A stretch of 64,000 bases of DNA from Paracoccaceae bacterium (GTDB lineage Bacteria > Pseudomonadota > Alphaproteobacteria > Rhodobacterales > Rhodobacteraceae). The stretch covers positions 51,193-115,192 of the forward strand of contig JALQUU010000001.1 in assembly GCA_023260655.1 (NCBI GenBank), read 5' to 3'. The translations under genes were made by a program, and so were the position numbers. Positions 1 through 64,000 of this stretch are shown here, in pieces. Under the pieces are notes generated by a model. The model did no database searches. It was given only the letters and a program-made list of their open reading frames with translations, and had not been told where the DNA came from. Each line of letters starts with the position of its first letter. Within the stretch, counting starts at the first letter, position 1.

Positions 1-375
1 GCGGCCTACGCAGGCCTCGCAGGGCGCCGTGACGATACGGTGATCTGCGCCGTCCACTCCTTCACCCCCCAGCTTCGCGGCCGCCCGCCCCGCCCTTGGC
101 ATGTGGGCATCCTCTATTCGCATCTGGATGAGCGCCTCGCCCTGCCCCTCATCGCCCGGCTCCGGCAGGAGCCCGACCTCTGCATCGGCGACAACGAACC
201 CTATTCCGGCCACCTGCCGGGCGACGCGATTGATCGCCACGCCCTCAAGCCCGGTCGCCCGAATATCCTGATCGAACTTCGCAACGACCTGATCGGCACC
301 CAAGCCGAACAGGTCAAATGGGCCAAACGGCTGGCGCCGATCCTCGAAGAGGTTCTGGCCGCCAGCGGATTTTAA
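1..375 (+). CDS. N-formylglutamate amidohydrolase family protein, 3' end only
   Basis: The reading frame is open from the first base of the window, so the N-terminus lies outside. The visible 124 codons carry the C-terminal part of the family: a Glu/Asn-rich substrate pocket region (CIGDNEPYSG) and the late IELRNDLI segment typical of PF05013 proteins. Members hydrolyse N-formyl-L-glutamate or related N-formyl/N-acyl amino acids, often in histidine degradation. A DUF1244 gene follows after 12 nt, probably co-transcribed. A second, full-length member of the same superfamily lies at 16.2 kb, so the two are unlikely to do the same job. The exact substrate cannot be told from this fragment. Confidence 0.8.
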   Translation, partial: AAYAGLAGRRDDTVICAVHSFTPQLRGRPPRPWHVGILYSHLDERLALPLIARLRQEPDLCIGDNEPYSGHLPGDAIDRHALKPGRPNILIELRNDLIGTQAEQVKWAKRLAPILEEVLAASGF

Positions 376-387
376 AGGAGAACCACC

Positions 388-711
388 ATGGACAAGATCG
401 ACGACCGCACCATGATCGAACTGGAAGCCGCCGCCTTCCGCACGCTCCGCCATCACCTGATGGAAAAGCGCACCGATGCGCAAAACATCGACCTGATGAA
501 TCTGGCAGGCTTCTGCCGCAACTGCCTTGCCCGCTGGGTGCAGGAAGCCGCGAACGAGCGCGGCATCGCCATGGATAAGGAAGAGGCCCGCACGCTCTAT
601 TACGGCATGCCCTATGACGCGTGGAAAGACCTCAAACAGACCGAAGCCGACGCTGCTAAGAAAGCCGCCTTCGAAGTCGCTTTCGCGGAAAACGTCGGCA
701 AGAAGGACTGA
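388..711 (+). CDS. DUF1244 family protein
   Basis: A 107-aa protein of the DUF1244 family (PF06844), small, helical and cytoplasmic, of unknown function. The hallmark is the central segment with FCRNCLARW, placing two cysteines and an Arg-Trp pair around residue 45-52, followed by the conserved YGMPYDAWK block. The start has a good Shine-Dalgarno sequence (AAAGGAG) eight bases upstream. It lies immediately downstream of the N-formylglutamate amidohydrolase gene, which suggests a shared transcript, though the functional link is not known. Confidence 0.85.
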   Translation: MDKIDDRTMIELEAAAFRTLRHHLMEKRTDAQNIDLMNLAGFCRNCLARWVQEAANERGIAMDKEEARTLYYGMPYDAWKDLKQTEADAAKKAAFEVAFAENVGKKD

Positions 712-864
712 GCGCACTTCATGCGACAGCACAGGATATTCTTGCGCGAATTTACAAAAATGCAGGACAGGATTGCGCGATTTGGCGTCATCTCGCCGAA
801 ATAGCAAACCTGTCCCACCCCATATGGCGCATCATAGGTGCAAATTACCTTCTGGAGATGCGCC

Positions 865-1866
865 ATGATCGAGACCCCCTACCTCCTCTTCCTCGGCGAT
901 GCGCCGGATATGCTCGCCGCCAAAGTGGCCATCGGCATCCGTGACTGGCGCCCCGAATACGCCATCGGCCAATACCGCATGGACGGCTGCAACGCCGATC
1001 TGGGCCTGCCGGATCTGAGCCTTGAAGAAGCCAAGGCAAAGGGCGTCAAAACCCTCGTGATCGGCGTGGCCAACCGTGGCGGCATCATCAGCCCCGCATG
1101 GAAAAAGGTGCTCGTTCAGGCGCTCGAAGAGGGCTTCGATCTGGCCTCCGGCCTCCACAACCTCCTGCGCGACGAACCCGACCTGAAAGCCGTGGCCGAA
1201 GCCACCGGCCGCCAATTGCACGACGTACGCGTGCCTTCCGTGCAATACGCGATCGCCAACGGTGTGAAGCGCCGCGGCAAGCGCTGCCTCGCCGTGGGCA
1301 CGGATTGCTCGGTCGGCAAGATGTACACCGCGCTCTGCATGGAGAAAGACATGCGCGAGCGCGGCATGAAAGCCACCTTCCGCGCCACGGGCCAGACGGG
1401 CATCCTGATCACCGGCGGCGGCGTGCCGCTCGATGCCGTGATCGCCGACTTCATGGCGGGTTCCATCGAATATCTCACCCCCGACAATGATGCCGATCAC
1501 TGGGATCTCATCGAAGGTCAGGGCTCGCTCTTCCACGTCTCCTATTCCGGCGTGACCCTCGCGCTCGTGCATGGCGGCCAGCCGGATGCGCTCGTCGTCT
1601 GCCACGAACCGACCCGCCCCCATATGCGCGGCCTGCCGGGTTACAAACTCCCGACGCTGGAACAAGTACGCGATATGGCACTGGCACTCGCGCGCGTCGC
1701 CAATCCGGCAGCGCAAGTGATCGGTTATTCGATCAACACCCAGCACATGAAAGAAGACGAGGCCCGCGCCTATCTGGCGGAGATCGAACGCACCCTCGGC
1801 CTGCCCGCCACCGACCCCTATCGTTTTGGCGCCGGAAAGCTGGTAGACGCCTTGGCAACACTCTGA
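865..1866 (+). CDS. dgcN: D-glutamate N-acetyltransferase DgcN (DUF1611 family)
   Basis: A 333-aa DUF1611 protein. A P-loop-like motif GTDCSVGK lies near residue 156 and is typical of the family. The family contains DgcN, which N-acetylates D-glutamate as the first step of a D-amino acid catabolic route; the next gene encodes the matching racemase DgcA, so the assignment rests on both sequence and pairing. The ORF track begins at a GTG 27 nt upstream, but the ATG at 865 has GGAG 4-8 nt before it and gives the normal family N-terminus (MIETPYLLFLG). Expected to be cytoplasmic. About 150 nt upstream is non-coding and may hold the promoter. If not DgcN, it would still be a DUF1611 protein. Confidence 0.8.
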   Translation: MIETPYLLFLGDAPDMLAAKVAIGIRDWRPEYAIGQYRMDGCNADLGLPDLSLEEAKAKGVKTLVIGVANRGGIISPAWKKVLVQALEEGFDLASGLHNLLRDEPDLKAVAEATGRQLHDVRVPSVQYAIANGVKRRGKRCLAVGTDCSVGKMYTALCMEKDMRERGMKATFRATGQTGILITGGGVPLDAVIADFMAGSIEYLTPDNDADHWDLIEGQGSLFHVSYSGVTLALVHGGQPDALVVCHEPTRPHMRGLPGYKLPTLEQVRDMALALARVANPAAQVIGYSINTQHMKEDEARAYLAEIERTLGLPATDPYRFGAGKLVDALATL

Positions 1867-1873
1867 GGACAGA

Positions 1874-1924
1874 GCGAGGGGCGCTGCCCCTCGCGCTCCC
1901 CGGGATATTTAGACCAATATGAAA
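1874..1924 (+). repeat. GGATATTT-core intergenic repeat, copy 1
   Basis: A short hairpin (GCGAGGGGC-GCT-GCCCCTCGC) is followed by CCCCGGGATATTTAGACCAATATGAAAG. The same order, a G/C-rich hairpin then C-run, GGATATTT, CCAATATGAAAG, recurs near 38.7 and 59.0 kb, and in inverted form near 18.5 kb. In this copy the ATG inside CCAATATGAAAG is the start codon of dgcA. Confidence 0.7.
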
Positions 1925-2896
1925 GACACAATACAGCTTTCCGTTACCCGCGACGTTTTCAAACTGGCTCAGGTTTTCACGATTTCCCGTGGCAGCCGCA
2001 CCGAAGCCTATGTTCTCACCGTCGCCGTGACAGATAGCGGCGTGACAGGGTTCGGCGAATGCGTGCCTTATGCGCGCTATGGCGAGACGCTGGAAAGCGT
2101 GGGAGAAGAGATCCGCTCTTTGCCGTCTGTATTCGATCGCGCGTCCTTGCAGGGTTTGCTGCCCGCAGGTGCCGCTCGCAATGCCGTGGATTGCGCCTTG
2201 TGGGATCTGGAGGCGAAGCGCGCCGGAAAGCGGGTGTGGGAGCTGGCCGGGTTGCCTACGCCGAAGCCCGAGATTACCGCCTATACGCTGTCGCTGGCTG
2301 CGCCCGAAGAGATGGAAGCGCAGGCGGCAAAGAACGCGTTCCGCCCGCTTCTGAAGATCAAGCTCGGCACGCCTGATGATATGCCCCGCCTCGAAGCGGT
2401 GCGCAGGGGCGCGCCGCAGTCCAGGATTATTGTCGACGCGAACGAAGGCTGGAGCGCGGAGGTCTACGCCGATCTCGCGCCGCACCTGGTGCGGATGGGC
2501 GTGGCCCTTGTGGAACAACCCTTGCCTGCATCGCAAGACGAGGCGCTCCTCGGCATGGCGCGCCCCTTACCCGTTTGCGCCGATGAAAGCTGCCATGACC
2601 GCGCCTCGCTCGCGGCACTGAAAGGCAAGTATGACGTGATCAACATCAAGCTCGACAAGACTGGCGGTTTGACCGAGGCGCTGCTCTTGCGCGAAGCGGC
2701 TTTGGCAGAAGGCTACAAGGTGATGGTGGGCTGCATGGTCGGCTCGTCGCTGGCCATGGCCCCTGCCGTTCTCGTCGCACAAGGGGCGATGGTCACCGAT
2801 CTCGACGGCCCGCTGTTGCTTGGCGAAGATCGCGCCGCACCGCTCCATTACGATGCGGCAGGTGTGCATCCGCCAACGCCTGCGCTCTGGGGCTGA
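1919..2896 (+). CDS. dgcA: N-acetyl-D-glutamate racemase DgcA (enolase superfamily, dipeptide-epimerase-like)
   Basis: A 325-aa member of the muconate-lactonising-enzyme/dipeptide epimerase branch of the enolase superfamily. The catalytic set is visible: KIK (K146/K148), the metal ligands DANEGW (about 173), a Glu in LVEQPL (about 199), CADESCHD, and the second-face lysine in IKLDKTGG. Paired with dgcN, it should racemise N-acetyl-D-Glu to the L form so that a deacylase can yield L-Glu. The gene starts inside an intergenic repeat and has no clear Shine-Dalgarno sequence, so its translation may be weak or leader-dependent. A dipeptide epimerase for murein peptides is the main alternative. Confidence 0.8.
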   Translation: MKDTIQLSVTRDVFKLAQVFTISRGSRTEAYVLTVAVTDSGVTGFGECVPYARYGETLESVGEEIRSLPSVFDRASLQGLLPAGAARNAVDCALWDLEAKRAGKRVWELAGLPTPKPEITAYTLSLAAPEEMEAQAAKNAFRPLLKIKLGTPDDMPRLEAVRRGAPQSRIIVDANEGWSAEVYADLAPHLVRMGVALVEQPLPASQDEALLGMARPLPVCADESCHDRASLAALKGKYDVINIKLDKTGGLTEALLLREAALAEGYKVMVGCMVGSSLAMAPAVLVAQGAMVTDLDGPLLLGEDRAAPLHYDAAGVHPPTPALWG

Positions 2897-3304
2897 TCAG
2901 CGGATCACATGCACCGCGCAAGGCGCATGGCGCAACACATTGGTCGCCGTCGAACCGATCAGGATGTTCTGCACGCCCGGGCGGTGCGAGGCCACCACGA
3001 TGCAGCCAACGTCGTGATGCGCGGCCCAGTCGGAAATCGTGCGGCCCGCATGACCTTCCACCACCTGCACTTCGGCATTTGAAAGCCCCTCCGTGATCTT
3101 GGAGAGCTGGGCGATCAGCTCGGCGCGCGCCTCTTCCTTGAAGTTCGCCGGAAGGTATCCGGCCACATAGCCCGGAACAGACTCCTGAACGTGCAGGAGC
3201 GTTATCCGCCCCTCTGCCCCGGCTAGGGCTTTGCCAACTTCGAGCGCCTGTTTCGTGTTGCGATCGGCCTCGAAACTGACGGGGATAAGAACATGGTGAT
3301 ACAT
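2897..3304 (-). CDS. Universal stress protein (UspA family)
   Basis: A single-domain UspA-type protein of 135 aa. It begins with the typical first strand (YHHVLIPV) and ends with the nucleotide-binding loop region (IGSTATNVLRHAPCAV). USPs bind ATP or other nucleotides and help survival during growth arrest and stress; the precise role here is unknown. The ORF track gives a longer start, but the ATG at 3304 follows a near-perfect AGGAGG and removes an unconserved 11-residue tail. It is tail-to-tail with dgcA (adjacent stop codons) and is transcribed divergently from the beta-barrel gene at 3448, with a CtrA-type box between the two. Confidence 0.9.
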   Translation of the reverse strand: MYHHVLIPVSFEADRNTKQALEVGKALAGAEGRITLLHVQESVPGYVAGYLPANFKEEARAELIAQLSKITEGLSNAEVQVVEGHAGRTISDWAAHHDVGCIVVASHRPGVQNILIGSTATNVLRHAPCAVHVIR

Positions 3305-3392
3305 CTGGCCCTCCTGACCGGTTTCGACGTGAGCCATAACAGCGTTCGAAGGGACACACCTTGATGCAGGTCAGCTTCCTGCCGCGGCCTCG

Positions 3393-3407
3393 TTAACGCT
3401 TGGTTAA
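3393..3407. promoter_or_regulatory. CtrA-type box TTAA-N7-TTAA
   Basis: TTAACGCTTGGTTAA is an exact match to the TTAA-N7-TTAA recognition site of the cell-cycle/motility regulator CtrA of alphaproteobacteria. It lies 41 nt before the start of the outer-membrane protein gene and about 90 nt before the divergent universal stress protein gene. Binding is inferred only. Confidence 0.5.
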
Positions 3408-3447
3408 GCAATCGCCGTCAAACCAAAGGCGTCTCCGGAGGCCTCAG

Positions 3448-4062
3448 ATGCATCGACCCATTGCGTTTCTTGTTGCTCTTACCACCTCCTGCCTTCCAGC
3501 CGAGGCAAACCCCTGGCCGCGCGAAAAGGGCACCTTATTCGGAACACTGAGCCAGGATGCAGCCCACTATACCTCGCTCTACCTCGATCTCGGGATCACA
3601 GCGCGAACCTCGCTTACCCTCGAAGCCGGGAATGATGGCGCGCAGAGGAAGGCCTTGCTCTTTCTCCGCCATGCCTTGCCGCTCAAAGGCAAAACCGCCG
3701 CGCTCGAAATCGGAGCGGGGCTCGAAGGCGCCCAGCCCGTCTTTTCCGCCGGTTTTTCCATCGGGCGCGGTGTGGCTTTTGGCAAGCGCTCGGGCTGGAT
3801 CAGCGCTGATGCGCGCGGCTTCTTCGACATAAGCGGGCGCATCGAGCGGGCCACTTTGGGCCTCACTCTCGGCCAGCATCACGGCAGCCGCGTGATGTCC
3901 ATCGCGCAGATCAATTCCGAGGCCTCGATAACCGGCATCAACGCCGTATTGGCCACCTCTCTCGTCTGGGAATTCAAACCGGGCTTCCACACCGAACTCG
4001 GTGCCGAAATCGGCACGAGCGCGGCACAGAAAGCGAAACTGGGGATCTGGTTCAGCTTTTGA
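3448..4062 (+). CDS. Putative outer-membrane beta-barrel protein, unknown function
   Basis: A 204-aa exported protein that I do not recognise beyond its architecture. It opens with a Sec signal peptide (MHRPIAFLVALTTSCLPAEA, likely cleaved before NPWP). The mature part is made of alternating amphipathic strands and ends in WFSF, the terminal aromatic residue used by the BAM complex. The start at 3448 is preferred to the ORF-track start at 3400 because it is preceded by CCGGAGG and begins the signal peptide directly. Strand count suggests a small barrel of about 8-12 strands. A CtrA-type box upstream hints at cell-cycle or motility-linked expression. Confidence 0.6.
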   Translation: MHRPIAFLVALTTSCLPAEANPWPREKGTLFGTLSQDAAHYTSLYLDLGITARTSLTLEAGNDGAQRKALLFLRHALPLKGKTAALEIGAGLEGAQPVFSAGFSIGRGVAFGKRSGWISADARGFFDISGRIERATLGLTLGQHHGSRVMSIAQINSEASITGINAVLATSLVWEFKPGFHTELGAEIGTSAAQKAKLGIWFSF

Positions 4063-4098
4063 AATGGCATTTTTCCGAGGCCCCGATAGGCTTCGCGC

Positions 4099-4599
4099 AT
4101 GAGCAAAGAACCCGTCTCTCCTATCCGCACCACGGACGCAGAAGCCCTAGAAACCGCACGGCACCTCCTCGCAGAAGCGCGCCATGCGGCGCTTGGTGTG
4201 ATCAACCCCGAAACCCAAGGCCCGATGGTCACCCGCGTTGCTATAGGCCTCGCCGAGGATGGCACACCGATCACCTTCGTCTCGGATCTTTCTGCCCACA
4301 GCCGCGCGCTCCGGGCCAATCCGAAAGCCTCGCTCCTGATCGGCGAGCCGGGCGCGAAGGGCGATCCGCTAAACCATCCCCGCCTCACTCTCCTCGCCAC
4401 TGCCGAGGAAGTCCTGCGCAGCGGTGCCGAGCATGACGCGCTGGCACGGCTCTGGCTCCGCGATCACCCCAAAGCCAAGCTTTACATCGGCTTCGGGGAT
4501 TTCTGCTTCTTCCGGTTCCGTCTTTCGGCGATCCACCTGAACGGTGGCTTCGGCAAGGCCTACAGGCTCGGCCCTGTCGATTTGGGGCTCAGGGCTTAA
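4099..4599 (+). CDS. Pyridoxamine 5'-phosphate oxidase-like FMN split-barrel protein (HugZ-like)
   Basis: A 166-aa protein of the PNPOx-like split-barrel fold. The N-terminal helix ETARHLLAEARHAALG leads into the first strands, and conserved patches include TFVSDLSAHSRAL and RLTLLATAEEV. Proteins of this type bind FMN, F420 or haem; the HugZ subgroup takes part in haem handling, and the match here is to that broad group rather than to a proven haem oxygenase. The gene stands alone on the plus strand and overlaps the 3' end of the convergent beta-helix gene by 4 nt. Confidence 0.75.
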   Translation: MSKEPVSPIRTTDAEALETARHLLAEARHAALGVINPETQGPMVTRVAIGLAEDGTPITFVSDLSAHSRALRANPKASLLIGEPGAKGDPLNHPRLTLLATAEEVLRSGAEHDALARLWLRDHPKAKLYIGFGDFCFFRFRLSAIHLNGGFGKAYRLGPVDLGLRA

Positions 4600-6881
4600 T
4601 TGTCAATCCGCGCCGTCACTGTCAGCGTGCCCTTCACCGCCTGCGGCCAATGCAGCGTCGCCGAACGCCCGCCGCTGCCCTGCTCGGTTTCCACATAGGG
4701 CTGCTCCCAGATCACCGCATTCGACGACGATCGCAGCGCACCCCGCGCCACCACGGCCTCCACGTTCCGCACCCGCCCACCGAAGGGCAGAAGCCCGTTC
4801 GTTTCGAGCGTCCACGTGGTCGCCGCCGTATTCACTGAAAGCGTCAGCGCCCTCGGGTTCTCGATCATCGAGGACACGCCATTGAAGCTGTTCCCCTTGA
4901 TCCAGACGTTCCGGCAGCGCGACCAATCGAGATCGGCGAAAGTCGTGTCCACGCTCTCCACCCGGTCGATCCCGTTACCGATGGTGCGGAACGTATTGCC
5001 CGTCACGCAGAGCCCCTGCAGGAAGTGGCCCGGCCCATAGGGTTTCACCACGATGAAGGTGAACCACGGCACGGTATGACCGCATTGGAATACGTTCTGC
5101 GAAACGGTCTGCCCCGCGAAGGAATATTCTGAATTGTAATCCGGAGCCTGATCGTGCTCGTTCGTCCATTCGATGAAGCAATTGTCGATTTAATTGCCAA
5201 CGATGGAGTTGCGGCAATTGCTCTGGGTGATGATCAGGCCACCAAGCCGCACACCCTGCCCCGTCGCATCGCCCTGAAACCAGTGGTTCCCCGCGAAAAG
5301 GTTCGACGAACCGCCGATCACCGCGAAATGGCGGTGCTGGGTGATCCGGTTGTCGCGGATTTTCACATCATTGCCATTGGTGTTGAGCGCGATGGTCTTG
5401 CGATCTTGCGCGGCGATATTCGATTCCGGTGACAGGAACTGGTTGCGATCCACCAGCATCCCTTGGCAGCCCTGCCCATGGCTCGAAATCGCACGGTCTT
5501 TCGGGTCTCCGAACACGCAATCGCACACCTGGAAAGTCAGTCCAGCCGGTGCCATCAGGATGCAGCTTGCGCGCGCCGAGCAGTTGAACTCGATATCCGA
5601 GATGATGAGCTTCGAGATCTTCTCGAACCCCGAGAAATCGAGCACGTATTTGAAGCGTCGGAAGGTGTAGATCTGCGTGCCTGCCGCATCGTAAAGCGGT
5701 TGCGAAAGCTCGATTTCCTGCGTCGCCACGTTCTTCGAGCGCACATAAACCTCGCGCCCCACACCCGCCGCCGTCACGAGCGAGCCCACCGGAATATTCG
5801 CCACATTGGCCACGTTCGACAGTTTGTAGGGCGAGGACACCGAATAGAACGCTTGGCTCGTCACCACCGTATCATCCCAGTCCGACCCGTTCTCCACATA
5901 GAACTGGCCGTTCCAGATCACGCTGCGCTGCGCATATTCGGTGCGGTTCGGCACCGCCGCCGCCATGTCGATCGGCTCGCTCACATTGATCCGCCGCCCG
6001 CAGAGATCGAGGCTCTCGTGATCCGAGGCATTGTTCAGGCATTGCCACGCCTTCTTGAACGCCAAAACCTCGTCGCCAAAGGCATCGATGTAGGCCACGA
6101 GGTGGAAATCCTGCGCCAGCGACAAGACCCGCGCCGTCGGCATGGAAAGTCGGCCTTCGAAGCGCACATGGTTCTGCATGGTCAGGTCGGAATTGAGGAA
6201 GAACGTCCCCGAAGGCACCACCACAGTCCGCCCGCCCGCAGCCGCATCCGCGGCTTGAAATGCGGCCGTGTCATCGGTCACGCCGTCACCCGCAGCCCCG
6301 AAATCGCGCACATCCACCGTGCCCATCATATCGGGCACGAAAATGCCCGTGACGTCCTCGATCTCGATATCGTCTACTCGCACCGTGCCGCCGGTCTGGC
6401 CCGTCAGGTCGATGCCGAAATGGCCGTAGATCGCCGAGCGGCCCCACTCCATGGTCACGCCGCCGCGCGCGCCTGTCCCGACGATCGCCGAAACCTCAAC
6501 CACTTGGCCATAGGTCGGGATCTGCACTTCTGCCCCCGCCGTCACCACACCCGCAATCGCCGCACCACCCGGCCCAGCCGCAAAGGCCGCGATCCGCACT
6601 TTGGGCAGCGCCCCCGCAACGGCCTTCACCCGTGCCGTCACCCGCAGGTAGCACCCCGGCAGGATCGGGGTCTGCCCCTTGTAGCTCAGTTTCTGCGTCG
6701 CGCTCGTCTTGGTCAGTTCCAGACAGCCGCCGAAATCCTGATCCGCCGGAACAAATGCCGCGTTCCCCACATTCGCATAGCTGTCCGACCCCGCCACGCC
6801 GTCCCCGCTCGACCATTGCGACAGCCCCGCCGAAAACGGCGCCGGAGTGAACAGAATACCGTCAGTGATCGCCTTGTTCAT
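4596..6881 (-). pseudogene. Right-handed beta-helix (GH28-related/pectate-lyase-like) protein interrupted by in-frame TAA
   Basis: Read through the stop, this is a 761-residue protein. It has an N-terminal carbohydrate-binding-like beta-sandwich (about residues 10-190), a pectate-lyase_3-type opening (VRDFGAAGDGVTDDTAAF, about 200), and a long parallel beta-helix. Codon 564 is TAA (5190-5192); the frame continues directly as IDNCFIEWTNEHD and runs to a normal end at 4596, and both halves look like one protein. CAA (Gln) to TAA is the simplest origin. The start at 6881 follows AAAGGGG, and there is no signal peptide. The substrate is unknown; related proteins act on polysaccharides or are phage-tail-like. 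Either a recent pseudogene or a base error. Confidence 0.75.
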
Positions 6882-6979
6882 GAAAACCCCTTTCACGCGC
6901 AGCGCCCAATTGCGCCGTTCGCCTCGGGGTAGTCAGGTTTTGTTAACCTGCCGTCAGACCAGCGCGCGCAGGGCCCGCG

Positions 6980-7375
6980 TCAAGCCGCAGGTGGCGGCGC
7001 GGGGATCAACTGCACCGCATCCACTTTCCAGCCGCCCTCGCCTTGGATCATCTTGTAATCGAGATGGAAAAGCCGCCCCTCCGCGTCGATCACTTCCACC
7101 CGCTGCCAGAGCGACCCCGCGATCTCCCGCAAATCGAGCATCCGGAAACTCTGGAACCGCCAAACCATCGGGTAGCCATTGCGCACCATCGTGCCGAAAT
7201 TCTCGGCCGATCCGAAAATCCCCTGAATGCCGGGGCTCGCATGCTCGAACGCGCCCACGAAATCGTCCCGCGCGAAATCGCCGAACTGATCGGCGATCAC
7301 CGCACCGATTTCGGCCTCCTGCGCGGCAGCAGGCAGGGGCAACAACATCAGCAGGGAAAAAAGAAAAGGGCTCAT
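6980..7375 (-). CDS. DUF4864 domain-containing exported protein
   Basis: A 131-aa protein with a clear signal peptide (MSPFLFSLLMLLPLPAAAQ, cleavage after AAA or AQ). The mature domain fits DUF4864 (PF16156), a small cystatin/NTF2-like fold: the helical start IADQFGDFARDDFVGAFEHASPG is followed by strands ending in GWKVDAVQL. Periplasmic, function unknown. It sits 37 nt downstream of the DUF1523 gene on the same strand, so it may belong to the end of the large minus-strand operon. No strong ribosome-binding site is seen before the ATG. Confidence 0.7.
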   Translation of the reverse strand: MSPFLFSLLMLLPLPAAAQEAEIGAVIADQFGDFARDDFVGAFEHASPGIQGIFGSAENFGTMVRNGYPMVWRFQSFRMLDLREIAGSLWQRVEVIDAEGRLFHLDYKMIQGEGGWKVDAVQLIPAPPPAA

Positions 7376-7411
7376 AAGCCAAAGCTAATGCGTCCTGCCC
7401 TCAATACAAGT

Positions 7412-8047
7412 TCACTTCCGCTTGAAGAAGCGCCCCAAACGGCTCGTCGTCCCAGAAATGGAGTCGCCTGCCGCGTCAAAAGCCTCTTCCACATCCTCGA
7501 TCACCGGATCGATCCGCTTCATCCGGAACCGGATCCAGCGCACCCGAACACCCCAGATGAGCGCCGCAAGGAAAGTCAGGAGCACGATGTTGAACCACGG
7601 AATGATCCGCACATCCGGCCCCTCCACGGGCCAGACCTCCACCGCATTCGGAAAGATCGTCAGATACTCATTCCGCCAGCCATAGTGGCGCACCACAGCC
7701 CATTGCGGGTCCGCCGCCGTGGATTTCAAATCCCCCGCTTCCGCCTGCAAATTCGCCGTATCGAACTTGAAATAGGGCGGCCATCCCCAGCCCGTATCCT
7801 CGTTGCGATAGACCATGATCCGGTCATCCGCGCGCTTAGCCTGAATGAAGAACACATCGCGGTTCACCGAGGTGCCATCTGTGCCCACATCCGCCGGCGC
7901 CCAGAAAATCGAGTTCTCCCCGAAATCGATCCGCTTCGAATAGGTATCGGTGATCCGCACGATATCATGCTGCGGCAGGGTGTAATGCAGCCAGCCCGCC
8001 AACAGCAGCCAGACCAAACCCCAGAACGTCCATTTTACATAGCGCAT
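7412..8047 (-). CDS. DUF1523 family membrane protein
   Basis: A 211-aa protein with one transmembrane helix at each end: residues about 6-22 (WTFWGLVWLLLAGWL) and about 157-175 (WFNIVLLTFLAALIWGV). The roughly 130-residue loop between them, with HDIVRITDTYSKRIDFGEN, probably faces the periplasm; this is the DUF1523 pattern. Starting at 8047 places GAGGA nine bases upstream and drops five extra residues of the track ORF. It follows the 88-aa membrane protein gene by 11 nt, so it is probably the last or second-last gene of the AAA ATPase operon. Function unknown. Confidence 0.75.
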   Translation of the reverse strand: MRYVKWTFWGLVWLLLAGWLHYTLPQHDIVRITDTYSKRIDFGENSIFWAPADVGTDGTSVNRDVFFIQAKRADDRIMVYRNEDTGWGWPPYFKFDTANLQAEAGDLKSTAADPQWAVVRHYGWRNEYLTIFPNAVEVWPVEGPDVRIIPWFNIVLLTFLAALIWGVRVRWIRFRMKRIDPVIEDVEEAFDAAGDSISGTTSRLGRFFKRK

Positions 8048-8058
8048 CGCAGCAGTCC

Positions 8059-8325
8059 TCACGTGTAATTCGTAATATAGATGATCGTGCCGATCACGAT
8101 CACCGGAATGAAATAGACAAGCAGGATCAGCTTGTGGCGCAGCGAGCGCTCATAGGCTTCCATCCCCTCGCGGATAAAGGCGCTCCGGTCGCCCTCCCGC
8201 TTTTCCTCGTCCCATTGCAGCTTCAGCTTCCCCCGCCGCACCGAGCGGGAATAAATCGAGATCCCCAGATAGACCACACTGAGAAAGAGAAAGCCGAAGA
8301 CCACCAATCGAACCAAAGCTATCAT
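8059..8325 (-). CDS. Small two-helix membrane protein, unknown
   Basis: An 88-aa protein with two predicted transmembrane helices (about residues 3-22 and 64-82) separated by a charged stretch (RRGKLKLQWDEEKREGDRSAF), so both termini probably lie on the same side of the inner membrane. The ATG at 8325 is preceded by GGAGG and sits one base after the stop of the upstream 475-aa gene, which argues for translational coupling. No family recognised. The neighbours are all in the same minus-strand operon. Confidence 0.65.
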   Translation of the reverse strand: MIALVRLVVFGFLFLSVVYLGISIYSRSVRRGKLKLQWDEEKREGDRSAFIREGMEAYERSLRHKLILLVYFIPVIVIGTIIYITNYT

Positions 8326-8326
8326 C

Positions 8327-9754
8327 TCAATCCCTCCAGCGCTCTTTCCGCCGGGCCTTGCGGCGGTCGTCGTCGTCATCGTCGCGCCTCTTCGGCGCCT
8401 CGCGCCTCACAGCCCCCCAAGGGCCAACCCGCGCCACAACATCCTCGCGTTTCGGCGGTGGCGGCGGCGGAGAAGGCTCTTCCATCCCCGCCTCATGCCC
8501 GAAAAGTCGCGCCCGCGTGCCCAGCTTGTCCACCTGATACTCGCGCGCCAGAAAATCAGCCACATAGGATTTCTTTGTCTCGCTCCAGCCCCGATACAGC
8601 CGATAGAACAGCGCCTTATGGCAGATGAACAACTGCCGCACATCCTTCGGCGCAAGCTCCGCCAGCAACTGGTTAACCAGATCCCGCTGCGGCACATCCG
8701 CCGCCCGCAGCGTGTAGAAATAAGCCGGATGATCTGAAGAAATCCGCGGCCACGGCGCACCGTCTTCGGCCCAAGCCACCAGCGCATTCAGCGCATGGAA
8801 CTCTTCGGGCAACCGCGCCGCATGCGCCCGCGCCGAGGCCCGGATCTCGCTCCGCGTCGCCCCCGTCAGGTCAACGCCCGCCTCCTGCGCCGCATCCACC
8901 ACGATGAAATCCATCTTCTGGCGCAGGATCGCCGTCGCATCGATCCCCCGCGCCTTCACGATAGGCTCCACCAAACCATTCGCCTCGAAAAACCGCGCAA
9001 TCGCGTTCCGGTCCCGCAGATCGAGCACCAACCCGATCGGCAAAGCCCCCAGCGCCTCCTTCGGCCCCACAGAGACCACCGCAGGCTGGTCCACCGAGCG
9101 AAAGAGATACACACCCCCGAAATGCGAGGTCCAGAAATCCTCCTCAATGAATTCCATCTGCTTGAGCCGCACCGGATTGCGCGTCACATCGCCCGTCTTC
9201 TTCGACAGCCCGATCATCTCCGCGATCAGCACATCGTCAAACCACGCATCCTCTTCGGAAAGGAACCGGTCCACCTTGCGGCCCAGCGCCTCGGCATCCT
9301 TCACCGTGCCGCCCGTCGTATCCGCTTCGATCCGGAACTTCCGCAAATCGAAAAGCCGCGCCGGCGTCTCAACCGAGAAAACCGTATCCACGATCTCCCC
9401 CGCCACCGAATCACGCGCCATCAGCGCAAAAAGCTGCGCTTCATTCTCGGTGATGAACCGCTTCAGAATCGCCCGCTCGTTGGAAAAAGTCGCATCCAGC
9501 AACGGCGCGGTCTTCTGCTCGGTCGTCAAAAGGATGAACTGGCGGTTCACCCCGTTGGGGTTGAGGTACAACGGCTCGCCCAACTCCGCCGCCACTTCCG
9601 GCGAGAACCCCGAAATATCGACATGGAACTCCAAAAGCGCCGTCCGCTTCCCGTTCAACACCGAAAGCGCCCGATTATACCGCTCCACCAGCGCCGGACT
9701 CTCCACCCGCACCAGATTGCCGAACATCAGCCCTTTGGAGATGAGCCGTTTCAT
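8327..9754 (-). CDS. Conserved 475-aa protein of unknown function (possibly DUF6638)
   Basis: A soluble 475-aa protein that I cannot place firmly; it resembles what I recall as DUF6638 of Rhodobacterales. Residues 1-390 look globular with mixed alpha/beta content. The C-terminal 60 residues are low-complexity: a polyproline run (EEPSPPPPPPK) and then an alternating acidic and basic tail (RRDDDDDDRRKARRKERWRD) that could bind membranes or nucleic acid. No catalytic motif is obvious. The start codon overlaps the stop of the 97-aa membrane gene (ATGA), so the two are translationally coupled in the AAA ATPase operon. Confidence 0.65.
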   Translation of the reverse strand: MKRLISKGLMFGNLVRVESPALVERYNRALSVLNGKRTALLEFHVDISGFSPEVAAELGEPLYLNPNGVNRQFILLTTEQKTAPLLDATFSNERAILKRFITENEAQLFALMARDSVAGEIVDTVFSVETPARLFDLRKFRIEADTTGGTVKDAEALGRKVDRFLSEEDAWFDDVLIAEMIGLSKKTGDVTRNPVRLKQMEFIEEDFWTSHFGGVYLFRSVDQPAVVSVGPKEALGALPIGLVLDLRDRNAIARFFEANGLVEPIVKARGIDATAILRQKMDFIVVDAAQEAGVDLTGATRSEIRASARAHAARLPEEFHALNALVAWAEDGAPWPRISSDHPAYFYTLRAADVPQRDLVNQLLAELAPKDVRQLFICHKALFYRLYRGWSETKKSYVADFLAREYQVDKLGTRARLFGHEAGMEEPSPPPPPPKREDVVARVGPWGAVRREAPKRRDDDDDDRRKARRKERWRD

Positions 9755-10044
9755 CGCCCCATCACCCCACGCACGGCCTTAACAACCACCGAAGCCACCA
9801 GCACCGCCCCGATCGCCAACACATAGAACGAGGCCAAGACCCCTTCCGGCGCATCCGTGGCCGAGCACTGCCCCGCCTCTCCAAGATGCAGCACGAAATC
9901 CGCCCCGCAATTCGAGGCCGTCCCAAAAAACGCCGGGATCAGCGCCGCCACAGGCACCCAGATCAGCATCCGCATCCACGCCATTCCCGAAACGAACCAC
10001 GCAGCCCCCAGCGCCACGGCGAAAAACATCAGAAGAAAGCTCAT
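9751..10044 (-). CDS. Small inner-membrane protein, unknown
   Basis: A 97-aa hydrophobic protein with three likely transmembrane helices: residues 2-20, about 24-42, and about 70-90. A short loop carries two cysteines (NCGADFVLHLGEAGQC), which could form a disulfide on the periplasmic side. It overlaps by 4 nt (ATGA) with the ATPase gene upstream and again with the 475-aa gene downstream, so it is embedded in a translationally coupled operon. No family recognised. Confidence 0.65.
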   Translation of the reverse strand: MSFLLMFFAVALGAAWFVSGMAWMRMLIWVPVAALIPAFFGTASNCGADFVLHLGEAGQCSATDAPEGVLASFYVLAIGAVLVASVVVKAVRGVMGR

Positions 10045-11972
10045 CCCTTGCCCTCCAGATAACGCCGCTTGGCTTCTTCCGTGCGCTGAATGTCGCGCAC
10101 CATGCCGAAAATCGCCGCTTCATCGGACTTGTCGGCATAACGGAACTCGCTATCGGCGTAGCGGTTGATCTCCTGCACCACCATCTCCACCGTGATCGGG
10201 CGGCGCAACTCCGCAATCATATCAGGCTTGCGATCATAGGGCTGGAAAAGGAACAGATCCGGCTCCGCCATCCATTCATCCGGCAATTCGAAATCCATCG
10301 CCCGCACCTTCACCGCATCGGTGATGTTCTTGATCGCGCGACCCGTAAACCGCGCATCGGCCTCCTGAATGGCCTTCAGATAGGTGCCAAGCTTGGCAAT
10401 CGTATCCAACTCCCCCACCCGCGCCTCCACCTCGGCAAACACATGGCGCAAACCCGCCTCCTGCGGCTCGGAATGCTTCTCGAAACTCTCCGCCACCGCC
10501 CGCTTGATCTCTTGCGCGGCGAAAAGCTCATGCGCCCCCAAGGGGATCTCGTGCTACTTGCCCAAGAGAAGCGCCAGAATATCGATGTAATCCTCGCGCG
10601 TCTGCGGCCCGTCCACCAGAAACCGCGCCCCCGCCCGCTGGCGCAAAGCATCGTCCACATTCTCGGGGTAGTTCGAGAACATCCCGAAGGTGCAATTCCC
10701 CCGCACCACCGTATTCGCCCCCGCAAAGGCATCCATCAAGACCGAGGTAATCTCCAACGCCCCCGCTGAAGACTGCCGATCCCCCCGCTTCCCAGCGATC
10801 TGGTCGATATCGTCAATCGTGCCGAACCCGATCACCGCAGGATCGAGCACCGCATTGATGAACGCCCGCGCATTCTGCCCCGACTTGCCCTGATAGCTGT
10901 CGATATTGTCCACGCTCAGGTTCTGGTAGCGGAACAGATACCCCGCCACACCGCAATACTCGTGGATCATCCCCGCCATCATCTGGATGAGCGTCGTCTT
11001 CCCCGTCCCCGGCTTCCCGTCCCCGATGAAGGTAAAGATAAACCCGCCCAGTTCCGCGAAAGGATTGAGCTTATGCTCGAAATCATAGGCCATCAGCATC
11101 TTTGCCAAACGCATGGCCTGATACTTGGCGATATGGTTGCCCACCACCTCATGCGGCTTCTTGAACTGCATGGTGATGGTGCTGCCCTTGGCCTTCCGCG
11201 CAGGGCTAAACCCGTTGATCGCGAACCCGTCCGCCTCCACCTGCCACGAGGCGCCCGTAAACGTCTCCAGCCGCGGTGCCGTCACCGCCCGTGCCGCGAT
11301 CTTCTCCATCAAAGCCTCGGCAAAGGCCGCCACCACCCCCACCAACTGCGCCTCATCCGAGGCCAGCGCGCCGATATCCTGATCCAACTCCCAAAGCACA
11401 CCCTGCAAGGCCAGAGGCGCGTTATCCGTCAACACCTCCTCCACCCCGCCAACCTCTACGGTCACTTCGGAGGCATGCGGTGCCAGAAGAAACGCCACGG
11501 CATTGCCGAATACATGCAAAACCGCCAAGGCTTCTGCCTGCAACAACTCACCAAACGCCACCCGCTTATCCGCCCCAAGCGTCCCTTCCAAATTCGCCCG
11601 CTTCAGCGCATCAAGCCCCGTCCGCGCCGCGAATTCCGCACCCAGCGCCAAGGCGATCGCCGCACTCCGGCGCAAAACCGATAGAACCGTGGCCTGCACA
11701 GGGCTTGGAAGCCCGTCGCCCCCCACAGCCTCCACCCGCTCCACCAGATGCACCGCCCCGGCCCGCGCCACCTGACGCGTCACCAAGCCCGGCGTCGTCG
11801 AACGGAACCGCCGCGCAGCCCCCACACCGGGCGAGCGCTCCACCCCAGCCATCTCACGCGCCACCCCCACGCGCGGCGCGTGTTCGAACCCCGATAGAAG
11901 CGCCAATGCCGCCGGAGATTCCGCCCGCACCGCCTCTTCCCGCAATTCCATCTGGCCCGCATTGAGTGACAT
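10041..11972 (-). pseudogene. AAA family ATPase, interrupted by a single in-frame TAG
   Basis: Read through, 643 residues. Residues 1-270 form an Ala/Glu-rich helical N-terminal domain. The ATPase domain then shows Walker A GDGKPGTGKTT, Walker B-like FGTIDDID, a sensor-1 region ending in MFSNYPEN and an Arg finger-like ALRQRAGARF. Codon 473 is TAG (10554-10556), after LLLGK; the same frame then reads HEIPLGAHELFAAQEIKRA and continues 170 codons to a natural stop. CAG to TAG explains it. The core ATPase fold ends near the stop, so a truncated product might still bind ATP, and a TTG at 10541 could restart the rest. Start at 11972 follows GGGAG. Centre of an uncharacterised operon. Confidence 0.75.
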
Positions 11973-11983
11973 ACCACTCTCCC

Positions 11984-12026
11984 TTTTCAAAATATCCCCG
12001 CCAGAGGCACGCGCCTTTCAGGCGCG
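11984..12026. repeat. Degenerate GGATATTT-core element with hairpin ahead of the ATPase gene
   Basis: On the minus strand a small hairpin (GCGCCTGAAAGGCGC) is followed by GGGGATATTTTGAAAAGGGAG and then the ATPase ATG. It shares the hairpin plus GGATATTT order with the repeats at 1.9, 18.5, 38.7 and 59.0 kb, but lacks the CCAATATGAAAG half. It spans the ribosome-binding region of the ATPase gene. Confidence 0.4.
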
Positions 12027-12040
12027 TTCAACTCAAGCGT

Positions 12041-13165
12041 TCAATAGGCAAGCACCCGCCCACCCGGTGCCACCACGAATTTCCGTACAGTCTGAAACCC
12101 CGCCGGATTGCGCACTGCGAGCACCTGATAGGGCCGCTCCGGCATGACGATCGCTCGCTCCATCCGCGTTGCTCCCGTCTCCACCCCGCGCCCCGCAAAC
12201 GGGTCCAAGGCAAACACCTGCCGCTCCACCGAGGAAAACCAACCGAGCTTTTCCTCTTTCACGCCTTCGCTCTCCAGATCCTCCAGCGTGAAGGCCAAAG
12301 CCCAATCCTGCCCCATCGGCGCAGCCGCCTGTTCAAGCACTTCGCGAATAGGCCCGTGCTGCTCGGTATAGGCATGCGAATACATCGGCCCCACGTGCAA
12401 ACGCCGCAAGCGCTTCGGGTGCAAGTCGTTGAAATATTCGTCAAATCCCTTGGCGATGGTCAAAAGCTTCAAGCCCCCCATCGCCTGCCCCATCAGATGC
12501 GCCTGCACCTCCGGCCAGCGCCGCACGTCCTTCGGTAAAGCCGTGCGCCCGCTGTCTTCCACCTCCAACAGGTAGATCGCGGGCAGGTTCACTTGGCTGT
12601 CATAGGCGGCCCAATGGATCAGATACCGCCGCCGATCTTCGCCCAGCCCCGAAAGCCAGACAGCCTGCGGATCGTTGCGCGCCCAGAACAAATCGCCCCG
12701 CTGCAATTCCTCGTAATAAAGCCGCTGCGAGAGCGCGAATTGCTCCTCCGTCGGGATCTCCTGCGCCCCCACGATCCGCCGCACCATCGCTTCCTTCAGC
12801 GCCTGCGTCGGTGGTAGCCCTTCCAGATGCCGCCCCGCCTGCATCGCATCATTGGCCATCATCAGAAGCTCGTTGAACACCGGAAACCCGCTCTCGACCT
12901 TGTCGATCTGCAGCACCCCCGCCATGCTCGCCGTCTCACGCCCGACCAGAAGGTATTTCATCGAAAGCGCCCGGAACGTCAGGTTGAGCGCCACCAGATA
13001 GCGCGTCACCGCCTCCATTTCTTCGGCATCGAACTGCCCCTCGGCGCGCAGCATCGCCGCCACCCGCCCGAGATGGCCGAGAATCCCCTCAAACTTCGCG
13101 AAATAACGCCGGCTCGCAAAGCGGTCCGCCAAAGCCACGTGGTCGCGCGTCAACTCCTCGCTCAC
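12041..13165 (-). CDS. Conserved protein of unknown function in AAA ATPase operon
   Basis: A 374-aa soluble protein that I do not recognise. The first 130 residues are helical (a four-helix-like segment with YFAKFEGILGHLGRVAAML and ALSMKYLLVGRETASM). The middle is mixed, with VNLPAIYLLEVEDSG, and the C-terminus is rich in strands and Arg. There are no transmembrane segments, signal peptide or catalytic motif. It probably starts at the GTG at 13165, preceded by GGGGGAG nine bases upstream. It lies 48 nt downstream of the coiled-coil gene and 68 nt upstream of the ATPase gene, all on the same strand, suggesting that it is a partner or substrate adaptor of the ATPase. Confidence 0.6.
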   Translation of the reverse strand: MSEELTRDHVALADRFASRRYFAKFEGILGHLGRVAAMLRAEGQFDAEEMEAVTRYLVALNLTFRALSMKYLLVGRETASMAGVLQIDKVESGFPVFNELLMMANDAMQAGRHLEGLPPTQALKEAMVRRIVGAQEIPTEEQFALSQRLYYEELQRGDLFWARNDPQAVWLSGLGEDRRRYLIHWAAYDSQVNLPAIYLLEVEDSGRTALPKDVRRWPEVQAHLMGQAMGGLKLLTIAKGFDEYFNDLHPKRLRRLHVGPMYSHAYTEQHGPIREVLEQAAAPMGQDWALAFTLEDLESEGVKEEKLGWFSSVERQVFALDPFAGRGVETGATRMERAIVMPERPYQVLAVRNPAGFQTVRKFVVAPGGRVLAY

Positions 13166-13213
13166 GGCAGCATCTCCCCCGTCTTCACCCGCATCGCGCC
13201 AAATGAACGCGGA

Positions 13214-14296
13214 TCAGCCGCCATAGGCATTATTGTCGTGCTTCTCGACGATCTCGGCAAAGCGGCGCGCAAAACGTTCATCCGCCTTGGCCTTCGCTTC
13301 CAGCACCTGCCGCGCGAACACCATATGGTCTTCGTGGCGCTCCATCATATCGGCCATCTTCTCGTTGGTGGCCGCACCGATCGCCGCCATTGCCGATTGC
13401 GCCTCTTGATCGGTCTTTACCCCGATCTCGTTGATCCGGTGCGCCACATCCTGCTGCTGTGCCGTCTTCAAGGATTTCGTTAGCGCATCATAGAGAACCA
13501 CCCGCTGCCGCGTGTCGGTCTGCAGCTTGTTGATCAACACCATCTGCGTCGCCGCTTGGTTCTGCAAACTATCGACCCAGGTCTTGCCCTTCTCGATATA
13601 GCGCTCCAGCGTCTGGCTCTTGGCGAGCTTCACCTGCTCGTCCTGCACCATCTCGTTATGGCGCGTGTTCAGCTCCGCAAGCTCGGTTTCCAACTTGGTC
13701 CACGCCGCCGCGTCTGTCGTCACGGCGAATTTGTTTTCCAATTCGATGATCTTCGGATCAAGCGCGGCAATCTCCGCCCGCACGCCCTCCAAGGCCCCCA
13801 CGGTGAACTCCCGCTCTTCGAGCGTTTCCACCAGATTGGCCTCAACCTTCGTCTTCTGGCGGTTCAATTCGTCAAGCTGGCTCTGCAGAAGCTTCGTAAT
13901 CACGTCCGATTTCGCGATCAGGTCCTGCAGCTTGTCGTCGATGGAAGCCGTCCGCATCCGCTCCTGCCGCATCGCCTCCGAACGCCCCTTCGAGAAAATG
14001 CCAACGAAACTCTCCCACCCGGTTTTCGAGCGCATCTCGCTGAAATCCTTGGAGAACCCCGCCGTCGCATCATCCAGCCCCATCATCAACTCGGCGATAT
14101 TGGCGTTCATCACCTCGGTGTGCTTGTGCACATCCTCAAGCGTCGCGTTCTCGATATCGATAGACGCGGCCTTCGCATCGCCAGCCGCCATTTTCGCCCG
14201 CGCCGTCTCGATCCGGCCCGTCAGCTCCGCCATGCGCGCCTGCGCCTCGGCCGCTTCCCGCTGGGACTTCTCGATCTGTGCCGCAAAATCGCTCAT
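13214..14296 (-). CDS. Long coiled-coil protein, first gene of the AAA ATPase operon
   Basis: A 360-aa, almost wholly helical, charged protein. Heptad-like stretches cover about residues 5-50, 125-270 and 300-345. There are no transmembrane helices. The C-terminal part (LQNQAATQMVLINKLQTDTR, then LKTAQQQDVAHRI) faintly recalls the stalk region of TelA-type toxic anion resistance proteins, but I would not name it so. The ATG at 14296 follows GGAGAG. About 140 nt separate it from the divergent cupin gene at 14441, which is room for the operon promoter. Its probable role is as a structural or scaffolding partner of the downstream ATPase and membrane proteins. Confidence 0.6.
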   Translation of the reverse strand: MSDFAAQIEKSQREAAEAQARMAELTGRIETARAKMAAGDAKAASIDIENATLEDVHKHTEVMNANIAELMMGLDDATAGFSKDFSEMRSKTGWESFVGIFSKGRSEAMRQERMRTASIDDKLQDLIAKSDVITKLLQSQLDELNRQKTKVEANLVETLEEREFTVGALEGVRAEIAALDPKIIELENKFAVTTDAAAWTKLETELAELNTRHNEMVQDEQVKLAKSQTLERYIEKGKTWVDSLQNQAATQMVLINKLQTDTRQRVVLYDALTKSLKTAQQQDVAHRINEIGVKTDQEAQSAMAAIGAATNEKMADMMERHEDHMVFARQVLEAKAKADERFARRFAEIVEKHDNNAYGG

Positions 14297-14440
14297 CAAA
14301 CTCTCTCCGCTCCGCCAAAGGCAATGTTACAATGCTTTACATATGAACGCTCTCGCGCGAATGGAAGTCTTGCAAATGCCGCGAAAGAAGAAAAGCCCGA
14401 AGCCCTTGATCCCTGCCCGTTCCCGCGCCACTCTCGCGCC

Positions 14441-14776
14441 ATGCTGAACCTCGCTGTCACCCCCGCCACCGACCCCGAAATCTCCCGCCCCGCCCCCGAA
14501 AAGGTGCTCGCAAGCGATCCCGTGCACACGGCATGGAACCTTGAGGAACGCGACGGGCTCTATTGCGGCCTCTGGCAATCCACTCCCGGCACATGGCGCG
14601 TCTCCTATGACGAGTGGGAATATTTCCACATCCGCGAAGGCCATTCGATCCTCACCCCCGATGGCGGCACCCCGATCCACCTCCGCAAAGGCGACGCGCA
14701 AATCATCCGCCCCGGCTTCACCGGCACATGGGAAGTCGTCGAAACCACGCTTAAGGATTACGTGATCCGCCTCTGA
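14441..14776 (+). CDS. Cupin domain protein (DUF861/EutQ-like)
   Basis: A 111-aa single-cupin protein of the (S)-ureidoglycine/EutQ-like DUF861 group. The family signature runs from WRVSYDEWEYFHIREGHSIL to KGDAQIIRPGFTGTWEVVE. In these proteins the metal site is often incomplete and the biological role is unclear. The start at 14441 gives the usual short N-terminus before HTAWNLEERDGLYCGLW; the ORF-track entry is far longer because the frame stays open upstream by chance. It is followed after 17 nt by the P1 peptidase gene and probably shares its transcript. Confidence 0.75.
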   Translation: MLNLAVTPATDPEISRPAPEKVLASDPVHTAWNLEERDGLYCGLWQSTPGTWRVSYDEWEYFHIREGHSILTPDGGTPIHLRKGDAQIIRPGFTGTWEVVETTLKDYVIRL

Positions 14777-14793
14777 AGCCCGAAAGGCCCGCC

Positions 14794-15786
14794 ATGCTCC
14801 ACACCGGCCCCCGCAACCTGATCACCGATGTTACAGGCCTCCGCGTCGGCAATGCTCAAGACCTGTATGTAAAAACCGGCGTCACCGTTCTCGTGGCCGA
14901 CCAGCCCTTCACCGCAGGCGTCCATGTGATGGGCGGTGCCCCCGGCACCCGCGAAACCGACCTTCTCGCCCCCGACAAAACCGTCGAATCCGTTGACGCC
15001 CTCGTCCTCTCCGGCGGCTCCGCCTTCGGCCTCGACGCCCCCTCCGGCGTTGCCGACGCGCTCCGCGCCATGGGTCGTGGCTTCGCCGTGGGCGACATCC
15101 GCGTCCCCATCGTTCCGGGTGCGATCCTGTTCGATCTGATCAATGGTGGCGCGAAAGACTGGGCCGAAAACCCCTATAAAGCCTTGGGCAAAGCCGCTAT
15201 TGAGTCCGCAGCCGCCGATTTCGCGCTCGGCTCCGAAGGCGCAGGCACAGGGGCCACCACCGCCAACTTCCGTGGCGGCCTCGGCTCCGCCTCCGTCGTC
15301 CTGCCCTCGGGCCATACCGTGGGCGCCCTCGTCGCCGTCAACGCGCTCGGCTCCGCCACCGTGGGCCAAGGCCCGCACTTCTGGGCCGCGCCTTTCGAAA
15401 TCGGCTCAGAATTCGGCGGCCACGGTCCCGCCGCCCATTATCCGCAAACCGAAATCCCCGAAACCAAGCTCCGCGCCCACTCTAACACCACCATCGGCAT
15501 CGTCGCAACGGATGCAGCGCTCACCAAAGCCCAATGCACCCGCCTCGCCACCGCCGCCCATGATGGCTACGCCCACGCCCTCGTCCCCGCCCACACGCCG
15601 ATGGACGGAGACCTCATCTTCGCCGCCGCCACAGGCGCGAAACCCCTCGATAACACCGTGGCCGATACGCTCTATCTCGGCCATGCCGCCGCGACAGCCA
15701 TGGCCCGCGCCATCGCCCGCGCGATTCGCGCCGCCCGCGCGCTCCCCGGCGATCTGCAACCGGCCTACATTAGCCAGCACGGCTAA
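14794..15786 (+). CDS. P1 family peptidase (DmpA/L-aminopeptidase D-esterase type)
   Basis: A 330-aa member of peptidase family S58/P1, N-terminal nucleophile aminopeptidases that self-cleave into two chains. Conserved parts seen: ITDVTGLRVGNA at the start, LVLSGGSAFGLDAPSGV around residue 70-86, the EGAGTGATT loop near 150, and the cleavage-region signature SNTTIGIVATDA around 230-241, whose Thr is expected to be the nucleophile. Length fits the family. Cytoplasmic; releases N-terminal residues from small peptides or amides. A strong hairpin terminator follows the stop codon. Confidence 0.85.
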   Translation: MLHTGPRNLITDVTGLRVGNAQDLYVKTGVTVLVADQPFTAGVHVMGGAPGTRETDLLAPDKTVESVDALVLSGGSAFGLDAPSGVADALRAMGRGFAVGDIRVPIVPGAILFDLINGGAKDWAENPYKALGKAAIESAAADFALGSEGAGTGATTANFRGGLGSASVVLPSGHTVGALVAVNALGSATVGQGPHFWAAPFEIGSEFGGHGPAAHYPQTEIPETKLRAHSNTTIGIVATDAALTKAQCTRLATAAHDGYAHALVPAHTPMDGDLIFAAATGAKPLDNTVADTLYLGHAAATAMARAIARAIRAARALPGDLQPAYISQHG

Positions 15787-15806
15787 ACCCCGCAGCAAAA
15801 ACGCAG

Positions 15807-15838
15807 AAAGGCCGCGCAGAGCACTCTGCGCGGCCTTT
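15807..15838. terminator. Bidirectional rho-independent terminator
   Basis: A near-perfect stem AAAGGCCGCGCAGAG/CTCTGCGCGGCCTTT with a minimal loop, followed by TTTTC on the plus strand and by T-rich sequence on the minus strand. It lies between the convergent P1 peptidase gene and rpmJ and can serve both. Confidence 0.85.
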
Positions 15839-15855
15839 TCTTGCCTCAGGGCAAA

Positions 15856-15981
15856 TTAGCCCTGGCGTGCCTTGAAGCGACGCTGGGTCTTGTTGATCAC
15901 GTAAACGCGGCCCTTACGGCGCACGATACGGCAATCCTTGTGACGCGCTTTGAGCGAACGCAGCGAGTTTGCGACCTTCAT
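15856..15981 (-). CDS. rpmJ: 50S ribosomal protein L36
   Basis: A 41-aa basic protein, too short for the ORF track. It reads [20 protein letters not shown] and continues with [19 protein letters not shown], the L36 sequence of the longer type without the zinc-binding Cys/His set (only one Cys). It is a structural protein of the large ribosomal subunit. It stands alone between the terminator at 15.8 kb and tRNA-Val, away from the main ribosomal protein operons, as is common for this L36 form in alphaproteobacteria. Confidence 0.95.
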
Positions 15982-16057
15982 GGGTCTCTCCATCTGTCGT
16001 GCCGCTCACGCGGCGGTGTTACGGGTGGCCGGCACGTAAGCGCCAAGGCCGGTGAAA

Positions 16058-16132
<75 letters not shown>

Positions 16133-16244
16133 CGAAGCATCCGAAGCGCTTCTGGTCTGCGGGTCTATAAAAGGAGTCGTGAGGGGGATCAAGGGCTTTT
16201 GGAAAACCTTTTTTCCGGCTTATCTTACCTTTAAGGGAGAGCCC

Positions 16245-17105
16245 ATGAACACCACGTTGCACCGGATCCTCTGGCCAGAAAAACGCGCCTCCAGCGTGAT
16301 CTTCGCCTCGCCGCATTCCGGCAGGGCCTATCCGCGCGAATTTCTCGCCGGATCGCTCCTTGACGACCACCTCATCCGCTCCTCTGAAGACGCTTTCGTC
16401 GACCAGCTTTTCGCCTCCGCACCGGATCACGGCGCGCCGCTTCTTCTCGCCGATGTGCCCCGCGCCTATGTCGATCTGAACCGCGCCCATGACGAGCTGG
16501 ATCCCGCCCTGATCGCAGGCCTCCGCTCCGCACCGCAAAACCCGCGCATCGCCTCGGGCCTCGGCGTCATCCCCCGCGTCGTCGCCAACGGCCGCGCCAT
16601 CTATCGCGGCAAGATCACCGCGGAAGAGGCCGAAACCCGCATCGCCCGCCACTGGCAGCCCTATCACCAGAGCCTGCAACGGCTCTTGGCCGAATCCCAC
16701 GCCAGCTGCGGCGAAGCAATCCTGATCGATTGCCACTCTATGCCCCAAGAAGCCGTCGACGGCATCGCCCGCTCCGGCCTCCGCCGCCCCGAAGTGGTTC
16801 TGGGCGACCGTTTCGGCGCCTCGGCAGGCTCGGATGTCGTCGAAGCCGTCGAATCCGCCTTCCGCCGCGCAGGCCTCACCGTCGCCCGCAACACGCCGTT
16901 CGCCGGGGCCTACACCACCCAAGCCTATGGCCGCCCTTCCCGCCGCCAACATGTGCTGCAAATCGAGATCGACCGCTCGCTCTACATGAACGAACTCACG
17001 ATCCGCCCGAACGCCCATTTCGAAACCTTCCGCGCACTCCTCGACGGCATCATCCGCGACATCATCCGGATCGGGGCCAAGCCAGAACGCCTCGCCGCCG
17101 AATAA
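16245..17105 (+). CDS. N-formylglutamate amidohydrolase family protein
   Basis: A 286-aa complete member of PF05013. The metal- and substrate-binding landmarks are ASPHSGRAYP near the start, the DVPRAYVDLNRAHDELD block around 78-94, IDCHSMP near 168, and the C-terminal EIDRSLYMNE. The expected reaction is hydrolysis of an N-formyl or N-acyl amino acid. The ATG at 16245 follows AAGGGAG, whereas the track start 66 nt upstream lies in the spacer behind the tRNA. The gene is convergent with dinB with a 2-nt gap. It is distinct from the 5'-truncated paralogue at the window start. Confidence 0.85.
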   Translation: MNTTLHRILWPEKRASSVIFASPHSGRAYPREFLAGSLLDDHLIRSSEDAFVDQLFASAPDHGAPLLLADVPRAYVDLNRAHDELDPALIAGLRSAPQNPRIASGLGVIPRVVANGRAIYRGKITAEEAETRIARHWQPYHQSLQRLLAESHASCGEAILIDCHSMPQEAVDGIARSGLRRPEVVLGDRFGASAGSDVVEAVESAFRRAGLTVARNTPFAGAYTTQAYGRPSRRQHVLQIEIDRSLYMNELTIRPNAHFETFRALLDGIIRDIIRIGAKPERLAAE

Positions 17106-17107
17106 TC

Positions 17108-18361
17108 TCAGCGCAGCGACCGCCCCTTCACGATCGCCCCCGCCCCGAACCGTTCGCGGATCGCATCCGAGGCCCGTTCCACCCGCGCCCGCTTCTCCGC
17201 ATCGGGATCCAAGAGATCGCCCCCCGCATCGCGCGCCGTATCCTCCGGCACCAGCTCCGAAATCCCCACCCCGATCAAGCGCCACGCGCCCACCGGCACC
17301 GTATCGAACAGCTCCCGCCCCCGACGATAGATCACATCCGCCAATTGCGCAGGCTCCCTGAGCGTCACGCGCTTGCTCACCAGCTTGAATTCGGGGCTCT
17401 TCAGTTTCAGCGTCACCACCCGCCCCGCAAGGCCTTTCGCCTTGGCCCGATCCGCCACCTGCACAGCCAAACGCCACAGATGCCCATCGAGCAAGTCGGC
17501 GTCGGAGGTGTCCTCGTCAAAGGTCGTCTCCTTGGAAATCGACTTCACCGGCTCGTCCGCCGAAACCCGCCGCGCATCCTCGCCCCGCGCCAGATAGTAA
17601 AGCCGCTCCCCCATCGAGCCGAACCGCTGCACCAGATCGCGCTTTTCCCAGCGCAGAAGATCGGAAAAGAGCCGGATCCCCGCCGCCTCCAACTCGCCTT
17701 GCAACGCGCCCCCAACGCCCCAGATCATCCGTACAGGCTTTTCCCTGAGAAACGCCGCCGTCTCTGCCTTGCCGATCACCGAAAACCCGTGCGGCTTATC
17801 CAGATCACTCGCGATCTTGGCCAGAAACTTGTTGTGCGAAAGCCCGATCGAGCCAGTCACCCCCAGCTCCGCCTTCATCCGCTTTACCAGCCGCGCCAGC
17901 ATCACCGCAGGCGGCACCCCGTGCAGCCGCGCCGTGCCCCGCAAATCCATGAACGCCTCGTCAAGCGACAAAGGCTCCACAGCCGGCGTCAACTCAAGCA
18001 TCAAGGCCCGGATCGCCCGGCTCACCTCCGCATAAACCTCCATCCGCGGCTTGATCACCACCGCATCGGGACAAAGCTTCAACGCCTTGAACATGGGCAT
18101 CGCCGAACGCACGCCCCTAATCCGCGCCACATAGCACGCCGTCGCCACCACCCCGCGCTTCCCGCCCCCGATAATCACCGGCTTGTCACGCAACTCCGGA
18201 CGGTCCCGCTTCTCCACACTGGCGTAAAACGCATCGCAATCCATATGCGCAATCGCCAGATCGAAAAGCTCCGGATGCGCCACCACACGCGGTCGCCCGC
18301 ACGAAGGGCACCGCGCCCCGCGCTCGAACTGGGTCAGACAATCTCGGCACAGGCTCTGCAT
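17108..18361 (-). CDS. dinB: DNA polymerase IV (Y family) with N-terminal zinc-ribbon-like segment
   Basis: A 417-aa Y-family translesion polymerase. The palm motifs are present: HMDCDAFYASVE with metal-binding Asp residues, ACYVARIRGVRSAMPM, and SLDEAFMDL carrying the catalytic Asp-Glu; the little-finger domain follows from about 270. Before the catalytic core there is a roughly 35-residue extension with two Cys-X2-Cys pairs (CRDC, CPSC), a possible zinc knuckle that most DinB proteins lack but which is seen in alphaproteobacterial forms. It performs error-prone synthesis past lesions in SOS-type responses. I see no convincing LexA box in the short upstream region. Confidence 0.9.
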   Translation of the reverse strand: MQSLCRDCLTQFERGARCPSCGRPRVVAHPELFDLAIAHMDCDAFYASVEKRDRPELRDKPVIIGGGKRGVVATACYVARIRGVRSAMPMFKALKLCPDAVVIKPRMEVYAEVSRAIRALMLELTPAVEPLSLDEAFMDLRGTARLHGVPPAVMLARLVKRMKAELGVTGSIGLSHNKFLAKIASDLDKPHGFSVIGKAETAAFLREKPVRMIWGVGGALQGELEAAGIRLFSDLLRWEKRDLVQRFGSMGERLYYLARGEDARRVSADEPVKSISKETTFDEDTSDADLLDGHLWRLAVQVADRAKAKGLAGRVVTLKLKSPEFKLVSKRVTLREPAQLADVIYRRGRELFDTVPVGAWRLIGVGISELVPEDTARDAGGDLLDPDAEKRARVERASDAIRERFGAGAIVKGRSLR

Positions 18362-18510
18362 GGCCGCACCCTAGAACAAGTCGCGAACAACAGGGAACAG
18401 GAATCAGAATCCACCCGCGCTTTCCAGACACCGAAACTAGCCCGAAAGAAACGCCGGATCCGGCACGGGTCACCTCCGCACCCAGCCCGGAACCAAGCGC
18501 ACCCCCCGTG

Positions 18511-18598
18511 TCTTCATATTGGCCCAAATATCCATCCCGAGGCGGTGCACCAGCACCGCCGAGACATCAATCGCGGCGAAGCCGCACAATTTGATCCT
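18511..18598 (-). repeat. GGATATTT-core intergenic repeat, inverted copy with second module
   Basis: On the plus strand it reads TTCATATTGGCCCAAATATCC, then CCCGAGGCGGTGCACCAGCACCGCCGAGACA and GCGGCGAAGCCGC, ending at ATTTGAT just before the tgt stop codon. The same succession (CATATTGG, AAATATC, CCCGAGGCG, hairpin, GCCGAGACA, GCGGCGAAGCCGC, TTGAT) is found at 38.74-38.83 kb before marC, so the repeat unit is about 85-90 bp with two hairpins. Confidence 0.6.
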
Positions 18599-19729
18599 TT
18601 ATAGCGGCGCGATATCGCCCTCGGCGCGCAGCGCATGGAAATCGGCTTCCCAGTCGGCAAACCGCCCCGCCGCAATCGCGTCCCGCATCCCCGCCATGAT
18701 CTCCTGGAAGTAATGCAGGTTATGCCATGTCAGCAGCATCGAGCCGATAATCTCGCCCGACTTGATCACATGATGCAGATAGGCGCGCGAATAGTTCCGG
18801 CAGGCGGGGCAAGTGCAGGCCTCGTCCAAAGGTCGCGTGTCCTCGGCATGGCGCGCGTTGCGCAGGTTCACCTGCCCCCGCCGCGTCCAGCCCTGCCCCG
18901 TCCGCCCCGAGCGCGACGGCAGCACGCAATCCATCATATCCACGCCACGCTTCACCGCGCCCACGATGTCATCGGGCTTGCCCACGCCCATCAGGTAGCG
19001 TGGCTTGTCCTGCGGCAGGAAACCCGGCGCATAATCGAGCACACCGAACATCGCCTCCTGCCCCTCGCCCACGGCCAGCCCGCCAATGGCGTAACCGTCA
19101 AAGCCGATCTCAACCAAGGCCTTGGCGCTTTCCTCACGCAACTCCGGCGTCACGCCACCTTGCATGATGCCGAAAAGCGCATGCCCCGGCCGGTCGCCAA
19201 ACGCGTCCTTCGAGCGTGCCGCCCACCGCATCGAAAGCCGCATCGATTCCGCCACCCGCTTGTCGTCTGCAGGCAGCGCCGGGCATTCGTCGAAACACAT
19301 CACGATATCCGAGCCGAGAAGCTTCTGGATCTCCATCGACCGCTCCGGCGTCAATTCGTGCTTCGACCCGTCCACATGGCTGCGGAACGTCACACCCTTT
19401 TCCGTGAGCTTCCGCAAATCCGCGAGGCTCATCACCTGAAAGCCCCCCGAATCCGTGAGGATAGGCCGCTCCCAGTTCATGAACCTGTGCAACCCGCCAA
19501 GCCGCGCCACCCGCTCCGCTCCGGGGCGCAGCATCAGGTGGTAGGTATTGCCCAAAAGGATGTCCGCGCCCGTCGCCCGCACGCTTTCGGGCATCATGGC
19601 TTTCACTGTCGCTGCCGTCCCCACAGGCATGAAGGCAGGTGTGCGGATCTCGCCGCGCGGCGTGTTGATGACCCCGGTGCGGGCTTGGCCGTCGGTGGCA
19701 TAAAGCGTGAAGGAAACTCTCTGTGTCAT
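18599..19729 (-). CDS. tgt: Queuine tRNA-ribosyltransferase (tRNA-guanine transglycosylase)
   Basis: A 376-aa TGT. Diagnostic parts: [10 protein letters not shown] around residue 90-99, the [10 protein letters not shown] loop near 220, the nucleophile region [11 protein letters not shown] around 265, and the zinc site CTCPAC followed by YLHH near 310. It exchanges the wobble guanine for the queuine precursor preQ1 in tRNAs for Asn, Asp, His and Tyr. Length is normal. The ATG at 19729 is well placed. A divergent spacer of about 90 nt separates it from the enoyl-CoA hydratase gene. Confidence 0.95.
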
Positions 19730-19820
19730 GGCGCTCTTCTGCCCCGCTTCCCGCGCAAAGAAAAGCCCCGCTTGATCCTGCCCCCCTCACGGCGCAGAGT
19801 TGTCCCGGAGGGAGATCACC

Positions 19821-20594
19821 ATGAACCAGCATAGCACCGATCTGATCGCCGAACACATCGAAGGAGGCATCCGCACAATCAGCCTTCTGAACGGAAAGGC
19901 GCATCCGCTCTCCTCCTCCATGATTGCCGCTCTGCACAACGCCCTCCACCGCGCCAAAGATGATCCCGAAACCCGCGTCCTCGTCATCGAAGGTGCAGGC
20001 CATATTTTCTGCGCAGGCCACGACCTGAAAGAAATCGCCCGCCACCGCACCGACCCCGATCAGGGCCGCGCCTTTCTGACCGAGCTTTTCGACGCCTGTG
20101 GCGCCATGATGCTCACGCTCGCGCAGTTGCCGAAACCCACCATCGCCATGGTCGATGGCATCGCCACAGCCGCAGGCCTGCAACTCGCCGCCTCGTGCGA
20201 TCTGCGCTTTGTCTCGCCGCGCGCCACCTTCTGCCTGCCCGGCGTCAACAACGGCGGCTTTTGCACCACGCCCGCCGTTGGCGTGTCACGGGCCATCGCG
20301 CGCACCCACGTGATGGAACTCGCGCTGTCGGGCGAAGCGCTCGATGCCAAATGGGCGCTCCGTGCGGGCCTCGCCACCCGCGTGATCCCTTCTGAGTCCC
20401 TCGCCGCGGAAACCCGCGCCTTTGCCGAAAAACTCTCCAGCCGCAATCCGGGCCCCATTGCCCGCGGCAAAACCACTCTTGATGCCCATCTTCCGCTCTC
20501 CCTCGAAGAGGCCTACGCGCTTGCAACGCCTGTGATGGTCGAGCACTTCATGGATGAAGGGCGTCTCCAACGCGAGGCGAGCAAGCTCTACTAG
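19821..20594 (+). CDS. Enoyl-CoA hydratase/isomerase family protein
   Basis: A 257-aa crotonase-fold protein. The oxyanion-hole and CoA-binding segments are visible (FCAGHDLKEIARH around 56-68, and IATAAGLQLAASCDLRF near 113-129), followed by the trimerisation helices. The acyl-CoA substrate cannot be deduced, but the ARHRTD insertion resembles the ECHDC3-like branch. The start at 19821 follows GGAGGGAG, which excludes the seven extra residues in the ORF track. The gene ends with TAG, one of few genuine TAG terminators in the window. Confidence 0.85.
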   Translation: MNQHSTDLIAEHIEGGIRTISLLNGKAHPLSSSMIAALHNALHRAKDDPETRVLVIEGAGHIFCAGHDLKEIARHRTDPDQGRAFLTELFDACGAMMLTLAQLPKPTIAMVDGIATAAGLQLAASCDLRFVSPRATFCLPGVNNGGFCTTPAVGVSRAIARTHVMELALSGEALDAKWALRAGLATRVIPSESLAAETRAFAEKLSSRNPGPIARGKTTLDAHLPLSLEEAYALATPVMVEHFMDEGRLQREASKLY

Positions 20595-20810
20595 AGCACC
20601 CAATCGTTAAAGCTTCGTTCCTGCCGCCGGAAAAAATCGCAACGCGCCACGGCTGACGAACGTCATGACGCTTGCCATACACAAGCCAGACGCAATCCAG
20701 ACACTTCGGAAACGCGCTTTCGGCGTTGACTCTTTTGCCTCACGCGCCCCTCTCTGGACTTGGCCCCGCGCAAACCCTATATGAATGCTCAGGAAATACG
20801 CGAGGCCCCT

Positions 20811-21173
20811 ATGACGAACGCCGCAGAGCCCTTTGAAGGCACGCCGCTGATCAAGCCGTCGAGCACCGACCATCCCCTTTACGAGGATGTCGTGGGAGCT
20901 TGCCGCACGGTCTACGACCCCGAGATTCCGGTCAATATCTATGACCTCGGCCTTGTCTATACCGTTGAAATCAATCCGGAAAACTCCGTACACGTCATCA
21001 TGTCCCTCACCGCGCCGGGTTGCCCCGTGGCGGGCGAAATGCCGGGTTGGGTGTCGGATGCGGTCAGCGCCGTGCCGGGTGTGAAAGAGGTTGAAGTCGA
21101 TATCACTTGGGAGCCGCAGTGGGGCATGGACATGATGTCCGACGAAGCACGCCTCGAGCTCGGCTTTATGTGA
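20811..21173 (+). CDS. SufT-like iron-sulfur cluster assembly protein (DUF59/MIP18)
   Basis: A 120-aa DUF59 (MIP18-type) protein. The signature is TVYDPEIPVNIYDLGLVYTV, then the conserved Cys in LTAPGCPVAGEMPGWV. Such proteins assist maturation or trafficking of Fe-S clusters, and in this group they accompany the SUF system. The ATG at 20811 has GAGG eight bases upstream; an in-frame ATG at 20781 is a possible alternative. The A-type carrier gene follows 56 nt downstream. The 216-nt region upstream (20595-20810) shows no gene. Confidence 0.85.
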   Translation: MTNAAEPFEGTPLIKPSSTDHPLYEDVVGACRTVYDPEIPVNIYDLGLVYTVEINPENSVHVIMSLTAPGCPVAGEMPGWVSDAVSAVPGVKEVEVDITWEPQWGMDMMSDEARLELGFM

Positions 21174-21229
21174 TTTGCCACCGGACTGGCCGTTAGCCTA
21201 TCTTAACGCCGAAGCGACAGGATACCGTC

Positions 21230-21610
21230 ATGTTCTCGATCCCAGGTAAGCAAGCCGTCTCCATCACCCCCGCCGCCGCGTCGCGGATCAAAGCTCTCAT
21301 GGCCAAGGATGGCTCGGCGGGGCTGCGCATCGGCGTGAAGAAGGGCGGCTGCGCCGGCATGGAATACACGATGGAATTCGCCAATGAAATCAATTCCATG
21401 GACGAGATTGTCGAACAAGACGGCGCGCGCGTGATGATCGCGCCGATGGCGCAGATGTTCCTCTTCGGCACCGAAATCGACTACACGAGCTCCCTCCTCG
21501 AATCCGGTTTCAAGTTCAACAATCCGAACGTGGTCGACGCCTGCGGTTGCGGCGAGTCGATCAAGTTCAAGGACCTCGCCGAACTCGAAGCCGAGCGCTC
21601 CGGCGAATGA
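21230..21610 (+). CDS. A-type iron-sulfur cluster carrier (ErpA/SufA/IscA family)
   Basis: A 126-aa HesB/IscA-like protein. The three cluster-ligand cysteines are in place: one in KKGGCAGMEY (about 41) and two in DACGCGES (about 104 and 106). It receives and passes Fe-S clusters to apoproteins. Its position next to the sufT-like gene and away from a full suf operon (not seen in the window) is common in Rhodobacterales. It overlaps the next gene by 4 nt (ATGA). Confidence 0.9.
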   Translation: MFSIPGKQAVSITPAAASRIKALMAKDGSAGLRIGVKKGGCAGMEYTMEFANEINSMDEIVEQDGARVMIAPMAQMFLFGTEIDYTSSLLESGFKFNNPNVVDACGCGESIKFKDLAELEAERSGE

Positions 21611-21930
21611 GCGTTTCCGACGAGGAAATCGCTTTCGTCCGCGACCTCTTTTCTGGCCTCGGCCCGCTCACCTCGCGAAAGATGATGGGCGGCCTTTGCC
21701 TCTATTCCGACGGAATAATCTTCGCGCTCCTCTATTCGGACGGCACGATCTGGCTTAAGGGCGCGGGCGGAATGAAAGCGCGCATGGAGGCTGAAGGCTG
21801 GCCCCGTTGGACCTACACCCGCCCCGGCGGCAAACCGATCTCGATGCCTTACTGGCGGCTCCCCGACAGCGCACTGGACGACCCGCAAGAAGCCGTCAGC
21901 CTCGCAAGGAACGCCCTGAAACACCTTTAA
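21607..21930 (+). CDS. TfoX/Sxy N-terminal domain protein
   Basis: A 107-aa protein equal to the N-terminal domain of TfoX/Sxy: the opening EEIAFVRDLFSGLG, then LTSRKMMGGLCLYSDGIIFALL. In gammaproteobacteria TfoX/Sxy is a competence regulator with two domains; here the domains are on separate genes, and the C-domain protein lies at 31.6 kb. The start at 21607 overlaps the stop of the A-type carrier gene, so translation is likely coupled. A role in DNA uptake is not shown in this group. Confidence 0.8.
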   Translation: MSVSDEEIAFVRDLFSGLGPLTSRKMMGGLCLYSDGIIFALLYSDGTIWLKGAGGMKARMEAEGWPRWTYTRPGGKPISMPYWRLPDSALDDPQEAVSLARNALKHL

Positions 21931-21944
21931 GTCAAAGACTTAAA
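21926..21944. repeat. Inverted repeat across convergent stop codons
   Basis: TTTAAGTC-AAA-GACTTAAA, two perfect 8-bp arms with a 3-nt loop. It covers the stop codon of the TfoX-type gene and the stop codon of the convergent oxygenase gene. The stem is AT-rich, so it is a weak candidate for a shared transcription end. Confidence 0.45.
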
Positions 21945-22851
21945 CAGCCTTCTTAAGGTGAACATAGGTTTCGTTGAACCGCTTCGCCAGATGGTCACCC
22001 GCGCGGATCACCTTGCCTGAACAGGGCGGGGCAACATTCGCGTCATGGCGCGGATTGAAGAACAGCGGCACCGAAATCCGCTCTTCCTCGCTGCCGCGAA
22101 CCCGGTGTGGCGTCGCCTTCACACGGCCCTCCGTCCACAACTCCAGCATCTCGCCGAAGTTGATCACGAAGCTGCCCGGCGCCACGATCACAGGCAGCCA
22201 CCCGCCCCCACGCAGCCGCACTTCCAGCCCCGGCACCCCGTCGGTCGCCAGAAGCGTCACGCAGCCATAATCGGTATGGGTCGCGATCCCCCAGTCCTTC
22301 TCGCCTGCCCAAGCAGGGCGAGGTGGATAGAAATTCGCCCGCAAAAGCGCCATCGGCAGATCGAACTTGTCGTCGAAATACTGCGCATCCTCGCCGATCA
22401 CCCCCGCAATCTGGCGCAGGAGGCGCAGTGCTACGGAGCAGGCATGGCCGTAATAGGCCTCCACTTTCTCGCGGAATTCCAACATGTTGACGGGCCACTG
22501 GTTCGCGCCATACACGCCCAACTCCAACAGCGAATGACCCTCGGGGAGCGGGTAACCGATGTCGAAAACCTGTTTGTAATCGGGGTTGGCATCCGGATCG
22601 ACCTGCTCGGACCCCGGCGCTCCCCAGCCCCGGTTCGATCCCGTCCGCGCCATATCCACTGCCTGCTTTTCCCGTTCCGGCAATCTGAAGAATGACCGAT
22701 ACATTTCTATCACTTCCAGAATTTCGGCCTGAGAAATCCCCGTGTTCTCAAGCGTCAGAAACCCGATGCCGGTCAACCCCTCTTTCAAGGCCGCCTTCTG
22801 CCCGGAATCGCCAGCTTCCAAATCCGCCAAATCGATCTTCGGGATCATCAT
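21940..22851 (-). CDS. Isopenicillin N synthase family 2-oxoglutarate/Fe(II) dioxygenase
   Basis: A 303-aa non-haem iron oxygenase. An N-terminal DIOX_N domain (PKIDLADL ... GIGFLTLENTGI) is followed by the 2OG-Fe(II) domain with the iron ligands H-X-D in THTDYG (about 208-213) and the distal His in TPHRVRG, and the 2OG-binding Arg-X-Ser in ERISVPLFF. Substrate unknown. The start is chosen at 22851 (MMIPKID), behind GGAG; the ORF-track start lies 75 nt further upstream. It is divergent from tpiA with about 100 nt between. Confidence 0.85.
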   Translation of the reverse strand: MMIPKIDLADLEAGDSGQKAALKEGLTGIGFLTLENTGISQAEILEVIEMYRSFFRLPEREKQAVDMARTGSNRGWGAPGSEQVDPDANPDYKQVFDIGYPLPEGHSLLELGVYGANQWPVNMLEFREKVEAYYGHACSVALRLLRQIAGVIGEDAQYFDDKFDLPMALLRANFYPPRPAWAGEKDWGIATHTDYGCVTLLATDGVPGLEVRLRGGGWLPVIVAPGSFVINFGEMLELWTEGRVKATPHRVRGSEEERISVPLFFNPRHDANVAPPCSGKVIRAGDHLAKRFNETYVHLKKAV

Positions 22852-22947
22852 ACGCACTCCAAACCGCTTGCCCTGCGTCATAACCCCGTTATAGCGGAAC
22901 GGAAAGGTGCGCACTTGCCGCGCCATGGCTGGAAGAGGGAGAGGGTG

Positions 22948-23706
22948 ATGCGTCGGAAACTGGCGGCTGGAAACTGGAAGATGAACGGCCTACGCCGCGA
23001 TCTGACGGAAATCGACGCCCTACGCGCCCTGCATCCCGCCCCGCAAGTCGACCTCTTGCTCTGCCTGCCCTCTGTGCTGCTCTCCGAAGGCGCTGCACGG
23101 GCCGAGGGCCATGCCCTCACCATCGGCGCGCAGGATTGCCACCATCGTCGCTCAGGCGCGCACACAGGCGATATCTCGGCCAGCATGGTGGCTGACACCG
23201 GCGCGTCGGCCGTGATCCTCGGCCATTCCGAGCGCCGTGATGAGCACGAGGAAAGCTCGGAAATCGTCCGCAAGAAGGCTCGCCGCGCCATGGAAGCAGG
23301 CCTCACCGCCGTCATCTGCCTTGGCGAAAGCCTCGACGAACGCGAAGCCTTGAACACGCTCGACATCATCGACGGCCAGATTTCCGCCTCCGTCCCCGAC
23401 AATGCCACAGGCCTCAATCTCGTCATCGCCTATGAACCGATCTGGGCCATCGGCACAGGGCTCACCCCCACGCTTGAACAGATCGGCGAAGTGCATGACT
23501 TTATCCGCACCCGCTTAGAGCGCCGTTTCGGTCCCGGCGTCGGCCAAGCCGTGCGCATCCTTTATGGCGGATCGGTGAAGCCCGAGAACTGTGCCGGGAT
23601 CTTTCAGGTCTCGAATGTCGACGGCGCACTCGTCGGCGGCGCCAGCCTAAAAGCCAAAGACTTCTCTCTCATTATCAACGACTTGGAAGCCTCGGTTAAG
23701 TTCTGA
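22948..23706 (+). CDS. tpiA: Triosephosphate isomerase
   Basis: A 252-aa TIM-barrel enzyme interconverting dihydroxyacetone phosphate and glyceraldehyde 3-phosphate. All catalytic residues are visible: Lys in GNWKMNG (about 11), His in ILGHSERR (about 92), Glu in [11 protein letters not shown] (about 163), and the phosphate-binding YGGSVK. The start at 22948 follows GGGAGAGGGTG. The 3' end overlaps the convergent pgi gene by 11 nt. Confidence 0.97.
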
Positions 23707-25297
23707 GATAACTTGCCAGTCCAGCCGTTGAGCTATCCAAGCCCTCGGTCGAGGCACGCCCCTCCACAACGGGTTGCAGCGCTGTCGCCAGTTCCTTGCC
23801 CAGTTCCACGCCCCATTGGTCGAAGGAGTTGATGCCGCAAACCACACCTTCCACAAACACCCGATGCTCGTAAAGCGCCACGATCTGGCCAAGTCGATAC
23901 GGGCTCAGCTTGTCATAGGCGATGGTCACGGAAGGGCGGTTGCCGGTGAAAACGCGATGGCGCGTTTGCATATCCATCTCATCCCCTTCGAAACGCCCCG
24001 CAACAATCCGGCGCGCCTCGTCAAGGCTCCGCCCCTTCATCAGCGCTTGCGACTGCGCTAGGCAATTCGCCACGAGCAGGCGGTGATGATGTGCCAGCTC
24101 CGGCTCATGGCCCTCCGCCGCGATCAGGAACTCCACCGGAACCACCTGCTGGCCCTGATGCAGAAGCTGGAAGAACGCGTGCTGGCCATTGGTGCCGGGC
24201 TCGCCCCAGACCACCGGCGACGCAGGCTGTGCAAGGCTTGCACCGCTCATCGCCATGCCCTTGCCGTTCGATTCCATTTCAAGCTGCTGCAAATAGGCAG
24301 GCAGGCGCGCAAGTCGTTGATCGTAGGGGATAACCGCGCGCGTCGCATGGCCCATGCCCTGATGGTGCCAAAGCCCAACCATAGCCAACAGCACAGGCAG
24401 GTTTTCGGCAAAAGGCGCGCTCTGGAAATGATGATCCACCGCACGTGCCCCGGAAAGCATCGCATCAAAGCAGTCCGCGCCAATCGCGATCATCAGTGAA
24501 AGCCCGATCGGGCCCCACATGGAATAGCGCCCACCCACCCAATCCTCGAAGCCGAACACCCGTTCGGCCGGAATACCGAAGGCTTCGGCGCGCGCCACAG
24601 AGGAAGACAGCGCCACGAACTGCCGAGCAGGATCGGTTACGTTCTTAGCCATCCACGCCCGCGCGGAGGCCGCATTGGTCATGGTCTCAATCGTCGTGAA
24701 GGTTTTCGAGGCCACGATCACCAAAGTCCGCGCCGGATCGAGATGTTTCACCACATCCGCCAGATGCGCCCCGTCCACATTCGACACGAAATGGCAGCGC
24801 GGCCCATCGTGATAAGGCGCCAAAGCCTGAACCGCCATCGCGGGCCCGAGATCAGAGCCACCGATGCCGATATTCACGATATCCGTGAAAGCCCCACCCT
24901 GCCCCGCATAGGCCCCGCTCCGCACAGCCTCGGCCAATGCCGCCATCCGCTCCAAAGTCTGGCGAACCTCGGGCATCACATCCGCACCATCCACGGAAAT
25001 CACCGCATCCGGCCCCGCCCTGAGTGCCGTATGCAACACCGCGCGCCCTTCGGTCCGGTTGATCTTCTCGCCTGCGAACATCGCATCCCTGGCGGCAGCA
25101 ACACCCGCACGCTCAATCATGGAAAGAAGCGTCGAACAGCATTCTTCTGTGAGATGTGTCTTTGAAAAATCCAGCAAAATCCCGTCATCCGATGCGGAGA
25201 ATTCTGCGAAACGGTTTCCATTTTCGAACAATTCCACGATTTTCAGCCGGCTTCCCGCCCGTGCCAGTTCTTCCAGCTTGTCGAAATCAAAAGTCAT
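23696..25297 (-). CDS. pgi: Glucose-6-phosphate isomerase
   Basis: A 533-aa phosphoglucose isomerase interconverting glucose 6-phosphate and fructose 6-phosphate. It shows the sugar-phosphate loop [11 protein letters not shown] (about 142-152), KTFTTIET (about 199), the catalytic-Glu region GEPGTNGQH near 345, and the late signature [11 protein letters not shown] with the catalytic Lys. It is the third gene of the zwf-pgl-pgi unit; the start at 25297 lies 15 nt after the pgl stop. Together the unit feeds glucose 6-phosphate into 6-phosphogluconate for the Entner-Doudoroff and pentose phosphate routes. Confidence 0.97.
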
Positions 25298-25311
25298 GGT
25301 TCCAGAAACCC

Positions 25312-25983
25312 TCAAGGCGCCCAATACACCACAGCCCCGTCCAGAAGCGCCGCAACGGGCGCGTCCTCCGGCGGCAACTTCGCGGCCCGTTCCAACGCCG
25401 CCCGCTTTTCCGCTCCGGTCACCACGATGTGCAGCGCCAGTGAGCCCCGCAGCACCCGCGCCGAAAGCGTCACCCGCGCCACATCGAGCCCCGGTGCCCG
25501 CATCGGCACCAGATCGGGCGCAGCCTCATCCAAGGCCAGGCGCAGATTGTCACCTCTGGGAAAAAGCGACGCCGTATGCATATCGGCCCCCATCCCCAAC
25601 AAAGCCACAGACACAGGCAGATGCGGCTGGATCATCGCTTCGACCTCGGCCAGATCGCTTTCCGGCTCCGGCGACCCAGTGAAATAAGGATAGAACCGCG
25701 CCATCCGCGCCCGTCCTGTCAACAACCGCTCGCGGATCAAAGCCGCATTCGAGCGTGCATCCTCTTCCGGCACCCACCGCTCGTCAGAGAGCATCACATC
25801 CACCCGCGCCCAATCCAGATCCGCCGCGCAAAGAGCGTCAAATACCGGCCCCGGCGATGTTCCTCCCGGCACCACGAGCGTCGCGCGATCCTCGTGCATC
25901 AGCACACCAGCCAATTCGCCCGCCAGCACATTGGCGAGGTCGATCGCCATCATCTCGGCATCGGCATATTCCACCAGTTTCAC
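25312..25983 (-). CDS. pgl: 6-phosphogluconolactonase
   Basis: A 223-aa DevB-type lactonase that opens 6-phosphogluconolactone. Family segments are [14 protein letters not shown] (about 38-51), [19 protein letters not shown] (about 61), and the [15 protein letters not shown] block around 128-142. I prefer the GTG at 25983: it has GGGAG upstream and forms a GTGA overlap with the zwf stop, whereas the track ORF begins at a TTG inside zwf. Position between zwf and pgi fixes the pathway. Confidence 0.93.
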
Positions 25984-27455
25984 GTGCGAATCTCCCGCCA
26001 ACGCCGCCCGTCCCGATGCATCAGCATCAACGCCTCCTCAGGCCCGGAACTGCCCGACTCGTAAGCTATAGGTGCCTCGCCCCGCGCTTCCCAACCACCA
26101 ATGATCGGATCGGTCCAAGCCCACGCCGCTTCCACCTCGTCACCGCGCATAAAGAGCGTCTGGTTGCCCCGGATAACATCCATGATGAGGCGCTCATAAG
26201 CATCCGCCGATTGCGCCGCTTCCGGCCCCAGAGCTTCTGAGAAGGTCATATCGAGCGGCACATCCACCAAACGCATCCCCCCCGGCCCCGGTTCCTTGAT
26301 CGTCACACCAAGATCGATCCCCTCGTTCGGTTGCAGGCGGATCGTCAGGATATTGCGGTGCCGCCCCGCTTCCGGCCCGAAGATCGAATGCGGGGTTTCC
26401 TTGAACACCACCGCAATCTCGCTTGTTCGCGATTTCAAACGCTTACCGGTTCGCAGGTAGAACGGCGTGCCTGCCCATCTCCAGTTGGAAATATGCAGCT
26501 TCATCGCGATGAAACTTTCCGTGTGGCTATTCGGGTTTTCCACATGGTCGCAGTAACCCGGTTTCTCGCCTTCGGCCAGATACTGCCCGCGCACGATGTC
26601 CGACGGTTCCACCGGATCGAGTGCACGGATCACTTTCAGCTTCTCGTCCCGCACGGAATCAGGCTCGAACTTCGCGGGTGGCTCCATGGCGATGAGGCAC
26701 AGAAGCTGCATCAGGTGGTTCTGCACCATATCCCGCATCGCCCCTGCGCGATCATAGTAATCGCCGCGCCCGCCGACGCCCACGGTTTCCGCCACCGTGA
26801 TCTGGATATGATCCACGTATTGCGCATTCCAGAGCGGCTCGAAGAGCATATTCCCAAAGCGGATCACCATCAGGTTCTGCACCGTTTCCTTGCCGAGGTA
26901 ATGGTCGATCCGGTAAATCTGCCGCTCCGCGAAATGCTGCGCGAGGTCACGGTTCAAGGCCTCGGCGGTTGCCAGATCGCGGCCAAAGGGCTTTTCCACC
27001 ACGATCCGCGCATCGCCCGAGGCCATTCCGTATTTGTGCAGCCGCTCAGCCAAGGCGCCGAAAAGCCGGGGCGCGACCGAGAAGTAAAAGGCCCGAATCC
27101 GGCCAGGCACCAATTTCTTGGCCAATTCCGCCCAGCCCTGCTCGCCAGTCGCATCCACCGTCACGTAATCGAGCGTTTCGATAAAAGCTTTGCGCTGCTC
27201 GGCGCTGCCAACACCCACCGCATGCTCGGCCAAAGCCGCTTCGGCAAAGGCCCGATACTCGGCCACGCTGTGCTCGGATCGAGCCGCCCCGATCAAGCGG
27301 CTCCCGTCCGGCACCTGCCCCGCCACAAAACGGCGCAGGAGCGCGGGCAGGATTTTACGCTTCGCAAGATCCCCTGTCGCGCCGAAAACCACCAGATCGA
27401 ACAGCTCGACAGGAATGACACGGGACACCATCGGTCTGGACTTTGGCCTATCCAT
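25980..27455 (-). CDS. zwf: Glucose-6-phosphate 1-dehydrogenase
   Basis: A 491-aa NAD(P)-dependent enzyme, first of the zwf-pgl-pgi operon. The coenzyme fingerprint VFGATGDLAKRK is near residue 23, and the substrate-binding signature RIDHYLGKE near 180. The start at 27455 has GGAG seven bases ahead; a second in-frame ATG lies 24 nt inside. A perfect 16-bp palindrome overlaps the ribosome-binding site, which implies transcriptional repression by a LacI-type regulator not encoded in this window. Length and motifs are normal. Confidence 0.96.
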   Translation of the reverse strand: MDRPKSRPMVSRVIPVELFDLVVFGATGDLAKRKILPALLRRFVAGQVPDGSRLIGAARSEHSVAEYRAFAEAALAEHAVGVGSAEQRKAFIETLDYVTVDATGEQGWAELAKKLVPGRIRAFYFSVAPRLFGALAERLHKYGMASGDARIVVEKPFGRDLATAEALNRDLAQHFAERQIYRIDHYLGKETVQNLMVIRFGNMLFEPLWNAQYVDHIQITVAETVGVGGRGDYYDRAGAMRDMVQNHLMQLLCLIAMEPPAKFEPDSVRDEKLKVIRALDPVEPSDIVRGQYLAEGEKPGYCDHVENPNSHTESFIAMKLHISNWRWAGTPFYLRTGKRLKSRTSEIAVVFKETPHSIFGPEAGRHRNILTIRLQPNEGIDLGVTIKEPGPGGMRLVDVPLDMTFSEALGPEAAQSADAYERLIMDVIRGNQTLFMRGDEVEAAWAWTDPIIGGWEARGEAPIAYESGSSGPEEALMLMHRDGRRWREIRT

Positions 27456-27463
27456 TTCTCGCT

Positions 27464-27479
27464 CCGTTAGCGCTAACGG
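27464..27479. promoter_or_regulatory. Perfect palindromic operator before zwf (LacI-family type)
   Basis: CCGTTAGCGCTAACGG is a 16-bp perfect palindrome whose core TTAGCGCTAA matches the general form of LacI-family operators, with the central CG step these regulators use. It ends 8 nt before the zwf start codon and overlaps the Shine-Dalgarno sequence, fitting a repressor site for the zwf-pgl-pgi operon. The regulator is not identified. Confidence 0.65.
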
Positions 27480-27615
27480 CACCCTCTTATCCCGCTTCTC
27501 AATGGCAGTCTAGCACCTAGAACCATGATCACAATGCCGTCACGCCCGCGAAGGGCTCTTTCTTGCCCCCACCCGCTTCGCTAGTTTTCCGATCGTGAAC
27601 AGGGAGCCCGTTTCT

Positions 27616-28569
27616 ATGAAGGATCATATCCGCCCGTTGGCGAATGTCGGAAAGTTTGTCGATCCTCTCCGCACGGCCAAAAACGAGGAACGCGCGCACG
27701 TCGCTCTGACCAATCCGCAAACCCTCTGGTTCAACACGGGCACTCTTTGCAACATCACCTGCGTGAACTGCTACATCGAAAGCTCGCCAACGAACGACGC
27801 GCTGGTTTACCTGACCCTAGCAGATGTCGAAAGCTATCTCGACCAGTTGGAAACCCGCGGGTGGGGTGTCCGCGAAATCGCTTTCACCGGCGGTGAGCCC
27901 TTCATGAACCCCGAGATCATCGCCCTCCTCGACGCCTCCCTCTCGCGCGGTTACGAGGTCTTGGTGCTTACGAACGCAATGCTGCCGATGATGCGCAAAC
28001 GGGTGCAGGCAGGCCTTCTCGACCTCAACACACGCTTCCCCGGCAAGCTCACACTGCGCATCTCGCTCGACCATCACAGCGCCGCCCTCCACGATGCCGA
28101 GCGCGGCAAAGGCAGCTTCCAGCGCAGCCTCAAAGGCATGGAGTGGCTCCGTGACCATGGCATCACAATGACCGTCGCGGGCCGCAGCACCTATGGCGAA
28201 ACCGATACCCAAGCCCGCGAAGGTTACGCCGCCCTCTACCTGAAGCAAAACTTTAATATCGACGCCTATAACCCTGATAAAACAGTTATTTTTCCAGAAA
28301 TGGATTTAGCCATCGAAGTGCCTGAAATCACCACATCCTGCTGGGGCATCCTCAGCAAATCCCCCGACAGCGTGATGTGCTCTTCCTCCCGCATGGTCGT
28401 AAAACGCAAAGGCTCTGATGCCCCCAGCGTCGTGGCCTGCACCCTTTTGCCCTATGATCCGCAATTCGATCTCGGGCCGACGCTCGCAGAGGCCGAACGC
28501 CCTGTCGCCCTCAACCATCCCCATTGCGCGAAGTTCTGCGTCTTGGGCGGGGCCTCCTGCTCAGCTTAA
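27616..28569 (+). CDS. Radical SAM protein, unknown substrate
   Basis: A 317-aa radical SAM enzyme. The cluster motif C-X3-C-X2-C is CNITCVNC (about residues 45-52), followed by the conserved [11 protein letters not shown] loop near 93 and NAML near 119. The C-terminal 80 residues hold further Cys ([28 protein letters not shown]), compatible with an auxiliary Fe-S cluster as in SPASM/twitch proteins. No peptide-precursor gene or other RiPP gene is nearby, so I do not assign a product. The start at 27616 follows AGGGAG. It overlaps the convergent anmK by 4 nt. Confidence 0.8.
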
Positions 28570-29657
28570 GGGCGGCTCACGATACCGCCGCCCACCAAGG
28601 CTTTCACGCCCGTTGTGCTCGGGCAGGACGTCGGCAGGCCCATCGCCACGCGCACGGCGAGATAGGCGAAGGCCTGCGCCTCCAGCATATCGCCATCAAG
28701 CCCGATGTCCTCGACCGTCCCGACAGCGCAATCGAGCGAGGCACGCAGCATCTCCATCATCACCGGATTGCGCCGCCCGCCGCCCGTGACGTAAACCGCC
28801 GCCGGAGGCTCTGGGCAATATTGCATCCCCTGAAGCACCGCCGCCGCCGCCATCGCCGTCATCGTGGCCGCTGCATCCGCATCGCCCAACTCCCGCACCA
28901 GATCGAGCATCAACGAGAAGTCGTTCCGATCGAGCGACTTCGGCGGCATCTTGAAGAAGAAGGGTTCCTCCAAGAACAGCTCCAGCGCTCCGTCCACCAC
29001 CTTGCCTGTCGCCGCCAAAGCGCCATCGGCATCATGGCTGAGGCCACGGCGCTCCATCATCAGGTCGTTCAAAGGCGCGTTCGCGGGCCCCGTGTCAAAG
29101 GCCAGCAGCGCCCCTTCATCCTCGGGTCGCGCCTTTCGCGGATCGACCCACGTAATATTCCCCACCCCGCCCAGATTCAGAAACGCGGCGGGGCCTTCCA
29201 ATCCCGCCCACTTCGCCGCCGCGAAATGGAAGAACGGCGCCAAAGGTGCCCCTTGCCCGCCAAGCCGCACATCAGCCGAGCGGAAATCCCAAACCACAGG
29301 CCGCCCCAGTGCCCGCGCCAGCGCCGCACCATCGCCCGCCTGATGCGTGCCACGCCCGCCAGGTTCATGCGCCAAGGTCTGGCCATGGAACCCCACCAGA
29401 TCGCCCGGCAGATCGCGCAGCACCTCCAGATGCGCGGCCTCCACCACCTCTGCGGCCTCCGCAACACCTGCCTCGCCCTGCCAGCGCCCCAAAGAGGCGC
29501 GCAGAACCTTCTGTTCGCTGTCGGAATAGGGCCGGTACGAACTTTCCCCGAAGCTCAGGATCCGGTGGCCGTCGCACTCCAGCACCGCCGCATCCACGCC
29601 ATCCAGCGAGGTGCCCGACATCGTGCCAACCGCGCGCACCACTTGACCCTTCAACAT
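28566..29657 (-). CDS. anmK: Anhydro-N-acetylmuramic acid kinase
   Basis: A 363-aa ASKHA-fold kinase that phosphorylates and hydrolyses 1,6-anhydro-MurNAc during murein recycling, giving MurNAc 6-phosphate. The start is marked by the family signature [18 protein letters not shown]. Further conserved parts are [12 protein letters not shown] (about 97), [13 protein letters not shown] (about 166) and [10 protein letters not shown] near 290. The huge frame in the ORF track (28566-30656) is an accidental extension through tyrS antisense; the ATG at 29657 is the true start. It is divergent from tyrS with 63 nt between. Confidence 0.93.
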
Positions 29658-29720
29658 GCTCTTTCCCTTCAGCCCCTTGGGCAATATAGATGCCCCGCAT
29701 TCACTGAAGGGACAAGTGCG

Positions 29721-30968
29721 ATGACCTACCACCCGAAATCCGAATTCATGGCCACAATGATGGCGCGCGGGTATCTGGCGGATTGCACCGACTATCAAGG
29801 CCTCGACGAGGCATTGGTGTCGGGCACTGTCCCGGCCTATATCGGCTTCGACGCCACGGCGAAATCGCTGCACGTGGGGTCGCTCATCCAGATCATGATG
29901 CTGCGCTGGCTGCAAAAGACCGGCCACCAACCGATCACCCTGATGGGCGGCGGCACCACGAAAGTGGGCGATCCTTCCTTCCGTGCCGACGAGCGCCCGC
30001 TGCTCACCGCCGCTCAGATCGACGACAATATCTCCGGTATCAAGCAGGTCTTCGCGAAGTATCTCGACTACGACAAGCCCGGCAATCCGGCCTTGATGCT
30101 CAACAATGCCGAGTGGCTCGACGGGCTGAACTACCTCGATTTTCTGCGTGACATCGGTCGGCATTTCTCCGTCAACCGGATGCTCTCCTTCGAATCCGTG
30201 AAGTCGCGCCTCGACCGTGAGCAATCGCTGTCGTTCCTCGAATTCAACTACATGATTCTCCAGGCCTACGACTTCCTCGAACTGAACCGCCGCTACGGCT
30301 GCCTCCTGCAAATGGGCGGCTCGGACCAGTGGGGCAATATCGTCAACGGTATTGACCTCACCCGCCGTGTGCTTGACCACCAGATCTTCGGCCTCACCTC
30401 GTCGCTCCTGACCACCTCGGACGGCAAGAAGATGGGCAAAACCGCCGATGGCGCGGTCTGGCTCAACGCCGAAATGCGCTCGCCCTACGAGTTCTGGCAG
30501 TTCTGGCGCAACACAACCGACGCCGATGTCGGCCGCTTCCTCAAGCTCTACACCGAACTGCCCGTCGAGGAAAGCGACCGCTTGGGTGCGCTCGCGGGCT
30601 CCGAGATCAACGACGCCAAGGTGATCCTCGCCAACGAAGTCACCACGCTCTGCCACGGCGCGGAAGCCGCAGCGGCGGCCTATGCCACCGCCCGCGAAGT
30701 GTTCGAGAAGGGCGGCGTCGGTGACGACCTTCCCACCCTCGAACTCTCGGCGTCAGAAATCGGCGACGGCATCTCGGCCGCCCAACTCTTCGTCCGCTCC
30801 GGCCTCGCAGGTTCGGGCAAAGACGCCAAGCGCCTCATCTCCGAGAACGGTGCCCGCATCGAAGACGAACTCGTGACCGACGCAGGCCTCATGATCCGCG
30901 CCGATCAACTCCCGCTCAAACTCTCGGCAGGCAAAAAGCGCCACGCCATTGTGAAACTCGCAAACTGA
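29721..30968 (+). CDS. tyrS: Tyrosyl-tRNA synthetase
   Basis: A 415-aa class I aminoacyl-tRNA synthetase. The catalytic HIGH-like element is HVGSL (about 52-56), the KMSKS-like element is KKMGKT (about 237-242), and the tyrosine pocket includes YIGFDATA and [11 protein letters not shown]-terminal S4-like RNA-binding domain starts near residue 350 ([15 protein letters not shown]). The 814-residue plus frame in the track merely extends this frame backwards through antisense of anmK. ridA follows after 12 nt. Confidence 0.96.
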
Positions 30969-30980
30969 AAGGTTACTCCC

Positions 30981-31325
30981 ATGATCAAGCGTATCGGCGT
31001 TGGTGCCCGCATGAGCGAAGCCGTGATCCACGGCCAAACCGTCTATCTCGCAGGCCAAGTCGGTGAAGGTACCACCGTGGCCGAGCAGACCAAGGATTGC
31101 CTCCGTCAGGTCGACGAAATCCTTGCCAAGGCCGGCACCTCGAAAGAGAACATTCTCCAGACCATCATCTGGCTCGCCGACATGGCCGATTTCGCCGAGA
31201 TGAACGCAGTCTGGGATCAGTGGGTGCCGCAGGGCCACACCCCTGCCCGCGCCACCGGCGAAGCCAAACTCGCCGCGCCGAAATACAAGGTTGAGATCAT
31301 CGTTACCGCCGCCATCCCGGCGTAA
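30981..31325 (+). CDS. RidA family protein (YjgF/YER057c/UK114)
   Basis: A 114-aa Rid protein. RidA hydrolyses reactive enamine/imine intermediates made by PLP enzymes. Visible landmarks are GQTVYLAGQVGEG in the first third and the PARATGEAKLAAPKYKVEIIV end; the usual catalytic Arg appears to be in PARATGEA. It differs from canonical RidA in the N-terminal IKRIGVGARMSEAVIHG and fits one of the Rid1-7 subfamilies. Probably co-transcribed with tyrS, 12 nt upstream. Confidence 0.87.
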   Translation: MIKRIGVGARMSEAVIHGQTVYLAGQVGEGTTVAEQTKDCLRQVDEILAKAGTSKENILQTIIWLADMADFAEMNAVWDQWVPQGHTPARATGEAKLAAPKYKVEIIVTAAIPA

Positions 31326-31340
31326 TCGCACCGATCGGCA

Positions 31341-31362
31341 GAGGGCCGCTCAGGCGGCCCTC
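31341..31362 (+). other. GC-rich hairpin after ridA
   Basis: GAGGGCCGC-TCAG-GCGGCCCTC, a perfect 9-bp stem 15 nt beyond the ridA stop. It lacks a T-run, so it may be an mRNA-end stabiliser rather than an intrinsic terminator. Confidence 0.4.
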
Positions 31363-31479
31363 CCGCCCCCAAAAATCCGGCTTGATTAGTCCTGCGCGCC
31401 GCCTTATCTGCGCCGCACTTTCGTGAGAGACTCACGGAACGGACCGCCCCGAAGAGCGGTGCATCAGAGGACACGAGCC

Positions 31480-31584
31480 ATGGCTAACACGCCGAACCAA
31501 CCCCAGCAGCCTTCCCAGCAACAGCAGGGCCAGCAAACCGACGCGCCGAAGCAGCCGGTTTTCAAGGACTGGGCCTCAATCTGA
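31480..31584 (+). CDS. Putative 34-aa Gln/Pro-rich small protein
   Basis: A short ORF missed by the track length cut-off: MANTPNQPQQPSQQQQGQQT, then DAPKQPVFKDWASI and TGA. It has AGAGGAC as a possible ribosome-binding site 8 nt upstream, and lies in a 297-nt space between ridA and the TfoX C-domain gene. Composition is dominated by Gln and Pro, so it is likely disordered. No family known to me. It could equally be a chance ORF; conservation of the KQPVFKDWA end would decide. Confidence 0.4.
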   Translation: MANTPNQPQQPSQQQQGQQTDAPKQPVFKDWASI

Positions 31585-31622
31585 GCCTTTCCGTGCTTGT
31601 GGGGCCGCGATAACCTCGGCCC

Positions 31623-31949
31623 ATGAGCACACCTGTTTCCAGTATCCGCAACCTTGGCCCCGCTTTCGAGCGGGACTGCACACGTGCGGGCATCCACTCC
31701 GCCGAAACCCTGCACGCTTTGGGCGCGCATGAGGCTTACGCGCGCCTCATCGCCTCCGGCGTTCGCCCGCACTTCATCGGTTACTATGTGCTGCACATGG
31801 CCCTGCAAGGCCGCCCGTGGAACGATTGCAAAGGCGAGGAAAAAGCAGAGCTGCGCCGCCAGTTCGACAGCCTCAAATCCGGCACCCCCGGTGCGCGCTC
31901 CGAACTCGAACGCGCCCTAGACATGATCGGCGTGATCGCAAAGCGCTAG
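31623..31949 (+). CDS. TfoX/Sxy C-terminal domain protein
   Basis: A 108-aa protein equal to the TfoX C-terminal domain (PF04994): ISSIRNLGPAFERDC-like start (here SSIRNLGPAFERD), AGIHSAETLHALGAHEAYARL and YYVLHMALQGRPWNDC, a helix-hairpin-helix-like array. It is separate from the N-terminal-domain protein at 21.6 kb. The gene ends with TAG and overlaps the convergent Slam gene by 4 nt. Function in alphaproteobacteria is unproven. Confidence 0.8.
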   Translation: MSTPVSSIRNLGPAFERDCTRAGIHSAETLHALGAHEAYARLIASGVRPHFIGYYVLHMALQGRPWNDCKGEEKAELRRQFDSLKSGTPGARSELERALDMIGVIAKR

Positions 31950-33259
31950 AAGCGCTTCACCAGCGTCATCGAGGTTTCAACCTTGTCGAACCGATGCAGC
32001 GCCGCATTGGAATGGTTCACCACTTTGCTCACGCTGATACGCGGCATGAACCCCTTCACCTGCAGCTTCTCGTGCCAAAACGAGAGGGAAACCTCGCTCC
32101 GCCGATCTTCCCGGGCCGTCGTCAGCCCCGGATAAAGTGCGTGATACTCGTCCAATGCCCGCGCAGCGCTCACCGCAAACCCCAAACCATTCCCGAGCGT
32201 ACCGTCCAAGCCCAAAGCCACGCGGCGGCGGTCGAACCCCGTGATCGGTTGCGCCTTCACCTCTTCGCGGCCCAGTTCCAACTCGCCCCAAACCGTAAAA
32301 CCACGGCCAAGCGCATGGTCGAGCCGCATCCGCAGCGCCGCAATGTCCCTGTCACCACCCGGGTTGCTATCATACCACCGCTGGCCTCCGCGCACCTCGC
32401 CCGAAAGCCGCCAGCGCGGGGCAAGCACCCGCGCCCCGTAAAGTCGCCAGCCCAGCCCCGTCTCCGCGCTCTGATGCGCCAACCAATGCCGATCCGCACT
32501 GGCCTCAATCCCCCAGAACCCGCGCTCCGTCGCCGCCATATAACTAAAGCGAAGGTCAAGAACGTGGCGGTCGAATGCCGTTCCGCGATACTCATCCGCC
32601 GTGATCCGCCCCGCCCCGTAAAGCGATCTGCTTCGGCCCAAGGCGTGCTCCCAAAGCACCGTCCCGCCAAAGCGCAGCCCCTCGCCAGAGGTGCGCCGCT
32701 GGCTTGCTGGCACCGGAAACGGAATGCCCAGAATATTGACGCTGATAGCATCCGTTCCCGAGTTGATATTCGTATCCGAAAGCAACGCTGCAAAGCCCGA
32801 GAACTTCAATCCGCTCTCGGACCCCACCCTGTCGAGCAAGGCCTCAAAGGCACGCCTCTCGTCCGGGTTTGACGCGCCCGCCGCCAAAGAGCGCAACTCC
32901 ACCCGCGCCGCTCGGCCCCTGCCCCGTTCCGCCAGAAGCCCCGCCAATTCCGCCCTGACCGCTCGGAATTCCGGCCGCTCTTTCAGGATCTGCCGCAACA
33001 GCGCTTCCGCCTCGGCAAAAGCGCCCTCTGCCCGGAACACCCGCGCTTGCAGGAACGCCGCCTGATACCCCAGATCGCCTTCGGTAAACCGCGACCCCGA
33101 CAAGAGTTTCTGCGCGAGCCCTGTGTCTCCCGCCTCCACCGCCCGCGCTATCACGGCAATCTTCTGGCTCTGGTTCAACTGCCCGTAAGGCACCACCTGC
33201 GCAGCCGCAGGCAGTACCCCGAGGAGCATCAAGAGGGCAAACGCGAAAGCCCGTATCAC
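31946..33259 (-). CDS. Surface lipoprotein assembly modifier (Slam/DUF560) outer-membrane protein
   Basis: A 437-aa outer-membrane protein. A signal peptide (MIRAFAFALLMLLGVLPAAAQ) leads into a helical TPR-like periplasmic domain (about 30-150, with VFRAEGAFAEAEALLRQIL) and a DUF560-type beta-barrel (about 155-437) ending in LVKRF. Slam proteins move lipoproteins to the cell surface. The gene begins with a GTG that overlaps the stop of the upstream lipoprotein gene (GTGA), exactly the arrangement expected for a Slam and its substrate. Relation is by architecture; no substrate test is possible here. Confidence 0.8.
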   Translation of the reverse strand: MIRAFAFALLMLLGVLPAAAQVVPYGQLNQSQKIAVIARAVEAGDTGLAQKLLSGSRFTEGDLGYQAAFLQARVFRAEGAFAEAEALLRQILKERPEFRAVRAELAGLLAERGRGRAARVELRSLAAGASNPDERRAFEALLDRVGSESGLKFSGFAALLSDTNINSGTDAISVNILGIPFPVPASQRRTSGEGLRFGGTVLWEHALGRSRSLYGAGRITADEYRGTAFDRHVLDLRFSYMAATERGFWGIEASADRHWLAHQSAETGLGWRLYGARVLAPRWRLSGEVRGGQRWYDSNPGGDRDIAALRMRLDHALGRGFTVWGELELGREEVKAQPITGFDRRRVALGLDGTLGNGLGFAVSAARALDEYHALYPGLTTAREDRRSEVSLSFWHEKLQVKGFMPRISVSKVVNHSNAALHRFDKVETSMTLVKRF

Positions 33260-34275
33260 TTGGCTCCGCCCATCGTCCCTTGCAGGAAGTAGGTCGAGTT
33301 GGCCCCATCAATCGGCATGGTGCCCGTGGATTGGAACACCAGCGCCGTATTCTTGGCATCTGCACCGTAGAACCCGCCGATCATCTCGGAATTCTGCGTG
33401 CCGACATCCGCACCGCCCGCATCCTTGAACGTCGCGGTGCCAGCGTAGGTGTTTCCGGTGATCGTGCCATCGAGATCGAGCGTCGCGATGGTCGGTGCAA
33501 GATCGACAGTCGCTACACCATTCCACCGTTCAAGCTTCGCATTCGCCAACCCACCCGTCACCTTTCCGGTCCCGAGATTGGCAATGATCGTCGGGTCACC
33601 CGAGAGATAAATCTTCTTCACGCCGGTCCCGTTGTCGTAAGCCGCCTCACCGCCCTCGTGGAACGCCCGATAGGTGATCTTATGCCCGGCAGGCATCGTG
33701 GTTGTGGCATTGCCGATGATCCCGACCCCGAACACCGCCGAACCTGATCCCGCCGCCCCTTCACGATAGCGGATCGTCGTCGCATCGGTCAGCACGATCT
33801 GCTGGGCACCACCTGGCGGGTTATAAACACCCACCGTCGAAACGCCTGCATCCGCCGTTTCCACCTGCGGATCACCAAAGTTCCCGTTCTCGAAATAGAC
33901 AGAGCCCTTGGCATCCGTCATCCCGTTCAGCACCGTGCCCCCGGCCAAAGCCCCCGCCGCAGAAGCGTTCACGATAGCTCCGTTGGTGATGAACGGCGCA
34001 GGCGCCGGATCGGCGGTCCCCGTCACCGTAAAGCCCACACCGCCCGGTGATGTCTGATTGGTCGGCGTCACACCGTCCACGCTGTCCACATTATGCTGCG
34101 ACAAGCCGGTCAACGCATTCACCGATGTCGAGGTCGTCGCGGGCACCTTCAATGCCAGAAGCTTGCCTCCCCCCGTGATCGGCAAGCTGCCGCTCGTGCT
34201 CGTCGTGGTGCCAGCACCGCCCGCGCATCCCGAAATCAATGCGATGCAACCAAAGGCAATAAATACGCCTCTCAT
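33256..34275 (-). CDS. Putative Slam-dependent surface lipoprotein (TbpB-like C-terminal barrel)
   Basis: A 339-aa lipoprotein with lipobox IALISGC (Cys about residue 16) followed by a Gly/Ser/Thr linker. The C-terminal third shows the small beta-barrel pattern of transferrin-binding-protein-B-like Slam clients: TYAGTATFKDAGG, SEMIGGFYGADAKNTALVF, then STYFLQGTMGG. The central part is strand-rich and Gly-rich. The start at 34275 follows GGGAGAG. It is the first gene of a two-gene operon with Slam. Likely displayed on the cell surface; ligand unknown. Confidence 0.75.
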   Translation of the reverse strand: MRGVFIAFGCIALISGCAGGAGTTTSTSGSLPITGGGKLLALKVPATTSTSVNALTGLSQHNVDSVDGVTPTNQTSPGGVGFTVTGTADPAPAPFITNGAIVNASAAGALAGGTVLNGMTDAKGSVYFENGNFGDPQVETADAGVSTVGVYNPPGGAQQIVLTDATTIRYREGAAGSGSAVFGVGIIGNATTTMPAGHKITYRAFHEGGEAAYDNGTGVKKIYLSGDPTIIANLGTGKVTGGLANAKLERWNGVATVDLAPTIATLDLDGTITGNTYAGTATFKDAGGADVGTQNSEMIGGFYGADAKNTALVFQSTGTMPIDGANSTYFLQGTMGGAK

Positions 34276-34370
34276 AGCCAAATCTCTCCCTGAAATGGAA
34301 AATAATATGGCTCAAATTACCTGTCTGACGGCTCCTCTTCCCACCCCCCGTTCAGGGGGTATGAACGCAA

Positions 34371-34393
34371 AAAGGCCGCCCGAAGGCGGCCTT
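34371..34393 (-). terminator. Rho-independent terminator of ndk
   Basis: On the minus strand AAAGGCCGCC-TTCG-GGCGGCCTTT runs into TTTTTGCG, 24 nt beyond the ndk stop: stable stem, TTCG tetraloop and a T-run. Confidence 0.88.
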
Positions 34394-34416
34394 TCCTGAT
34401 GCCATTTGGCGTCTAA

Positions 34417-34839
34417 TCAGCCAACCAGCTCGAGGCCGGAGAAGAAGTAGGCGATCTCGACAGCAGCGGTTTCCGGAGCGTCCGAACCGTGGATCGAGTT
34501 TTCACCGATCGACAGCGCGAATTCCTTACGAATGGTGCCGTCAGCAGCTTGTGCCGGGTTGGTTGCGCCCATCACTTCACGGTTCTTGGCAATTGCGTTC
34601 TCGCCTTCGAGAACCTGCACAACGATCGGCTCGGACGACATGAACTCGCAGAGTTCGTCGTAGAAGGGGCGCTCTTTGTGCACGCCGTAGAAAACGCCAG
34701 CCTGAGCTTTGGTCATGTGGATGCGCTTCTGAGCGACGATGCGGAGGCCAGCGGCTTCCAGCTTCGCGTTGATCGCGCCGGTCAGGTTGCGGCGGGTTGC
34801 GTCGGGCTTGATGATCGAGAAGGTGCGTTCGAGGGCCAT
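34417..34839 (-). CDS. ndk: Nucleoside diphosphate kinase
   Basis: A 140-aa NDK transferring the gamma phosphate between nucleotides through a phospho-histidine. The start [14 protein letters not shown] is diagnostic, and the active-site His lies in [12 protein letters not shown] (about residue 117). Starting at 34839 removes ten spurious residues of the track ORF. It is flanked by its own terminator downstream and by the terminator of the MFS gene upstream, so it is probably monocistronic. Confidence 0.97.
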
Positions 34840-34856
34840 GTGCTCACTCCATGTTG

Positions 34857-34879
34857 AAAAGCCGGGCACCTTGCCCGGC
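34857..34879 (-). terminator. Rho-independent terminator of the MFS gene
   Basis: On the minus strand GCCGGGC-AAGGT-GCCCGGC is followed by TTTTC. It lies 70-90 nt past the MFS stop codon and just before the ndk start. Confidence 0.75.
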
Positions 34880-34948
34880 CGAAACCATTGGCGCGGGCGT
34901 TAGCATGGCAGGCCCGGATTGGAAAGACCCGCCTGCAAGGAAATCCGT

Positions 34949-36142
34949 TCAAACGGAGGCGTCGCGCTGCACGTCCATGCGCACGGCCAGCACCGTGCAG
35001 AGTAGCGAAAGCGCCGATGTCGCGACGATCACCAGCAAAAGCCCCTCGCCGCCAAGCCGCGTGCTCACAGCCCATCCGGCAATCCCTGTCACCAAAGCGC
35101 CCCCCGCAACAGTCAACGCCCCGGAAAGCCCGCTCGCCGATCCGGCCAGTCGGGGCGACACGCTCATCACGCCTGCATTGGCACCAGGCAGCGTCAAGCC
35201 GTTGCCCAAACCAACGAAGAGGATCGGCCCGAAGAGCGTCCACACATTACCCATTCCCAAAACGAACAGTCCAACCCCTACCAGCGGCCCGAGAAGCGCA
35301 AAAACCCGCCCCGCCACCATCACCCGCGCGCCACCAATGCGCGGCGAAAGCCGACCGTAGAGGAAATTCCCGAGCATGAAACCCCCGCTGATCGACCCCA
35401 TGCCGAACCCCAGCACCGCAGGGCTCAAGCCAAAGGCCTCCTCGCCCACTTTCGGCGCGCCGCCAAGAAAGGCATAGAAGCCCCCCACGGAGAACATGAT
35501 CCCCCCGCACCACGCCCAGAAAAGCCGGTCCCGGAATAGATCCGGATAGCTTCTGAACTGGTCTGAAAAACGGCTGGCGCGTTTGTGATTGGTCTCGCCG
35601 AGATCCGCATAGACCACAGCGAGCATCGCAAGCCCGAGCACCACGAACAGAAGGAAAGTCGCGCGCCAACCGAACACCTCGTCGAGCAGCCCGCCAAGCA
35701 CCGGGGCCAGCAAAGGTGCCAGCGCCATCGCCATGCCGATCACCCCCAAAAGCCGCGCTGCTTCCTTCTGGCCATGCATATCGCGCACAATCGCCCGGCT
35801 CAGCACCATGCCGCCAATCACCCCCGATTGCAGCATCCGGAACGCAAGGAACACAGTGATGTTCGGCGCAAGGAGGCAGCCCACCGAGGCCACTACAAAA
35901 AGCCCCATCGCCCCCAGCATCACAGGCCGCCGCCCGTAAAGGTCCGAAAGCGGCCCCATGATGATCTGCAGCACCGACGACACCGCGAGATAGCCGCCGA
36001 TGGAAAGCGATACGAGCGCATAGTCCGCTTCGAAATCGGCCGCTATCCGGCTGAGCGAGGGCAGGAACATGTTCAGCGAAAGAACCGACAGCGACGTCAG
36101 CAAAATCAGCGTCAACAAACGGGGCGGGTTGCGCTCTGCCAT
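34949..36142 (-). CDS. Bcr/CflA-type MFS drug-efflux transporter
   Basis: A 397-aa major facilitator with 12 predicted transmembrane helices. The loop 2-3 signature GPLSDLYGRRPVMLG (about 64-78) and the motif C-like region MALAPLLAPVLGG (about 138-150) place it with the DHA1 Bcr/CflA exporters (bicyclomycin/chloramphenicol type). Substrate unknown. Codon use and length are normal. No regulator is adjacent. Confidence 0.88.
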   Translation of the reverse strand: MAERNPPRLLTLILLTSLSVLSLNMFLPSLSRIAADFEADYALVSLSIGGYLAVSSVLQIIMGPLSDLYGRRPVMLGAMGLFVVASVGCLLAPNITVFLAFRMLQSGVIGGMVLSRAIVRDMHGQKEAARLLGVIGMAMALAPLLAPVLGGLLDEVFGWRATFLLFVVLGLAMLAVVYADLGETNHKRASRFSDQFRSYPDLFRDRLFWAWCGGIMFSVGGFYAFLGGAPKVGEEAFGLSPAVLGFGMGSISGGFMLGNFLYGRLSPRIGGARVMVAGRVFALLGPLVGVGLFVLGMGNVWTLFGPILFVGLGNGLTLPGANAGVMSVSPRLAGSASGLSGALTVAGGALVTGIAGWAVSTRLGGEGLLLVIVATSALSLLCTVLAVRMDVQRDASV

Positions 36143-36220
36143 GGGAAACTCCGGTTCGCCGCCAAGAGCTAGCGCGCGCCTAGGGGAACCTCAAGACAAC
36201 AACTTCAGCGCCCTCCCGTG

Positions 36221-36762
36221 TCAGCGAAGCGCGCCGCTCCCCTGCACCAAATCCCGCCCGGCCTGCGTCAAACGCACCTCGCGGAACCGCATTTCGATCC
36301 CTTCCCCGCGCACTTCAACCAAAGGCTTGTCCTGCAGGGACATCCGCTCCACCGCATCATGCAGCACCCGATCCCCGATCCGATCCCCCAAATCAAAGCG
36401 CAGCGCCATCGATTGGCCACGACCAGCGCCATCTTGCCGTTGCAAGCGTCGCCTCGACATCTTCAAGCGCTTCCCACCGCTTCCGCTTCCTCGGATAACT
36501 ACGGCCATTCCTGAAACGGCACGTTGGGGTAAATCGGCATCCAAAGCCCCGGCGCTTCCTCGCCAGACCACTCCGCCGCCACCGGCGCATAACGCACCGA
36601 CAGCCAGAACTGCTCCCGCGCACGCCGGAAAGCCTCGCGCTCGGGCCACACCTCGACCGGGCCCACCGTCAAGTCATCCAACGACTGGTAAACGACGCCG
36701 CCCTCCCATTTCTGCGGCATACCGCGCGTCACAAAACTGCCCTCTGTCAGGATCACTCGCAT
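36221..36762 (-). pseudogene. Decayed conserved gene (one stop plus about three 1-nt indels)
   Basis: The intact start MRVILTEGSFVTRG (ATG 36762, behind GGAAGAG) runs 87 codons to a TAG at 36499-36501, then LSEEAEAV in the same frame, ALEDVEATLA in another, NGKMALVVAN back in the first, and MALRFDLGDRIGDRVL to the end in the third. Stitching the pieces gives about 180 residues; the net shift of -1 fits the 542-nt length. The changes cluster in about 110 bp. No function recognised. It lies between the MFS gene and the divergent ABC-F gene. Confidence 0.65.
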
Positions 36763-36815
36763 CGCACTCTTCCACTCATTGACAACACTCTGCCCCTCTG
36801 CCACCTGCCTTCACC

Positions 36816-38669
36816 ATGCTGCGCGTCCAAGACATCACCTATTCCATCGAAGGCAGGCCCCTCTTCGAGGGCGCATCCGCCACCATTCCCGAAGGCCACA
36901 AAGTCGGCCTCGTCGGGCGCAATGGCGCTGGCAAAACCACGCTCTTCCGCCTGATCCGGGGCGAGTTGACCCTCGACAGCGGTGCCATCACGCTGCCCCC
37001 CCGCGCCCGCATCGGTGGCGTCGCGCAGGAAGTGCCCGGCAACGAGGTATCGCTCATCGACACCGTACTCGCCGCCGATACCGAACGGGCGAGCCTCTTC
37101 GCCGAAGCCGAAACCGCCACCGACCCCGCCCGCATTGCCGATATCCAGACCCGCCTCGCCGATATCGACGCATGGGGCGCCGAAGCCCGCGCTTCCTCGA
37201 TCCTGCGTGGCCTCGGCTTCGATGCCGAAGAACAGCGCATGCCCTGCTCGGCCTTCTCGGGGGGCTGGCGGATGCGCGTGGCTCTCGCCGCCGTCCTCTT
37301 CTCCCAACCGGATCTCCTCCTCCTCGACGAACCGACCAACTACCTCGATCTCGAAGGCGCGCTCTGGCTGGAAAGCTACCTGCAGAAATACCCGCATACG
37401 GTCATAATCATCAGCCATGACCGCGGCCTCCTGAACCGCGCTGTCGGCGCGATCCTCCACCTCGAAGACCGCCGCCTCACCCTCTATTCCGGCGGCTACG
37501 ACACCTTCGCCCGCACCCGCGCCGAACAACGCGCCGTGCTGGCCGCCCAAGCCAAGAAACAAGACGCACGCCGCGCCCATCTTCAATCCTTCGTCGACCG
37601 CTTCAAAGCCAAGGCCTCCAAAGCCAAACAGGCCCAAGCGCGCGTGAAGATGCTGGAAAAAATGGAAACCATCCGCGCCCCCGAAGAAGCGGCCCGCACG
37701 GTCTTCAGCTTCCCCGAACCCGAAGAACTCTCGCCGCCCATCCTCGCCTGCGAAGGCGCATCGGTCGGTTACGGCGACACGGTGATCCTGAAAAATCTGA
37801 ACCTCCGCATCGATCAGGATGACCGCATCGCGCTCTTGGGCAAGAACGGCCAAGGCAAATCCACGCTGGCGAAACTCCTCTCCGGCCGCCTGCCCGCGCT
37901 CGCAGGCAAGCTCACCCGCTCCTCGAAACTCAGGATCGGCTTCTTCGCCCAGCATCAGGTCGATGAACTCCACATCGACGAAACCCCGCTGCAACACCTC
38001 CAGCGCGCCCGCCCCGACGAACACCAATCCAAACTCCGCGCCCGCCTCGCAGGCTTCGGCCTGATGGCGGAACAGGCCGAAACCGAAGTGGGCCGCCTCT
38101 CGGGTGGACAGAAAGCGCGCCTCTCGCTCCTCCTAGCCACACTCGACGCGCCGCACCTCCTCATCCTCGACGAACCGACCAACCACCTCGACATCGAAAG
38201 CCGCGAAGCCCTCGTCGAAGCCCTCACCGCCTATTCCGGCGCGGTGATCCTCGTCAGCCACGACATGCATCTCCTCTCCCTCGTGGCCGACCGCCTCTGG
38301 CTCGTCAAAGGCGGCCGCGTCACGCCCTACGAAGAGGACCTCGACGCCTACCGCACGATGCTCCTGACCCAAGACGCGCCCGCGAAACCGGAAAAGCCGA
38401 AAGAGGAAAAGGCCCAGAAACGCGCCAGCCGCGACGAAATCCTCGCCCTGCGCGCCGAAGTCCGCAAAGCCGAGGACCGGATCGAGAAACTCGCGGCCAT
38501 GCGCGACAAACTCTCCGCCATCCTCGCCGACCCGACCCTCTACGAAGATGCCCGCCGCGCGGATCTGGAAAGCTACAACCGCAAATTTGCCGAACTCGAA
38601 GACGCGGAACGCAAAGCCGAAAGCCTCTGGCTTGAAGCCCAAGACCGACTGGATCAAGCCGAAGCCTGA
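36816..38669 (+). CDS. ABC-F family ATP-binding protein (Uup/Ettr-like)
   Basis: A 617-aa soluble ABC-F protein with two nucleotide-binding domains. NBD1 has Walker A GRNGAGKTT (about 29) and signature FSGGWRMR (about 149). NBD2 has GKNGQGKST (about 343) and LSGGQKAR (about 429). The linker between them (about 230-290, Lys/Ala-rich helices) and a C-terminal coiled coil (about 540-615) are typical. These proteins act on ribosomes to relieve stalled states; there are no transmembrane helices. Which subfamily (Uup or YheS-like) I cannot settle. Confidence 0.92.
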   Translation: MLRVQDITYSIEGRPLFEGASATIPEGHKVGLVGRNGAGKTTLFRLIRGELTLDSGAITLPPRARIGGVAQEVPGNEVSLIDTVLAADTERASLFAEAETATDPARIADIQTRLADIDAWGAEARASSILRGLGFDAEEQRMPCSAFSGGWRMRVALAAVLFSQPDLLLLDEPTNYLDLEGALWLESYLQKYPHTVIIISHDRGLLNRAVGAILHLEDRRLTLYSGGYDTFARTRAEQRAVLAAQAKKQDARRAHLQSFVDRFKAKASKAKQAQARVKMLEKMETIRAPEEAARTVFSFPEPEELSPPILACEGASVGYGDTVILKNLNLRIDQDDRIALLGKNGQGKSTLAKLLSGRLPALAGKLTRSSKLRIGFFAQHQVDELHIDETPLQHLQRARPDEHQSKLRARLAGFGLMAEQAETEVGRLSGGQKARLSLLLATLDAPHLLILDEPTNHLDIESREALVEALTAYSGAVILVSHDMHLLSLVADRLWLVKGGRVTPYEEDLDAYRTMLLTQDAPAKPEKPKEEKAQKRASRDEILALRAEVRKAEDRIEKLAAMRDKLSAILADPTLYEDARRADLESYNRKFAELEDAERKAESLWLEAQDRLDQAEA

Positions 38670-38675
38670 TCAAGA

Positions 38676-38833
38676 GGAGGGCTTTGCCCCCCGCCTTCGG
38701 CTCCCCCCAGGATATTTTCGCCAATATGAAATGAAAGCGCCCGTCTTTCATATTGGAAATAAATATCTAAAACCCGAGGCGACGGCATAGCCGGAGCCGA
38801 GACAAGTCTTGCGGCGAAGCCGCTCCGCTTGAT
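38676..38833. repeat. GGATATTT-core repeats, two copies head to head
   Basis: First copy (38676-38731): GGAGGGCTTTGCCCCCC hairpin region, then CCCAGGATATTTTCGCCAATATGAAA. After 13 nt the second copy runs the opposite way (38744-38833): CTTTCATATTGGAAATAAATATC, CCCGAGGCG, CCGGAGCCGAGACA, GCGGCGAAGCCGC, CTTGAT. The two CAATATGAAA halves therefore form a long inverted repeat between the ABC-F gene and marC. The second copy matches the 18.5-kb element in both modules. Confidence 0.65.
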
Positions 38834-38843
38834 AGGCAAAGGC

Positions 38844-39463
38844 ATGGATACCGCGTTTCTTGCCACCGCCTTCGCGACACTTTTCGTTGTCATCGACCCG
38901 ATCGGTCTGACGCCGCTCTTTTTGTCGCTCACGCAAGGCATGAGCACGCCCGAGCGGCGCGCGATCGGGTTTCGCGCTTGCGTTATTGCCTTCGGCATTC
39001 TGGCGCTCTTCGGGCTCTTCGGAGAAGCGGTTCTGGGCTTCATCGGCATCCAGATGCCGTCGTTTCGGATCGCGGGCGGGATCCTCTTGTTCATGACCGC
39101 TCTCGACAGGCTCTTCGAGCGGCGGACAAAGCGGCGCGAAGAACATGCCGAAGAGCGGCCCGACCCTTCGATTTTTCCGCTCGGCATGCCCCTCATCGCG
39201 GGGCCCGGTGCCATTGCGACCATGATCCTTCTGACAGGCGCGCAGCCGGTGTTGCGGGGTATTTTCAGGTTCTCGCGGTCATGGCCTCGGTCTTGCTGAT
39301 CGTCTTCATCCTGTTTCTTCTGGCAAATCCCATCGAGCACGCGCTCGGGCGGACAGGGACGAATATCGTCACGCGCCTTCTCGGTATGCCGCTGGCCGCC
39401 CTCGCGGTGCAATTTGTGATGGATGGCCTGATCGCTTTCGGGTTCGCCGGAGGCGGCCGTTAA
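38844..39463 (+). pseudogene. MarC family membrane protein, 1-nt frameshift
   Basis: Residues 1-135 read as a MarC/YhcG-type protein (start ATG 38844: MDTAFLATAFATLFVVIDPIGL, then MPLIAGPGAIATMILLTGAQ), with several transmembrane helices. Around 39245-39255 the frame is lost: the original frame runs into RGIFRFSRSWPRSC and stops, while the next frame continues properly as VAGYFQVLAVMASVLL and MDGLIAFGF to 39463. The total of 620 nt is one short of 207 codons, so one base is missing near CAGCCGGTG. Function of the family is unknown; six-helix inner-membrane proteins. Confidence 0.8.
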
Positions 39464-39506
39464 GCCCGCCTCTCGCATTTTCGCCAAGGCTTCCTAGATT
39501 ATCCTC

Positions 39507-40085
39507 ATGAGTTCAGACAATCTTGCCACCCTTGCCTATCTCGCCTTGCTCCTCGTGGCCCTCGGGGCGTGGTTCATTGCGCAGGCCCGTCACAGCCCCG
39601 GCAAAACCGCACAACATGCCGCGATCTGGGGGTTGATCTTCATCGGGGTGATCGCCGCCATCGGGCTCTGGGGCGATGTCCGCCAAACCGTTCTTCCTGC
39701 CGCCGCAACCGTATCGGACGGCGGCCAGATCATCGTGCCTCGCGGGCAAGACGGGCATTACCACGTGATAGCCGAGGTAAACGGCACCCGCATTGCTTTT
39801 GTCGTCGATACCGGAGCCACCGACGTGGTCCTCACCGAGAAAGACGCCGCGAGAGCGGGGATCGATCTGGCGGCGCTGGCCTATACGGGGCGCGCCCGTA
39901 CCGCCAATGGCGAGGTACGCACCGCGCCTGTGCGCATTGATCTTTCGCTCGGAGGGATGGAGGCCCCTCGCCTCCGTGCTTCGGTGAACGAAGGGGAAAT
40001 GTCCCAATCCCTCATGGGCATGTCCTTCCTGTCGCGTTTCAGCCGCGTCGAGATCGCGCGCGGAGAACTGTTTCTGACCCCATGA
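39507..40085 (+). CDS. Clan AA (retropepsin-like) aspartic protease, membrane-anchored
   Basis: A 192-aa protein with one or two N-terminal transmembrane helices (about 5-22 and 36-52) and a retropepsin-like domain. The catalytic motif is FVVDTGATDVVLT (about 93-105), followed by GRARTANGEVRTAPVRI and the late LMGMSFLSRF. Matches the TIGR02281 type. It probably acts as a dimer with its domain in the periplasm; the substrate is unknown. It overlaps the cupin gene by 4 nt (ATGA). Confidence 0.88.
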   Translation: MSSDNLATLAYLALLLVALGAWFIAQARHSPGKTAQHAAIWGLIFIGVIAAIGLWGDVRQTVLPAAATVSDGGQIIVPRGQDGHYHVIAEVNGTRIAFVVDTGATDVVLTEKDAARAGIDLAALAYTGRARTANGEVRTAPVRIDLSLGGMEAPRLRASVNEGEMSQSLMGMSFLSRFSRVEIARGELFLTP

Positions 40086-40516
40086 CGCTCACGGCCAACG
40101 CCATCATCACCGCTCTCGATCTGGCCCCTCACCCTGAGGGCGGCTGGTATCGCCAGACCTGGATTGCCGATGCCACAGAAGTCGAGCGCGCATCTGGCAC
40201 GGCCATCTACTTCCTCCTCAAAGGCGGAGAAACCAGCCACTGGCACCGCGTCGATGCCACCGAAATCTGGCTCTACCACGCCGGCGCTCCCCTGATCCTG
40301 TCCCGCGCCGCCACCGAACAGGGGCCGGCCACCGAGGCCGTTCTCGGGCCGGATATCGCGGCAGGCCAAGAGCCGCAGCTCATTGTCCTCCCCCATCACT
40401 GGCAAGCCGCCCGCTCAAGCGGCGACTGGACGCTTGTCTCTTGCACAGTCTCGCCGGGCTTTCTGTTCGACGGCTTCACCCTCGCACCGCCCGGCTTCGA
40501 CATCCCGCGAAAATAG
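40082..40516 (+). CDS. DUF985 cupin family protein
   Basis: A 144-aa cupin of the DUF985 group, recognised by LAPHPEGGWYRQTW at the start and IYFLLKGGETSHWHRVDATEIW with the metal-binding His residues, then WQAARSSGDWTLVSCTVSPGF. The function is not established; some members act on sugars. Translationally coupled to the aspartic protease gene. Ends with TAG. Confidence 0.88.
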   Translation: MTLTANAIITALDLAPHPEGGWYRQTWIADATEVERASGTAIYFLLKGGETSHWHRVDATEIWLYHAGAPLILSRAATEQGPATEAVLGPDIAAGQEPQLIVLPHHWQAARSSGDWTLVSCTVSPGFLFDGFTLAPPGFDIPRK

Positions 40517-40570
40517 TCGCGCTATTCGGAGACCTTTCTGAGCAGCCTTGCCGCATAGGCAGCGCCATAA

Positions 40571-40601
40571 AGAAAAAGCGCCCCGGTTTCCCGGAGCGCT
40601 T
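40571..40601 (-). terminator. Rho-independent terminator of the dctPQM operon
   Basis: On the minus strand AAGCGCTCCGG-GAAA-CCGGGGCGCTT is followed by TTTCTTT, 22-50 nt after the dctM stop. One G-T wobble in the stem. Confidence 0.85.
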
Positions 40602-40622
40602 CCCCTACCCTGCAAAGGCAGT

Positions 40623-42017
40623 TTATTTCGTGATGATTTCCGGCCCCATCAACGACGTGGGCAACCATGTCGAGAGGATCGGGATATAGGTCACGATGAT
40701 GAGGAAGACGAAAAGCACCGCGAGGAACGGCAGCGCCGCACGCACAACCCGCATCATCGGCATCCCCGCCACACCGGAGGTCACGAAGAGGTTCAAGCCC
40801 ACAGGCGGCGTGATCATCCCGATTTCCATGTTCACCACCATGATGATGCCCAGATGGATCGGATCGATGCCGAGCTGGATCGCGATGGGGAAGACCAGCG
40901 GTGCCACGATCACGATGAGGCCCGAGGGTTCCATGAACTGGCCACCGATCAGCAGGATCACGTTCACGATGATGAGGAACATGATCGGCCCGAAGCCCTG
41001 ATCCAGCATGAAGCCCGCGATCTTCTGCGGAATCTGCTCGTCGGTCAGCACATGCTTCAGGATCAGCGCGTTGGCGATGATGAACATCAGCATGATCGTC
41101 AGCTTGCCGGCATCCAGGAGCGTGTTACGCGTGTCACGATGGAAGAAGGCCGTCAGGATCGCGTGGGGTTTGCGCAGCAAGGGCGTCGCGCGGGCGCCAT
41201 CCTTGCCCTTGAGCGGCCCCATGTCGCGATAGACGAAGAGCGCGATGACGCAGGAGTAGACCGCCGCCACAGCCGCCGCTTCCGTCGGTGTGAAGATCGC
41301 CCCTGTCACGCCCGGAATGCCATAGATCCCGACCATGATGATAACGATCAGCATCAGGCCCCAGAACGCTTCACCGAAGCTTTCGGCAATCTCGCCCCAG
41401 CCCAGCCATTCGCCTGCGGGCATGTTGCGGATACGCGCCATCACATAGATCGTAACCATCAGCATCAGGCCTGCCAGGAGCCCCGGGATCACCCCCGCAA
41501 GGAACATCCGGCCCACAGAAACATCGGTCGCCGAGGCGTAAACCACCATCACGATGGACGGCGGGATCAGAATGCCCAGCGTGCCCGCGTTACAGATCAC
41601 GCCCGCCGCGAATTCCTTGGAATAACCCGCCTTCACCATGGCCCCGATCACGATTGAACCGATCGCCACCACGGTTGCAGGCGAAGAGCCGGAAAGCGCC
41701 GCGAAGAGCATGCAGGCGAAAACACCCGCAATCGCCAAGCCACCGCGCAAATGGCCTACGCAGGCAATCGAGAAACGGATAATGCGCTTGGCCACACCAC
41801 CCGTCGACATGAAGGACGAGGCCAGAATGAAGAAGGGGATCGCCAGCAGCGTGTAATGCCCCGCCATCGCGTTATAAAGCTGCGCCGCCACAGATCCGAG
41901 TGAGGTGTCCGAGAAGGCCAGAAGCACCACCATCGACGAGAGGCCGAGCGAGATCGCGATTGGCACACCGATCAGCAACAGCCCGATGACGAGCGCGAAA
42001 AGAACAATGACTTCCAT
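40623..42017 (-). CDS. dctM: TRAP transporter large permease
   Basis: A 464-aa DctM-type membrane subunit with about 12 transmembrane helices (for example LFALVIGLLLIGVPIAISLG at the start). Conserved stretches include AALSGSSPATVVAIGS (about 108), NAGTLGILIPPSI (about 148) and GMITPPVGLNLFV (about 405). With DctQ it forms the sodium-coupled transport unit; DctP delivers the substrate. Third gene of the operon, three nt after dctQ, with a strong terminator behind it. Confidence 0.95.
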   Translation of the reverse strand: MEVIVLFALVIGLLLIGVPIAISLGLSSMVVLLAFSDTSLGSVAAQLYNAMAGHYTLLAIPFFILASSFMSTGGVAKRIIRFSIACVGHLRGGLAIAGVFACMLFAALSGSSPATVVAIGSIVIGAMVKAGYSKEFAAGVICNAGTLGILIPPSIVMVVYASATDVSVGRMFLAGVIPGLLAGLMLMVTIYVMARIRNMPAGEWLGWGEIAESFGEAFWGLMLIVIIMVGIYGIPGVTGAIFTPTEAAAVAAVYSCVIALFVYRDMGPLKGKDGARATPLLRKPHAILTAFFHRDTRNTLLDAGKLTIMLMFIIANALILKHVLTDEQIPQKIAGFMLDQGFGPIMFLIIVNVILLIGGQFMEPSGLIVIVAPLVFPIAIQLGIDPIHLGIIMVVNMEIGMITPPVGLNLFVTSGVAGMPMMRVVRAALPFLAVLFVFLIIVTYIPILSTWLPTSLMGPEIITK

Positions 42018-42020
42018 AGC

Positions 42021-42707
42021 TTATCGCCCTCCCTGTGCCTGCACTTCGGCCACGGCATCTTCCGCTTCATGGCTGACAATCAGGCTATCCCGCTTGCCTT
42101 GCGCCAGTTCGATGGTGGCTTGCACCAAGCGGAACAGGATCAGCGCCGAGGCAACGGGCAGCATCGTGTAAGGCACCATGCGCGGCATCTTGGAATAGGC
42201 GTCGCCCTGGTTGATGAGATCTTCAAGGAACCGCAGGATCCCCAGCATCGGCACCTGATCGGTCTCGAAGAAGGCCTGATCGCGGGTGCGCGCATCGAAC
42301 CCCGTCGGGAACCAGCGGCCCGTGGTTTGCTCAAGCCCCGCAAAGGGTGCCCAGTAGTCCCAAGCGCCTTTCAGCAGGAGCCCCGCGTAAACGATGCACA
42401 CAGCCGCCGCTACAAGCGCCAGAATCTTGCGCCAGCGCGGGCTGGCCAGATTGGTAATCGCATCCACACCGAGGTGGGCCGTGATCTTGAACCCGTAGGC
42501 AATGCCAAAAAGCACCATCCACGAGAAGAGGATCAACACCACTTCAAGGCCCCAGATGATCATCGAGTTGAAAACGTAGCGAAGGATAACGTTGGTGAAA
42601 GTCAGCAACGTCATCAGCCCGAGCATGGTCGCAATCGCGTTTTCCTCGAAGGAATGCACGAAATGGCCAAGCGCGCTCGTGGGGCGATAGGCGGATTGCC
42701 CAGACAT
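42021..42707 (-). CDS. dctQ: TRAP transporter small permease
   Basis: A 228-aa DctQ-type subunit with four transmembrane helices; LEVVLILFSWMVLFGIAYGFK and HLGVDAI are typical. It is longer than most DctQ proteins (about 160-190 aa) because of an extra hydrophilic segment near residues 125-170 (GLEQTTGRWFPTGFDARTRD). Such long small permeases are seen with some C4-dicarboxylate systems. It lies 90 nt behind dctP, with a stem-loop in the gap, and 3 nt before dctM. Confidence 0.92.
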   Translation of the reverse strand: MSGQSAYRPTSALGHFVHSFEENAIATMLGLMTLLTFTNVILRYVFNSMIIWGLEVVLILFSWMVLFGIAYGFKITAHLGVDAITNLASPRWRKILALVAAAVCIVYAGLLLKGAWDYWAPFAGLEQTTGRWFPTGFDARTRDQAFFETDQVPMLGILRFLEDLINQGDAYSKMPRMVPYTMLPVASALILFRLVQATIELAQGKRDSLIVSHEAEDAVAEVQAQGGR

Positions 42708-42747
42708 GGGTCCCCTCCCTTTTTGGCGATGTGGCGGATATGGTGTG

Positions 42748-42781
42748 AGAGGCGCGGCACTCCCCCGAGCGCCGCACCTCT
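42748..42781 (-). promoter_or_regulatory. Intercistronic stem-loop between dctP and dctQ
   Basis: On the minus strand AGAGGTGCGGC and GCCGCGCCTCT form an 11-bp stem (one G-T pair) around a 12-nt loop, 17 nt after the dctP stop. Such structures commonly protect or attenuate the mRNA so that the binding protein is made in excess over the permeases. Confidence 0.6.
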
Positions 42782-42797
42782 CTGATTGATAACGCGA

Positions 42798-43802
42798 TTA
42801 GTGCTTCGCGTTGATCTCTTGTGCAAAAGCGATGTTCTCGGCGCCAACTTCGGCTTCGAACTGCGACCAAACCGGCTTCATGGCGTCAACCCATGCTGCG
42901 CGCTGCTCTGCAGTCAGCTCGCGAACGGTGCCGCCAGCTGCGATGATCGCGGCTTTGGCTTCTTCGTTCACACGGGTCGATTCCGCGTTACGGACTTCGG
43001 TCACTTCTTTCATGATGGTGCCGAGCTGCGTGCGCACGTCTTCCGGCAGGCCATTCCACCAGTCAGCCGAAGTCACGACCATGTAGTCGATGATGCCGTG
43101 GTTGGTTTCGGTGATGCCGTCCTGCACTTCGAAGAACTTCTGGCCGTAGATGTTCGACCAGGTGTTTTCCTGACCGTCCACAACGCCGGTCTGCAGCGCG
43201 CCGTAAACTTCTGCGAATGCCATCGGCTGCGCGGTCGCGCCAAGTGCGTTCATCTGGGCCACGAGCACGTCCGAAGGCTGCACGCGGAACTTGAGACCGT
43301 TTGCGTCGCTCGGCAGGTTTAGCGCCTTGTTGGCCGAAATCTGCTTCATGCCGTTGTGCCAGAAGGCCAGCGCCAGAACGCCACGACGGGTCATCGACTC
43401 TTTCATCTTCTGACCGATTTCCGAGTTCTGGAACTCGTCAACCGCGTCCACGTTCTTGAACATGAACGGAAGGTCGAAGAGGCGGAACTGCTTGGTGATC
43501 GGCTCGAAGAGCGAGAGCGAGGGAGCAGCGAGCTGCACGTCGCCCTGAAGCATCGCTTCCAGCACCTTTTCGTCGGTGTAGAGCGTCGAGTTCGGGAACA
43601 CTTCCATGCAGGCCTTGCCGTTCATTTCGGTGTTCACACGCTCGGCGAGCAGCGACGCGGCAATACCCTTCGGGTGCTTGTCGGTGTTAGTCACGTGGCT
43701 GAACTTGATGACGATCTCGCCAGCATCGCAGCTTGCCGAAGCCGCTTGGCCGGTGACTGCCAGTGCAAGCGCCATTGCGGCGCCGGTCATAAACTTTTTC
43801 AT
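42798..43802 (-). CDS. dctP: TRAP transporter substrate-binding protein (C4-dicarboxylate type)
   Basis: A 334-aa periplasmic binding protein. Signal peptide MKKFMTGAAMALALAVTGQAASA; then EIVIKFSHVTNTDKHPKG, the usual first strand and helix of DctP. The organic acid-binding Arg region is KFRVQPSDVLVAQMNALGA (about 170), and EVYGALQTGVVDGQENTWSN (about 205) is diagnostic. Likely ligands are malate, fumarate and succinate. RBS GGGAGGAG. First gene of dctPQM; paired palindromes lie about 200-240 nt upstream. Confidence 0.94.
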   Translation of the reverse strand: MKKFMTGAAMALALAVTGQAASASCDAGEIVIKFSHVTNTDKHPKGIAASLLAERVNTEMNGKACMEVFPNSTLYTDEKVLEAMLQGDVQLAAPSLSLFEPITKQFRLFDLPFMFKNVDAVDEFQNSEIGQKMKESMTRRGVLALAFWHNGMKQISANKALNLPSDANGLKFRVQPSDVLVAQMNALGATAQPMAFAEVYGALQTGVVDGQENTWSNIYGQKFFEVQDGITETNHGIIDYMVVTSADWWNGLPEDVRTQLGTIMKEVTEVRNAESTRVNEEAKAAIIAAGGTVRELTAEQRAAWVDAMKPVWSQFEAEVGAENIAFAQEINAKH

Positions 43803-44368
43803 GAGAACTCCTCCCGAAGTCTTTTGCTAGAGAACCACCCTCTCCCCAGAGGATGTGGTGCGCGAAGAGTTGGCTCGAGAAGGCTTCAGATCAAGGGAAA
43901 GTGAAAAACTTGGCCCTTGTTCAAAAAACGCCAACATTTTCAGCAACCTAAATCAAATCCGCTTGTTAGATAGGCAAATCGCACCGCAGACCTGTGCGAA
44001 TTTCCGCACAGGCTTTCGTAAACTTCGTGCGGAAATCCGCACACGCGCCCGACCGAAGTGCGGCAGAGTCCGAAGGCCATAGGCGAATCAAAAATGATCA
44101 AAATATGAGATCCCTACACACTTTTAAGAATATGATCAAATCAGCCCTACATCGGATAGGATCGGTCCAATGTTATTAATTCCTATGGATTTTTAGCCTA
44201 TTCTTTCGTTCTGTTTATCAAAATACGACGTTCGTTATTACAACTTTTTGTCTAAGATATCACCATTTTTTCCCTGAAAAAATTCAGAAACAATTCCATT
44301 TTGCACTAAACTGCTAACCATCCCGTCCGGTGCCTTGGACGGTAACCAAAAACTCTTAGGTACAGATT
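43803..44368. promoter_or_regulatory. 566-nt AT-richer regulatory region between dctP and the pseudo-receiver gene
   Basis: A gene-free stretch separating divergent genes. It carries two palindromes near its middle (see separate entry), a repeated ATGATCAAA (about 44.09 and 44.13 kb) and a clearly AT-rich part toward 44.3 kb. Upstream of dctP, GGTGGTTCTCTAGC on the minus strand has the GG-N10-GC spacing of a sigma-54 promoter but a poor match elsewhere. ORFs listed here by the track have no coding look. Confidence 0.5.
43991..44042. promoter_or_regulatory. Tandem palindromes, putative operators for dctPQM
   Basis: CCTGTGCG-AATTTC-CGCACAGG (43991-44012) has perfect 8-bp arms, and GTGCGGA-AA-TCCGCAC (44027-44042) perfect 7-bp arms. 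Both contain TGCGGAAAT-CGCAC in opposite orientations and are centred 33 bp apart, about three helical turns. They lie roughly 190-240 bp upstream of dctP. DctD of rhizobia binds tandem sites upstream of dctA; the same logic with the DctD-like protein of this window is an inference. Confidence 0.55.
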
Positions 44369-44893
44369 ATGTTTCAGGTCTTGGCAGGGCGCTTCAAATC
44401 GATGGAAAACACCGTAAAAGCGTCGGATGGCTCGACATCTCCACAAACCGATATTTCCGATCGTCTGTTCGAAAAATTCCAGCGCTACAAGTCGGGGTTC
44501 GGCTTGGCCGGTGCGAATGTCCTTATCGTTTCCAAATCCCCGGAAGCGCTTGAAGCTTTGGCGGCAGGCCAGGGAGCGAATATCGTCTGGGCCCCCGATC
44601 TAGGCAAAACCAACGCACGTTTGTCGATCGATGCGGCGCACCCGCATTTCGTTTTATTCGAAATGGAAAAATCCGCAGACATCGTGAAGCAAACAGAAAC
44701 TTACAAAGCATTCCGCAAGACGCATCCGAATGTCGTCATCATTCTTTGTTCGGAAAAGTTCATGTGGGATGAAACCGGCCCCTCACGCCCGGCGTTCTGC
44801 GATGCCGTCGTCGCGCTGCCCACAACCCCTGAAAAGCTGCACGCGGCCGCCCATGCGGCCCAGAAGAATCGTGCACGAAACCTTCACAGATAA
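44369..44893 (+). CDS. Degenerate receiver-domain (pseudo-receiver) protein
   Basis: A 174-aa protein. After a roughly 45-residue N-terminal tail it resembles a response-regulator receiver domain: NVLIVSKSPEALEAL (beta1-alpha1), PHFVLFEMEKSADI (beta3), HPNVVIILCSEKF (beta4) and CDAVVALPTTPEKLHAA (beta5-alpha5). The acidic pair after beta1, the phospho-Asp (replaced by Glu in FEME) and the conserved Lys (Leu-Pro) are all missing, so it cannot be phosphorylated in the usual way. There is no output domain. Two 83-aa paralogues follow. Start at 44369 has only a weak AGG; ATG at 44402 is possible. Confidence 0.6.
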   Translation: MFQVLAGRFKSMENTVKASDGSTSPQTDISDRLFEKFQRYKSGFGLAGANVLIVSKSPEALEALAAGQGANIVWAPDLGKTNARLSIDAAHPHFVLFEMEKSADIVKQTETYKAFRKTHPNVVIILCSEKFMWDETGPSRPAFCDAVVALPTTPEKLHAAAHAAQKNRARNLHR

Positions 44894-44905
44894 CTATCGA
44901 GCACC

Positions 44906-45157
44906 ATGAGTAAAATTTCCACCACCCCGGCAACCGCATCGCTCCGCCAGCACATCAACAGCCTGTCGAGCAATCCCTTCCCGCGTCAAAGTACCCTGCA
45001 GGACCAGTTCTTCGACTTCAAGATCAAGGACGTCCTCGCCATGTCAGATAGCGAGCTGAGAAAACAACTCGGCTACGTTGTGGGCATGGGTGAAGTTTCG
45101 CGCAAAAAGTTTCTTTCAATTCTGGAAGACATTCGGAAGCAGAACGCCCCGCTGTAA
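44906..45157 (+). CDS. 83-aa protein of unrecognised family, paralogue A
   Basis: An 83-aa soluble protein, 12 nt behind the pseudo-receiver gene. It shares about 60 percent identity over 66 residues with the protein encoded at 45480. Conserved parts are SLRQHI, PFPRQSTLQDQFF (about 24-36) and YVVGMGEVSRKKFLSILE (about 57-74). The last resembles a helix-hairpin-helix (hairpin VGMG), so nucleic-acid binding is possible. Predicted almost all-helical, basic C-terminus. No match to a named family that I know. Confidence 0.6.
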   Translation: MSKISTTPATASLRQHINSLSSNPFPRQSTLQDQFFDFKIKDVLAMSDSELRKQLGYVVGMGEVSRKKFLSILEDIRKQNAPL

Positions 45158-45479
45158 CCGGGTAAGCAATAAAATCGCTCTTTCATCGTAAAATGTATGA
45201 ATATGCGCATTTAAACGCGTCGCCATTCATCCATTTGTTACGAAAAATGGAAATGCATGCGTGCTTTGTAGCCACAACAATCCGGACTATTCGAACGCGC
45301 CAAAACTAGCCATTATTGCCGGTGATTTATCACTTCGGCTCCACTAAATTTGTATCAAGCAAAATGATATTTCTTTATAGACTGCGCGATCGCGGTAATT
45401 GGTTTTCATGTGCTCTTCTTCGGTCTGGGAAAAAAATGCGCCTCAGGGAATTTTGAGTAGAAAGAAACGCGTGCTCCAA
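45158..45479. other. 322-nt AT-rich spacer between the two 83-aa paralogues
   Basis: No gene or RNA is evident. The stretch is much richer in A and T than the rest of the window and contains CCATTT-GTTACGAA-AAATGG as an inverted repeat near 45.24 kb. It probably holds a separate promoter for the second paralogue. Frames listed by the track on the minus strand here are antisense shadows. Confidence 0.4.
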
Positions 45480-45731
45480 ATGCTCTCCAAAGACATCGAA
45501 ACCTATTCTCTCCGCCACTACATCAGCGGACTGCCGGTTTTTCCTTTTCCGCGCCAGTCGACTCTTGAAGACCAGTTCTTCAACCTGAAGGTTAAAGAAG
45601 TTCTGGATATGTCGCCAAAGCAACTCCGCCGCGAAGTTGCCTATGTCGTCGGTATGGGGCCTGTCACGCGGAAGAAATTCCTCACCCTTCTCGAAGAACT
45701 CCGCACAGACCTGCGCGGCCCCGCCGCGTAA
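45480..45731 (+). CDS. 83-aa protein of unrecognised family, paralogue B
   Basis: Another 83-aa protein, the tandem duplicate of the gene at 44906: SLRHYI, PFPRQSTLEDQFF, VLDMSPKQLRRE and YVVGMGPVTRKKFLTLLEELR. It is more Arg/Glu-rich than copy A and differs completely in the first 9 and last 8 residues. Start at ATG 45480 is chosen because it gives the same length as copy A; a GTG nine bases earlier is in frame, and no strong ribosome-binding site precedes either. The longer track ORF from 45399 reads through non-coding sequence. Confidence 0.6.
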   Translation: MLSKDIETYSLRHYISGLPVFPFPRQSTLEDQFFNLKVKEVLDMSPKQLRREVAYVVGMGPVTRKKFLTLLEELRTDLRGPAA

Positions 45732-45831
45732 GCCACCGCCGCTTGCGATTTTCCCGCCCCGATGCCATGCTCGTCGGGCCGCGGCCCCGCTATACAAACA
45801 AGAACCGTTGGCACCGTACGAGGAACCCGCA

Positions 45832-47178
45832 GTGCCAACGCCCAGCCGCAAGAACCTGCTGCTCATCAGCCTTGATGATTGCGTGGCCTTCTGGCGCTAC
45901 CGCGATCTCTTCGGGCAAACACTTCAAACCCCAAACCTCGACCGCATCTGCGCCCAGTCCACCGCTTTCCACGCGGCCTATAGCCAAGTGCCCCTCTGCG
46001 GCCCCTCGCGCGCCAGCTTCATGTCCGGCCAGTCGCCACACACGTTGGGGATTTTCTTGAACAAAGTCAGCGTGTTCGACCGTTTCTCCCCGAAAGACAT
46101 GTGGGCCTACCGCCTCAAGGAACAGGGCTGGTTCTGCTCCTCCGGCGGCAAGGTGCACCACGGCTTTCGCCCCCGCGCCGAAGAGCCGCACAACGTCCTT
46201 TACAACGACGAACGCAAACACTTCCGCATCGACATCAAGCTGCCCCCGAACCGCGAGCAAACCGCGCTCGGCGGCCACGGCAACGGCCTCGCCACCCTCG
46301 ATCCCGCCGACGACCACCGCTATTACGATGCCAATTCCGCCGATAGCGCGATCGAATTCCTGAACGGCCAGAAGCCCGGCGCGCCCTTCTACCGCGAGAT
46401 CGGCTTCTTCGGCCCCCACACCCCCTTTATCACGCCGCTGCGCTACAAAAAGCTCTACCGCTACGGCAAGATGCGCCAACCGGAAGCTTGGGCAAACGGC
46501 TGGGATCACAACGCCTTCGCCGACACTTTCATGCGCGAGAACCTCGATCTGAAGCGCAACCTCCACTGGCAGAAAAGCGTGAGGAACTATTTCTCCGCCC
46601 TCAGCCATGTCGACCACCACTTGGGCCGCGTCTGGGACGCCCTCAAGGCATCTTCGCATGCCGAGAACACCCTCGTCGTGATCCTCTCCGATCACGGTTT
46701 CCACTTGGGCGAAAAGCACCGCTTTCGCAAAACCTCGCTCTGGGAACAGGTCGCGGGTGTCCCTTTCATCCTGCATGACCCCGCCCGCCCCGAAGCCCGT
46801 GTGGTCAATGATCCCGTCGCTGTGATCGACGTCGGCCCCACCGTGCTCGACTGGATGGGCCTCCCGCCGCTCGAAAACTCCCCCGGCGTCTCGCTCCTGC
46901 TCTGCATGGAGGGCGCCCCGCCGCCGGACCGCGCCATCCCAACCTTCTTCAACGGCTCCACCGGCATCCGCTACGGCGATTACCGCTTCATCCGCTACGA
47001 AGACGGCTCCACCGAGCTTTTCAACATCCGTGACGACTGGTGGTGCCTGAAAAACCTCGGCCCCGACCACCCCGAACACGCCCCCATGCTCGAACGTCTC
47101 ATGGCCATGCTCCCGGATTGGGGCGTTGATCCTGCGAGGCACTGGGATGTCTCGGGCGACGATGAAGACGATGACTAG
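45832..47178 (+). CDS. Cys-type sulfatase (iduronate-2-sulfatase/choline-sulfatase-like)
   Basis: A 448-aa alkaline-phosphatase-superfamily sulfatase. The first strand LLLISLDDC carries metal-binding Asp residues, and the formylglycine signature C-X-P-S-R is CGPSRASFMSG (about residue 59). VVILSDHGFHLGEKHRF (about 283) supplies the second metal and catalytic His/Lys. No signal peptide, so it appears cytoplasmic. Start is GTG 45832 behind GAGGA. It overlaps the gene for its activating enzyme by 17 nt. Substrate not deducible, although IFLNKVSVFD and GFFGPHTPF recall iduronate-sulfatase-like enzymes. Confidence 0.88.
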   Translation: MPTPSRKNLLLISLDDCVAFWRYRDLFGQTLQTPNLDRICAQSTAFHAAYSQVPLCGPSRASFMSGQSPHTLGIFLNKVSVFDRFSPKDMWAYRLKEQGWFCSSGGKVHHGFRPRAEEPHNVLYNDERKHFRIDIKLPPNREQTALGGHGNGLATLDPADDHRYYDANSADSAIEFLNGQKPGAPFYREIGFFGPHTPFITPLRYKKLYRYGKMRQPEAWANGWDHNAFADTFMRENLDLKRNLHWQKSVRNYFSALSHVDHHLGRVWDALKASSHAENTLVVILSDHGFHLGEKHRFRKTSLWEQVAGVPFILHDPARPEARVVNDPVAVIDVGPTVLDWMGLPPLENSPGVSLLLCMEGAPPPDRAIPTFFNGSTGIRYGDYRFIRYEDGSTELFNIRDDWWCLKNLGPDHPEHAPMLERLMAMLPDWGVDPARHWDVSGDDEDDD

Positions 47179-48103
47179 TGCGCCAAAATGCGGGTGCACC
47201 CCAACTGGTGCGCCTTCCGCCGCGCCTCTGCGCCTTACCAGATCCGCGCGCCCCGCGCCGCCCAGCGCCCGCCCCATTCCCGGCGGTCGCGGCACCATCG
47301 GCACCGCGCGCCCTGAAATCCCCTTGGACGGAGAAGGCCCCGAGCGCCCCACGCGCCTCAAACCCTTCCTCCTCTCCGAAACCGCAATCACCAACGCCGA
47401 GTTTGCCGAATTCGTCGCAGACACGGGCCATGTCACCGATGCCGAGCGCCTCGGCACCTCCTTCGTCTTCTGGGGCACCCTCCCCGACAGCACTCCCGAA
47501 ACCCGCGCCGTCCATGACGCCGAATGGTGGCGGCAAGTCGAAGGTGCCAACTGGCGCGCCATCAACGGCCCCGGCACCGAAAGCACCGCATGGCACCCCG
47601 ATCACCCCGTCGTACATGTCTCGTGGAACGACGCCGCCGCCTATGCCGCATGGGCCGGAGGCCGCCTGCCCTCTGAAGCCGAATGGGAACACGCCGCGCG
47701 CGGCGGCCTCGCCAAAGCCCGCTACCCATGGGGCGAAGCCGAGCCCGACGACACTGCCTTCCAGCCCTGCAACATCTGGCAAGGCACCTTCCCCATCCGC
47801 AACACCTGCGCCGATGGCTACGCCGCCACCGCCCCCGCGCGCAGCTTCGCGCCCAACGGCTACGGCCTCTACAACATGTGCGGCAACACTTGGGAATGGA
47901 TCGCGGATCGCTTCACCGTCGCCTCGATTAAGAAAGAGGTTCAGGCCCGCGCCCGTGCCCTCAAAGATTTCCGCGTTCTGAAAGGTGGCTCCTATCTCTG
48001 CCACCGCAGCTATTGCTACCGTTACCGGATCGCTGCCCGCTCCTCCAACACCCCCGACACCAGCACCAGCCACCAAGGCTTCCGCGTCGCGTGGGATGGC
48101 TGA
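47162..48103 (+). CDS. Formylglycine-generating enzyme (SUMF1/FGE)
   Basis: A 313-aa FGE-sulfatase domain protein that converts the sulfatase active-site Cys to formylglycine using oxygen and copper. The catalytic pair is intact in GGSYLCHRSYCYRYR (about residues 280-294), which separates it from the many SUMF1-like proteins lacking these cysteines. Further family signatures are HVSWNDAAAYAAWAGGRLPSE and GNTWEWIADRF. The start ATG at 47162 overlaps the sulfatase end, giving translational coupling. An N-terminal CGCTPTG segment also fits bacterial FGEs. It abuts the convergent dctD-like gene (3 nt). Confidence 0.93.
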   Translation: MKTMTSAPKCGCTPTGAPSAAPLRLTRSARPAPPSARPIPGGRGTIGTARPEIPLDGEGPERPTRLKPFLLSETAITNAEFAEFVADTGHVTDAERLGTSFVFWGTLPDSTPETRAVHDAEWWRQVEGANWRAINGPGTESTAWHPDHPVVHVSWNDAAAYAAWAGGRLPSEAEWEHAARGGLAKARYPWGEAEPDDTAFQPCNIWQGTFPIRNTCADGYAATAPARSFAPNGYGLYNMCGNTWEWIADRFTVASIKKEVQARARALKDFRVLKGGSYLCHRSYCYRYRIAARSSNTPDTSTSHQGFRVAWDG

Positions 48104-48106
48104 GCG

Positions 48107-49342
48107 TCAGCGAAACTCTTCGGGTTTCAACCCGTAACGCGCCAGCTTGTCGTAAAAGGTCTTGCGCGGCAGTTTCAACCGCTCTGCCGCTTCCGCCGCC
48201 CGCCCTCCAGCGCGCCGCAGCGCCGCCACCAGAAGTGAGCGTTCCACCTGTGCCATCTGCTCCGCCAGCCCCGGCTCCTCGCCCGCCGCCGCATCCTCCG
48301 GCCCGCCCATCCCGAGCGCAAACCGCATCGCCGCCGACATCAAGGCCCGCGCATTCCCCGGCCAGTCCCGCGCCATCAACCCCGCCACCACATCGGGCGA
48401 GATTTCCGGTGCCGTCAGCCCCGCCTGCTCGCAGGCCTGCGCCACATATTGCCGGAACAGCACCGGAATATCCTCTGGCCGCTCGGAAAGTGCCGGAATC
48501 CGCACCTGCAACACATCGAAGCGGTAATAGAGCTCGGCATTGAACCGCCCCGCCGCCATGACCTCCGCAAGATCATGGTTCGAACCCGCGATCACCCGCG
48601 CCCCCGCGCCACCTTCAACGGCTTCCAACAGCGCAAACTGCGCCTCGGGGCCCATATTGGTCACCTCGTCGAGGAACAGCGATCCGCCCTGCGCCGCCTC
48701 CAACGCCGCCACCACGGCCTGCGCATCCATCCCCGCCGCTGCGCGTTTGACGAAGGGCCCTTTACTGTCCGGCCCCAAAAGATGAACCACCTCGGCAACC
48801 TTCGAAATCCCGACCCCCGGCGCACCCGTAACCAAAACCTCGCCCCGCGCCGCCGACACCGCCCGCACCCGCGCGCGCAAGCTTTCCGCCAAAGCCGAAA
48901 CCCCGTGCAGCATCCGCGCCGCCGCGTCGCCCGTGGTAAGCTGCGCCTTCAGTCGGCGGTTTTCCATCACCAGCGAACGGGTTTTCAACGCCCGCTCCAA
49001 TTCCGCCATCAGATCCGTGCCCGCGCAGGGCTTCTCCAGAAACCCGAACGCGCCCTTCCCCATGGCCTTTACCGCCATCGGAATATCGCCCTCGCCTGTC
49101 AAAAGGATCACCGGAAGGTCTGGATCAATCCCTTGCGCGTAATCCAGCAAATGGAACCCGTCCCGCCCCGGCATCCGGATGTCAGATAGGATCACCCCCG
49201 CAAACTCGCGCTGGATCAGGTCTTTCGCCTCGACGAAACTCCCCGCCGCGCGCACCGAAAGCCCGCCCAGCTCCAAGGTTTGCGAAAGCGCTTCCCGCAC
49301 CGCCGCATCGTCATCCACCAGAAGCACAGTCACCGTAGTCAT
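48107..49342 (-). CDS. dctD: DctD/NtrC-family response regulator with degenerate AAA+ domain
   Basis: A 411-aa regulator with an intact receiver (acidic VDDD near 10, phospho-Asp D54 in LSDIRMPG, Thr 82, Lys 104 in LEKP), an AAA+ domain and a Fis-type helix-turn-helix (LKLPRKTFYDKL). The AAA+ part lacks the GAFTGA loop that contacts sigma-54, and its Walker A reads GAPGVGISK with no Lys at the GK position; Walker B-like GGSLFLDEV remains. It therefore probably activates a sigma-70 promoter or represses, as Rhodobacter NtrC does without GAFTGA. Start overlaps dctB by 4 nt. The symbol reflects family, not proven target. Confidence 0.8.
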   Translation of the reverse strand: MTTVTVLLVDDDAAVREALSQTLELGGLSVRAAGSFVEAKDLIQREFAGVILSDIRMPGRDGFHLLDYAQGIDPDLPVILLTGEGDIPMAVKAMGKGAFGFLEKPCAGTDLMAELERALKTRSLVMENRRLKAQLTTGDAAARMLHGVSALAESLRARVRAVSAARGEVLVTGAPGVGISKVAEVVHLLGPDSKGPFVKRAAAGMDAQAVVAALEAAQGGSLFLDEVTNMGPEAQFALLEAVEGGAGARVIAGSNHDLAEVMAAGRFNAELYYRFDVLQVRIPALSERPEDIPVLFRQYVAQACEQAGLTAPEISPDVVAGLMARDWPGNARALMSAAMRFALGMGGPEDAAAGEEPGLAEQMAQVERSLLVAALRRAGGRAAEAAERLKLPRKTFYDKLARYGLKPEEFR

Positions 49343-51129
49343 GCCGGTCCTTTCAGGGTTTCCGGCGCCGCCTGTAGCTCAACCGTAAACACCGCGCCAC
49401 CCTCGGGGCGGTTCCGCCCACGGATCGCGCCCCCGAAACTCTGCACAAGCCCGTAGCTGATCGACAGGCCCAGCCCCATACCTTCCCCCGCGCCCACTTC
49501 CTTCGTGGAATAGAACGGGTCGAAAATCCGCTCCGGCTCACGGATCCCCGGCCCCGTATCCGCCACATCGAGCCGCACCCGCTCAGGATCGGCCAAGAGC
49601 GTCAGCCGCACCTCGCGCGGCTCCATGCCAGCCATCGCATCCGCCGCATTGCTCAGGAGGTTCACCACCACCTGCCCCAAGCGCACCTCGCCACCCATCA
49701 CCCAAACAGGCTCCTTGGGCCGCTCCCATTGCACGGCCACTTCCGCCGTCTTCAATCGCGCCTCTGCGAGTTCCAGCGCCGCGTCGACAATCCCCACCAG
49801 ATCCACCCGTTTCACCGGCTCGCTTTCTTGCCGCGCGAAGGCCCTGAGGTTCTTGATGATCCGCCCCATCCGGTGCGCCATCTCGCCGATCCGTCGCAGA
49901 TTGTCCCCAGCCACATCCTCGCGCCCGCGCTCCAGAAAGGCCGATCCGTTCTCCGCATATTGCTGGATCGCCATCAGCGGCTGGTTCAATTCATGGCTGA
50001 TCCCCGCCGACATCTGCCCCAGCGCCGAAAGCTTTCCGGCCTGCACCAATTCCGCCTGCGCCCGCTTCAGCGCCGTCTCCGCCGCGCGACGCTCCGCTAC
50101 TTCCTCGGAAAGCTTCTCGTTCGCCGCGCTGAGTTCCAACGTACGATCCGCCACCCGCGCTTCGAGTTGCTCGTTGGCCTCCATCAGCGTCCGCCGCCGC
50201 GCGTGGAACACGAAGATCACCGCCCCGAAGGCCAAGCAGATCGCCGCCACCGCCGCCGCCTGCAACCCCGCGATCCGCCGCGCAGGCTCGACATCCAGAA
50301 GCGTCTCGGCCTGCATCCCGATCACCGGCAGTTCCTGCACCAGATAGAGCCCCTTCGACGGCACATAGGGCGACCAGTCCTCTTCCCAGATCACATGCCC
50401 CGCCAACACCTCTTGCGAAAGCCCCGCCCGCGCCGCTTCCGGCGTCATGTCTGGCGGCGCAATCCCAAGGCCCGCGCGCCGCCATCCCAGCAACTCGCTC
50501 CGGTTCGAGATGAAAACCTCCCCCGCCTCATCCGTGAACCAGATCGCAGGCCGCGCCCCGCGCCATTCCGCCTCCAACCGCTCCACATCGACTACAACCA
50601 GAAGCGCCCCGGCCACACCGCCACCGGACTTGAACACTGGCGCGGCAAAGAAATAGGCCCGTGGCGCGCGCTCTGAACTCGTCTCGCCCGCAAATCCCGG
50701 CGCAGGCCCGTGCCCTTCCCCCAAAGCCCCCTGAAACCCGAGCTTCAGATACTCCGCATCCTCCACCCGTGGCGGCAACCGCCCGCTTGCAGATGAAAGC
50801 ACAAACCCGCCCGGGCTCACCACAGCGATATCGAGAACCCCGGTCTTATCCGCGAGCCGCCGCATCACCTCGGATGCCCCGAGGTCCGTGCCACTTTCCA
50901 GAAGCGCCCCCACCGTCGGATGATCCGCCGTCACCACCGCCAAGGTCTGATAAAGTTGCAACTGCCCCGTCAAACGGTCCGTCGCCAAGAGCAAATCCGC
51001 CTCGCCCCGATCCGCCAACTGGTGCAAGGCCTGCACATAGCCATAGCGCCACACCCCTCCGGCAAACACCGCCACAACGGCGAGGAAGCCGAGGATCAAG
51101 CCCATCCGACGTGCAAAAAATCTGTCCAT
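49339..51129 (-). CDS. dctB: DctB-like sensor histidine kinase
   Basis: A 596-aa membrane kinase with two transmembrane helices (about 9-30 and 290-312) enclosing a large periplasmic double-PAS-like sensor (contains VLSSASGRLPPRV and FFAAPVFKSGGGVAGALLVVVDV). A coiled coil follows, then HisKA (H-box GISHELNQPL), N-box NLLSNAADAM, DTGPGI and GMGLGLSI. The domain order is that of C4-dicarboxylate sensor DctB. It is transcribed before its regulator, and the pair lies 5 kb from dctPQM. Start at 51129 follows AGGTAAGG. Confidence 0.87.
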   Translation of the reverse strand: MDRFFARRMGLILGFLAVVAVFAGGVWRYGYVQALHQLADRGEADLLLATDRLTGQLQLYQTLAVVTADHPTVGALLESGTDLGASEVMRRLADKTGVLDIAVVSPGGFVLSSASGRLPPRVEDAEYLKLGFQGALGEGHGPAPGFAGETSSERAPRAYFFAAPVFKSGGGVAGALLVVVDVERLEAEWRGARPAIWFTDEAGEVFISNRSELLGWRRAGLGIAPPDMTPEAARAGLSQEVLAGHVIWEEDWSPYVPSKGLYLVQELPVIGMQAETLLDVEPARRIAGLQAAAVAAICLAFGAVIFVFHARRRTLMEANEQLEARVADRTLELSAANEKLSEEVAERRAAETALKRAQAELVQAGKLSALGQMSAGISHELNQPLMAIQQYAENGSAFLERGREDVAGDNLRRIGEMAHRMGRIIKNLRAFARQESEPVKRVDLVGIVDAALELAEARLKTAEVAVQWERPKEPVWVMGGEVRLGQVVVNLLSNAADAMAGMEPREVRLTLLADPERVRLDVADTGPGIREPERIFDPFYSTKEVGAGEGMGLGLSISYGLVQSFGGAIRGRNRPEGGAVFTVELQAAPETLKGPA

Positions 51130-51187
51130 ACCCTTACCTAGCGCCAAGCCGCTTGCCTTGGCCAGTGGGAGCGGCTTCTCTCACCTC

Positions 51188-52360
51188 ATGCAAAGCTTCC
51201 GCCAATCCCCGCACGACCCCGCGTTCATCGCCAATCCCTACGCCTTCTACGACCGCGCCCGCGCGTCCGGCCCGCTGTTTCTCTGGGAAGACTACAGCCT
51301 GCCCTCCGCCGCCAGCCACGAAGTCGTGCAAGCCCTCTTCCGCGATCGCCGCTTCGGCCGCGAATGGCCCGAAGGCATGGCCCCCGAAACGCCCGCCCAT
51401 CTCGCCCCCTTCTACGCGGTCGAAGCCCATTCGATGCTTGAGCTTGAACCGCCCCGCCATACCCGCCTCCGTGGCCTCGTGCTCCGCGCCTTCACCTCGC
51501 GCCGCATCAACGCGCTTAGCCCCGAAATCGCGGCACTCTCCCACGAACTCGTCACCGCCATGCCCGACGGCCCGCACGATCTGTTGGACAGTTTCGCGCG
51601 CCCCCTCCCCGTCACCATCATCGCCCGCCTTCTGGGCGTGCCGGAAAGCGAAGGCCCGAACCTTCTTGCATGGTCGAACGCCATGGTCGCCATGTATCAG
51701 GCCCGCCGCTCCCCCGAAATCGAAGCCGCCGCCGTCAAAGCCACGGAAGATTTCGTCGCCTTCCTCAAGGATTACATCACCGCCCGCCGTCGCAAACCCG
51801 CAGATGACCTCATCACCCATCTCATCGCCGCCGAAGAACACGGCGAGAAACTCTCCAGCGACGAGCTGATCTCCACCTGCATCCTCCTCCTCAACGCAGG
51901 CCACGAAGCTACCGTCCACACCATCGGCAATGGCACCGCCCTCCTCCTCCAACATGGCGTGATCCCGACCCCCGAAACCGCCGAAGGCGTGGTCGAGGAA
52001 ATCCTCCGCCACGATCCGCCCCTACACATCTTCTCCCGCATCGCGCTCGAAGAGGTCGAGGTCTACGGCCACCGCTTCGCCAAGGGCGACCGCGTGCAAC
52101 TCCTCCTCGGTGCCGCCAACCGCGACCCCGCAATCTGGCCCGATCCCCACCGTTTTGATCCCACCCGCCCGATCCGCACCCATTCTGCCTTCGGCGGCGG
52201 GCTGCACTTCTGCATCGGCGCACCCCTCGCACGGCTCGAACTCCAGATCGCCCTCCCGATCCTCTTCGCCGCGAAACCGAACCTCCGCCTCGCCGAACCC
52301 GTTGAATTCCTTGACGCCTACCACTTCCACGGCCTCACCAAACTCATGGTCAGCGAATAA
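51188..52360 (+). CDS. Cytochrome P450
   Basis: A 390-aa soluble bacterial P450. The I-helix is LLLNAGHEATVHTIGNG (about 237-253, AGXXT-type), the K-helix EEILR (about 277) and the haem loop FGGGLHFCIGAPLARLE (about 336-352, Cys thiolate ligand). Such proteins mono-oxygenate small hydrophobic molecules using separate ferredoxin partners, none of which is encoded nearby. Start is ATG 51188. The last codons and stop are part of a 15-bp tandem duplication. Confidence 0.93.
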   Translation: MQSFRQSPHDPAFIANPYAFYDRARASGPLFLWEDYSLPSAASHEVVQALFRDRRFGREWPEGMAPETPAHLAPFYAVEAHSMLELEPPRHTRLRGLVLRAFTSRRINALSPEIAALSHELVTAMPDGPHDLLDSFARPLPVTIIARLLGVPESEGPNLLAWSNAMVAMYQARRSPEIEAAAVKATEDFVAFLKDYITARRRKPADDLITHLIAAEEHGEKLSSDELISTCILLLNAGHEATVHTIGNGTALLLQHGVIPTPETAEGVVEEILRHDPPLHIFSRIALEEVEVYGHRFAKGDRVQLLLGAANRDPAIWPDPHRFDPTRPIRTHSAFGGGLHFCIGAPLARLELQIALPILFAAKPNLRLAEPVEFLDAYHFHGLTKLMVSE

Positions 52361-52377
52361 AAGGTCAGCGAATAAAA
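52348..52377 (+). repeat. 15-bp perfect tandem duplication at the P450 stop codon
   Basis: GGTCAGCGAATAAAA occurs twice without a gap. The first copy encodes VSE and the TAA stop; the second repeats the same codons and stop downstream in the same frame. Confidence 0.9.
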
Positions 52378-52398
52378 AACGCGGCCCCGAAGGGCCGC
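52374..52398 (-). terminator. Rho-independent terminator of the creatinase gene
   Basis: On the minus strand GCGGCCC-TTCG-GGGCCGC is followed by GTTTTTTATT. It lies about 25-50 nt after the creatinase stop and may also end P450 transcripts, with a weaker T-run on that side. Confidence 0.82.
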
Positions 52399-52422
52399 GC
52401 TTAGGTCACGATAAGGATGGGT

Positions 52423-53625
52423 TCAGCCCACCACGTTGAACTCGGGCCCGTAAGGATAACCCGTGATATTCTCGTTGCCGTCTTCGGTGATGATCAGGAT
52501 ATCGTGCTCGCGGTAGCCCCCCGCGCCCGGCTGGCCCTCGGGGATCGTCAGCATCGGCTCCATCGATATCACCATGCCCGGTTCCAGCACCGTGTCGATA
52601 TCCTCGCGCAGCTCCAACCCCGCCTCGCGCCCGTAATAATGCGAGAGCACCCCGAAGGAGTGGCCATAGCCGAAGGTCCGGTACTGCAGAAGCTGCCGCT
52701 CGGCGAAGAACTCGTTGATCTTGTGGGTCACTTCCGAGCAAGAGGCACCGGGCTTCAACAGGCTCATCCCGTATTCATGCGCCGCCACATTCGCTTCCCA
52801 GATCTTCAAGGAAGCCGCATCCACGTCCTGTGCGAACATCGTCCGCTCCAGCGCCGTGTAATAGCCCGAGATCATCGGGAAGGTGTTCAGCGACAGAATA
52901 TCCCCGCGCTGCATCTGCCGCGCCGTTACAGGGTTATGCGCGCCATCCGTGTTGATCCCCGACTGGAACCAAACCCATGTATCGCGATACTCCGCATCGG
53001 GGAAGCGCTTAGCGATCTCCAACTCCATCGCATCGCGACCCGCCATCGCCACATCAATCTCGCGCGCGCCCACTTTCACCGCATCGCGGATCGCATAGCC
53101 GCCTACGTCAGCCACATTGGCCCCGTTGCGGATCATCACAAGCTCCGCCTCGGATTTGTGCATTCGCTGCCGCATGGTCGCAGGCGCGATGTCCTTCGCA
53201 ACGGACGGTTTCAGGAACTCGTCCATCATCCCCTTCTGTGCGAGGGTCATGTGATCGCCCTCATAGCCAATCGCCTTGCCCGTGCCCGTCACCGACAGGA
53301 TCGCGCGCCAGTAATTGTTCCGCTGCCAGTCGGTATAGGTGATGTTATCGCCATGGCAGCGCCGCCACGGCTGGCCCGCGTCGATCCCGGCACTGATCGT
53401 CACACTTTCGGTCTCAGTCACCACAAGCCCGTAGGGGCGGCCGAAGCTGCAATAAAGGAATCCCGAGTAATACGCGATGTTATGCATCGACGTGAAAACA
53501 CAGGCCTCGACACCCGCCTCGGCCATGCGGGCACGCAACCCCGCCAGACGCGTATCATACTCGGTTGCTGAAAACGGCAACACGCGGTCGCCTTGGTGGA
53601 AACGGTAGAATTCAGGACGTTCCAT
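52423..53625 (-). CDS. Creatinase (creatine amidinohydrolase)
   Basis: A 400-aa pita-bread-fold (M24) protein very close in motif to Pseudomonas creatinase: FTSMHNIAYYSGFLYCSFGRPY, GINTDGAHNPVT (about 230, containing the catalytic His), LSLNTFPMISGYYTALERT, and YGHSFGVLSHYYGREAGLEL near 325. It hydrolyses creatine to sarcosine and urea. It is distinguished from Xaa-Pro peptidases by lacking their full metal-ligand set. No sarcosine oxidase or creatininase gene is in the window; the gene appears monocistronic with its own terminator. Confidence 0.9.
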   Translation of the reverse strand: MERPEFYRFHQGDRVLPFSATEYDTRLAGLRARMAEAGVEACVFTSMHNIAYYSGFLYCSFGRPYGLVVTETESVTISAGIDAGQPWRRCHGDNITYTDWQRNNYWRAILSVTGTGKAIGYEGDHMTLAQKGMMDEFLKPSVAKDIAPATMRQRMHKSEAELVMIRNGANVADVGGYAIRDAVKVGAREIDVAMAGRDAMELEIAKRFPDAEYRDTWVWFQSGINTDGAHNPVTARQMQRGDILSLNTFPMISGYYTALERTMFAQDVDAASLKIWEANVAAHEYGMSLLKPGASCSEVTHKINEFFAERQLLQYRTFGYGHSFGVLSHYYGREAGLELREDIDTVLEPGMVISMEPMLTIPEGQPGAGGYREHDILIITEDGNENITGYPYGPEFNVVG

Positions 53626-53834
53626 GGAAACGTTATCCTCTCGAGGCCGTTCCGCGACGAGAGAGGCAATCTCCCCTCCCCGCGCAAACGGAAAAGCAAG
53701 ACCCCGGCGTTCAGGATGGTGAACTGGGCGCGTATTTCACGCTGGCGACGCCATCGCCTGCCCTGTCGCGGAACCTGCCTCACACCGCAGATTCGAGCAA
53801 GCGGATTGCAGACATTCCCGTGTCGGAAAACGAC

Positions 53835-54836
53835 CTAGCGCTTCTTCCGCCCTGCCCTCGGCATCGGCCTTGTCGGGATCTCTTTCAAAAGCCCGCCCAC
53901 CCCCATTCCGGCAATATCCGCGCCCGTCACCTCAAGCCCCGCCGCCACGCGCGACAGCACCCAATCCGCGCCATTCAGCGCAGGCGAACGCGCACATCCC
54001 GGCAAGCCGATCACAGGCCGCCCGCCTTGCGCACCGATGAAAAGCAAATTCCCCGGATCAACCGGCATCCCGAACCGCGCCACATGCCCGCCAGCCCGCC
54101 GCACGGCCTCCGGGGCCACGTCATAAGGGTCCGACGTCGCCGATCCGGTGAGAATGAGCACAAGCTCCGCCTCCGCTCGTTCCACAGCCGCCGCCAAGGC
54201 CACTTCCTCATGCGGCACCATCTCCACGGAACTTAAAGCGATCCCCAAGGCCTCCAACCGCCCTTCAATCGCATCGCGCCCCTTTTCCCCCGGTCCGCCT
54301 GCAATATCCGTAATCACCAGCGCCGCCGTTTGCAGCACCACAGGCGCCAACCGGATCGCATCCCGCGCCACCGAAACCGCCCGCGCCACCGCCTCTTCCG
54401 GCACAGCATAGGCGATGATCTTCACCGTCCCCACCATCTGCCCCGGTGACATCTGCTGGAACGCAGGCACCGTCGCGAAGGTGATCATCGGATCAATGTC
54501 ATTCAGCGCCGTGATCTTCTCGGCGTCGAGCACAACAACGCCCGGATGCACGGCCACCAGATTAACCCGCCCCGTAAAGGGATCAGTCAGCCTAAGCCCC
54601 GCCGCCTCCGGCGCAGGCACCAAGGCCTCGGCAATCCGCCCTGCCGCCTTGTTCTCGTGCACATCCGTTGGCTCCAGCCGCGCCACGATCACATGTGCAT
54701 GCCCCGCCGCCCGCAGCGCCTCGATGTGGCCCGCCTCAAGGAACTGCCCCTTCCGGAGCCGCCCGTCCGGCAAATCCACCGAATGCGCCACGATCGCGCC
54801 TTCCGCCTCCTCCAGAGGAACCGCACCGAACTTCAT
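53835..54836 (-). CDS. Molybdopterin-binding protein (MoCF/MoeA-like C-terminal domain)
   Basis: A 333-aa protein with a MoCF-biosynthesis/molybdopterin-binding domain in the C-terminal half: VVLQTAALVITDIAGGPGEKGRDAIEGRL (about 167), LVLILTGSATSDPYDVAPEAVRRAGG (about 228) and GRPVIGLPGCARSPALNG (about 275). The N-terminal half (about 1-160) resembles the CoxF/MobA-associated fusion found beside xdhC genes. Probably handles or checks Mo cofactor for a xanthine-dehydrogenase-family enzyme. Overlaps the xdhC-like gene by 4 nt (ATGA). Confidence 0.8.
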   Translation of the reverse strand: MKFGAVPLEEAEGAIVAHSVDLPDGRLRKGQFLEAGHIEALRAAGHAHVIVARLEPTDVHENKAAGRIAEALVPAPEAAGLRLTDPFTGRVNLVAVHPGVVVLDAEKITALNDIDPMITFATVPAFQQMSPGQMVGTVKIIAYAVPEEAVARAVSVARDAIRLAPVVLQTAALVITDIAGGPGEKGRDAIEGRLEALGIALSSVEMVPHEEVALAAAVERAEAELVLILTGSATSDPYDVAPEAVRRAGGHVARFGMPVDPGNLLFIGAQGGRPVIGLPGCARSPALNGADWVLSRVAAGLEVTGADIAGMGVGGLLKEIPTRPMPRAGRKKR

Positions 54837-55795
54837 CCCTTCCTCAACACAGACGTCATCTCGGCCATGATCGACACCGCGATCTCCGCCGGATTGGCCG
54901 CACCGATATCAAGCCCCACAGGCCCGTGAATGCGCCCGATCTCCTCGGCGTTAAATCCCTTCGCCTGCAACCGCTCCACGCGCTTCGCATGGGTCCGCGT
55001 CGAACCCAGCGCCCCGATGTAGAACACCCCGCTCCGCAACGCCGCTTCAATCACCGGATCGTCGATTTTCGGATCATGCGTCAAAAGCACCAGCGCCGTG
55101 CGCCCGTCGAGCCCCAGATCGCGCACCGCATCATCGGGCCAATCGTGCAACACCTCGCACCCCGGAAACCGCTCGGGTGTCGCGAAAGTCTCACGCGGAT
55201 CGATCACCACCGGATCATAGCCGCAGGCCTGCGCCATGCCGATCAGCCCCTGCGCGATATGCACTGCACCTACAACCAGCAAACGCAGAGGCGGGTTATG
55301 CACCGCCACAAAGGTCCGCCCGTCTTCTTCAACGCCCGTCCGATCCATCCGCATCCGTTCGGGATATTCGGTCGAAAGCCGGGGCCCGCCGCTTTCCAGA
55401 TCGGTCACATAGGCCACCGCCTTGCGGCTCTCCCGCGCCTCAACCAATTCCGCCAGAAGAGCCTCCGGCAAGGCCGTCCCAACAGGCTCCACCAACACAC
55501 GGATCGTGCCGCCGCAAGCCAAGCCCACCGCAAACGCATCGCCGTCGGAAACGCCAAATGTCAGCACCCGCGGTTTCCCGTCTTCCAGCGCATCCAACGC
55601 CTCGACGATCACCGCCCCTTCCACGCAGCCCCCGGAAACCGACCCCTCAATCGCCGCATCGCCCGACACCACCAACTGGCTTCCCGCCCTCCGGGGCGCA
55701 CTGCCCCACGTGTCAATCACCGTGGCCAGCGCCGCACCGCGCCCCGCACGATGCCACTCCAGCGCAATGCGCGGAAAATTCTCGACTTTGTCCAT
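54833..55795 (-). CDS. XdhC/CoxF family Mo-enzyme maturation factor
   Basis: A 320-aa XdhC-type protein. An N-terminal XdhC_CoxI domain shows ATVIDTWGSAPRRAGSQLVV (about 23) and GSVSGGCVEGAVI (about 51, conserved Cys). A Rossmann domain follows (LLVVGAVHIAQGLIGMA, about 168) and ends in IHGPVGLDIGAANPAEIAVSI. These proteins bind the molybdenum cofactor and promote sulfuration before its insertion into xanthine dehydrogenase or CO dehydrogenase. The downstream partner is the molybdopterin-binding protein; coxE and coxD homologues lie 2-4 kb upstream on the same strand. Confidence 0.9.
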   Translation of the reverse strand: MDKVENFPRIALEWHRAGRGAALATVIDTWGSAPRRAGSQLVVSGDAAIEGSVSGGCVEGAVIVEALDALEDGKPRVLTFGVSDGDAFAVGLACGGTIRVLVEPVGTALPEALLAELVEARESRKAVAYVTDLESGGPRLSTEYPERMRMDRTGVEEDGRTFVAVHNPPLRLLVVGAVHIAQGLIGMAQACGYDPVVIDPRETFATPERFPGCEVLHDWPDDAVRDLGLDGRTALVLLTHDPKIDDPVIEAALRSGVFYIGALGSTRTHAKRVERLQAKGFNAEEIGRIHGPVGLDIGAANPAEIAVSIMAEMTSVLRKG

Positions 55796-55865
55796 CCGGC
55801 AGTCCCCCCATGGCGCAACCTAGCACGCCGTTTCGCAAAGTCTGCCCCCCTGAAAGTCGCAGAGC

Positions 55866-55893
55866 AAGGCCCCTCCTGTTTCCAGAAGGGGCC
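55866..55893 (-). terminator. Probable terminator after the OmpA-type gene
   Basis: On the minus strand GGCCCCTTCTG-GAAA-CAGGAGGGGCC (one mismatch) is followed by TTGCTCT. Stable hairpin but a poor T-run. Confidence 0.5.
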
Positions 55894-55901
55894 CGCCATC
55901 C

Positions 55902-57599
55902 TTAGCCGCCGTTCAAGAGCGACGTGATCCGCCGCACCGCCGCCCGCCGGTTCAACTTCTCGGCCTCCGGCGTGGCGATTTTCAGATCACTCTCGCCATA
56001 GCCCTGCAACACCAGATTTTCCGGCGGCACGTCGAAATACTTGGTCAGGGCCAGCGCCAGCGATTCCGCACGGCGGTCCGAAAGCGCGAGGTTATAGCCC
56101 GCATTCCCCACCGCATCCGTATGCCCTTCCACCAAGAAAATCTCCGCCGGATTGGCGTCGATCGCCTCGCGGATCGCCTGCCCCAAAGCCGACAAGGAAC
56201 GCGCCTCTTCCGGCTGGATCACCGCAGACCCCGTGGCAAACTTCACCGCCTCCACCGAGATTTCCGGCACCAGTTTCCGCACCGCATCGATCTGGCGGAT
56301 TTGTGCGAGCGAGAACACCCGGTCCGTCGGAGCCTATGCCGTCGCCAAAAGCGCCAAGCGCAGCGGGTCATCCGAATTCGACGCTTTCGGCGCTGTCACC
56401 TTCGGCAACTCGCTCACCCGCACAGGCGCCACCTCGCGCGTGTCGTCAATGAGGAGGAACTCCCGCCCATCCGCCAAATAGCGCGTCCGGCGCAAAATCC
56501 GCCCGTCTGGGACAGCCACCGTCACAACCTGCGTGCCGTCCTGATAGGTCACCGTGGTGCGGGTCGAACCATCGCCGAACCGCTCGGTCCGCACATTCGA
56601 TCCAGGTTGGCGCAACAGAACGTTGTCGTCCTTCAACACGCGATAGGTGCCGTCTTTCTCCACCACCACGCGGTCACCGGAATTGGCCACAACCTTGTCG
56701 CCGTTTTTCAAAAGCTGGCCCACCGCCAAAGCGCCAAGCCCCACGATGGCAATTTTCGCCGCCGTGCTGAGGCCTTCGTCATTCTTCGGCTGAGGCGCCG
56801 CCGCATCGGGGATCACAACATCATCCGCCGCCCGCGTCGCCGGAGCCACCTTGGTCGTGAACTCCTCCGAAGACGAACGCGCGGTCTCTTCGGTCACGGT
56901 CTCTTCAACCACTTCCGCCGATCCGGTCTCGGCCTCTGCCGTTGCCGCGACCGAAGCCGTTGCCGCCTGCTCGGTGCTCAACCGCTCCGCTTCCGCCTCG
57001 TCCTTGGCGCGCTGCACCTCGGCCTGCTCTTCGGTCGTGGTCGCCGTGGCTTCGGGCGTCACTTCAGCCACAGGCTTCACCTCTTCCGCAGGCGTCTCGG
57101 CCTTGGGTGCATCCGCCACAGCAGGAGCTTCAGCTGCGGGGGCCTCAGTCGTCGTCTCGGCCTTCGTCTCATTCGTCGTTTCGGTCGCCACCTCGGGCTT
57201 CGGCTCCTCCTGAGCGGCAGGCGCTTCAGCAGGCTTCACTTCCTCGGTCTGAACCTCGGGCTTCGGCTCTTCGGCCTGCGCTTCCGGCTTCACCTCTTCC
57301 ACTGGCTGCGCCTCAGGAGCAGCGGCCTCCGGCTTCACCTCTTCAGCCGCTGCCTCAGGAGCCGCTTCGGGCGCAGTCTCAGGGGCCGCTTCCACCGCAG
57401 GCTGGCCCGCTTCCGCAGGCGCTTCCGTGCTAGCGGCACCTTCCAACTGCTGCTGCAATTTCTTGATCGCGTCTTCCTCGGTCTCCGCCGATGCTTCCGC
57501 GCCTGCTTCAGCTGTCGTCTGCGCATAGCCGAATTGCGGCATGGCCAAGCTGAGGCTCATCGCCAGAATGGTCGAGTTCTTCAAAAACCTACGGGTCAT
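55902..57599 (-). pseudogene. OmpA-family protein with acidic repeat region, interrupted by in-frame TAG
   Basis: Read through, 565 residues. Signal peptide MTRRFLKNSTILAMSLSLAMPQFGYAQ; an extended Glu/Ala/Pro/Thr-rich segment (about 30-235) with recurring EEVKPEA and EEPKPEV units; a middle domain (about 240-420) with a transmembrane-like stretch AKIAIVGLGALAVGQLL; and a C-terminal OmpA domain with VKFATGSAVI, VEGHTDAVGNAGYN and SDRRAESLA. Codon 422 is TAG (56334-56336), directly continued in frame by APTDRVFSLAQIRQID. CAG to TAG is simplest. If real, the protein loses its peptidoglycan-binding domain. Start 57599 follows AAAGGA. Confidence 0.8.
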
Positions 57600-57716
57600 C
57601 TGTCGTCCTTTCACAGAGCGCGGCCCAAAACCGCGCCTTTGAGAGCACAACGCTCAGACCCCCGATTTGGTTCAACGCACCTCTTCGTGATCCTCTGAAA
57701 TGCAGCGCAAAACCGC

Positions 57717-58979
57717 TCAGAGAAGCGCCATCAACCGGGCCTTTTCCCCCATGTCGTCGGCCTTGCTGATCGCTTTCCCGAGGTCTTCGAGGCTCTGGAT
57801 CGAATGCCCTGCCCGGAAGCTGTCCACATGCGGCAACATCGCCTTGATGCCCTTGGCCTTCGGCGCGAACCCGTCCCAGCGCAACAGCGGATTGATCCAC
57901 ACAAGCCGCCGCGCCGAAAGGTGCAACCGCTCGATCTCACGCTCCAGATCATGGCCCGAGTCGCGATCAAGCCCGTCAGTGATCAACAGCACGACAGCCC
58001 CCTGCGCCATCACCCGACGCGACCAATCACGGTTGAACATATGCAGACAAGTGCCGATCCGCGTGCCCCCCTGCCAGTCCTGCGCCTCGGCCCCTGCCGC
58101 AGCCAAAGCAGCATCCACATCGCGCTGGCGCAAATGGCGGGTGATATTCGTGAGCCGCGTGCCAAAGGTGAACGCATGCACCTTCGCCCAGCCCGCGCCC
58201 TTCTCATTTGCCACAGCATGGAGAAAATGCAAAACCATCCGACTATACTGGCTCATGGAGCCAGAAATATCGCAAAGCACCACCAGATTGGGCCAGCGCT
58301 CGCGCGGGGCTTTCAAAGCAAGGTTCTGAACCTCGCCCCCCTTCCGCATCGCCGCCGCCATGGTGCGCCGCCAATCAATCTTGCTCCCCGATAACGTGGC
58401 TTGGGTGCGCCGCGATTTCAGCGGATCCACAGGCAGTTTCAACCGCGCAATCATCCGCTTGGCTTCGGCCACTTCCGCCGTCGACATCAACTCGAAATCG
58501 AGCGTCTTCAACCGCTCCTCGGCCGAGATGGTGAAGGAGGCGTCGATCTCGAGCTTGACGTCTTCCTCTTCCTTGTCCTCGCCCTGCTGCTCTTGGGGCA
58601 TGTCCTTGTTGGCATCCCCCAAAAGCGCCTCCGCCGCCCGCTTCTCGGCCGCCTTCGCGGGCCGTTCTTCCTGCACGCCACGGATCGCCGGCAGCATCAT
58701 CGCCATCATATGCTCCATGTAGCGCGGATCGCGCCAATAGAGCCGGAAGATCTGCGAAAACACCGTCCGCTGCTCGGGGCGGTTCACGAAACAGGCGTGA
58801 AGCGTCCAGTAGAAGTCATGCTTCGAAGTAAACCCCGCCGCCTCGACCGCCCGAATAGCCTCGATCACCCGCCCCGGCCCGATGGGCAAACCCGCGCGCC
58901 GCAAAGCGCGGGCGAAATGGGTGATATTCTCCACAAGACGCGGATTATCCGGCAATTCGAGCGGGATATACTCAGCCAT
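57717..58979 (-). CDS. CoxE-like VWA domain protein
   Basis: A 420-aa VWA_CoxE family protein. An N-terminal helical part (HFARALRRAGLPIGPGRVIEAI) is followed by an acidic Gln/Glu stretch (near 150) and a VWA domain with the MIDAS motif LCDISGSMSQYS (about 235-246) and VLLITDGLDRDSGHD. Together with MoxR/CoxD ATPases these proteins remodel and mature the CuMo active site of aerobic CO dehydrogenase, or other large enzymes. The coxD-like gene lies just upstream with a repeat element in between. No CO dehydrogenase genes are present in the window. Confidence 0.88.
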   Translation of the reverse strand: MAEYIPLELPDNPRLVENITHFARALRRAGLPIGPGRVIEAIRAVEAAGFTSKHDFYWTLHACFVNRPEQRTVFSQIFRLYWRDPRYMEHMMAMMLPAIRGVQEERPAKAAEKRAAEALLGDANKDMPQEQQGEDKEEEDVKLEIDASFTISAEERLKTLDFELMSTAEVAEAKRMIARLKLPVDPLKSRRTQATLSGSKIDWRRTMAAAMRKGGEVQNLALKAPRERWPNLVVLCDISGSMSQYSRMVLHFLHAVANEKGAGWAKVHAFTFGTRLTNITRHLRQRDVDAALAAAGAEAQDWQGGTRIGTCLHMFNRDWSRRVMAQGAVVLLITDGLDRDSGHDLEREIERLHLSARRLVWINPLLRWDGFAPKAKGIKAMLPHVDSFRAGHSIQSLEDLGKAISKADDMGEKARLMALL

Positions 58980-58988
58980 ACCGTTTCA

Positions 58989-59039
58989 CGCGGGGGCTCT
59001 GCCCCCGCACCCCCAGGATATTTCCGCCAATATGAAAGA
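58989..59039 (+). repeat. GGATATTT-core intergenic repeat, copy between coxD- and coxE-like genes
   Basis: CGCGGGGGC-TCT-GCCCCCGC hairpin, then ACCCCCAGGATATTTCCGCCAATATGAAAG. It is the cleanest copy of the element and lies within the minus-strand operon, so both genes would be transcribed through its complement. Confidence 0.75.
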
Positions 59040-59948
59040 TCATGCAGGTTCCATCGCCTTCTTGGCCTCGTCGAGAATGCGCTTGGCTTCCGAGCCTTGG
59101 AGTTTGGCGATGTCGTCCTGATATTTGAGGATCGCACCCAAAGTGTCGGCGATAACCTCGGGCGAGAGCGAGATCACATCGAGAGCTAAGAGGCACTTCG
59201 CCCAGTCGATGGTTTCAGCCACACCCGGCTTCTTGAAGAGGTCTTCGGTGCGGAGTTTCTGCACGAAAGCCACGATCTCGCGGCTGAGCGTTTCGGCGGC
59301 TTCCGGGGCGCGGGCGTAGAGGATCTCGATCTCGCGCTCGAAGCTCGGGTAGTCGACCCAGTGGTAAAGGCATCGGCGCTTCAGCGCGTCATGCACTTCG
59401 CGGGTGCGGTTCGAGGTGAGGATCACGATCGGCGGCTCGGGGGCCTTGATCGTGCCCAGTTCCGGGATCGTCACCTGGAAATCCGAGAGTGCTTCGAGCA
59501 GGAAGGCCTCGAAAGGTTCGTCCGTGCGGTCCAATTCGTCGATCAGAAGCACCGGCGCGCCCTCCTCTTGCGGGCGCATCGCCTGCAGGAGCGGGCGCTC
59601 GATCAGGTAATCCTCAGAAAAAAGCTCCGATTGCAGATCGCCGCGCTCGGCCCCGCCCGAAGCTTCCGCCGTGCGGATGGCGATCATCTGGCCTGCGAAG
59701 TTCCATTCACACACCGCCGAGGCCGCATCGAGGCCTTCATAGCATTGCAGGCGGATGAGTTTGCGGCCCAGCGCACTGGCAATCGCCTTGGCGATCTCGG
59801 TTTTCCCGGTGCCAGGCTCGCCTTCCAAAAAGAGCGGCTTACCAAGTTTCAGCGCAAGGAACACCACCGTCGCCAGCGACCGTCCGCAGATGTAGTCTTC
59901 CTTACCGAGCAAAGTCTGGACATCGTCAATCGAAGTAAGTGCGGTCAT
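59040..59948 (-). CDS. MoxR family AAA ATPase (CoxD-like)
   Basis: A 302-aa MoxR-type AAA+ ATPase. Walker A GEPGTGKTE (about 42), Walker B VLLIDELDR (about 132), sensor-1 VILTSNRTREVHDALKRRCLYHWVDYP (about 175-200, split here for length into VILTSN and RTREVHDALKRRC). It probably works with the VWA protein downstream as an ATP-driven maturation pair. Start at 59948 follows GGGAGG; the ORF-track start is 33 nt further upstream. Convergence of coxD-like, coxE-like and xdhC-like genes on one strand supports a Mo-hydroxylase maturation role. Confidence 0.9.
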   Translation of the reverse strand: MTALTSIDDVQTLLGKEDYICGRSLATVVFLALKLGKPLFLEGEPGTGKTEIAKAIASALGRKLIRLQCYEGLDAASAVCEWNFAGQMIAIRTAEASGGAERGDLQSELFSEDYLIERPLLQAMRPQEEGAPVLLIDELDRTDEPFEAFLLEALSDFQVTIPELGTIKAPEPPIVILTSNRTREVHDALKRRCLYHWVDYPSFEREIEILYARAPEAAETLSREIVAFVQKLRTEDLFKKPGVAETIDWAKCLLALDVISLSPEVIADTLGAILKYQDDIAKLQGSEAKRILDEAKKAMEPA

Positions 59949-60054
59949 GCTGGCCCTCCCATGGCCCCTGTAGAACTGCATTCCCGCGCGCCCGCGTCAA
60001 GGCAGACCAATGTCGCGGATTGGTCACGCCGCTTTTCCACATTCGGGCGAGTGA

Positions 60055-60083
60055 TTGACGGCGATTCAACCTTCTGACATGCT
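60055..60083 (+). promoter_or_regulatory. Possible sigma-70 promoter upstream of the glycosyltransferase fusion
   Basis: TTGACG, 17-nt spacer, CATGCT. The -35 is good and the -10 weak. It lies about 85 nt before the ATG at 60167, in the 218-nt gap behind the coxD-like gene start. A CCCGGG-GAA-CCCGGG-type hairpin lies just downstream. Confidence 0.3.
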
Positions 60084-60166
60084 TTTGCATTAAAAGACCC
60101 GGGGAACCCGGGCGTTGGTTGGGCAGAGATGTATATGCAAAGAATTGATCGGTCAGAGGTGCGCCC

Positions 60167-61226
60167 ATGCGGATAACGGCTGTCACCTGTGTGAAGAACG
60201 AAGGCCCGTTCCTCTTGGAGTGGATCGCCTTCAACCGCGTTCTAGGCGTTACGGATTTCCTCTTCTATTCAAACGATTGCACCGACGCGACAGATCGCTT
60301 GCTCGATGCCTTGGCCGCCAAGGGCCTCGTTGTGCATCTGCCGAACCCCGCCGAGGGGCGTAATTACCAGATGGAGGCGCTGAAAGACGCCGCTAAGCAG
60401 CCCGTGGTAACAGAGGCCGATTGGGTCTGGGTCGCGGATGTGGACGAGTTTCTCAACATCCATATCGGCGATCACACCATCGGCTGGGAATTCGTTCGCC
60501 GTCACGGCTGGTCACATCTCTGCCTCATTTCCGATGGCGACACATGGTTCCGCGATCGCAAGATCTGGGGCTATTTCGACCGCCTCATCGACGACGGCTT
60601 CTTCGAAGACTTCGATCAGGTCATCTTCTACGGCGCTGGCCCCTGTGGCTACGCCGCTGCAGCCTATTCCGTGGTTGCCCCCGGTGCCACCGTGCTGGCC
60701 GTCCAGCCCCAAGCCCCTCGATCCCCGCGTCACCGAATGGGATAACCGCTTCCGCGATTTCCGCCGCCTCGATTTCACCTCGCGCTACGGCTACGCCCCC
60801 GACATGCTCGACGCCGCCGCGAAAGCCTTCGTGCTTTGCGACCCCGCCGAGCGGATGGACGCGATGCACGCCGCCCTCTTCACCCGCTCGAACGTCACCA
60901 AATTCCGCCTCCGCCAAATGGGCGATGCGCTGCAAACCGAGCTGCTGGATCTGGGCCTCCTCTACACCCTCATCGAAGAGGCAGCCGCAGGCACCCTCGA
61001 TGTCCAGCGCTTCGCCACCCATTTCCGCGCCCGCCGCAACCACCCGGCCTATCTGCGCAACCTCCTCACCGAGCTCGACGCCCAGTCGCGCCCCTATCTG
61101 GCCACGCTCCTTTGCCGCAACACGGTCGCGCGCCTGAATGCCCCGCGCATCCAACGCCGCCTCGAAATGCTCGAAAAGGCCGCCGAAGAAGGCAAGTTCC
61201 GCGCCCCGCCCCGCGCAGCCGACTAA
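60167..61226 (+). pseudogene. Fusion of glycosyltransferase family 2 N-terminus with PAPS-reductase-like C-terminus, frameshifted
   Basis: Residues 1-105 read as the start of a GT2-type glycosyltransferase (MRITAVTCVKNEGPFLLEWI, then WVWVADVDEFLNIHIGDHTI with its acidic DVDE). At about residue 106 the sequence switches in frame to a different conserved protein, the one often labelled phosphoadenosine phosphosulfate reductase in Rhodobacteraceae (RRHGWSHLCLISDGDTWF, then YFDRLIDDGFFEDFDQV). Near 60715 an extra C (GCCCCTC for GCCCTC) shifts the frame; the remainder (LDPRVTEWDNRF to the end) follows in the next frame up to 61226. Length 1060 nt fits one inserted base. Probably a deletion fusing two neighbours. 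Confidence 0.7.
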
Positions 61227-61277
61227 GCCAAATCCCCCACTGGCCCCCGCGCCGCGCATGGTGTAATCGCGGGGATC

Positions 61278-62321
61278 ATGAGCACCGAAATCACCCTCAC
61301 CCGTCCCGACGATTGGCACCTCCACCTGCGCGACCGCGCTATGCTTCAGGCCGTCCTGCCTGAAACCGCGCGCCATTTCGCCCGCGCGATCATCATGCCG
61401 AACCTCGTGCCCCCCGTGGTGAAGGGCGCCGATGCCGCCGCCTACCGCGAGCGCATCCTCAAAGCGATCCCCGAGGGTATGGATTTCGACCCCCTCATGA
61501 CGCTCTACCTCACCGAGGATACCGACGCCGCCGATGTCGCTGCCGCCCACGCTTCGGGCCTCGTCAAGGCCGTCAAACTCTACCCGGCAGGTGCCACCAC
61601 CAATTCCCACTCGGGCGTGCGCGACTTCGATAAAGTCCGCCCTGTTCTGGAAAAAATGGCCGAGATCGGCCTGCCCCTCTGCGTGCACGGCGAAGTCACC
61701 GATCCCGCCGTCGACATCTTCGACCGTGAAGCCGTCTTCATCGACCGCGTCCTCGATCCCGTCCGCCGCGCCACCCCCGGCCTCCGCGTCGTGATGGAAC
61801 ACATCACCACCGCCAACGGTGTGGACTATGTGAAATCGAACGCCACCGATCTCGGCGCGACTATCACCACCCACCACCTGATCATCAACCGAAACCACAT
61901 CCTCGTGGGCGGGATCAAACCACATTATTACTGCCTGCCCGTTGCCAAGCGCGAAGCGCACCGCCTCGCGCTGCGTGCCGCCGCCGCCTCCGGCGATGTC
62001 CGCTTCTTCCTCGGCACCGATTCGGCTCCGCATACGGATGAAAACAAGGAAAGCGCCTGTGGTTGCGCGGGCTGCTTCACCGCCACCAACACGATGTCCA
62101 TCCTCGCTCATGTCTTCGAGGAAGAGAACGCGCTCGGTCGTCTCGAAGCCTTCACTTCGCTGAATGGCCCCACGTTCTACCGCCTTCCGGCGAACGGATC
62201 GAAAATCACCCTTCGTAAGCGCGAAAACGCCATCGAATACCCGAAGAAAATCATCTCCGGCGAAGGCCCTGTCACCGTCTTCGACCCCGGCTTCCCCCTC
62301 TTCTGGAGCGTCGTGGCCTAA
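61278..62321 (+). CDS. pyrC: Dihydroorotase (class II)
   Basis: A 347-aa amidohydrolase of the E. coli PyrC type, closing carbamoyl-aspartate to dihydroorotate in pyrimidine synthesis. The metal-binding HXH is in DDWHLHLRD (about 14-18), the carboxylated Lys in [12 protein letters not shown] (about 102), and further ligands in CVHGEVTD and FLGTDSAPH (about 250). pyrE follows 40 nt later, giving a pyrimidine pair. A short non-coding gap separates it from the fusion gene upstream. Confidence 0.96.
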
Positions 62322-62361
62322 GCCACTCGCCCCATACCGCCAGCCCAAGAAAGGACCGCCC

Positions 62362-63036
62362 ATGATCCCCGCCGCTTACCCGCCCAAAGAGGAAATCGCC
62401 CGCCTGACCGCGCGGATGCTCTGGGAAATCGGCGCGGTGCATTTCATGGAGGACAAGCCCTTCATCTTCGCCTCGGGCCTGCCTTCGCCCGTCTATATCG
62501 ATTGCCGGAAGCTCATTTCCTTCCCCCGCATCCGCTCCACCCTGATGGACTTCCTCACCTGCACAATCATGCGCGACGCAGGGTTTGAAGCCTTCGACAA
62601 TATCGCAGGCGGCGAAACCGCAGGCATCCCCTTCGCCGCCCTCGTGGCCCAGCGTATGGCCCTGCCCATGACCTATGTTCGCAAGAAGCCCAAAGGCTAC
62701 GGCCGCAACGCCCGCATTGAAGGCGCCATGACCGAAGGCGAACGCGTCCTCCTCGTCGAAGACCTCACCACCGATGGCGGCTCGAAACTCTCCTTCGTCG
62801 ACGCGATCCGCGAAACCGGTGCCACCTGCGGCCACACCGCCGTGATCTTCTATTACGGCATCTTCGACAAAACGATCCCGACGCTCCGCGAACACGGCGT
62901 TGAGCTTTCCTACCTCTGCACCTGGTGGGATGTTCTGGCCGAAGCCAAAGTCCAAGGCCGCTTCGCACCGGAGATTCTCGGCGAAGTCGAATCCTTCCTT
63001 AAAGACCCCGACGGCTGGCGCGCTGCCCGCGCCTGA
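62362..63036 (+). CDS. pyrE: Orotate phosphoribosyltransferase
   Basis: A 224-aa type I phosphoribosyltransferase making OMP from orotate and PRPP. The PRPP-binding motif is [14 protein letters not shown] (about 132-145), with [16 protein letters not shown] before it as the flexible catalytic loop. Start at 62362 follows AAAGGA; the longer frame in the track includes pyrC antiphase sequence. Second gene of pyrC-pyrE. Confidence 0.95.
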
Positions 63037-63067
63037 TCGTTTCCAGGCCGAAAATTGAGCATCTTTA

Positions 63068-63095
63068 GGCCGAGGCACCCCGCCTAGGCCTTTCC
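63068..63095 (+). terminator. Probable terminator after pyrE
   Basis: AGGCCGAGGC-ACCCC-GCCTAGGCCT, one mismatch in a 10-bp stem, followed by TTCC, 32 nt past the pyrE stop. The T-run is short. Confidence 0.6.
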
Positions 63096-63156
63096 ATATC
63101 TGGGGGATGGCTTTCCCACCGCCCCCAAATGCGGTAGTGTGCAGCGTGAAGGCGAC

Positions 63157-63165
63157 TTATCCACA
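63157..63165 (+). promoter_or_regulatory. Consensus DnaA box upstream of dnaB
   Basis: TTATCCACA is identical to the strict DnaA-box consensus. It lies 70 nt before the dnaB start codon, in the 198-nt spacer after pyrE, and could couple helicase expression to DnaA. A single box does not indicate an origin. Confidence 0.5.
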
Positions 63166-63234
63166 GAAACATACAAGTTGCCCCCCTCAACGCTCCTCCG
63201 CTATGCACTCCCGATACCCGAGGACGACGACCGA

Positions 63235-64000
63235 TGAACGAGATTGCCAATATCCAAGGCACCACCGCCGAGGTGCAAGCCGCCGATACGATGCCCCATT
63301 CCATCGAAGCTGAGCAGCAGCTTCTGGGGGCCCTTCTCACCAATAACGACGTCTTCGACCGCGTCGCCTCGATCATCTCGACGAAGCATTTCTACGACCC
63401 CGTGCACGCCCGCATCTGGGATGTCGCCGCCGCCCGCATCGCCCGCAATACGCTGGCCTCCCCCGTCACCCTGAAAGCCTTCTTCGAGGATGACGAAGGC
63501 CTCAAGGAACTCGGCGGCCCCGCCTACCTCGCCCGCCTCGCCGGTGCCGCGATCTCCGCCTATGCCGTGCGCGACTACGCCCAACTGATCCACGATCTCG
63601 CCATCCGCCGCGAACTCATCGGCTTGGGGCAGGAAATCTCCGCCAAAGCCAAACGCATGGATGTGGCGCTCGAACCCCGCGAACAGATCGTCGAGGCCGA
63701 ACAGAAGCTCTACAAGCTCTCCGAAGCCGGAGCCTCCGAAACGGGCTTCCAGAGCTTCCTGCGCGCCGTCACCGATGCAGTCAACGTCGCCAACGCCGCC
63801 TACCAGCGCGAAGGTGGCCTCGCCGGCGTCTCCACCGGCCTCATCGACCTCGACAAGAAACTCGGCGGCCTCCACAAATCCGACCTTCTCATCCTCGCAG
63901 GCCGCCCCTCCATGGGCAAAACCTCGCTCGCCACCAACGTCGCCTTCAACATCGCCAAGGCCTATAAACGCGGCCGCCTCCCCGATGGCACCGAAGGGGC
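63235..64000 (+). CDS. dnaB: Replicative DNA helicase DnaB, 5' part
   Basis: The first 255 codons of DnaB; the gene runs off the window. The N-terminal collar domain is recognised from MPHSIEAEQQLLGALL, FYDPVHARIWDV and YAQLIHDLAIRRELI, the linker from about 150-185, and the start of the RecA-like motor with STGLIDLDKKLGGLHKSDLLILAGRPSMGKTS (Walker A GRPSMGKT; here quoted only to identify the junction at about 220). It unwinds DNA at the fork as a hexamer with DnaG primase. The track omits it because it is open at the end. A residue run KAYKRGRLPDGTEG at the edge is a normal family insertion. Confidence 0.93.

Follow-up and report, generated by a model that had tools for sequence, protein, structure and literature searches.

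Classical AAA ATPases, such as FtsH/i-AAA, proteasomal Rpt, and Cdc48/VCP, act as hexamers that carry out ATP-driven remodeling. In bacterial immunity, type III CBASS combines the ATPase TRIP13/Pch2 with CD-NTase and HORMA partners, and IetAS places the subtilisin-like protease IetS beside its ATPase. Long soluble coiled-coil proteins are found in bacterial stress loci, as in the TelA/XpaC-TelA and PspA-IM30 systems, and defense systems or islands with exchangeable cargo or accessory genes pair a conserved gene set with a fixed site for variable, partly defense-like genes.

The locus analyzed here lies in a 64,000-nucleotide stretch of a Paracoccaceae bacterium contig (the window) and was initially annotated as seven minus-strand genes, several with ATGA overlaps, that looked like a single membrane-associated, ATP-driven machine. 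Gene coordinates and Pfam matches confirm the seven genes, apart from the open frame of the ATPase (AAA), as well as the overlaps, which are found at the junctions of AAA with the 97-aa gene (D97), of D97 with DUF6638, and of the 88-aa gene (F88) with DUF1523. The single machine is not supported: the conserved unit is made of four genes, the 97-aa protein belongs to a changing cargo, and F88–DUF1523 outlasts the core in congeneric genomes. The seven genes thus fall into three layers, namely a four-gene core, the cargo of a slot between AAA and DUF6638, and an F88–DUF1523 tail (table 1). The explanation that we favor, with a probability of about 0.6, is that of a four-gene AAA+ module with a recurrent cassette position, followed by an independent F88–DUF1523 tail, the module itself probably being lost in the window genome.

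Table 1. Features of the operon, in window positions.
Feature	Positions	Strand	Remark
CC, coiled-coil core protein	13214-14299	-	ATG at 14296 is the likely start; conserved length ~358 aa
B, 374-aa core protein	12041-13165	-	No Pfam match
AAA, ATPase assigned to the classical AAA clade, ~300-aa N-terminal region	10041-11990	-	Pfam AAA 4.8e-12, above cut-off
In-frame TAG in the ATPase frame	10554-10556	-	Codon 479/650, ahead of the GRAIKN sensor-2-like region
D97, 97 aa, slot cargo, three hydrophobic helices and a Cys-Cys pair	9751-10044	-	Slot anatomy
DUF6638 (PF20343), 475 aa, fourth core gene	8327-9754	-	Pfam E 8e-230 and alignments
F88, membrane protein of 88 aa with two helices, part of the accessory tail	8059-8325	-	Adjoins DUF6638 in 80/80 loci
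DUF1523, accessory tail gene	7412-8062	-	Pfam E 3e-71
Block without counterpart in congeners G003 (L184) and G002 (L185)	8326-14347		Core and cargo exactly; blastn, flanks syntenic

The ATPase and its core partners

The ATPase has in common with FtsH/i-AAA, Rpt, and Cdc48/VCP the AAA domain, the Walker A and B motifs, the arginine finger, and a sensor-2-like motif. Its motifs are conserved in the family alignment (Walker A, GDGxPGTGKT; Walker B, IDDID within IGFGTIDDID; RQRAGAR; GRAIKN), and its annotation as an AAA ATPase stands, since these motifs are intact in relatives and the Pfam AAA match lies above the cut-off. Searched against the PDB, the AAA profile modestly matched i-AAA protease, Rpt, and VCP-like ATPases (best E 4e-4), and by its motifs and these nearest matches we assign the protein to the classical AAA type. 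As both lines of evidence place it in this group, an ATP-driven hexameric remodeler is the natural reading, and hexamer formation and remodeling activity are most likely, by analogy with the AAA family. The window family nevertheless departs from classical AAA ATPases by its own ~300-aa N-terminal region, for which no match was found, by the IDDID form of its Walker B motif, and by an obligate neighborhood of three unrelated protein families. AAA is 74–81% identical among the Rhodobacteraceae members aligned to the first row, occurs as a single copy in 84 of the 199 Rhodobacteraceae genera sampled by one genome each, and found no match in phage records.

Could the operon simply be a member of a described ATPase defense system, either type III CBASS with TRIP13 or IetAS? 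With PADLOC, the ATPase does hit TRIP13 (8e-5) and IetA (3e-4), but these matches are weak and restricted to the AAA domain. In contrast to CBASS and IetAS, the core and tail proteins yielded no CD-NTase, HORMA, or IetS-type protease model with Pfam, NCBIfam, and PADLOC, and no protease match was found among the operon proteins with Pfam and PADLOC. Together with the lack of a PDB fold match for B, this makes such a membership hardly credible. More generally, searches of Pfam, NCBIfam, PADLOC, and PHROG pointed to no described system, and the initial annotation had assigned no known function to any member of the operon.

The first core gene, CC, encodes a protein that is 75–83% identical in 32 Rhodobacteraceae relatives and 31–43% identical in Hyphomicrobiales. 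Although it resembles the TelA and PspA-IM30 proteins in being a long soluble coiled coil, it differs from both: hhalign gave a probability of 4.1% against TelA (PF05816) with a diverse alignment, without any Pfam match, and <1% against one PspA sequence, and both identities were rejected. The window genome has a genuine, separate TelA. As for B, AlphaFold2 confidently predicts (mean pLDDT 88) a helical hairpin, made of two long helices, together with a beta-rich domain, a fold without PDB counterpart at E<=0.001. A search of a viral fold library likewise gave nothing at this threshold, its list being dominated by levivirus maturation proteins with TM-scores of ~0.1, which we take as noise.

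The 475-aa protein, initially left nameless, turned out to be a full-length member of Pfam DUF6638 (763.6 bits, profile positions 1–439 of 439, above the curated cut-off), a family itself without known function. Its poor model (mean pLDDT 69) had no fold match at E<=0.001, its comparison with B was negative, so that we rejected a homology between the two, and no significant PDB sequence match was found for CC, B, DUF6638, or DUF1523. In the literature searched, DUF6638 appears in no paper, and nothing was found on the function of DUF2333 or DUF1523. The charged tail that had been noted on the 475-aa protein does exist: it occupies the C-terminus (KRRDDDDDDRRKARRKERWRD, 8327–8420 on the minus strand), after the conserved GPWGAVRR where relatives end, and is, in the alignments, special to the window genome.

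On this basis, the ATPase would serve as a hexameric remodeling or unfolding motor, for which CC, B, and DUF6638 may be substrate or adaptor subunits in the cytoplasm. The constant order and strong conservation of the four genes suggest that their products form one complex, possibly through direct contacts. CC-B-AAA-DUF6638 would then be an AAA+ remodeling module without earlier description, built around a motor of known kind.

The core across lineages and its changing downstream partners

In 80 named Rhodobacteraceae loci fetched by DUF6638, the order CC-B-AAA-(slot)-DUF6638-F88-DUF1523 is kept wherever the contig is long enough, and the gaps between DUF6638 and F88 and between F88 and DUF1523 never exceed 122 bp. 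Such conservation goes far beyond chance. A CC profile detected members in 26 of 399 genomes sampled from the phylum; for the order of genome G287, which we take to be Hyphomicrobiales, the count was 26 of 150. About 20 Hyphomicrobiales loci hold the four core genes in the same order, and so do Sinorhizobium records and megaplasmids of Vibrio parahaemolyticus and V. vulnificus, in which all four genes were confirmed by profile search. As the Hyphomicrobiales and Vibrio neighborhoods hold the same four genes, the core can be delimited as CC-B-AAA-DUF6638. The neighborhood check that the initial annotation called for thus shows these neighbors to be conserved together in two orders of Alphaproteobacteria and in Vibrio, from marine to soil bacteria. 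The module is spread patchily over Rhodobacteraceae genera, its core being nonetheless present in >40% of those sampled. A fragment inside SMc02733 of S. meliloti may also belong to the four-gene module, on a locus-tag assignment that we presume to be correct. This fragment is bound by ChvI (PMC3687685).

The genes downstream of the core bear on the machine originally proposed, in which the ATPase, the coiled coil, F88, and DUF1523 would act jointly at the inner membrane. Such an envelope function would agree with the position of F88–DUF1523 directly after DUF6638 in all the 80 selected loci, and with the distant Hyphomicrobiales loci (~30–50% identity), which lack F88 and DUF1523 but in 15 cases have as next gene another membrane-anchored protein, of DUF2333 type. 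A hint of envelope stress also comes from one locus (L121, genome G472), where PspA/IM30 and yiaA/B two-helix genes stand just downstream (3102–4115, minus strand). However, the Vibrio copies are followed by mfd, without any F88/DUF1523-like partner, and no membrane helix is predicted in the core proteins except for one borderline stretch in the ATPase N-region. Moreover, F88–DUF1523 persists where the core has gone, and several relatives that have neither DUF6638 nor the rest of the core still carry DUF1523, from which it follows that F88–DUF1523 is a separable tail. We therefore hold a joint machine at the inner membrane to be quite improbable. As the membrane partner varies between F88 plus DUF1523, DUF2333, and none recognizable in Vibrio, the claimed membrane association can only be a lineage-specific property.

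A cassette position between AAA and DUF6638

The gap between AAA and DUF6638 exceeds 150 bp in 56 of 65 Rhodobacteraceae loci, with a median of 755 bp and lengths of up to 5 kb. Little or nothing fills the slot in the Rhodobacteraceae loci that remain (9/65), in most Hyphomicrobiales, and in Vibrio; in empty slots, AAA and DUF6638 overlap by 1–13 bp (ATGA or 13 bp). The CC-B gap is also larger than 150 bp in 38/69 loci. A codon-usage gene finder missed the foreign slot cargo, and ORF statistics were used instead on the 52 slots of >=250 bp, with reverse-complemented and shuffled sequences as controls. The longest slot ORF lies on the operon strand in 46/52 slots (14 when reverse-complemented, 10.6 in shuffles). 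An ORF begins no more than 30 bp from the AAA stop in 43/52 (7 and 3.5, respectively), and in 39/52 an ORF ends no more than 30 bp from the DUF6638 start (13 and 2.3). The contents form 34 sequence clusters over these 52 loci, and any cargo cluster is common to only 8 of the 45 locus pairs whose DUF6638 proteins are >=90% identical. The GC content of the slot is 0.51, versus 0.61 for the core (p 4.5e-7).

In the window, the occupant of the slot is D97. The initial description of its product as a 97-aa three-helix protein with a Cys-Cys loop is right as to the gene and its features, but not as to its rank of fixed operon member. Indeed, its ATGA overlaps on both sides, its three hydrophobic helices, and the lack of a counterpart at the loci of relatives by tblastn identify it as cargo of a hypervariable slot. 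D97 had no match in Pfam, NCBIfam, PADLOC, or PHROG, and neither it nor one cargo family searched alongside it had a match in plasmids.

For many slot ORFs there is no homologue beyond their own locus, and a few probably do not represent real genes. The slots of four loci (L069, L075, L123, and L124) contain proline-rich false ORFs of the PSPLPSPREGRGEG type, which resemble dispersed non-coding repeats. The slot of Primorskyibacter sedentarius (L028:5050–9881) spans ~5 kb and holds transketolase-like and dehydrogenase-like genes, partly on the opposite strand, and that of Sinorhizobium meliloti Ak57 (L189:9106–10851) holds a DUF559 endonuclease gene and an ISRm16 (IS4-type) transposase; the latter record is labelled pSymB, though its size and gene content resemble those of a chromosome.

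A simple hydrophobicity window detects a hydrophobic segment in 51 of the 66 slot proteins versus 24 of 67 flanking genes (p 1.8e-6), the two sets differing in length (median 157 vs 330 aa). The recognized cargo families, which include restriction, Abi, and toxin–antitoxin genes, are Mrr type IV nuclease, DUF559, HNH, putAbiC, a DUF433/PIN pair, DUF2971, and a HATPase-like domain. These observations raise the question of a modular immune or conflict system, in which the AAA core would sense or remodel a signal from phage or stress, with the slot gene as an exchangeable effector, usually acting on membranes, that the ATPase would release or activate and that would stay under the translational control of the core. 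The membrane-rich cargo (by this crude hydrophobicity test), the defense-like character of some of its families, from Mrr to DUF2971 in the above list, its fast turnover and translational coupling, and the patchy presence of the module over genera all speak for it. On the other hand, the loci with an empty or nearly empty slot indicate that the module can do without an effector. PADLOC matches show no enrichment in the cargo (~5–6 of 66 slot proteins vs ~4 of 67 flanking proteins at 1e-5), so that its defense flavor is qualitative, and no domain is common to the cargo families. Unlike most defense systems, the core is also strongly conserved, single-copy, and syntenic. Overall, an immune role of this kind is possible, though unlikely. 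What would separate it from an ordinary AAA module is control of the ATPase over the cassette products.

A conserved gene set with a fixed position for variable, partly defense-like genes is common to this operon and to defense systems or islands with exchangeable cargo, but here the cargo lies within the core operon itself, its start and stop coupled to the neighboring genes, and the core is vertically inherited and syntenic, without any known defense core gene. Returning to the four-gene module that we favor, the AAA–DUF6638 gap of Rhodobacteraceae would take in small foreign genes, mostly for membrane proteins, and leave the operon unbroken. Such cassettes are read in the direction of the operon, in most cases with coupling to both the stop of the ATPase gene and the start of DUF6638, and would occupy a recurrent passenger position under the expression of the operon, possibly gaining from their co-expression with the module. 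The cassette seat offers a natural series of effector-like genes for one ATPase.

The module in the window genus

The initial annotation had treated AAA as a single open gene and missed the in-frame TAG that interrupts it in the window genome. This TAG divides the frame into 478 and 166 codons, the latter, in the same frame, being the remainder of the AAA C-terminal part. In 75 of 75 relatives the position is a sense codon (Asn, Lys, Arg, Glu, or Gly), and in the sample of 199 Rhodobacteraceae genomes an internal ATPase stop is listed for the window genome only, none being listed for the 83 other genomes with a match; in one genome of this sample (G144), the ATPase gene is in three pieces. Since the stop is unique with respect to the 75 relatives, the ATPase copy is probably decaying, or else, as the source is a draft genome that is 77.5% complete, the TAG may be an assembly error.

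Two congeneric genomes have the flanking genes, G003 and G002, and both keep the neighborhood order from window position ~1 to 20,500 and beyond. At the DNA level, the G003 locus aligns by blastn with window positions 4098–8325 and 14348–17107, with nothing between. It retains both flanks of the missing block, one with F88-DUF1523-DUF4864, the other with the cupin, S58 peptidase, and dinB genes. Because many loci of the family have an S58 peptidase gene upstream of CC, it is more likely, by parsimony, that the core was lost in the congeners than gained in the window genome. The clean absence from the congeners and the TAG in the window ATPase together suggest that this genus is probably in the course of losing the module.

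Two features related to the flanks can be added. The window genome holds a second S58-type peptidase gene (G000:C216:12618–13586), 68% identical to the copy at window positions 14794–15786. Beyond the tail, ORFs of 568 aa (5190–6896) and 158 aa (4596–5072), both on the minus strand and ~120 bp apart, show the same split in both congeneric loci, so that it is not a frameshift specific to the window genome; by eye, the 568-aa ORF resembles a right-handed beta-helix, pectate-lyase-type protein.

Follow-up and report, generated by a model that had tools for sequence, protein, structure and literature searches.

Bacterial pseudo-receivers act without phosphorylation of an aspartate, through the binding of a partner or through their own abundance, and how they are switched on and off is an open question (PMC12632262). 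One of them, CmrT of C. difficile, probably acts together with CmrRS, a kinase and its regulator (PMC12632262). Described here is a set in which a gene for a receiver-like protein is followed by genes for two small paralogous proteins.

The set lies in a stretch of 64,000 nucleotides, hereafter the window, from a Paracoccaceae bacterium whose 2.67 Mb Rhodobacteraceae genome is 77.5% complete. An earlier note, made from the letters of this DNA alone, had described a receiver-like protein without its acidic pocket and lysine, followed by twin 83-aa proteins of no recognised family, as a possible new regulatory set. The follow-up compared the locus with other genomes of the genus, family, order and class, and with libraries of protein families and structures.

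Organisation of the locus

The three open reading frames were found as the earlier note had described them (Table 1). The first 83-aa gene, A, starts 12 bp after the stop codon of the pseudo-receiver gene, and in the metagenome-assembled genome (MAG) of Rhodobacteraceae bacterium isolate WB5_5_233 there is a 4-bp overlap between them; on account of this spacing they are very likely to be co-transcribed and are perhaps translationally coupled. The product of the second gene, B, is 83 aa long when read from its ATG (a TTG start further upstream would yield 110 aa), and B may have a promoter of its own; a sigma-70 scan recognised none.

Table 1. Features of the three-gene set and its surroundings in the window
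Feature	Position	Strand	Remarks
Pseudo-receiver gene	44369..44893	+	174 aa, pI 9.1; receiver-like core at approximately residues 44-170
83-aa protein A	44906..45157	+	pI 9.8; modelled as a small bundle of helices (pLDDT 79)
83-aa protein B	45480..45731	+	paralogue of A, pI 9.5
AT-rich leader 5' of the pseudo-receiver gene	44090..44368	+	about 45% identity to WB5_5_233, not conserved
AT-rich spacer separating A from B, 322 bp	45158..45479	+	not conserved relative to WB5_5_233
Variable island, approximate extent	44000..45745		identity drop relative to MAG WB5_5_233
Left flank: TRAP solute-binding protein DctP	42798..43802	-	divergently oriented; protein 97% identical in WB5_5_233
Right flank: sulfatase-like gene	45832..47178	+	named from sequence, start approximate

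The AT-richness and long spacers remarked upon earlier are evident in the composition of the region, which has a GC content of 0.49-0.52 per kb relative to 0.57-0.67 in the surroundings, with spacers of 566 bp (GC 0.44) and 322 bp (GC 0.42). Nothing that would account for the length of these spacers emerged when the region was scanned with Rfam and for sigma-70 promoters and repeats.

The sulfatase-like flanking gene is 95% identical in WB5_5_233 and 68% identical in a third genome of the genus (G002). Within positions 45832-48103 of the window it is followed by a gene whose sequence reads like that of a formylglycine-generating enzyme. Upstream of dctP are two palindromes close to TGTGCGGAAATCCGCACA (43993-44010 and 44026-44043), each with one mismatch, where 0.05 matches would be expected by chance; a similar palindrome is present in G002. 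These resemble operators and might belong to the response regulator/sensor kinase pair encoded at 48107-51147.

Receiver descent of the 174-aa protein

At the positions that carry the acidic pair, the phospho-acceptor Asp and the Lys of receivers, the window protein has Ser and Lys, Glu and Leu, respectively, with a Ser and the next Pro retained, in agreement with the earlier claim that acidic pocket and lysine are gone. The copy in WB5_5_233 is likewise without the acidic pair, the Asp and the Lys. Judged by these substitutions, the protein is predicted to be no longer phosphorylatable in the usual way.

That it is nevertheless a degenerate receiver, as had been proposed, is borne out by profile comparison: when the family profile was aligned with the true receivers of the same loci, hhalign gave a probability of 93% and a score of 43.8 over 110 columns, with at most 17.9 in 60 column shuffles. 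In a direct search the window protein hit a true receiver in another genome (G007; 42% over 61 residues, E 6e-4), which has its Asp and Lys intact and forms the end of a 997-aa frame, a hybrid kinase; with a true receiver as the query, an ORF of a family locus was recovered at E 1.3e-6. Among library models, TorS matches three of 17 family members (best E 3.4e-6), ErdR and NtrX match others weakly, and Response_reg matches three, also weakly; the window protein, taken alone, is not recognised as a receiver by Pfam. AlphaFold modelling from an alignment of two sequences reached a pLDDT of 34. On sequence grounds, then, the 174-aa protein is a receiver-derived pseudo-receiver.

A pseudo-receiver family in the Rhodobacteraceae

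A profile search found relatives of the pseudo-receiver in 49 of 397 Rhodobacteraceae genomes, with up to three in a genome, some of the weakest matches, in long frames, possibly being true receivers. The profile was grown from weak matches, and 17 members were aligned; their common motif resembles VD-L--FR---P---V-L-S----DD------ICDATLR-P. None of the 17 has kept the acidic pair and only four the Lys, while all have the Ser/Thr and the Pro after the Lys; the phospho-acceptor position is occupied by Asp in seven, by Asn in seven and otherwise by E, K or M. Some members appear to have an N-terminal hydrophobic, membrane-like segment. The family thus reads as a diverse one, unnamed in the libraries searched, and as a previously unrecognised branch of an established protein type; the literature search returned the review of pseudo-receivers cited above (PMC12632262) but no paper on it.

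Of 40 family loci, 10 contain a NarL-type regulator of one subfamily at a distance of up to approximately 6 kb, and none was found in 20 control regions taken from these genomes (exact one-sided p ~0.01). This is a modest statistic, as seven of the ten loci had themselves contributed to the profile used to find the regulator; in the second batch by itself the count is 3/20. The loci with such a regulator usually also encode a hybrid kinase of PAS-HisKA-HATPase-REC(-Hpt) architecture. Two NarL-type regulator/hybrid-kinase pairs exist in the window's genome (G000:C265:30400-31014 and G000:C111:27997-28605), neither adjoining the set; the latter is located on the same contig as the window, at a distance of about 68 kb.

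Hybrid-kinase and NarL-type-regulator clusters of this genome outside the window are contained in the extracts L136 (6395-10875) and L137 (2683-6609); one includes a secreted-looking 171-aa protein that matched no NCBIfam model, in a layout also present in WB5_5_233 (L138). Elsewhere, tandem members of the pseudo-receiver family seem to occur in two loci (L063 and L068), and the member on plasmid pEJ01 of Rhodobacter xanthinilyticus (NZ_CP017782.1; L027 5349-6234), annotated 'hypothetical protein', is preceded by a second ORF that looks receiver-like.

A rare family of 83-aa proteins

The description of A and B as twin paralogues holds: 68 residues align without gaps at about 60% identity, with a BLOSUM62 score of 217, where 1000 shuffles reached no more than 47. 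When the window is compared with WB5_5_233, the differences at first, second and third codon positions number 15/11/41 in A and 8/6/38 in B, and dN/dS is approximately 0.08-0.13. With changes so concentrated at third positions, both genes are clearly coding and under purifying selection.

Neither A, B nor the pseudo-receiver had a meaningful match in Pfam, NCBIfam, PHROGs, PADLOC or the PDB, and searches of plasmids, phages and viral contigs with the 83-aa proteins gave nothing significant. Weak matches to HAND and Thump_like, far below the cut-offs, were rejected as known-family readings. The earlier statement that no known family accounts for these proteins therefore stands, a strong match to one having been sought in these libraries with none found.

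Near sequences were found in two genomes, the window's own and WB5_5_233, with one distant homologue and one probable relative elsewhere. Searching 397 family genomes with single sequences gave one further, distant homologue, in a Lutimaribacter MAG (G060), which scores 31.0 bits with the profile of the four near sequences (at most 8.4 in 5000 shuffles). A 69-aa ORF (P0009), located where a flagellar gene cluster of another genome (G124) has a gap, scores 24.5 bits (shuffles at most 8.8); as its E value was 0.008 when 318 genomes were searched, it is a probable rather than a certain second distant relative. Profile searches of 395 genomes of the order and 385 of the class added no further credible relative. 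Two matches among the class genomes (L017 and L018, E 0.001-0.006) were judged to be due to chance, one falling in a CBS-domain-like protein and the other in a frame opposite a transposase-like ORF. The Lutimaribacter homologue has a vanadium-haloperoxidase-like gene on one side and the ATPase of an ABC exporter of the type I secretion kind on the other (L013 52-3182).

The 83-aa proteins are hence a very rare new family of small proteins. The motifs PFPRQSTL-DQFF and YVVGMG, described previously as invariant, are so in the four sequences from two genomes, but once the two more distant relatives are added only M1, R14, P26, L31, F35, F36 and G62 remain.

A possible module acting without phosphorylation

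The reading tentatively preferred here, as quite possible, is that the set forms a small regulatory module working without phosphorylation. The pseudo-receiver would act through protein-protein contact, with its activity set by its amount or by a partner. Protein A would be the likeliest direct partner, because its gene sits 12 bp downstream and overlaps that of the pseudo-receiver in WB5_5_233, and A and B, being small, basic and helical, would serve as outputs or adaptors, with B probably made from a separate transcription unit. As the wider family associates with hybrid histidine kinases and NarL-type regulators, the pseudo-receiver may modulate a phosphorelay of this type, such as either of the two elsewhere in the genome. 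Physical interaction, phosphorelay target and the output role of A and B are what we infer.

Receiver descent, the lost chemistry, the operon, the family neighbourhood, the two kinase/regulator pairs and purifying selection all argue for such a module. Against it, the set has neither a hybrid kinase nor a NarL-type regulator within 6 kb, be it in the window or at the WB5_5_233 locus (L012); the distant relatives of the 83-aa proteins do not adjoin a pseudo-receiver; the neighbourhood statistic is modest; the pseudo-receiver model has a pLDDT of 34; and the full set is carried by two MAGs only. Nor is the set required for the regulator, which G002 and another genome of the genus (G003) possess without it.

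Divergence and possible exchange of the set

The principal competitor of the module is an accessory, exchangeable island of variable genes, with mobile or defence-like cargo swapped as alleles through recombination in the flanks and lying outside the cell's own regulation; the pseudo-receiver and the twins would then serve the island itself or act against phages or rivals. An empty site in one relative within the genus speaks for this. Besides the window, the full set was found in one other genome of the genus, WB5_5_233 (G001, RFUP01000026.1), with the same gene order and the same neighbours, TRAP DctP and the sulfatase-like gene. It was absent from the other two genus genomes examined, G002 and G003: the former has both neighbours with only 457 bp of DNA (GC content 0.62) between them, which amounts to an empty site, and in the latter (81% complete) the flanking neighbours were not found. 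The rarity of the 83-aa family as a whole, and the position of the pEJ01 pseudo-receiver relative among insertion sequences on a conjugative plasmid, point in the same direction.

So does an abrupt step in GC content and divergence. In 250-bp bins, the flanks are 0.84-0.99 identical between the window and WB5_5_233; identity falls to 0.45-0.78 at about 44000-45745 and then returns to 0.95, the last, incomplete bin being an alignment end effect. Synonymous divergence follows, with dS of 0.15-0.33 in the TRAP genes, approximately 0.8-1.0 in B, around 2 in A and saturation in the pseudo-receiver, which has 49% amino-acid identity to its WB5_5_233 counterpart beside neighbours that are 97-99% identical. 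This step rules out vertical descent at the neighbours' rate. With two genomes to compare, separate acquisition of the set in different versions and replacement of one version through recombination in the flanks account for it alike; locally fast evolution is a less likely third reading. Together with the empty site in G002, the step in identity and dS identifies the set as a variable island, exchanged or separately acquired. Of the two earlier suggestions prompted by its composition, recent acquisition or special regulation, the first is upheld in the form of variable or acquired DNA; a regulatory role is one that the set may have.

An accessory island in the fuller sense of mobile or defensive cargo nonetheless appears somewhat doubtful. 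No integrase, transposase, direct repeats or tRNA was found at its borders (the only tRNA gene is a tRNA-Val at 16058); PADLOC anti-phage models, PHROGs, phages and plasmids gave no match; and a quarter of the pseudo-receiver family loci adjoin two-component genes. A little more doubtful is the combined proposition that the pseudo-receiver directly controls a new-family effector pair independently of phosphorylation and that close relatives swap divergent alleles of all three genes at one fixed position in the chromosome.

Do the 83-aa proteins bind nucleic acids?

A further possibility, which we consider unlikely, is that the 83-aa proteins are nucleic-acid binders of the SAM-like or helix-hairpin-helix kind, resembling the C-terminal domain (CTD) of the RNA polymerase alpha subunit and acting on transcription under control of the pseudo-receiver. 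They are basic (pI 9.5-9.8), and their AlphaFold model (mean pLDDT 79) is helical, with helices at residues 13-19, 28-32, 34-37, 40-44, 48-56 and 63-80. Several Foldseek matches are SAM-like folds, including an alpha-CTD protein that tops both lists (TM-score 0.48), and P0009 carries LLPKVGSKS with a weak RecR_HhH match (E 0.057). However, these fold matches are insignificant, none in the PDB or the viral library having an E below 1; A and B have no Pfam alpha-CTD or HhH match; and hhalign with the alpha CTD, represented by two sequences of which one was checked, gave a probability of 2% and a score of 15.9, relative to 14.9 for the best of 60 shuffles. Charge is not specific either, as the pseudo-receiver (pI 9.1) is basic as well. 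The helix-hairpin-helix reading of YVVGMG in the earlier note, with no significant fold match and one weak hit in a probable relative, is a guess; nucleic-acid binding is at most something these proteins might do. That the three genes are fast-diverging orphans without a common function, adjacent by chance, is improbable: a very narrow distribution and the low identity of the pseudo-receiver next to well-conserved neighbours would fit, but order and near-overlap are the same in two genomes, both genomes keep both paralogues, and the changes in A and B are mainly at third positions, with dN/dS of about 0.1.

Relation to known systems

The alpha CTD and helix-hairpin-helix proteins, as SAM-like folds, are like the 83-aa proteins in size, in helical content and in a glycine turn before the last helix, but are separated from them by the lack of any significant sequence, profile or fold match. 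NarL/ErdR-type regulators and TorS-like tripartite hybrid kinases often accompany members of the pseudo-receiver family in the Rhodobacteraceae (10/40 loci); these are ordinary phosphorelays, and none is adjacent in the window.

The main interest of the locus is a testable pair of pseudo-receiver and candidate partner, located in an island of unusual divergence. Allele-like divergence at one fixed site would also be relevant to the exchange of regulatory genes between close relatives, and the set offers a stand-alone pseudo-receiver, from a family spread across the Rhodobacteraceae, whose candidate partner, the product of a coupled gene, is only 83 residues long. Since that candidate is small and gene-coupled and the pseudo-receiver family is widespread, the question of the partner can be addressed directly. 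CmrT shares one operon with its two-component system (PMC12632262), whereas the window set stands apart from such genes. Like the bacterial pseudo-receivers and atypical response regulators reviewed in PMC12632262, the window protein is derived from a receiver and is without the phosphotransfer residues, and would be expected to act via partners or abundance; it differs from them in having diverged too far for detection with PF00072, in standing alone with no output domain attached, and in its coupling to a small protein from a new family.
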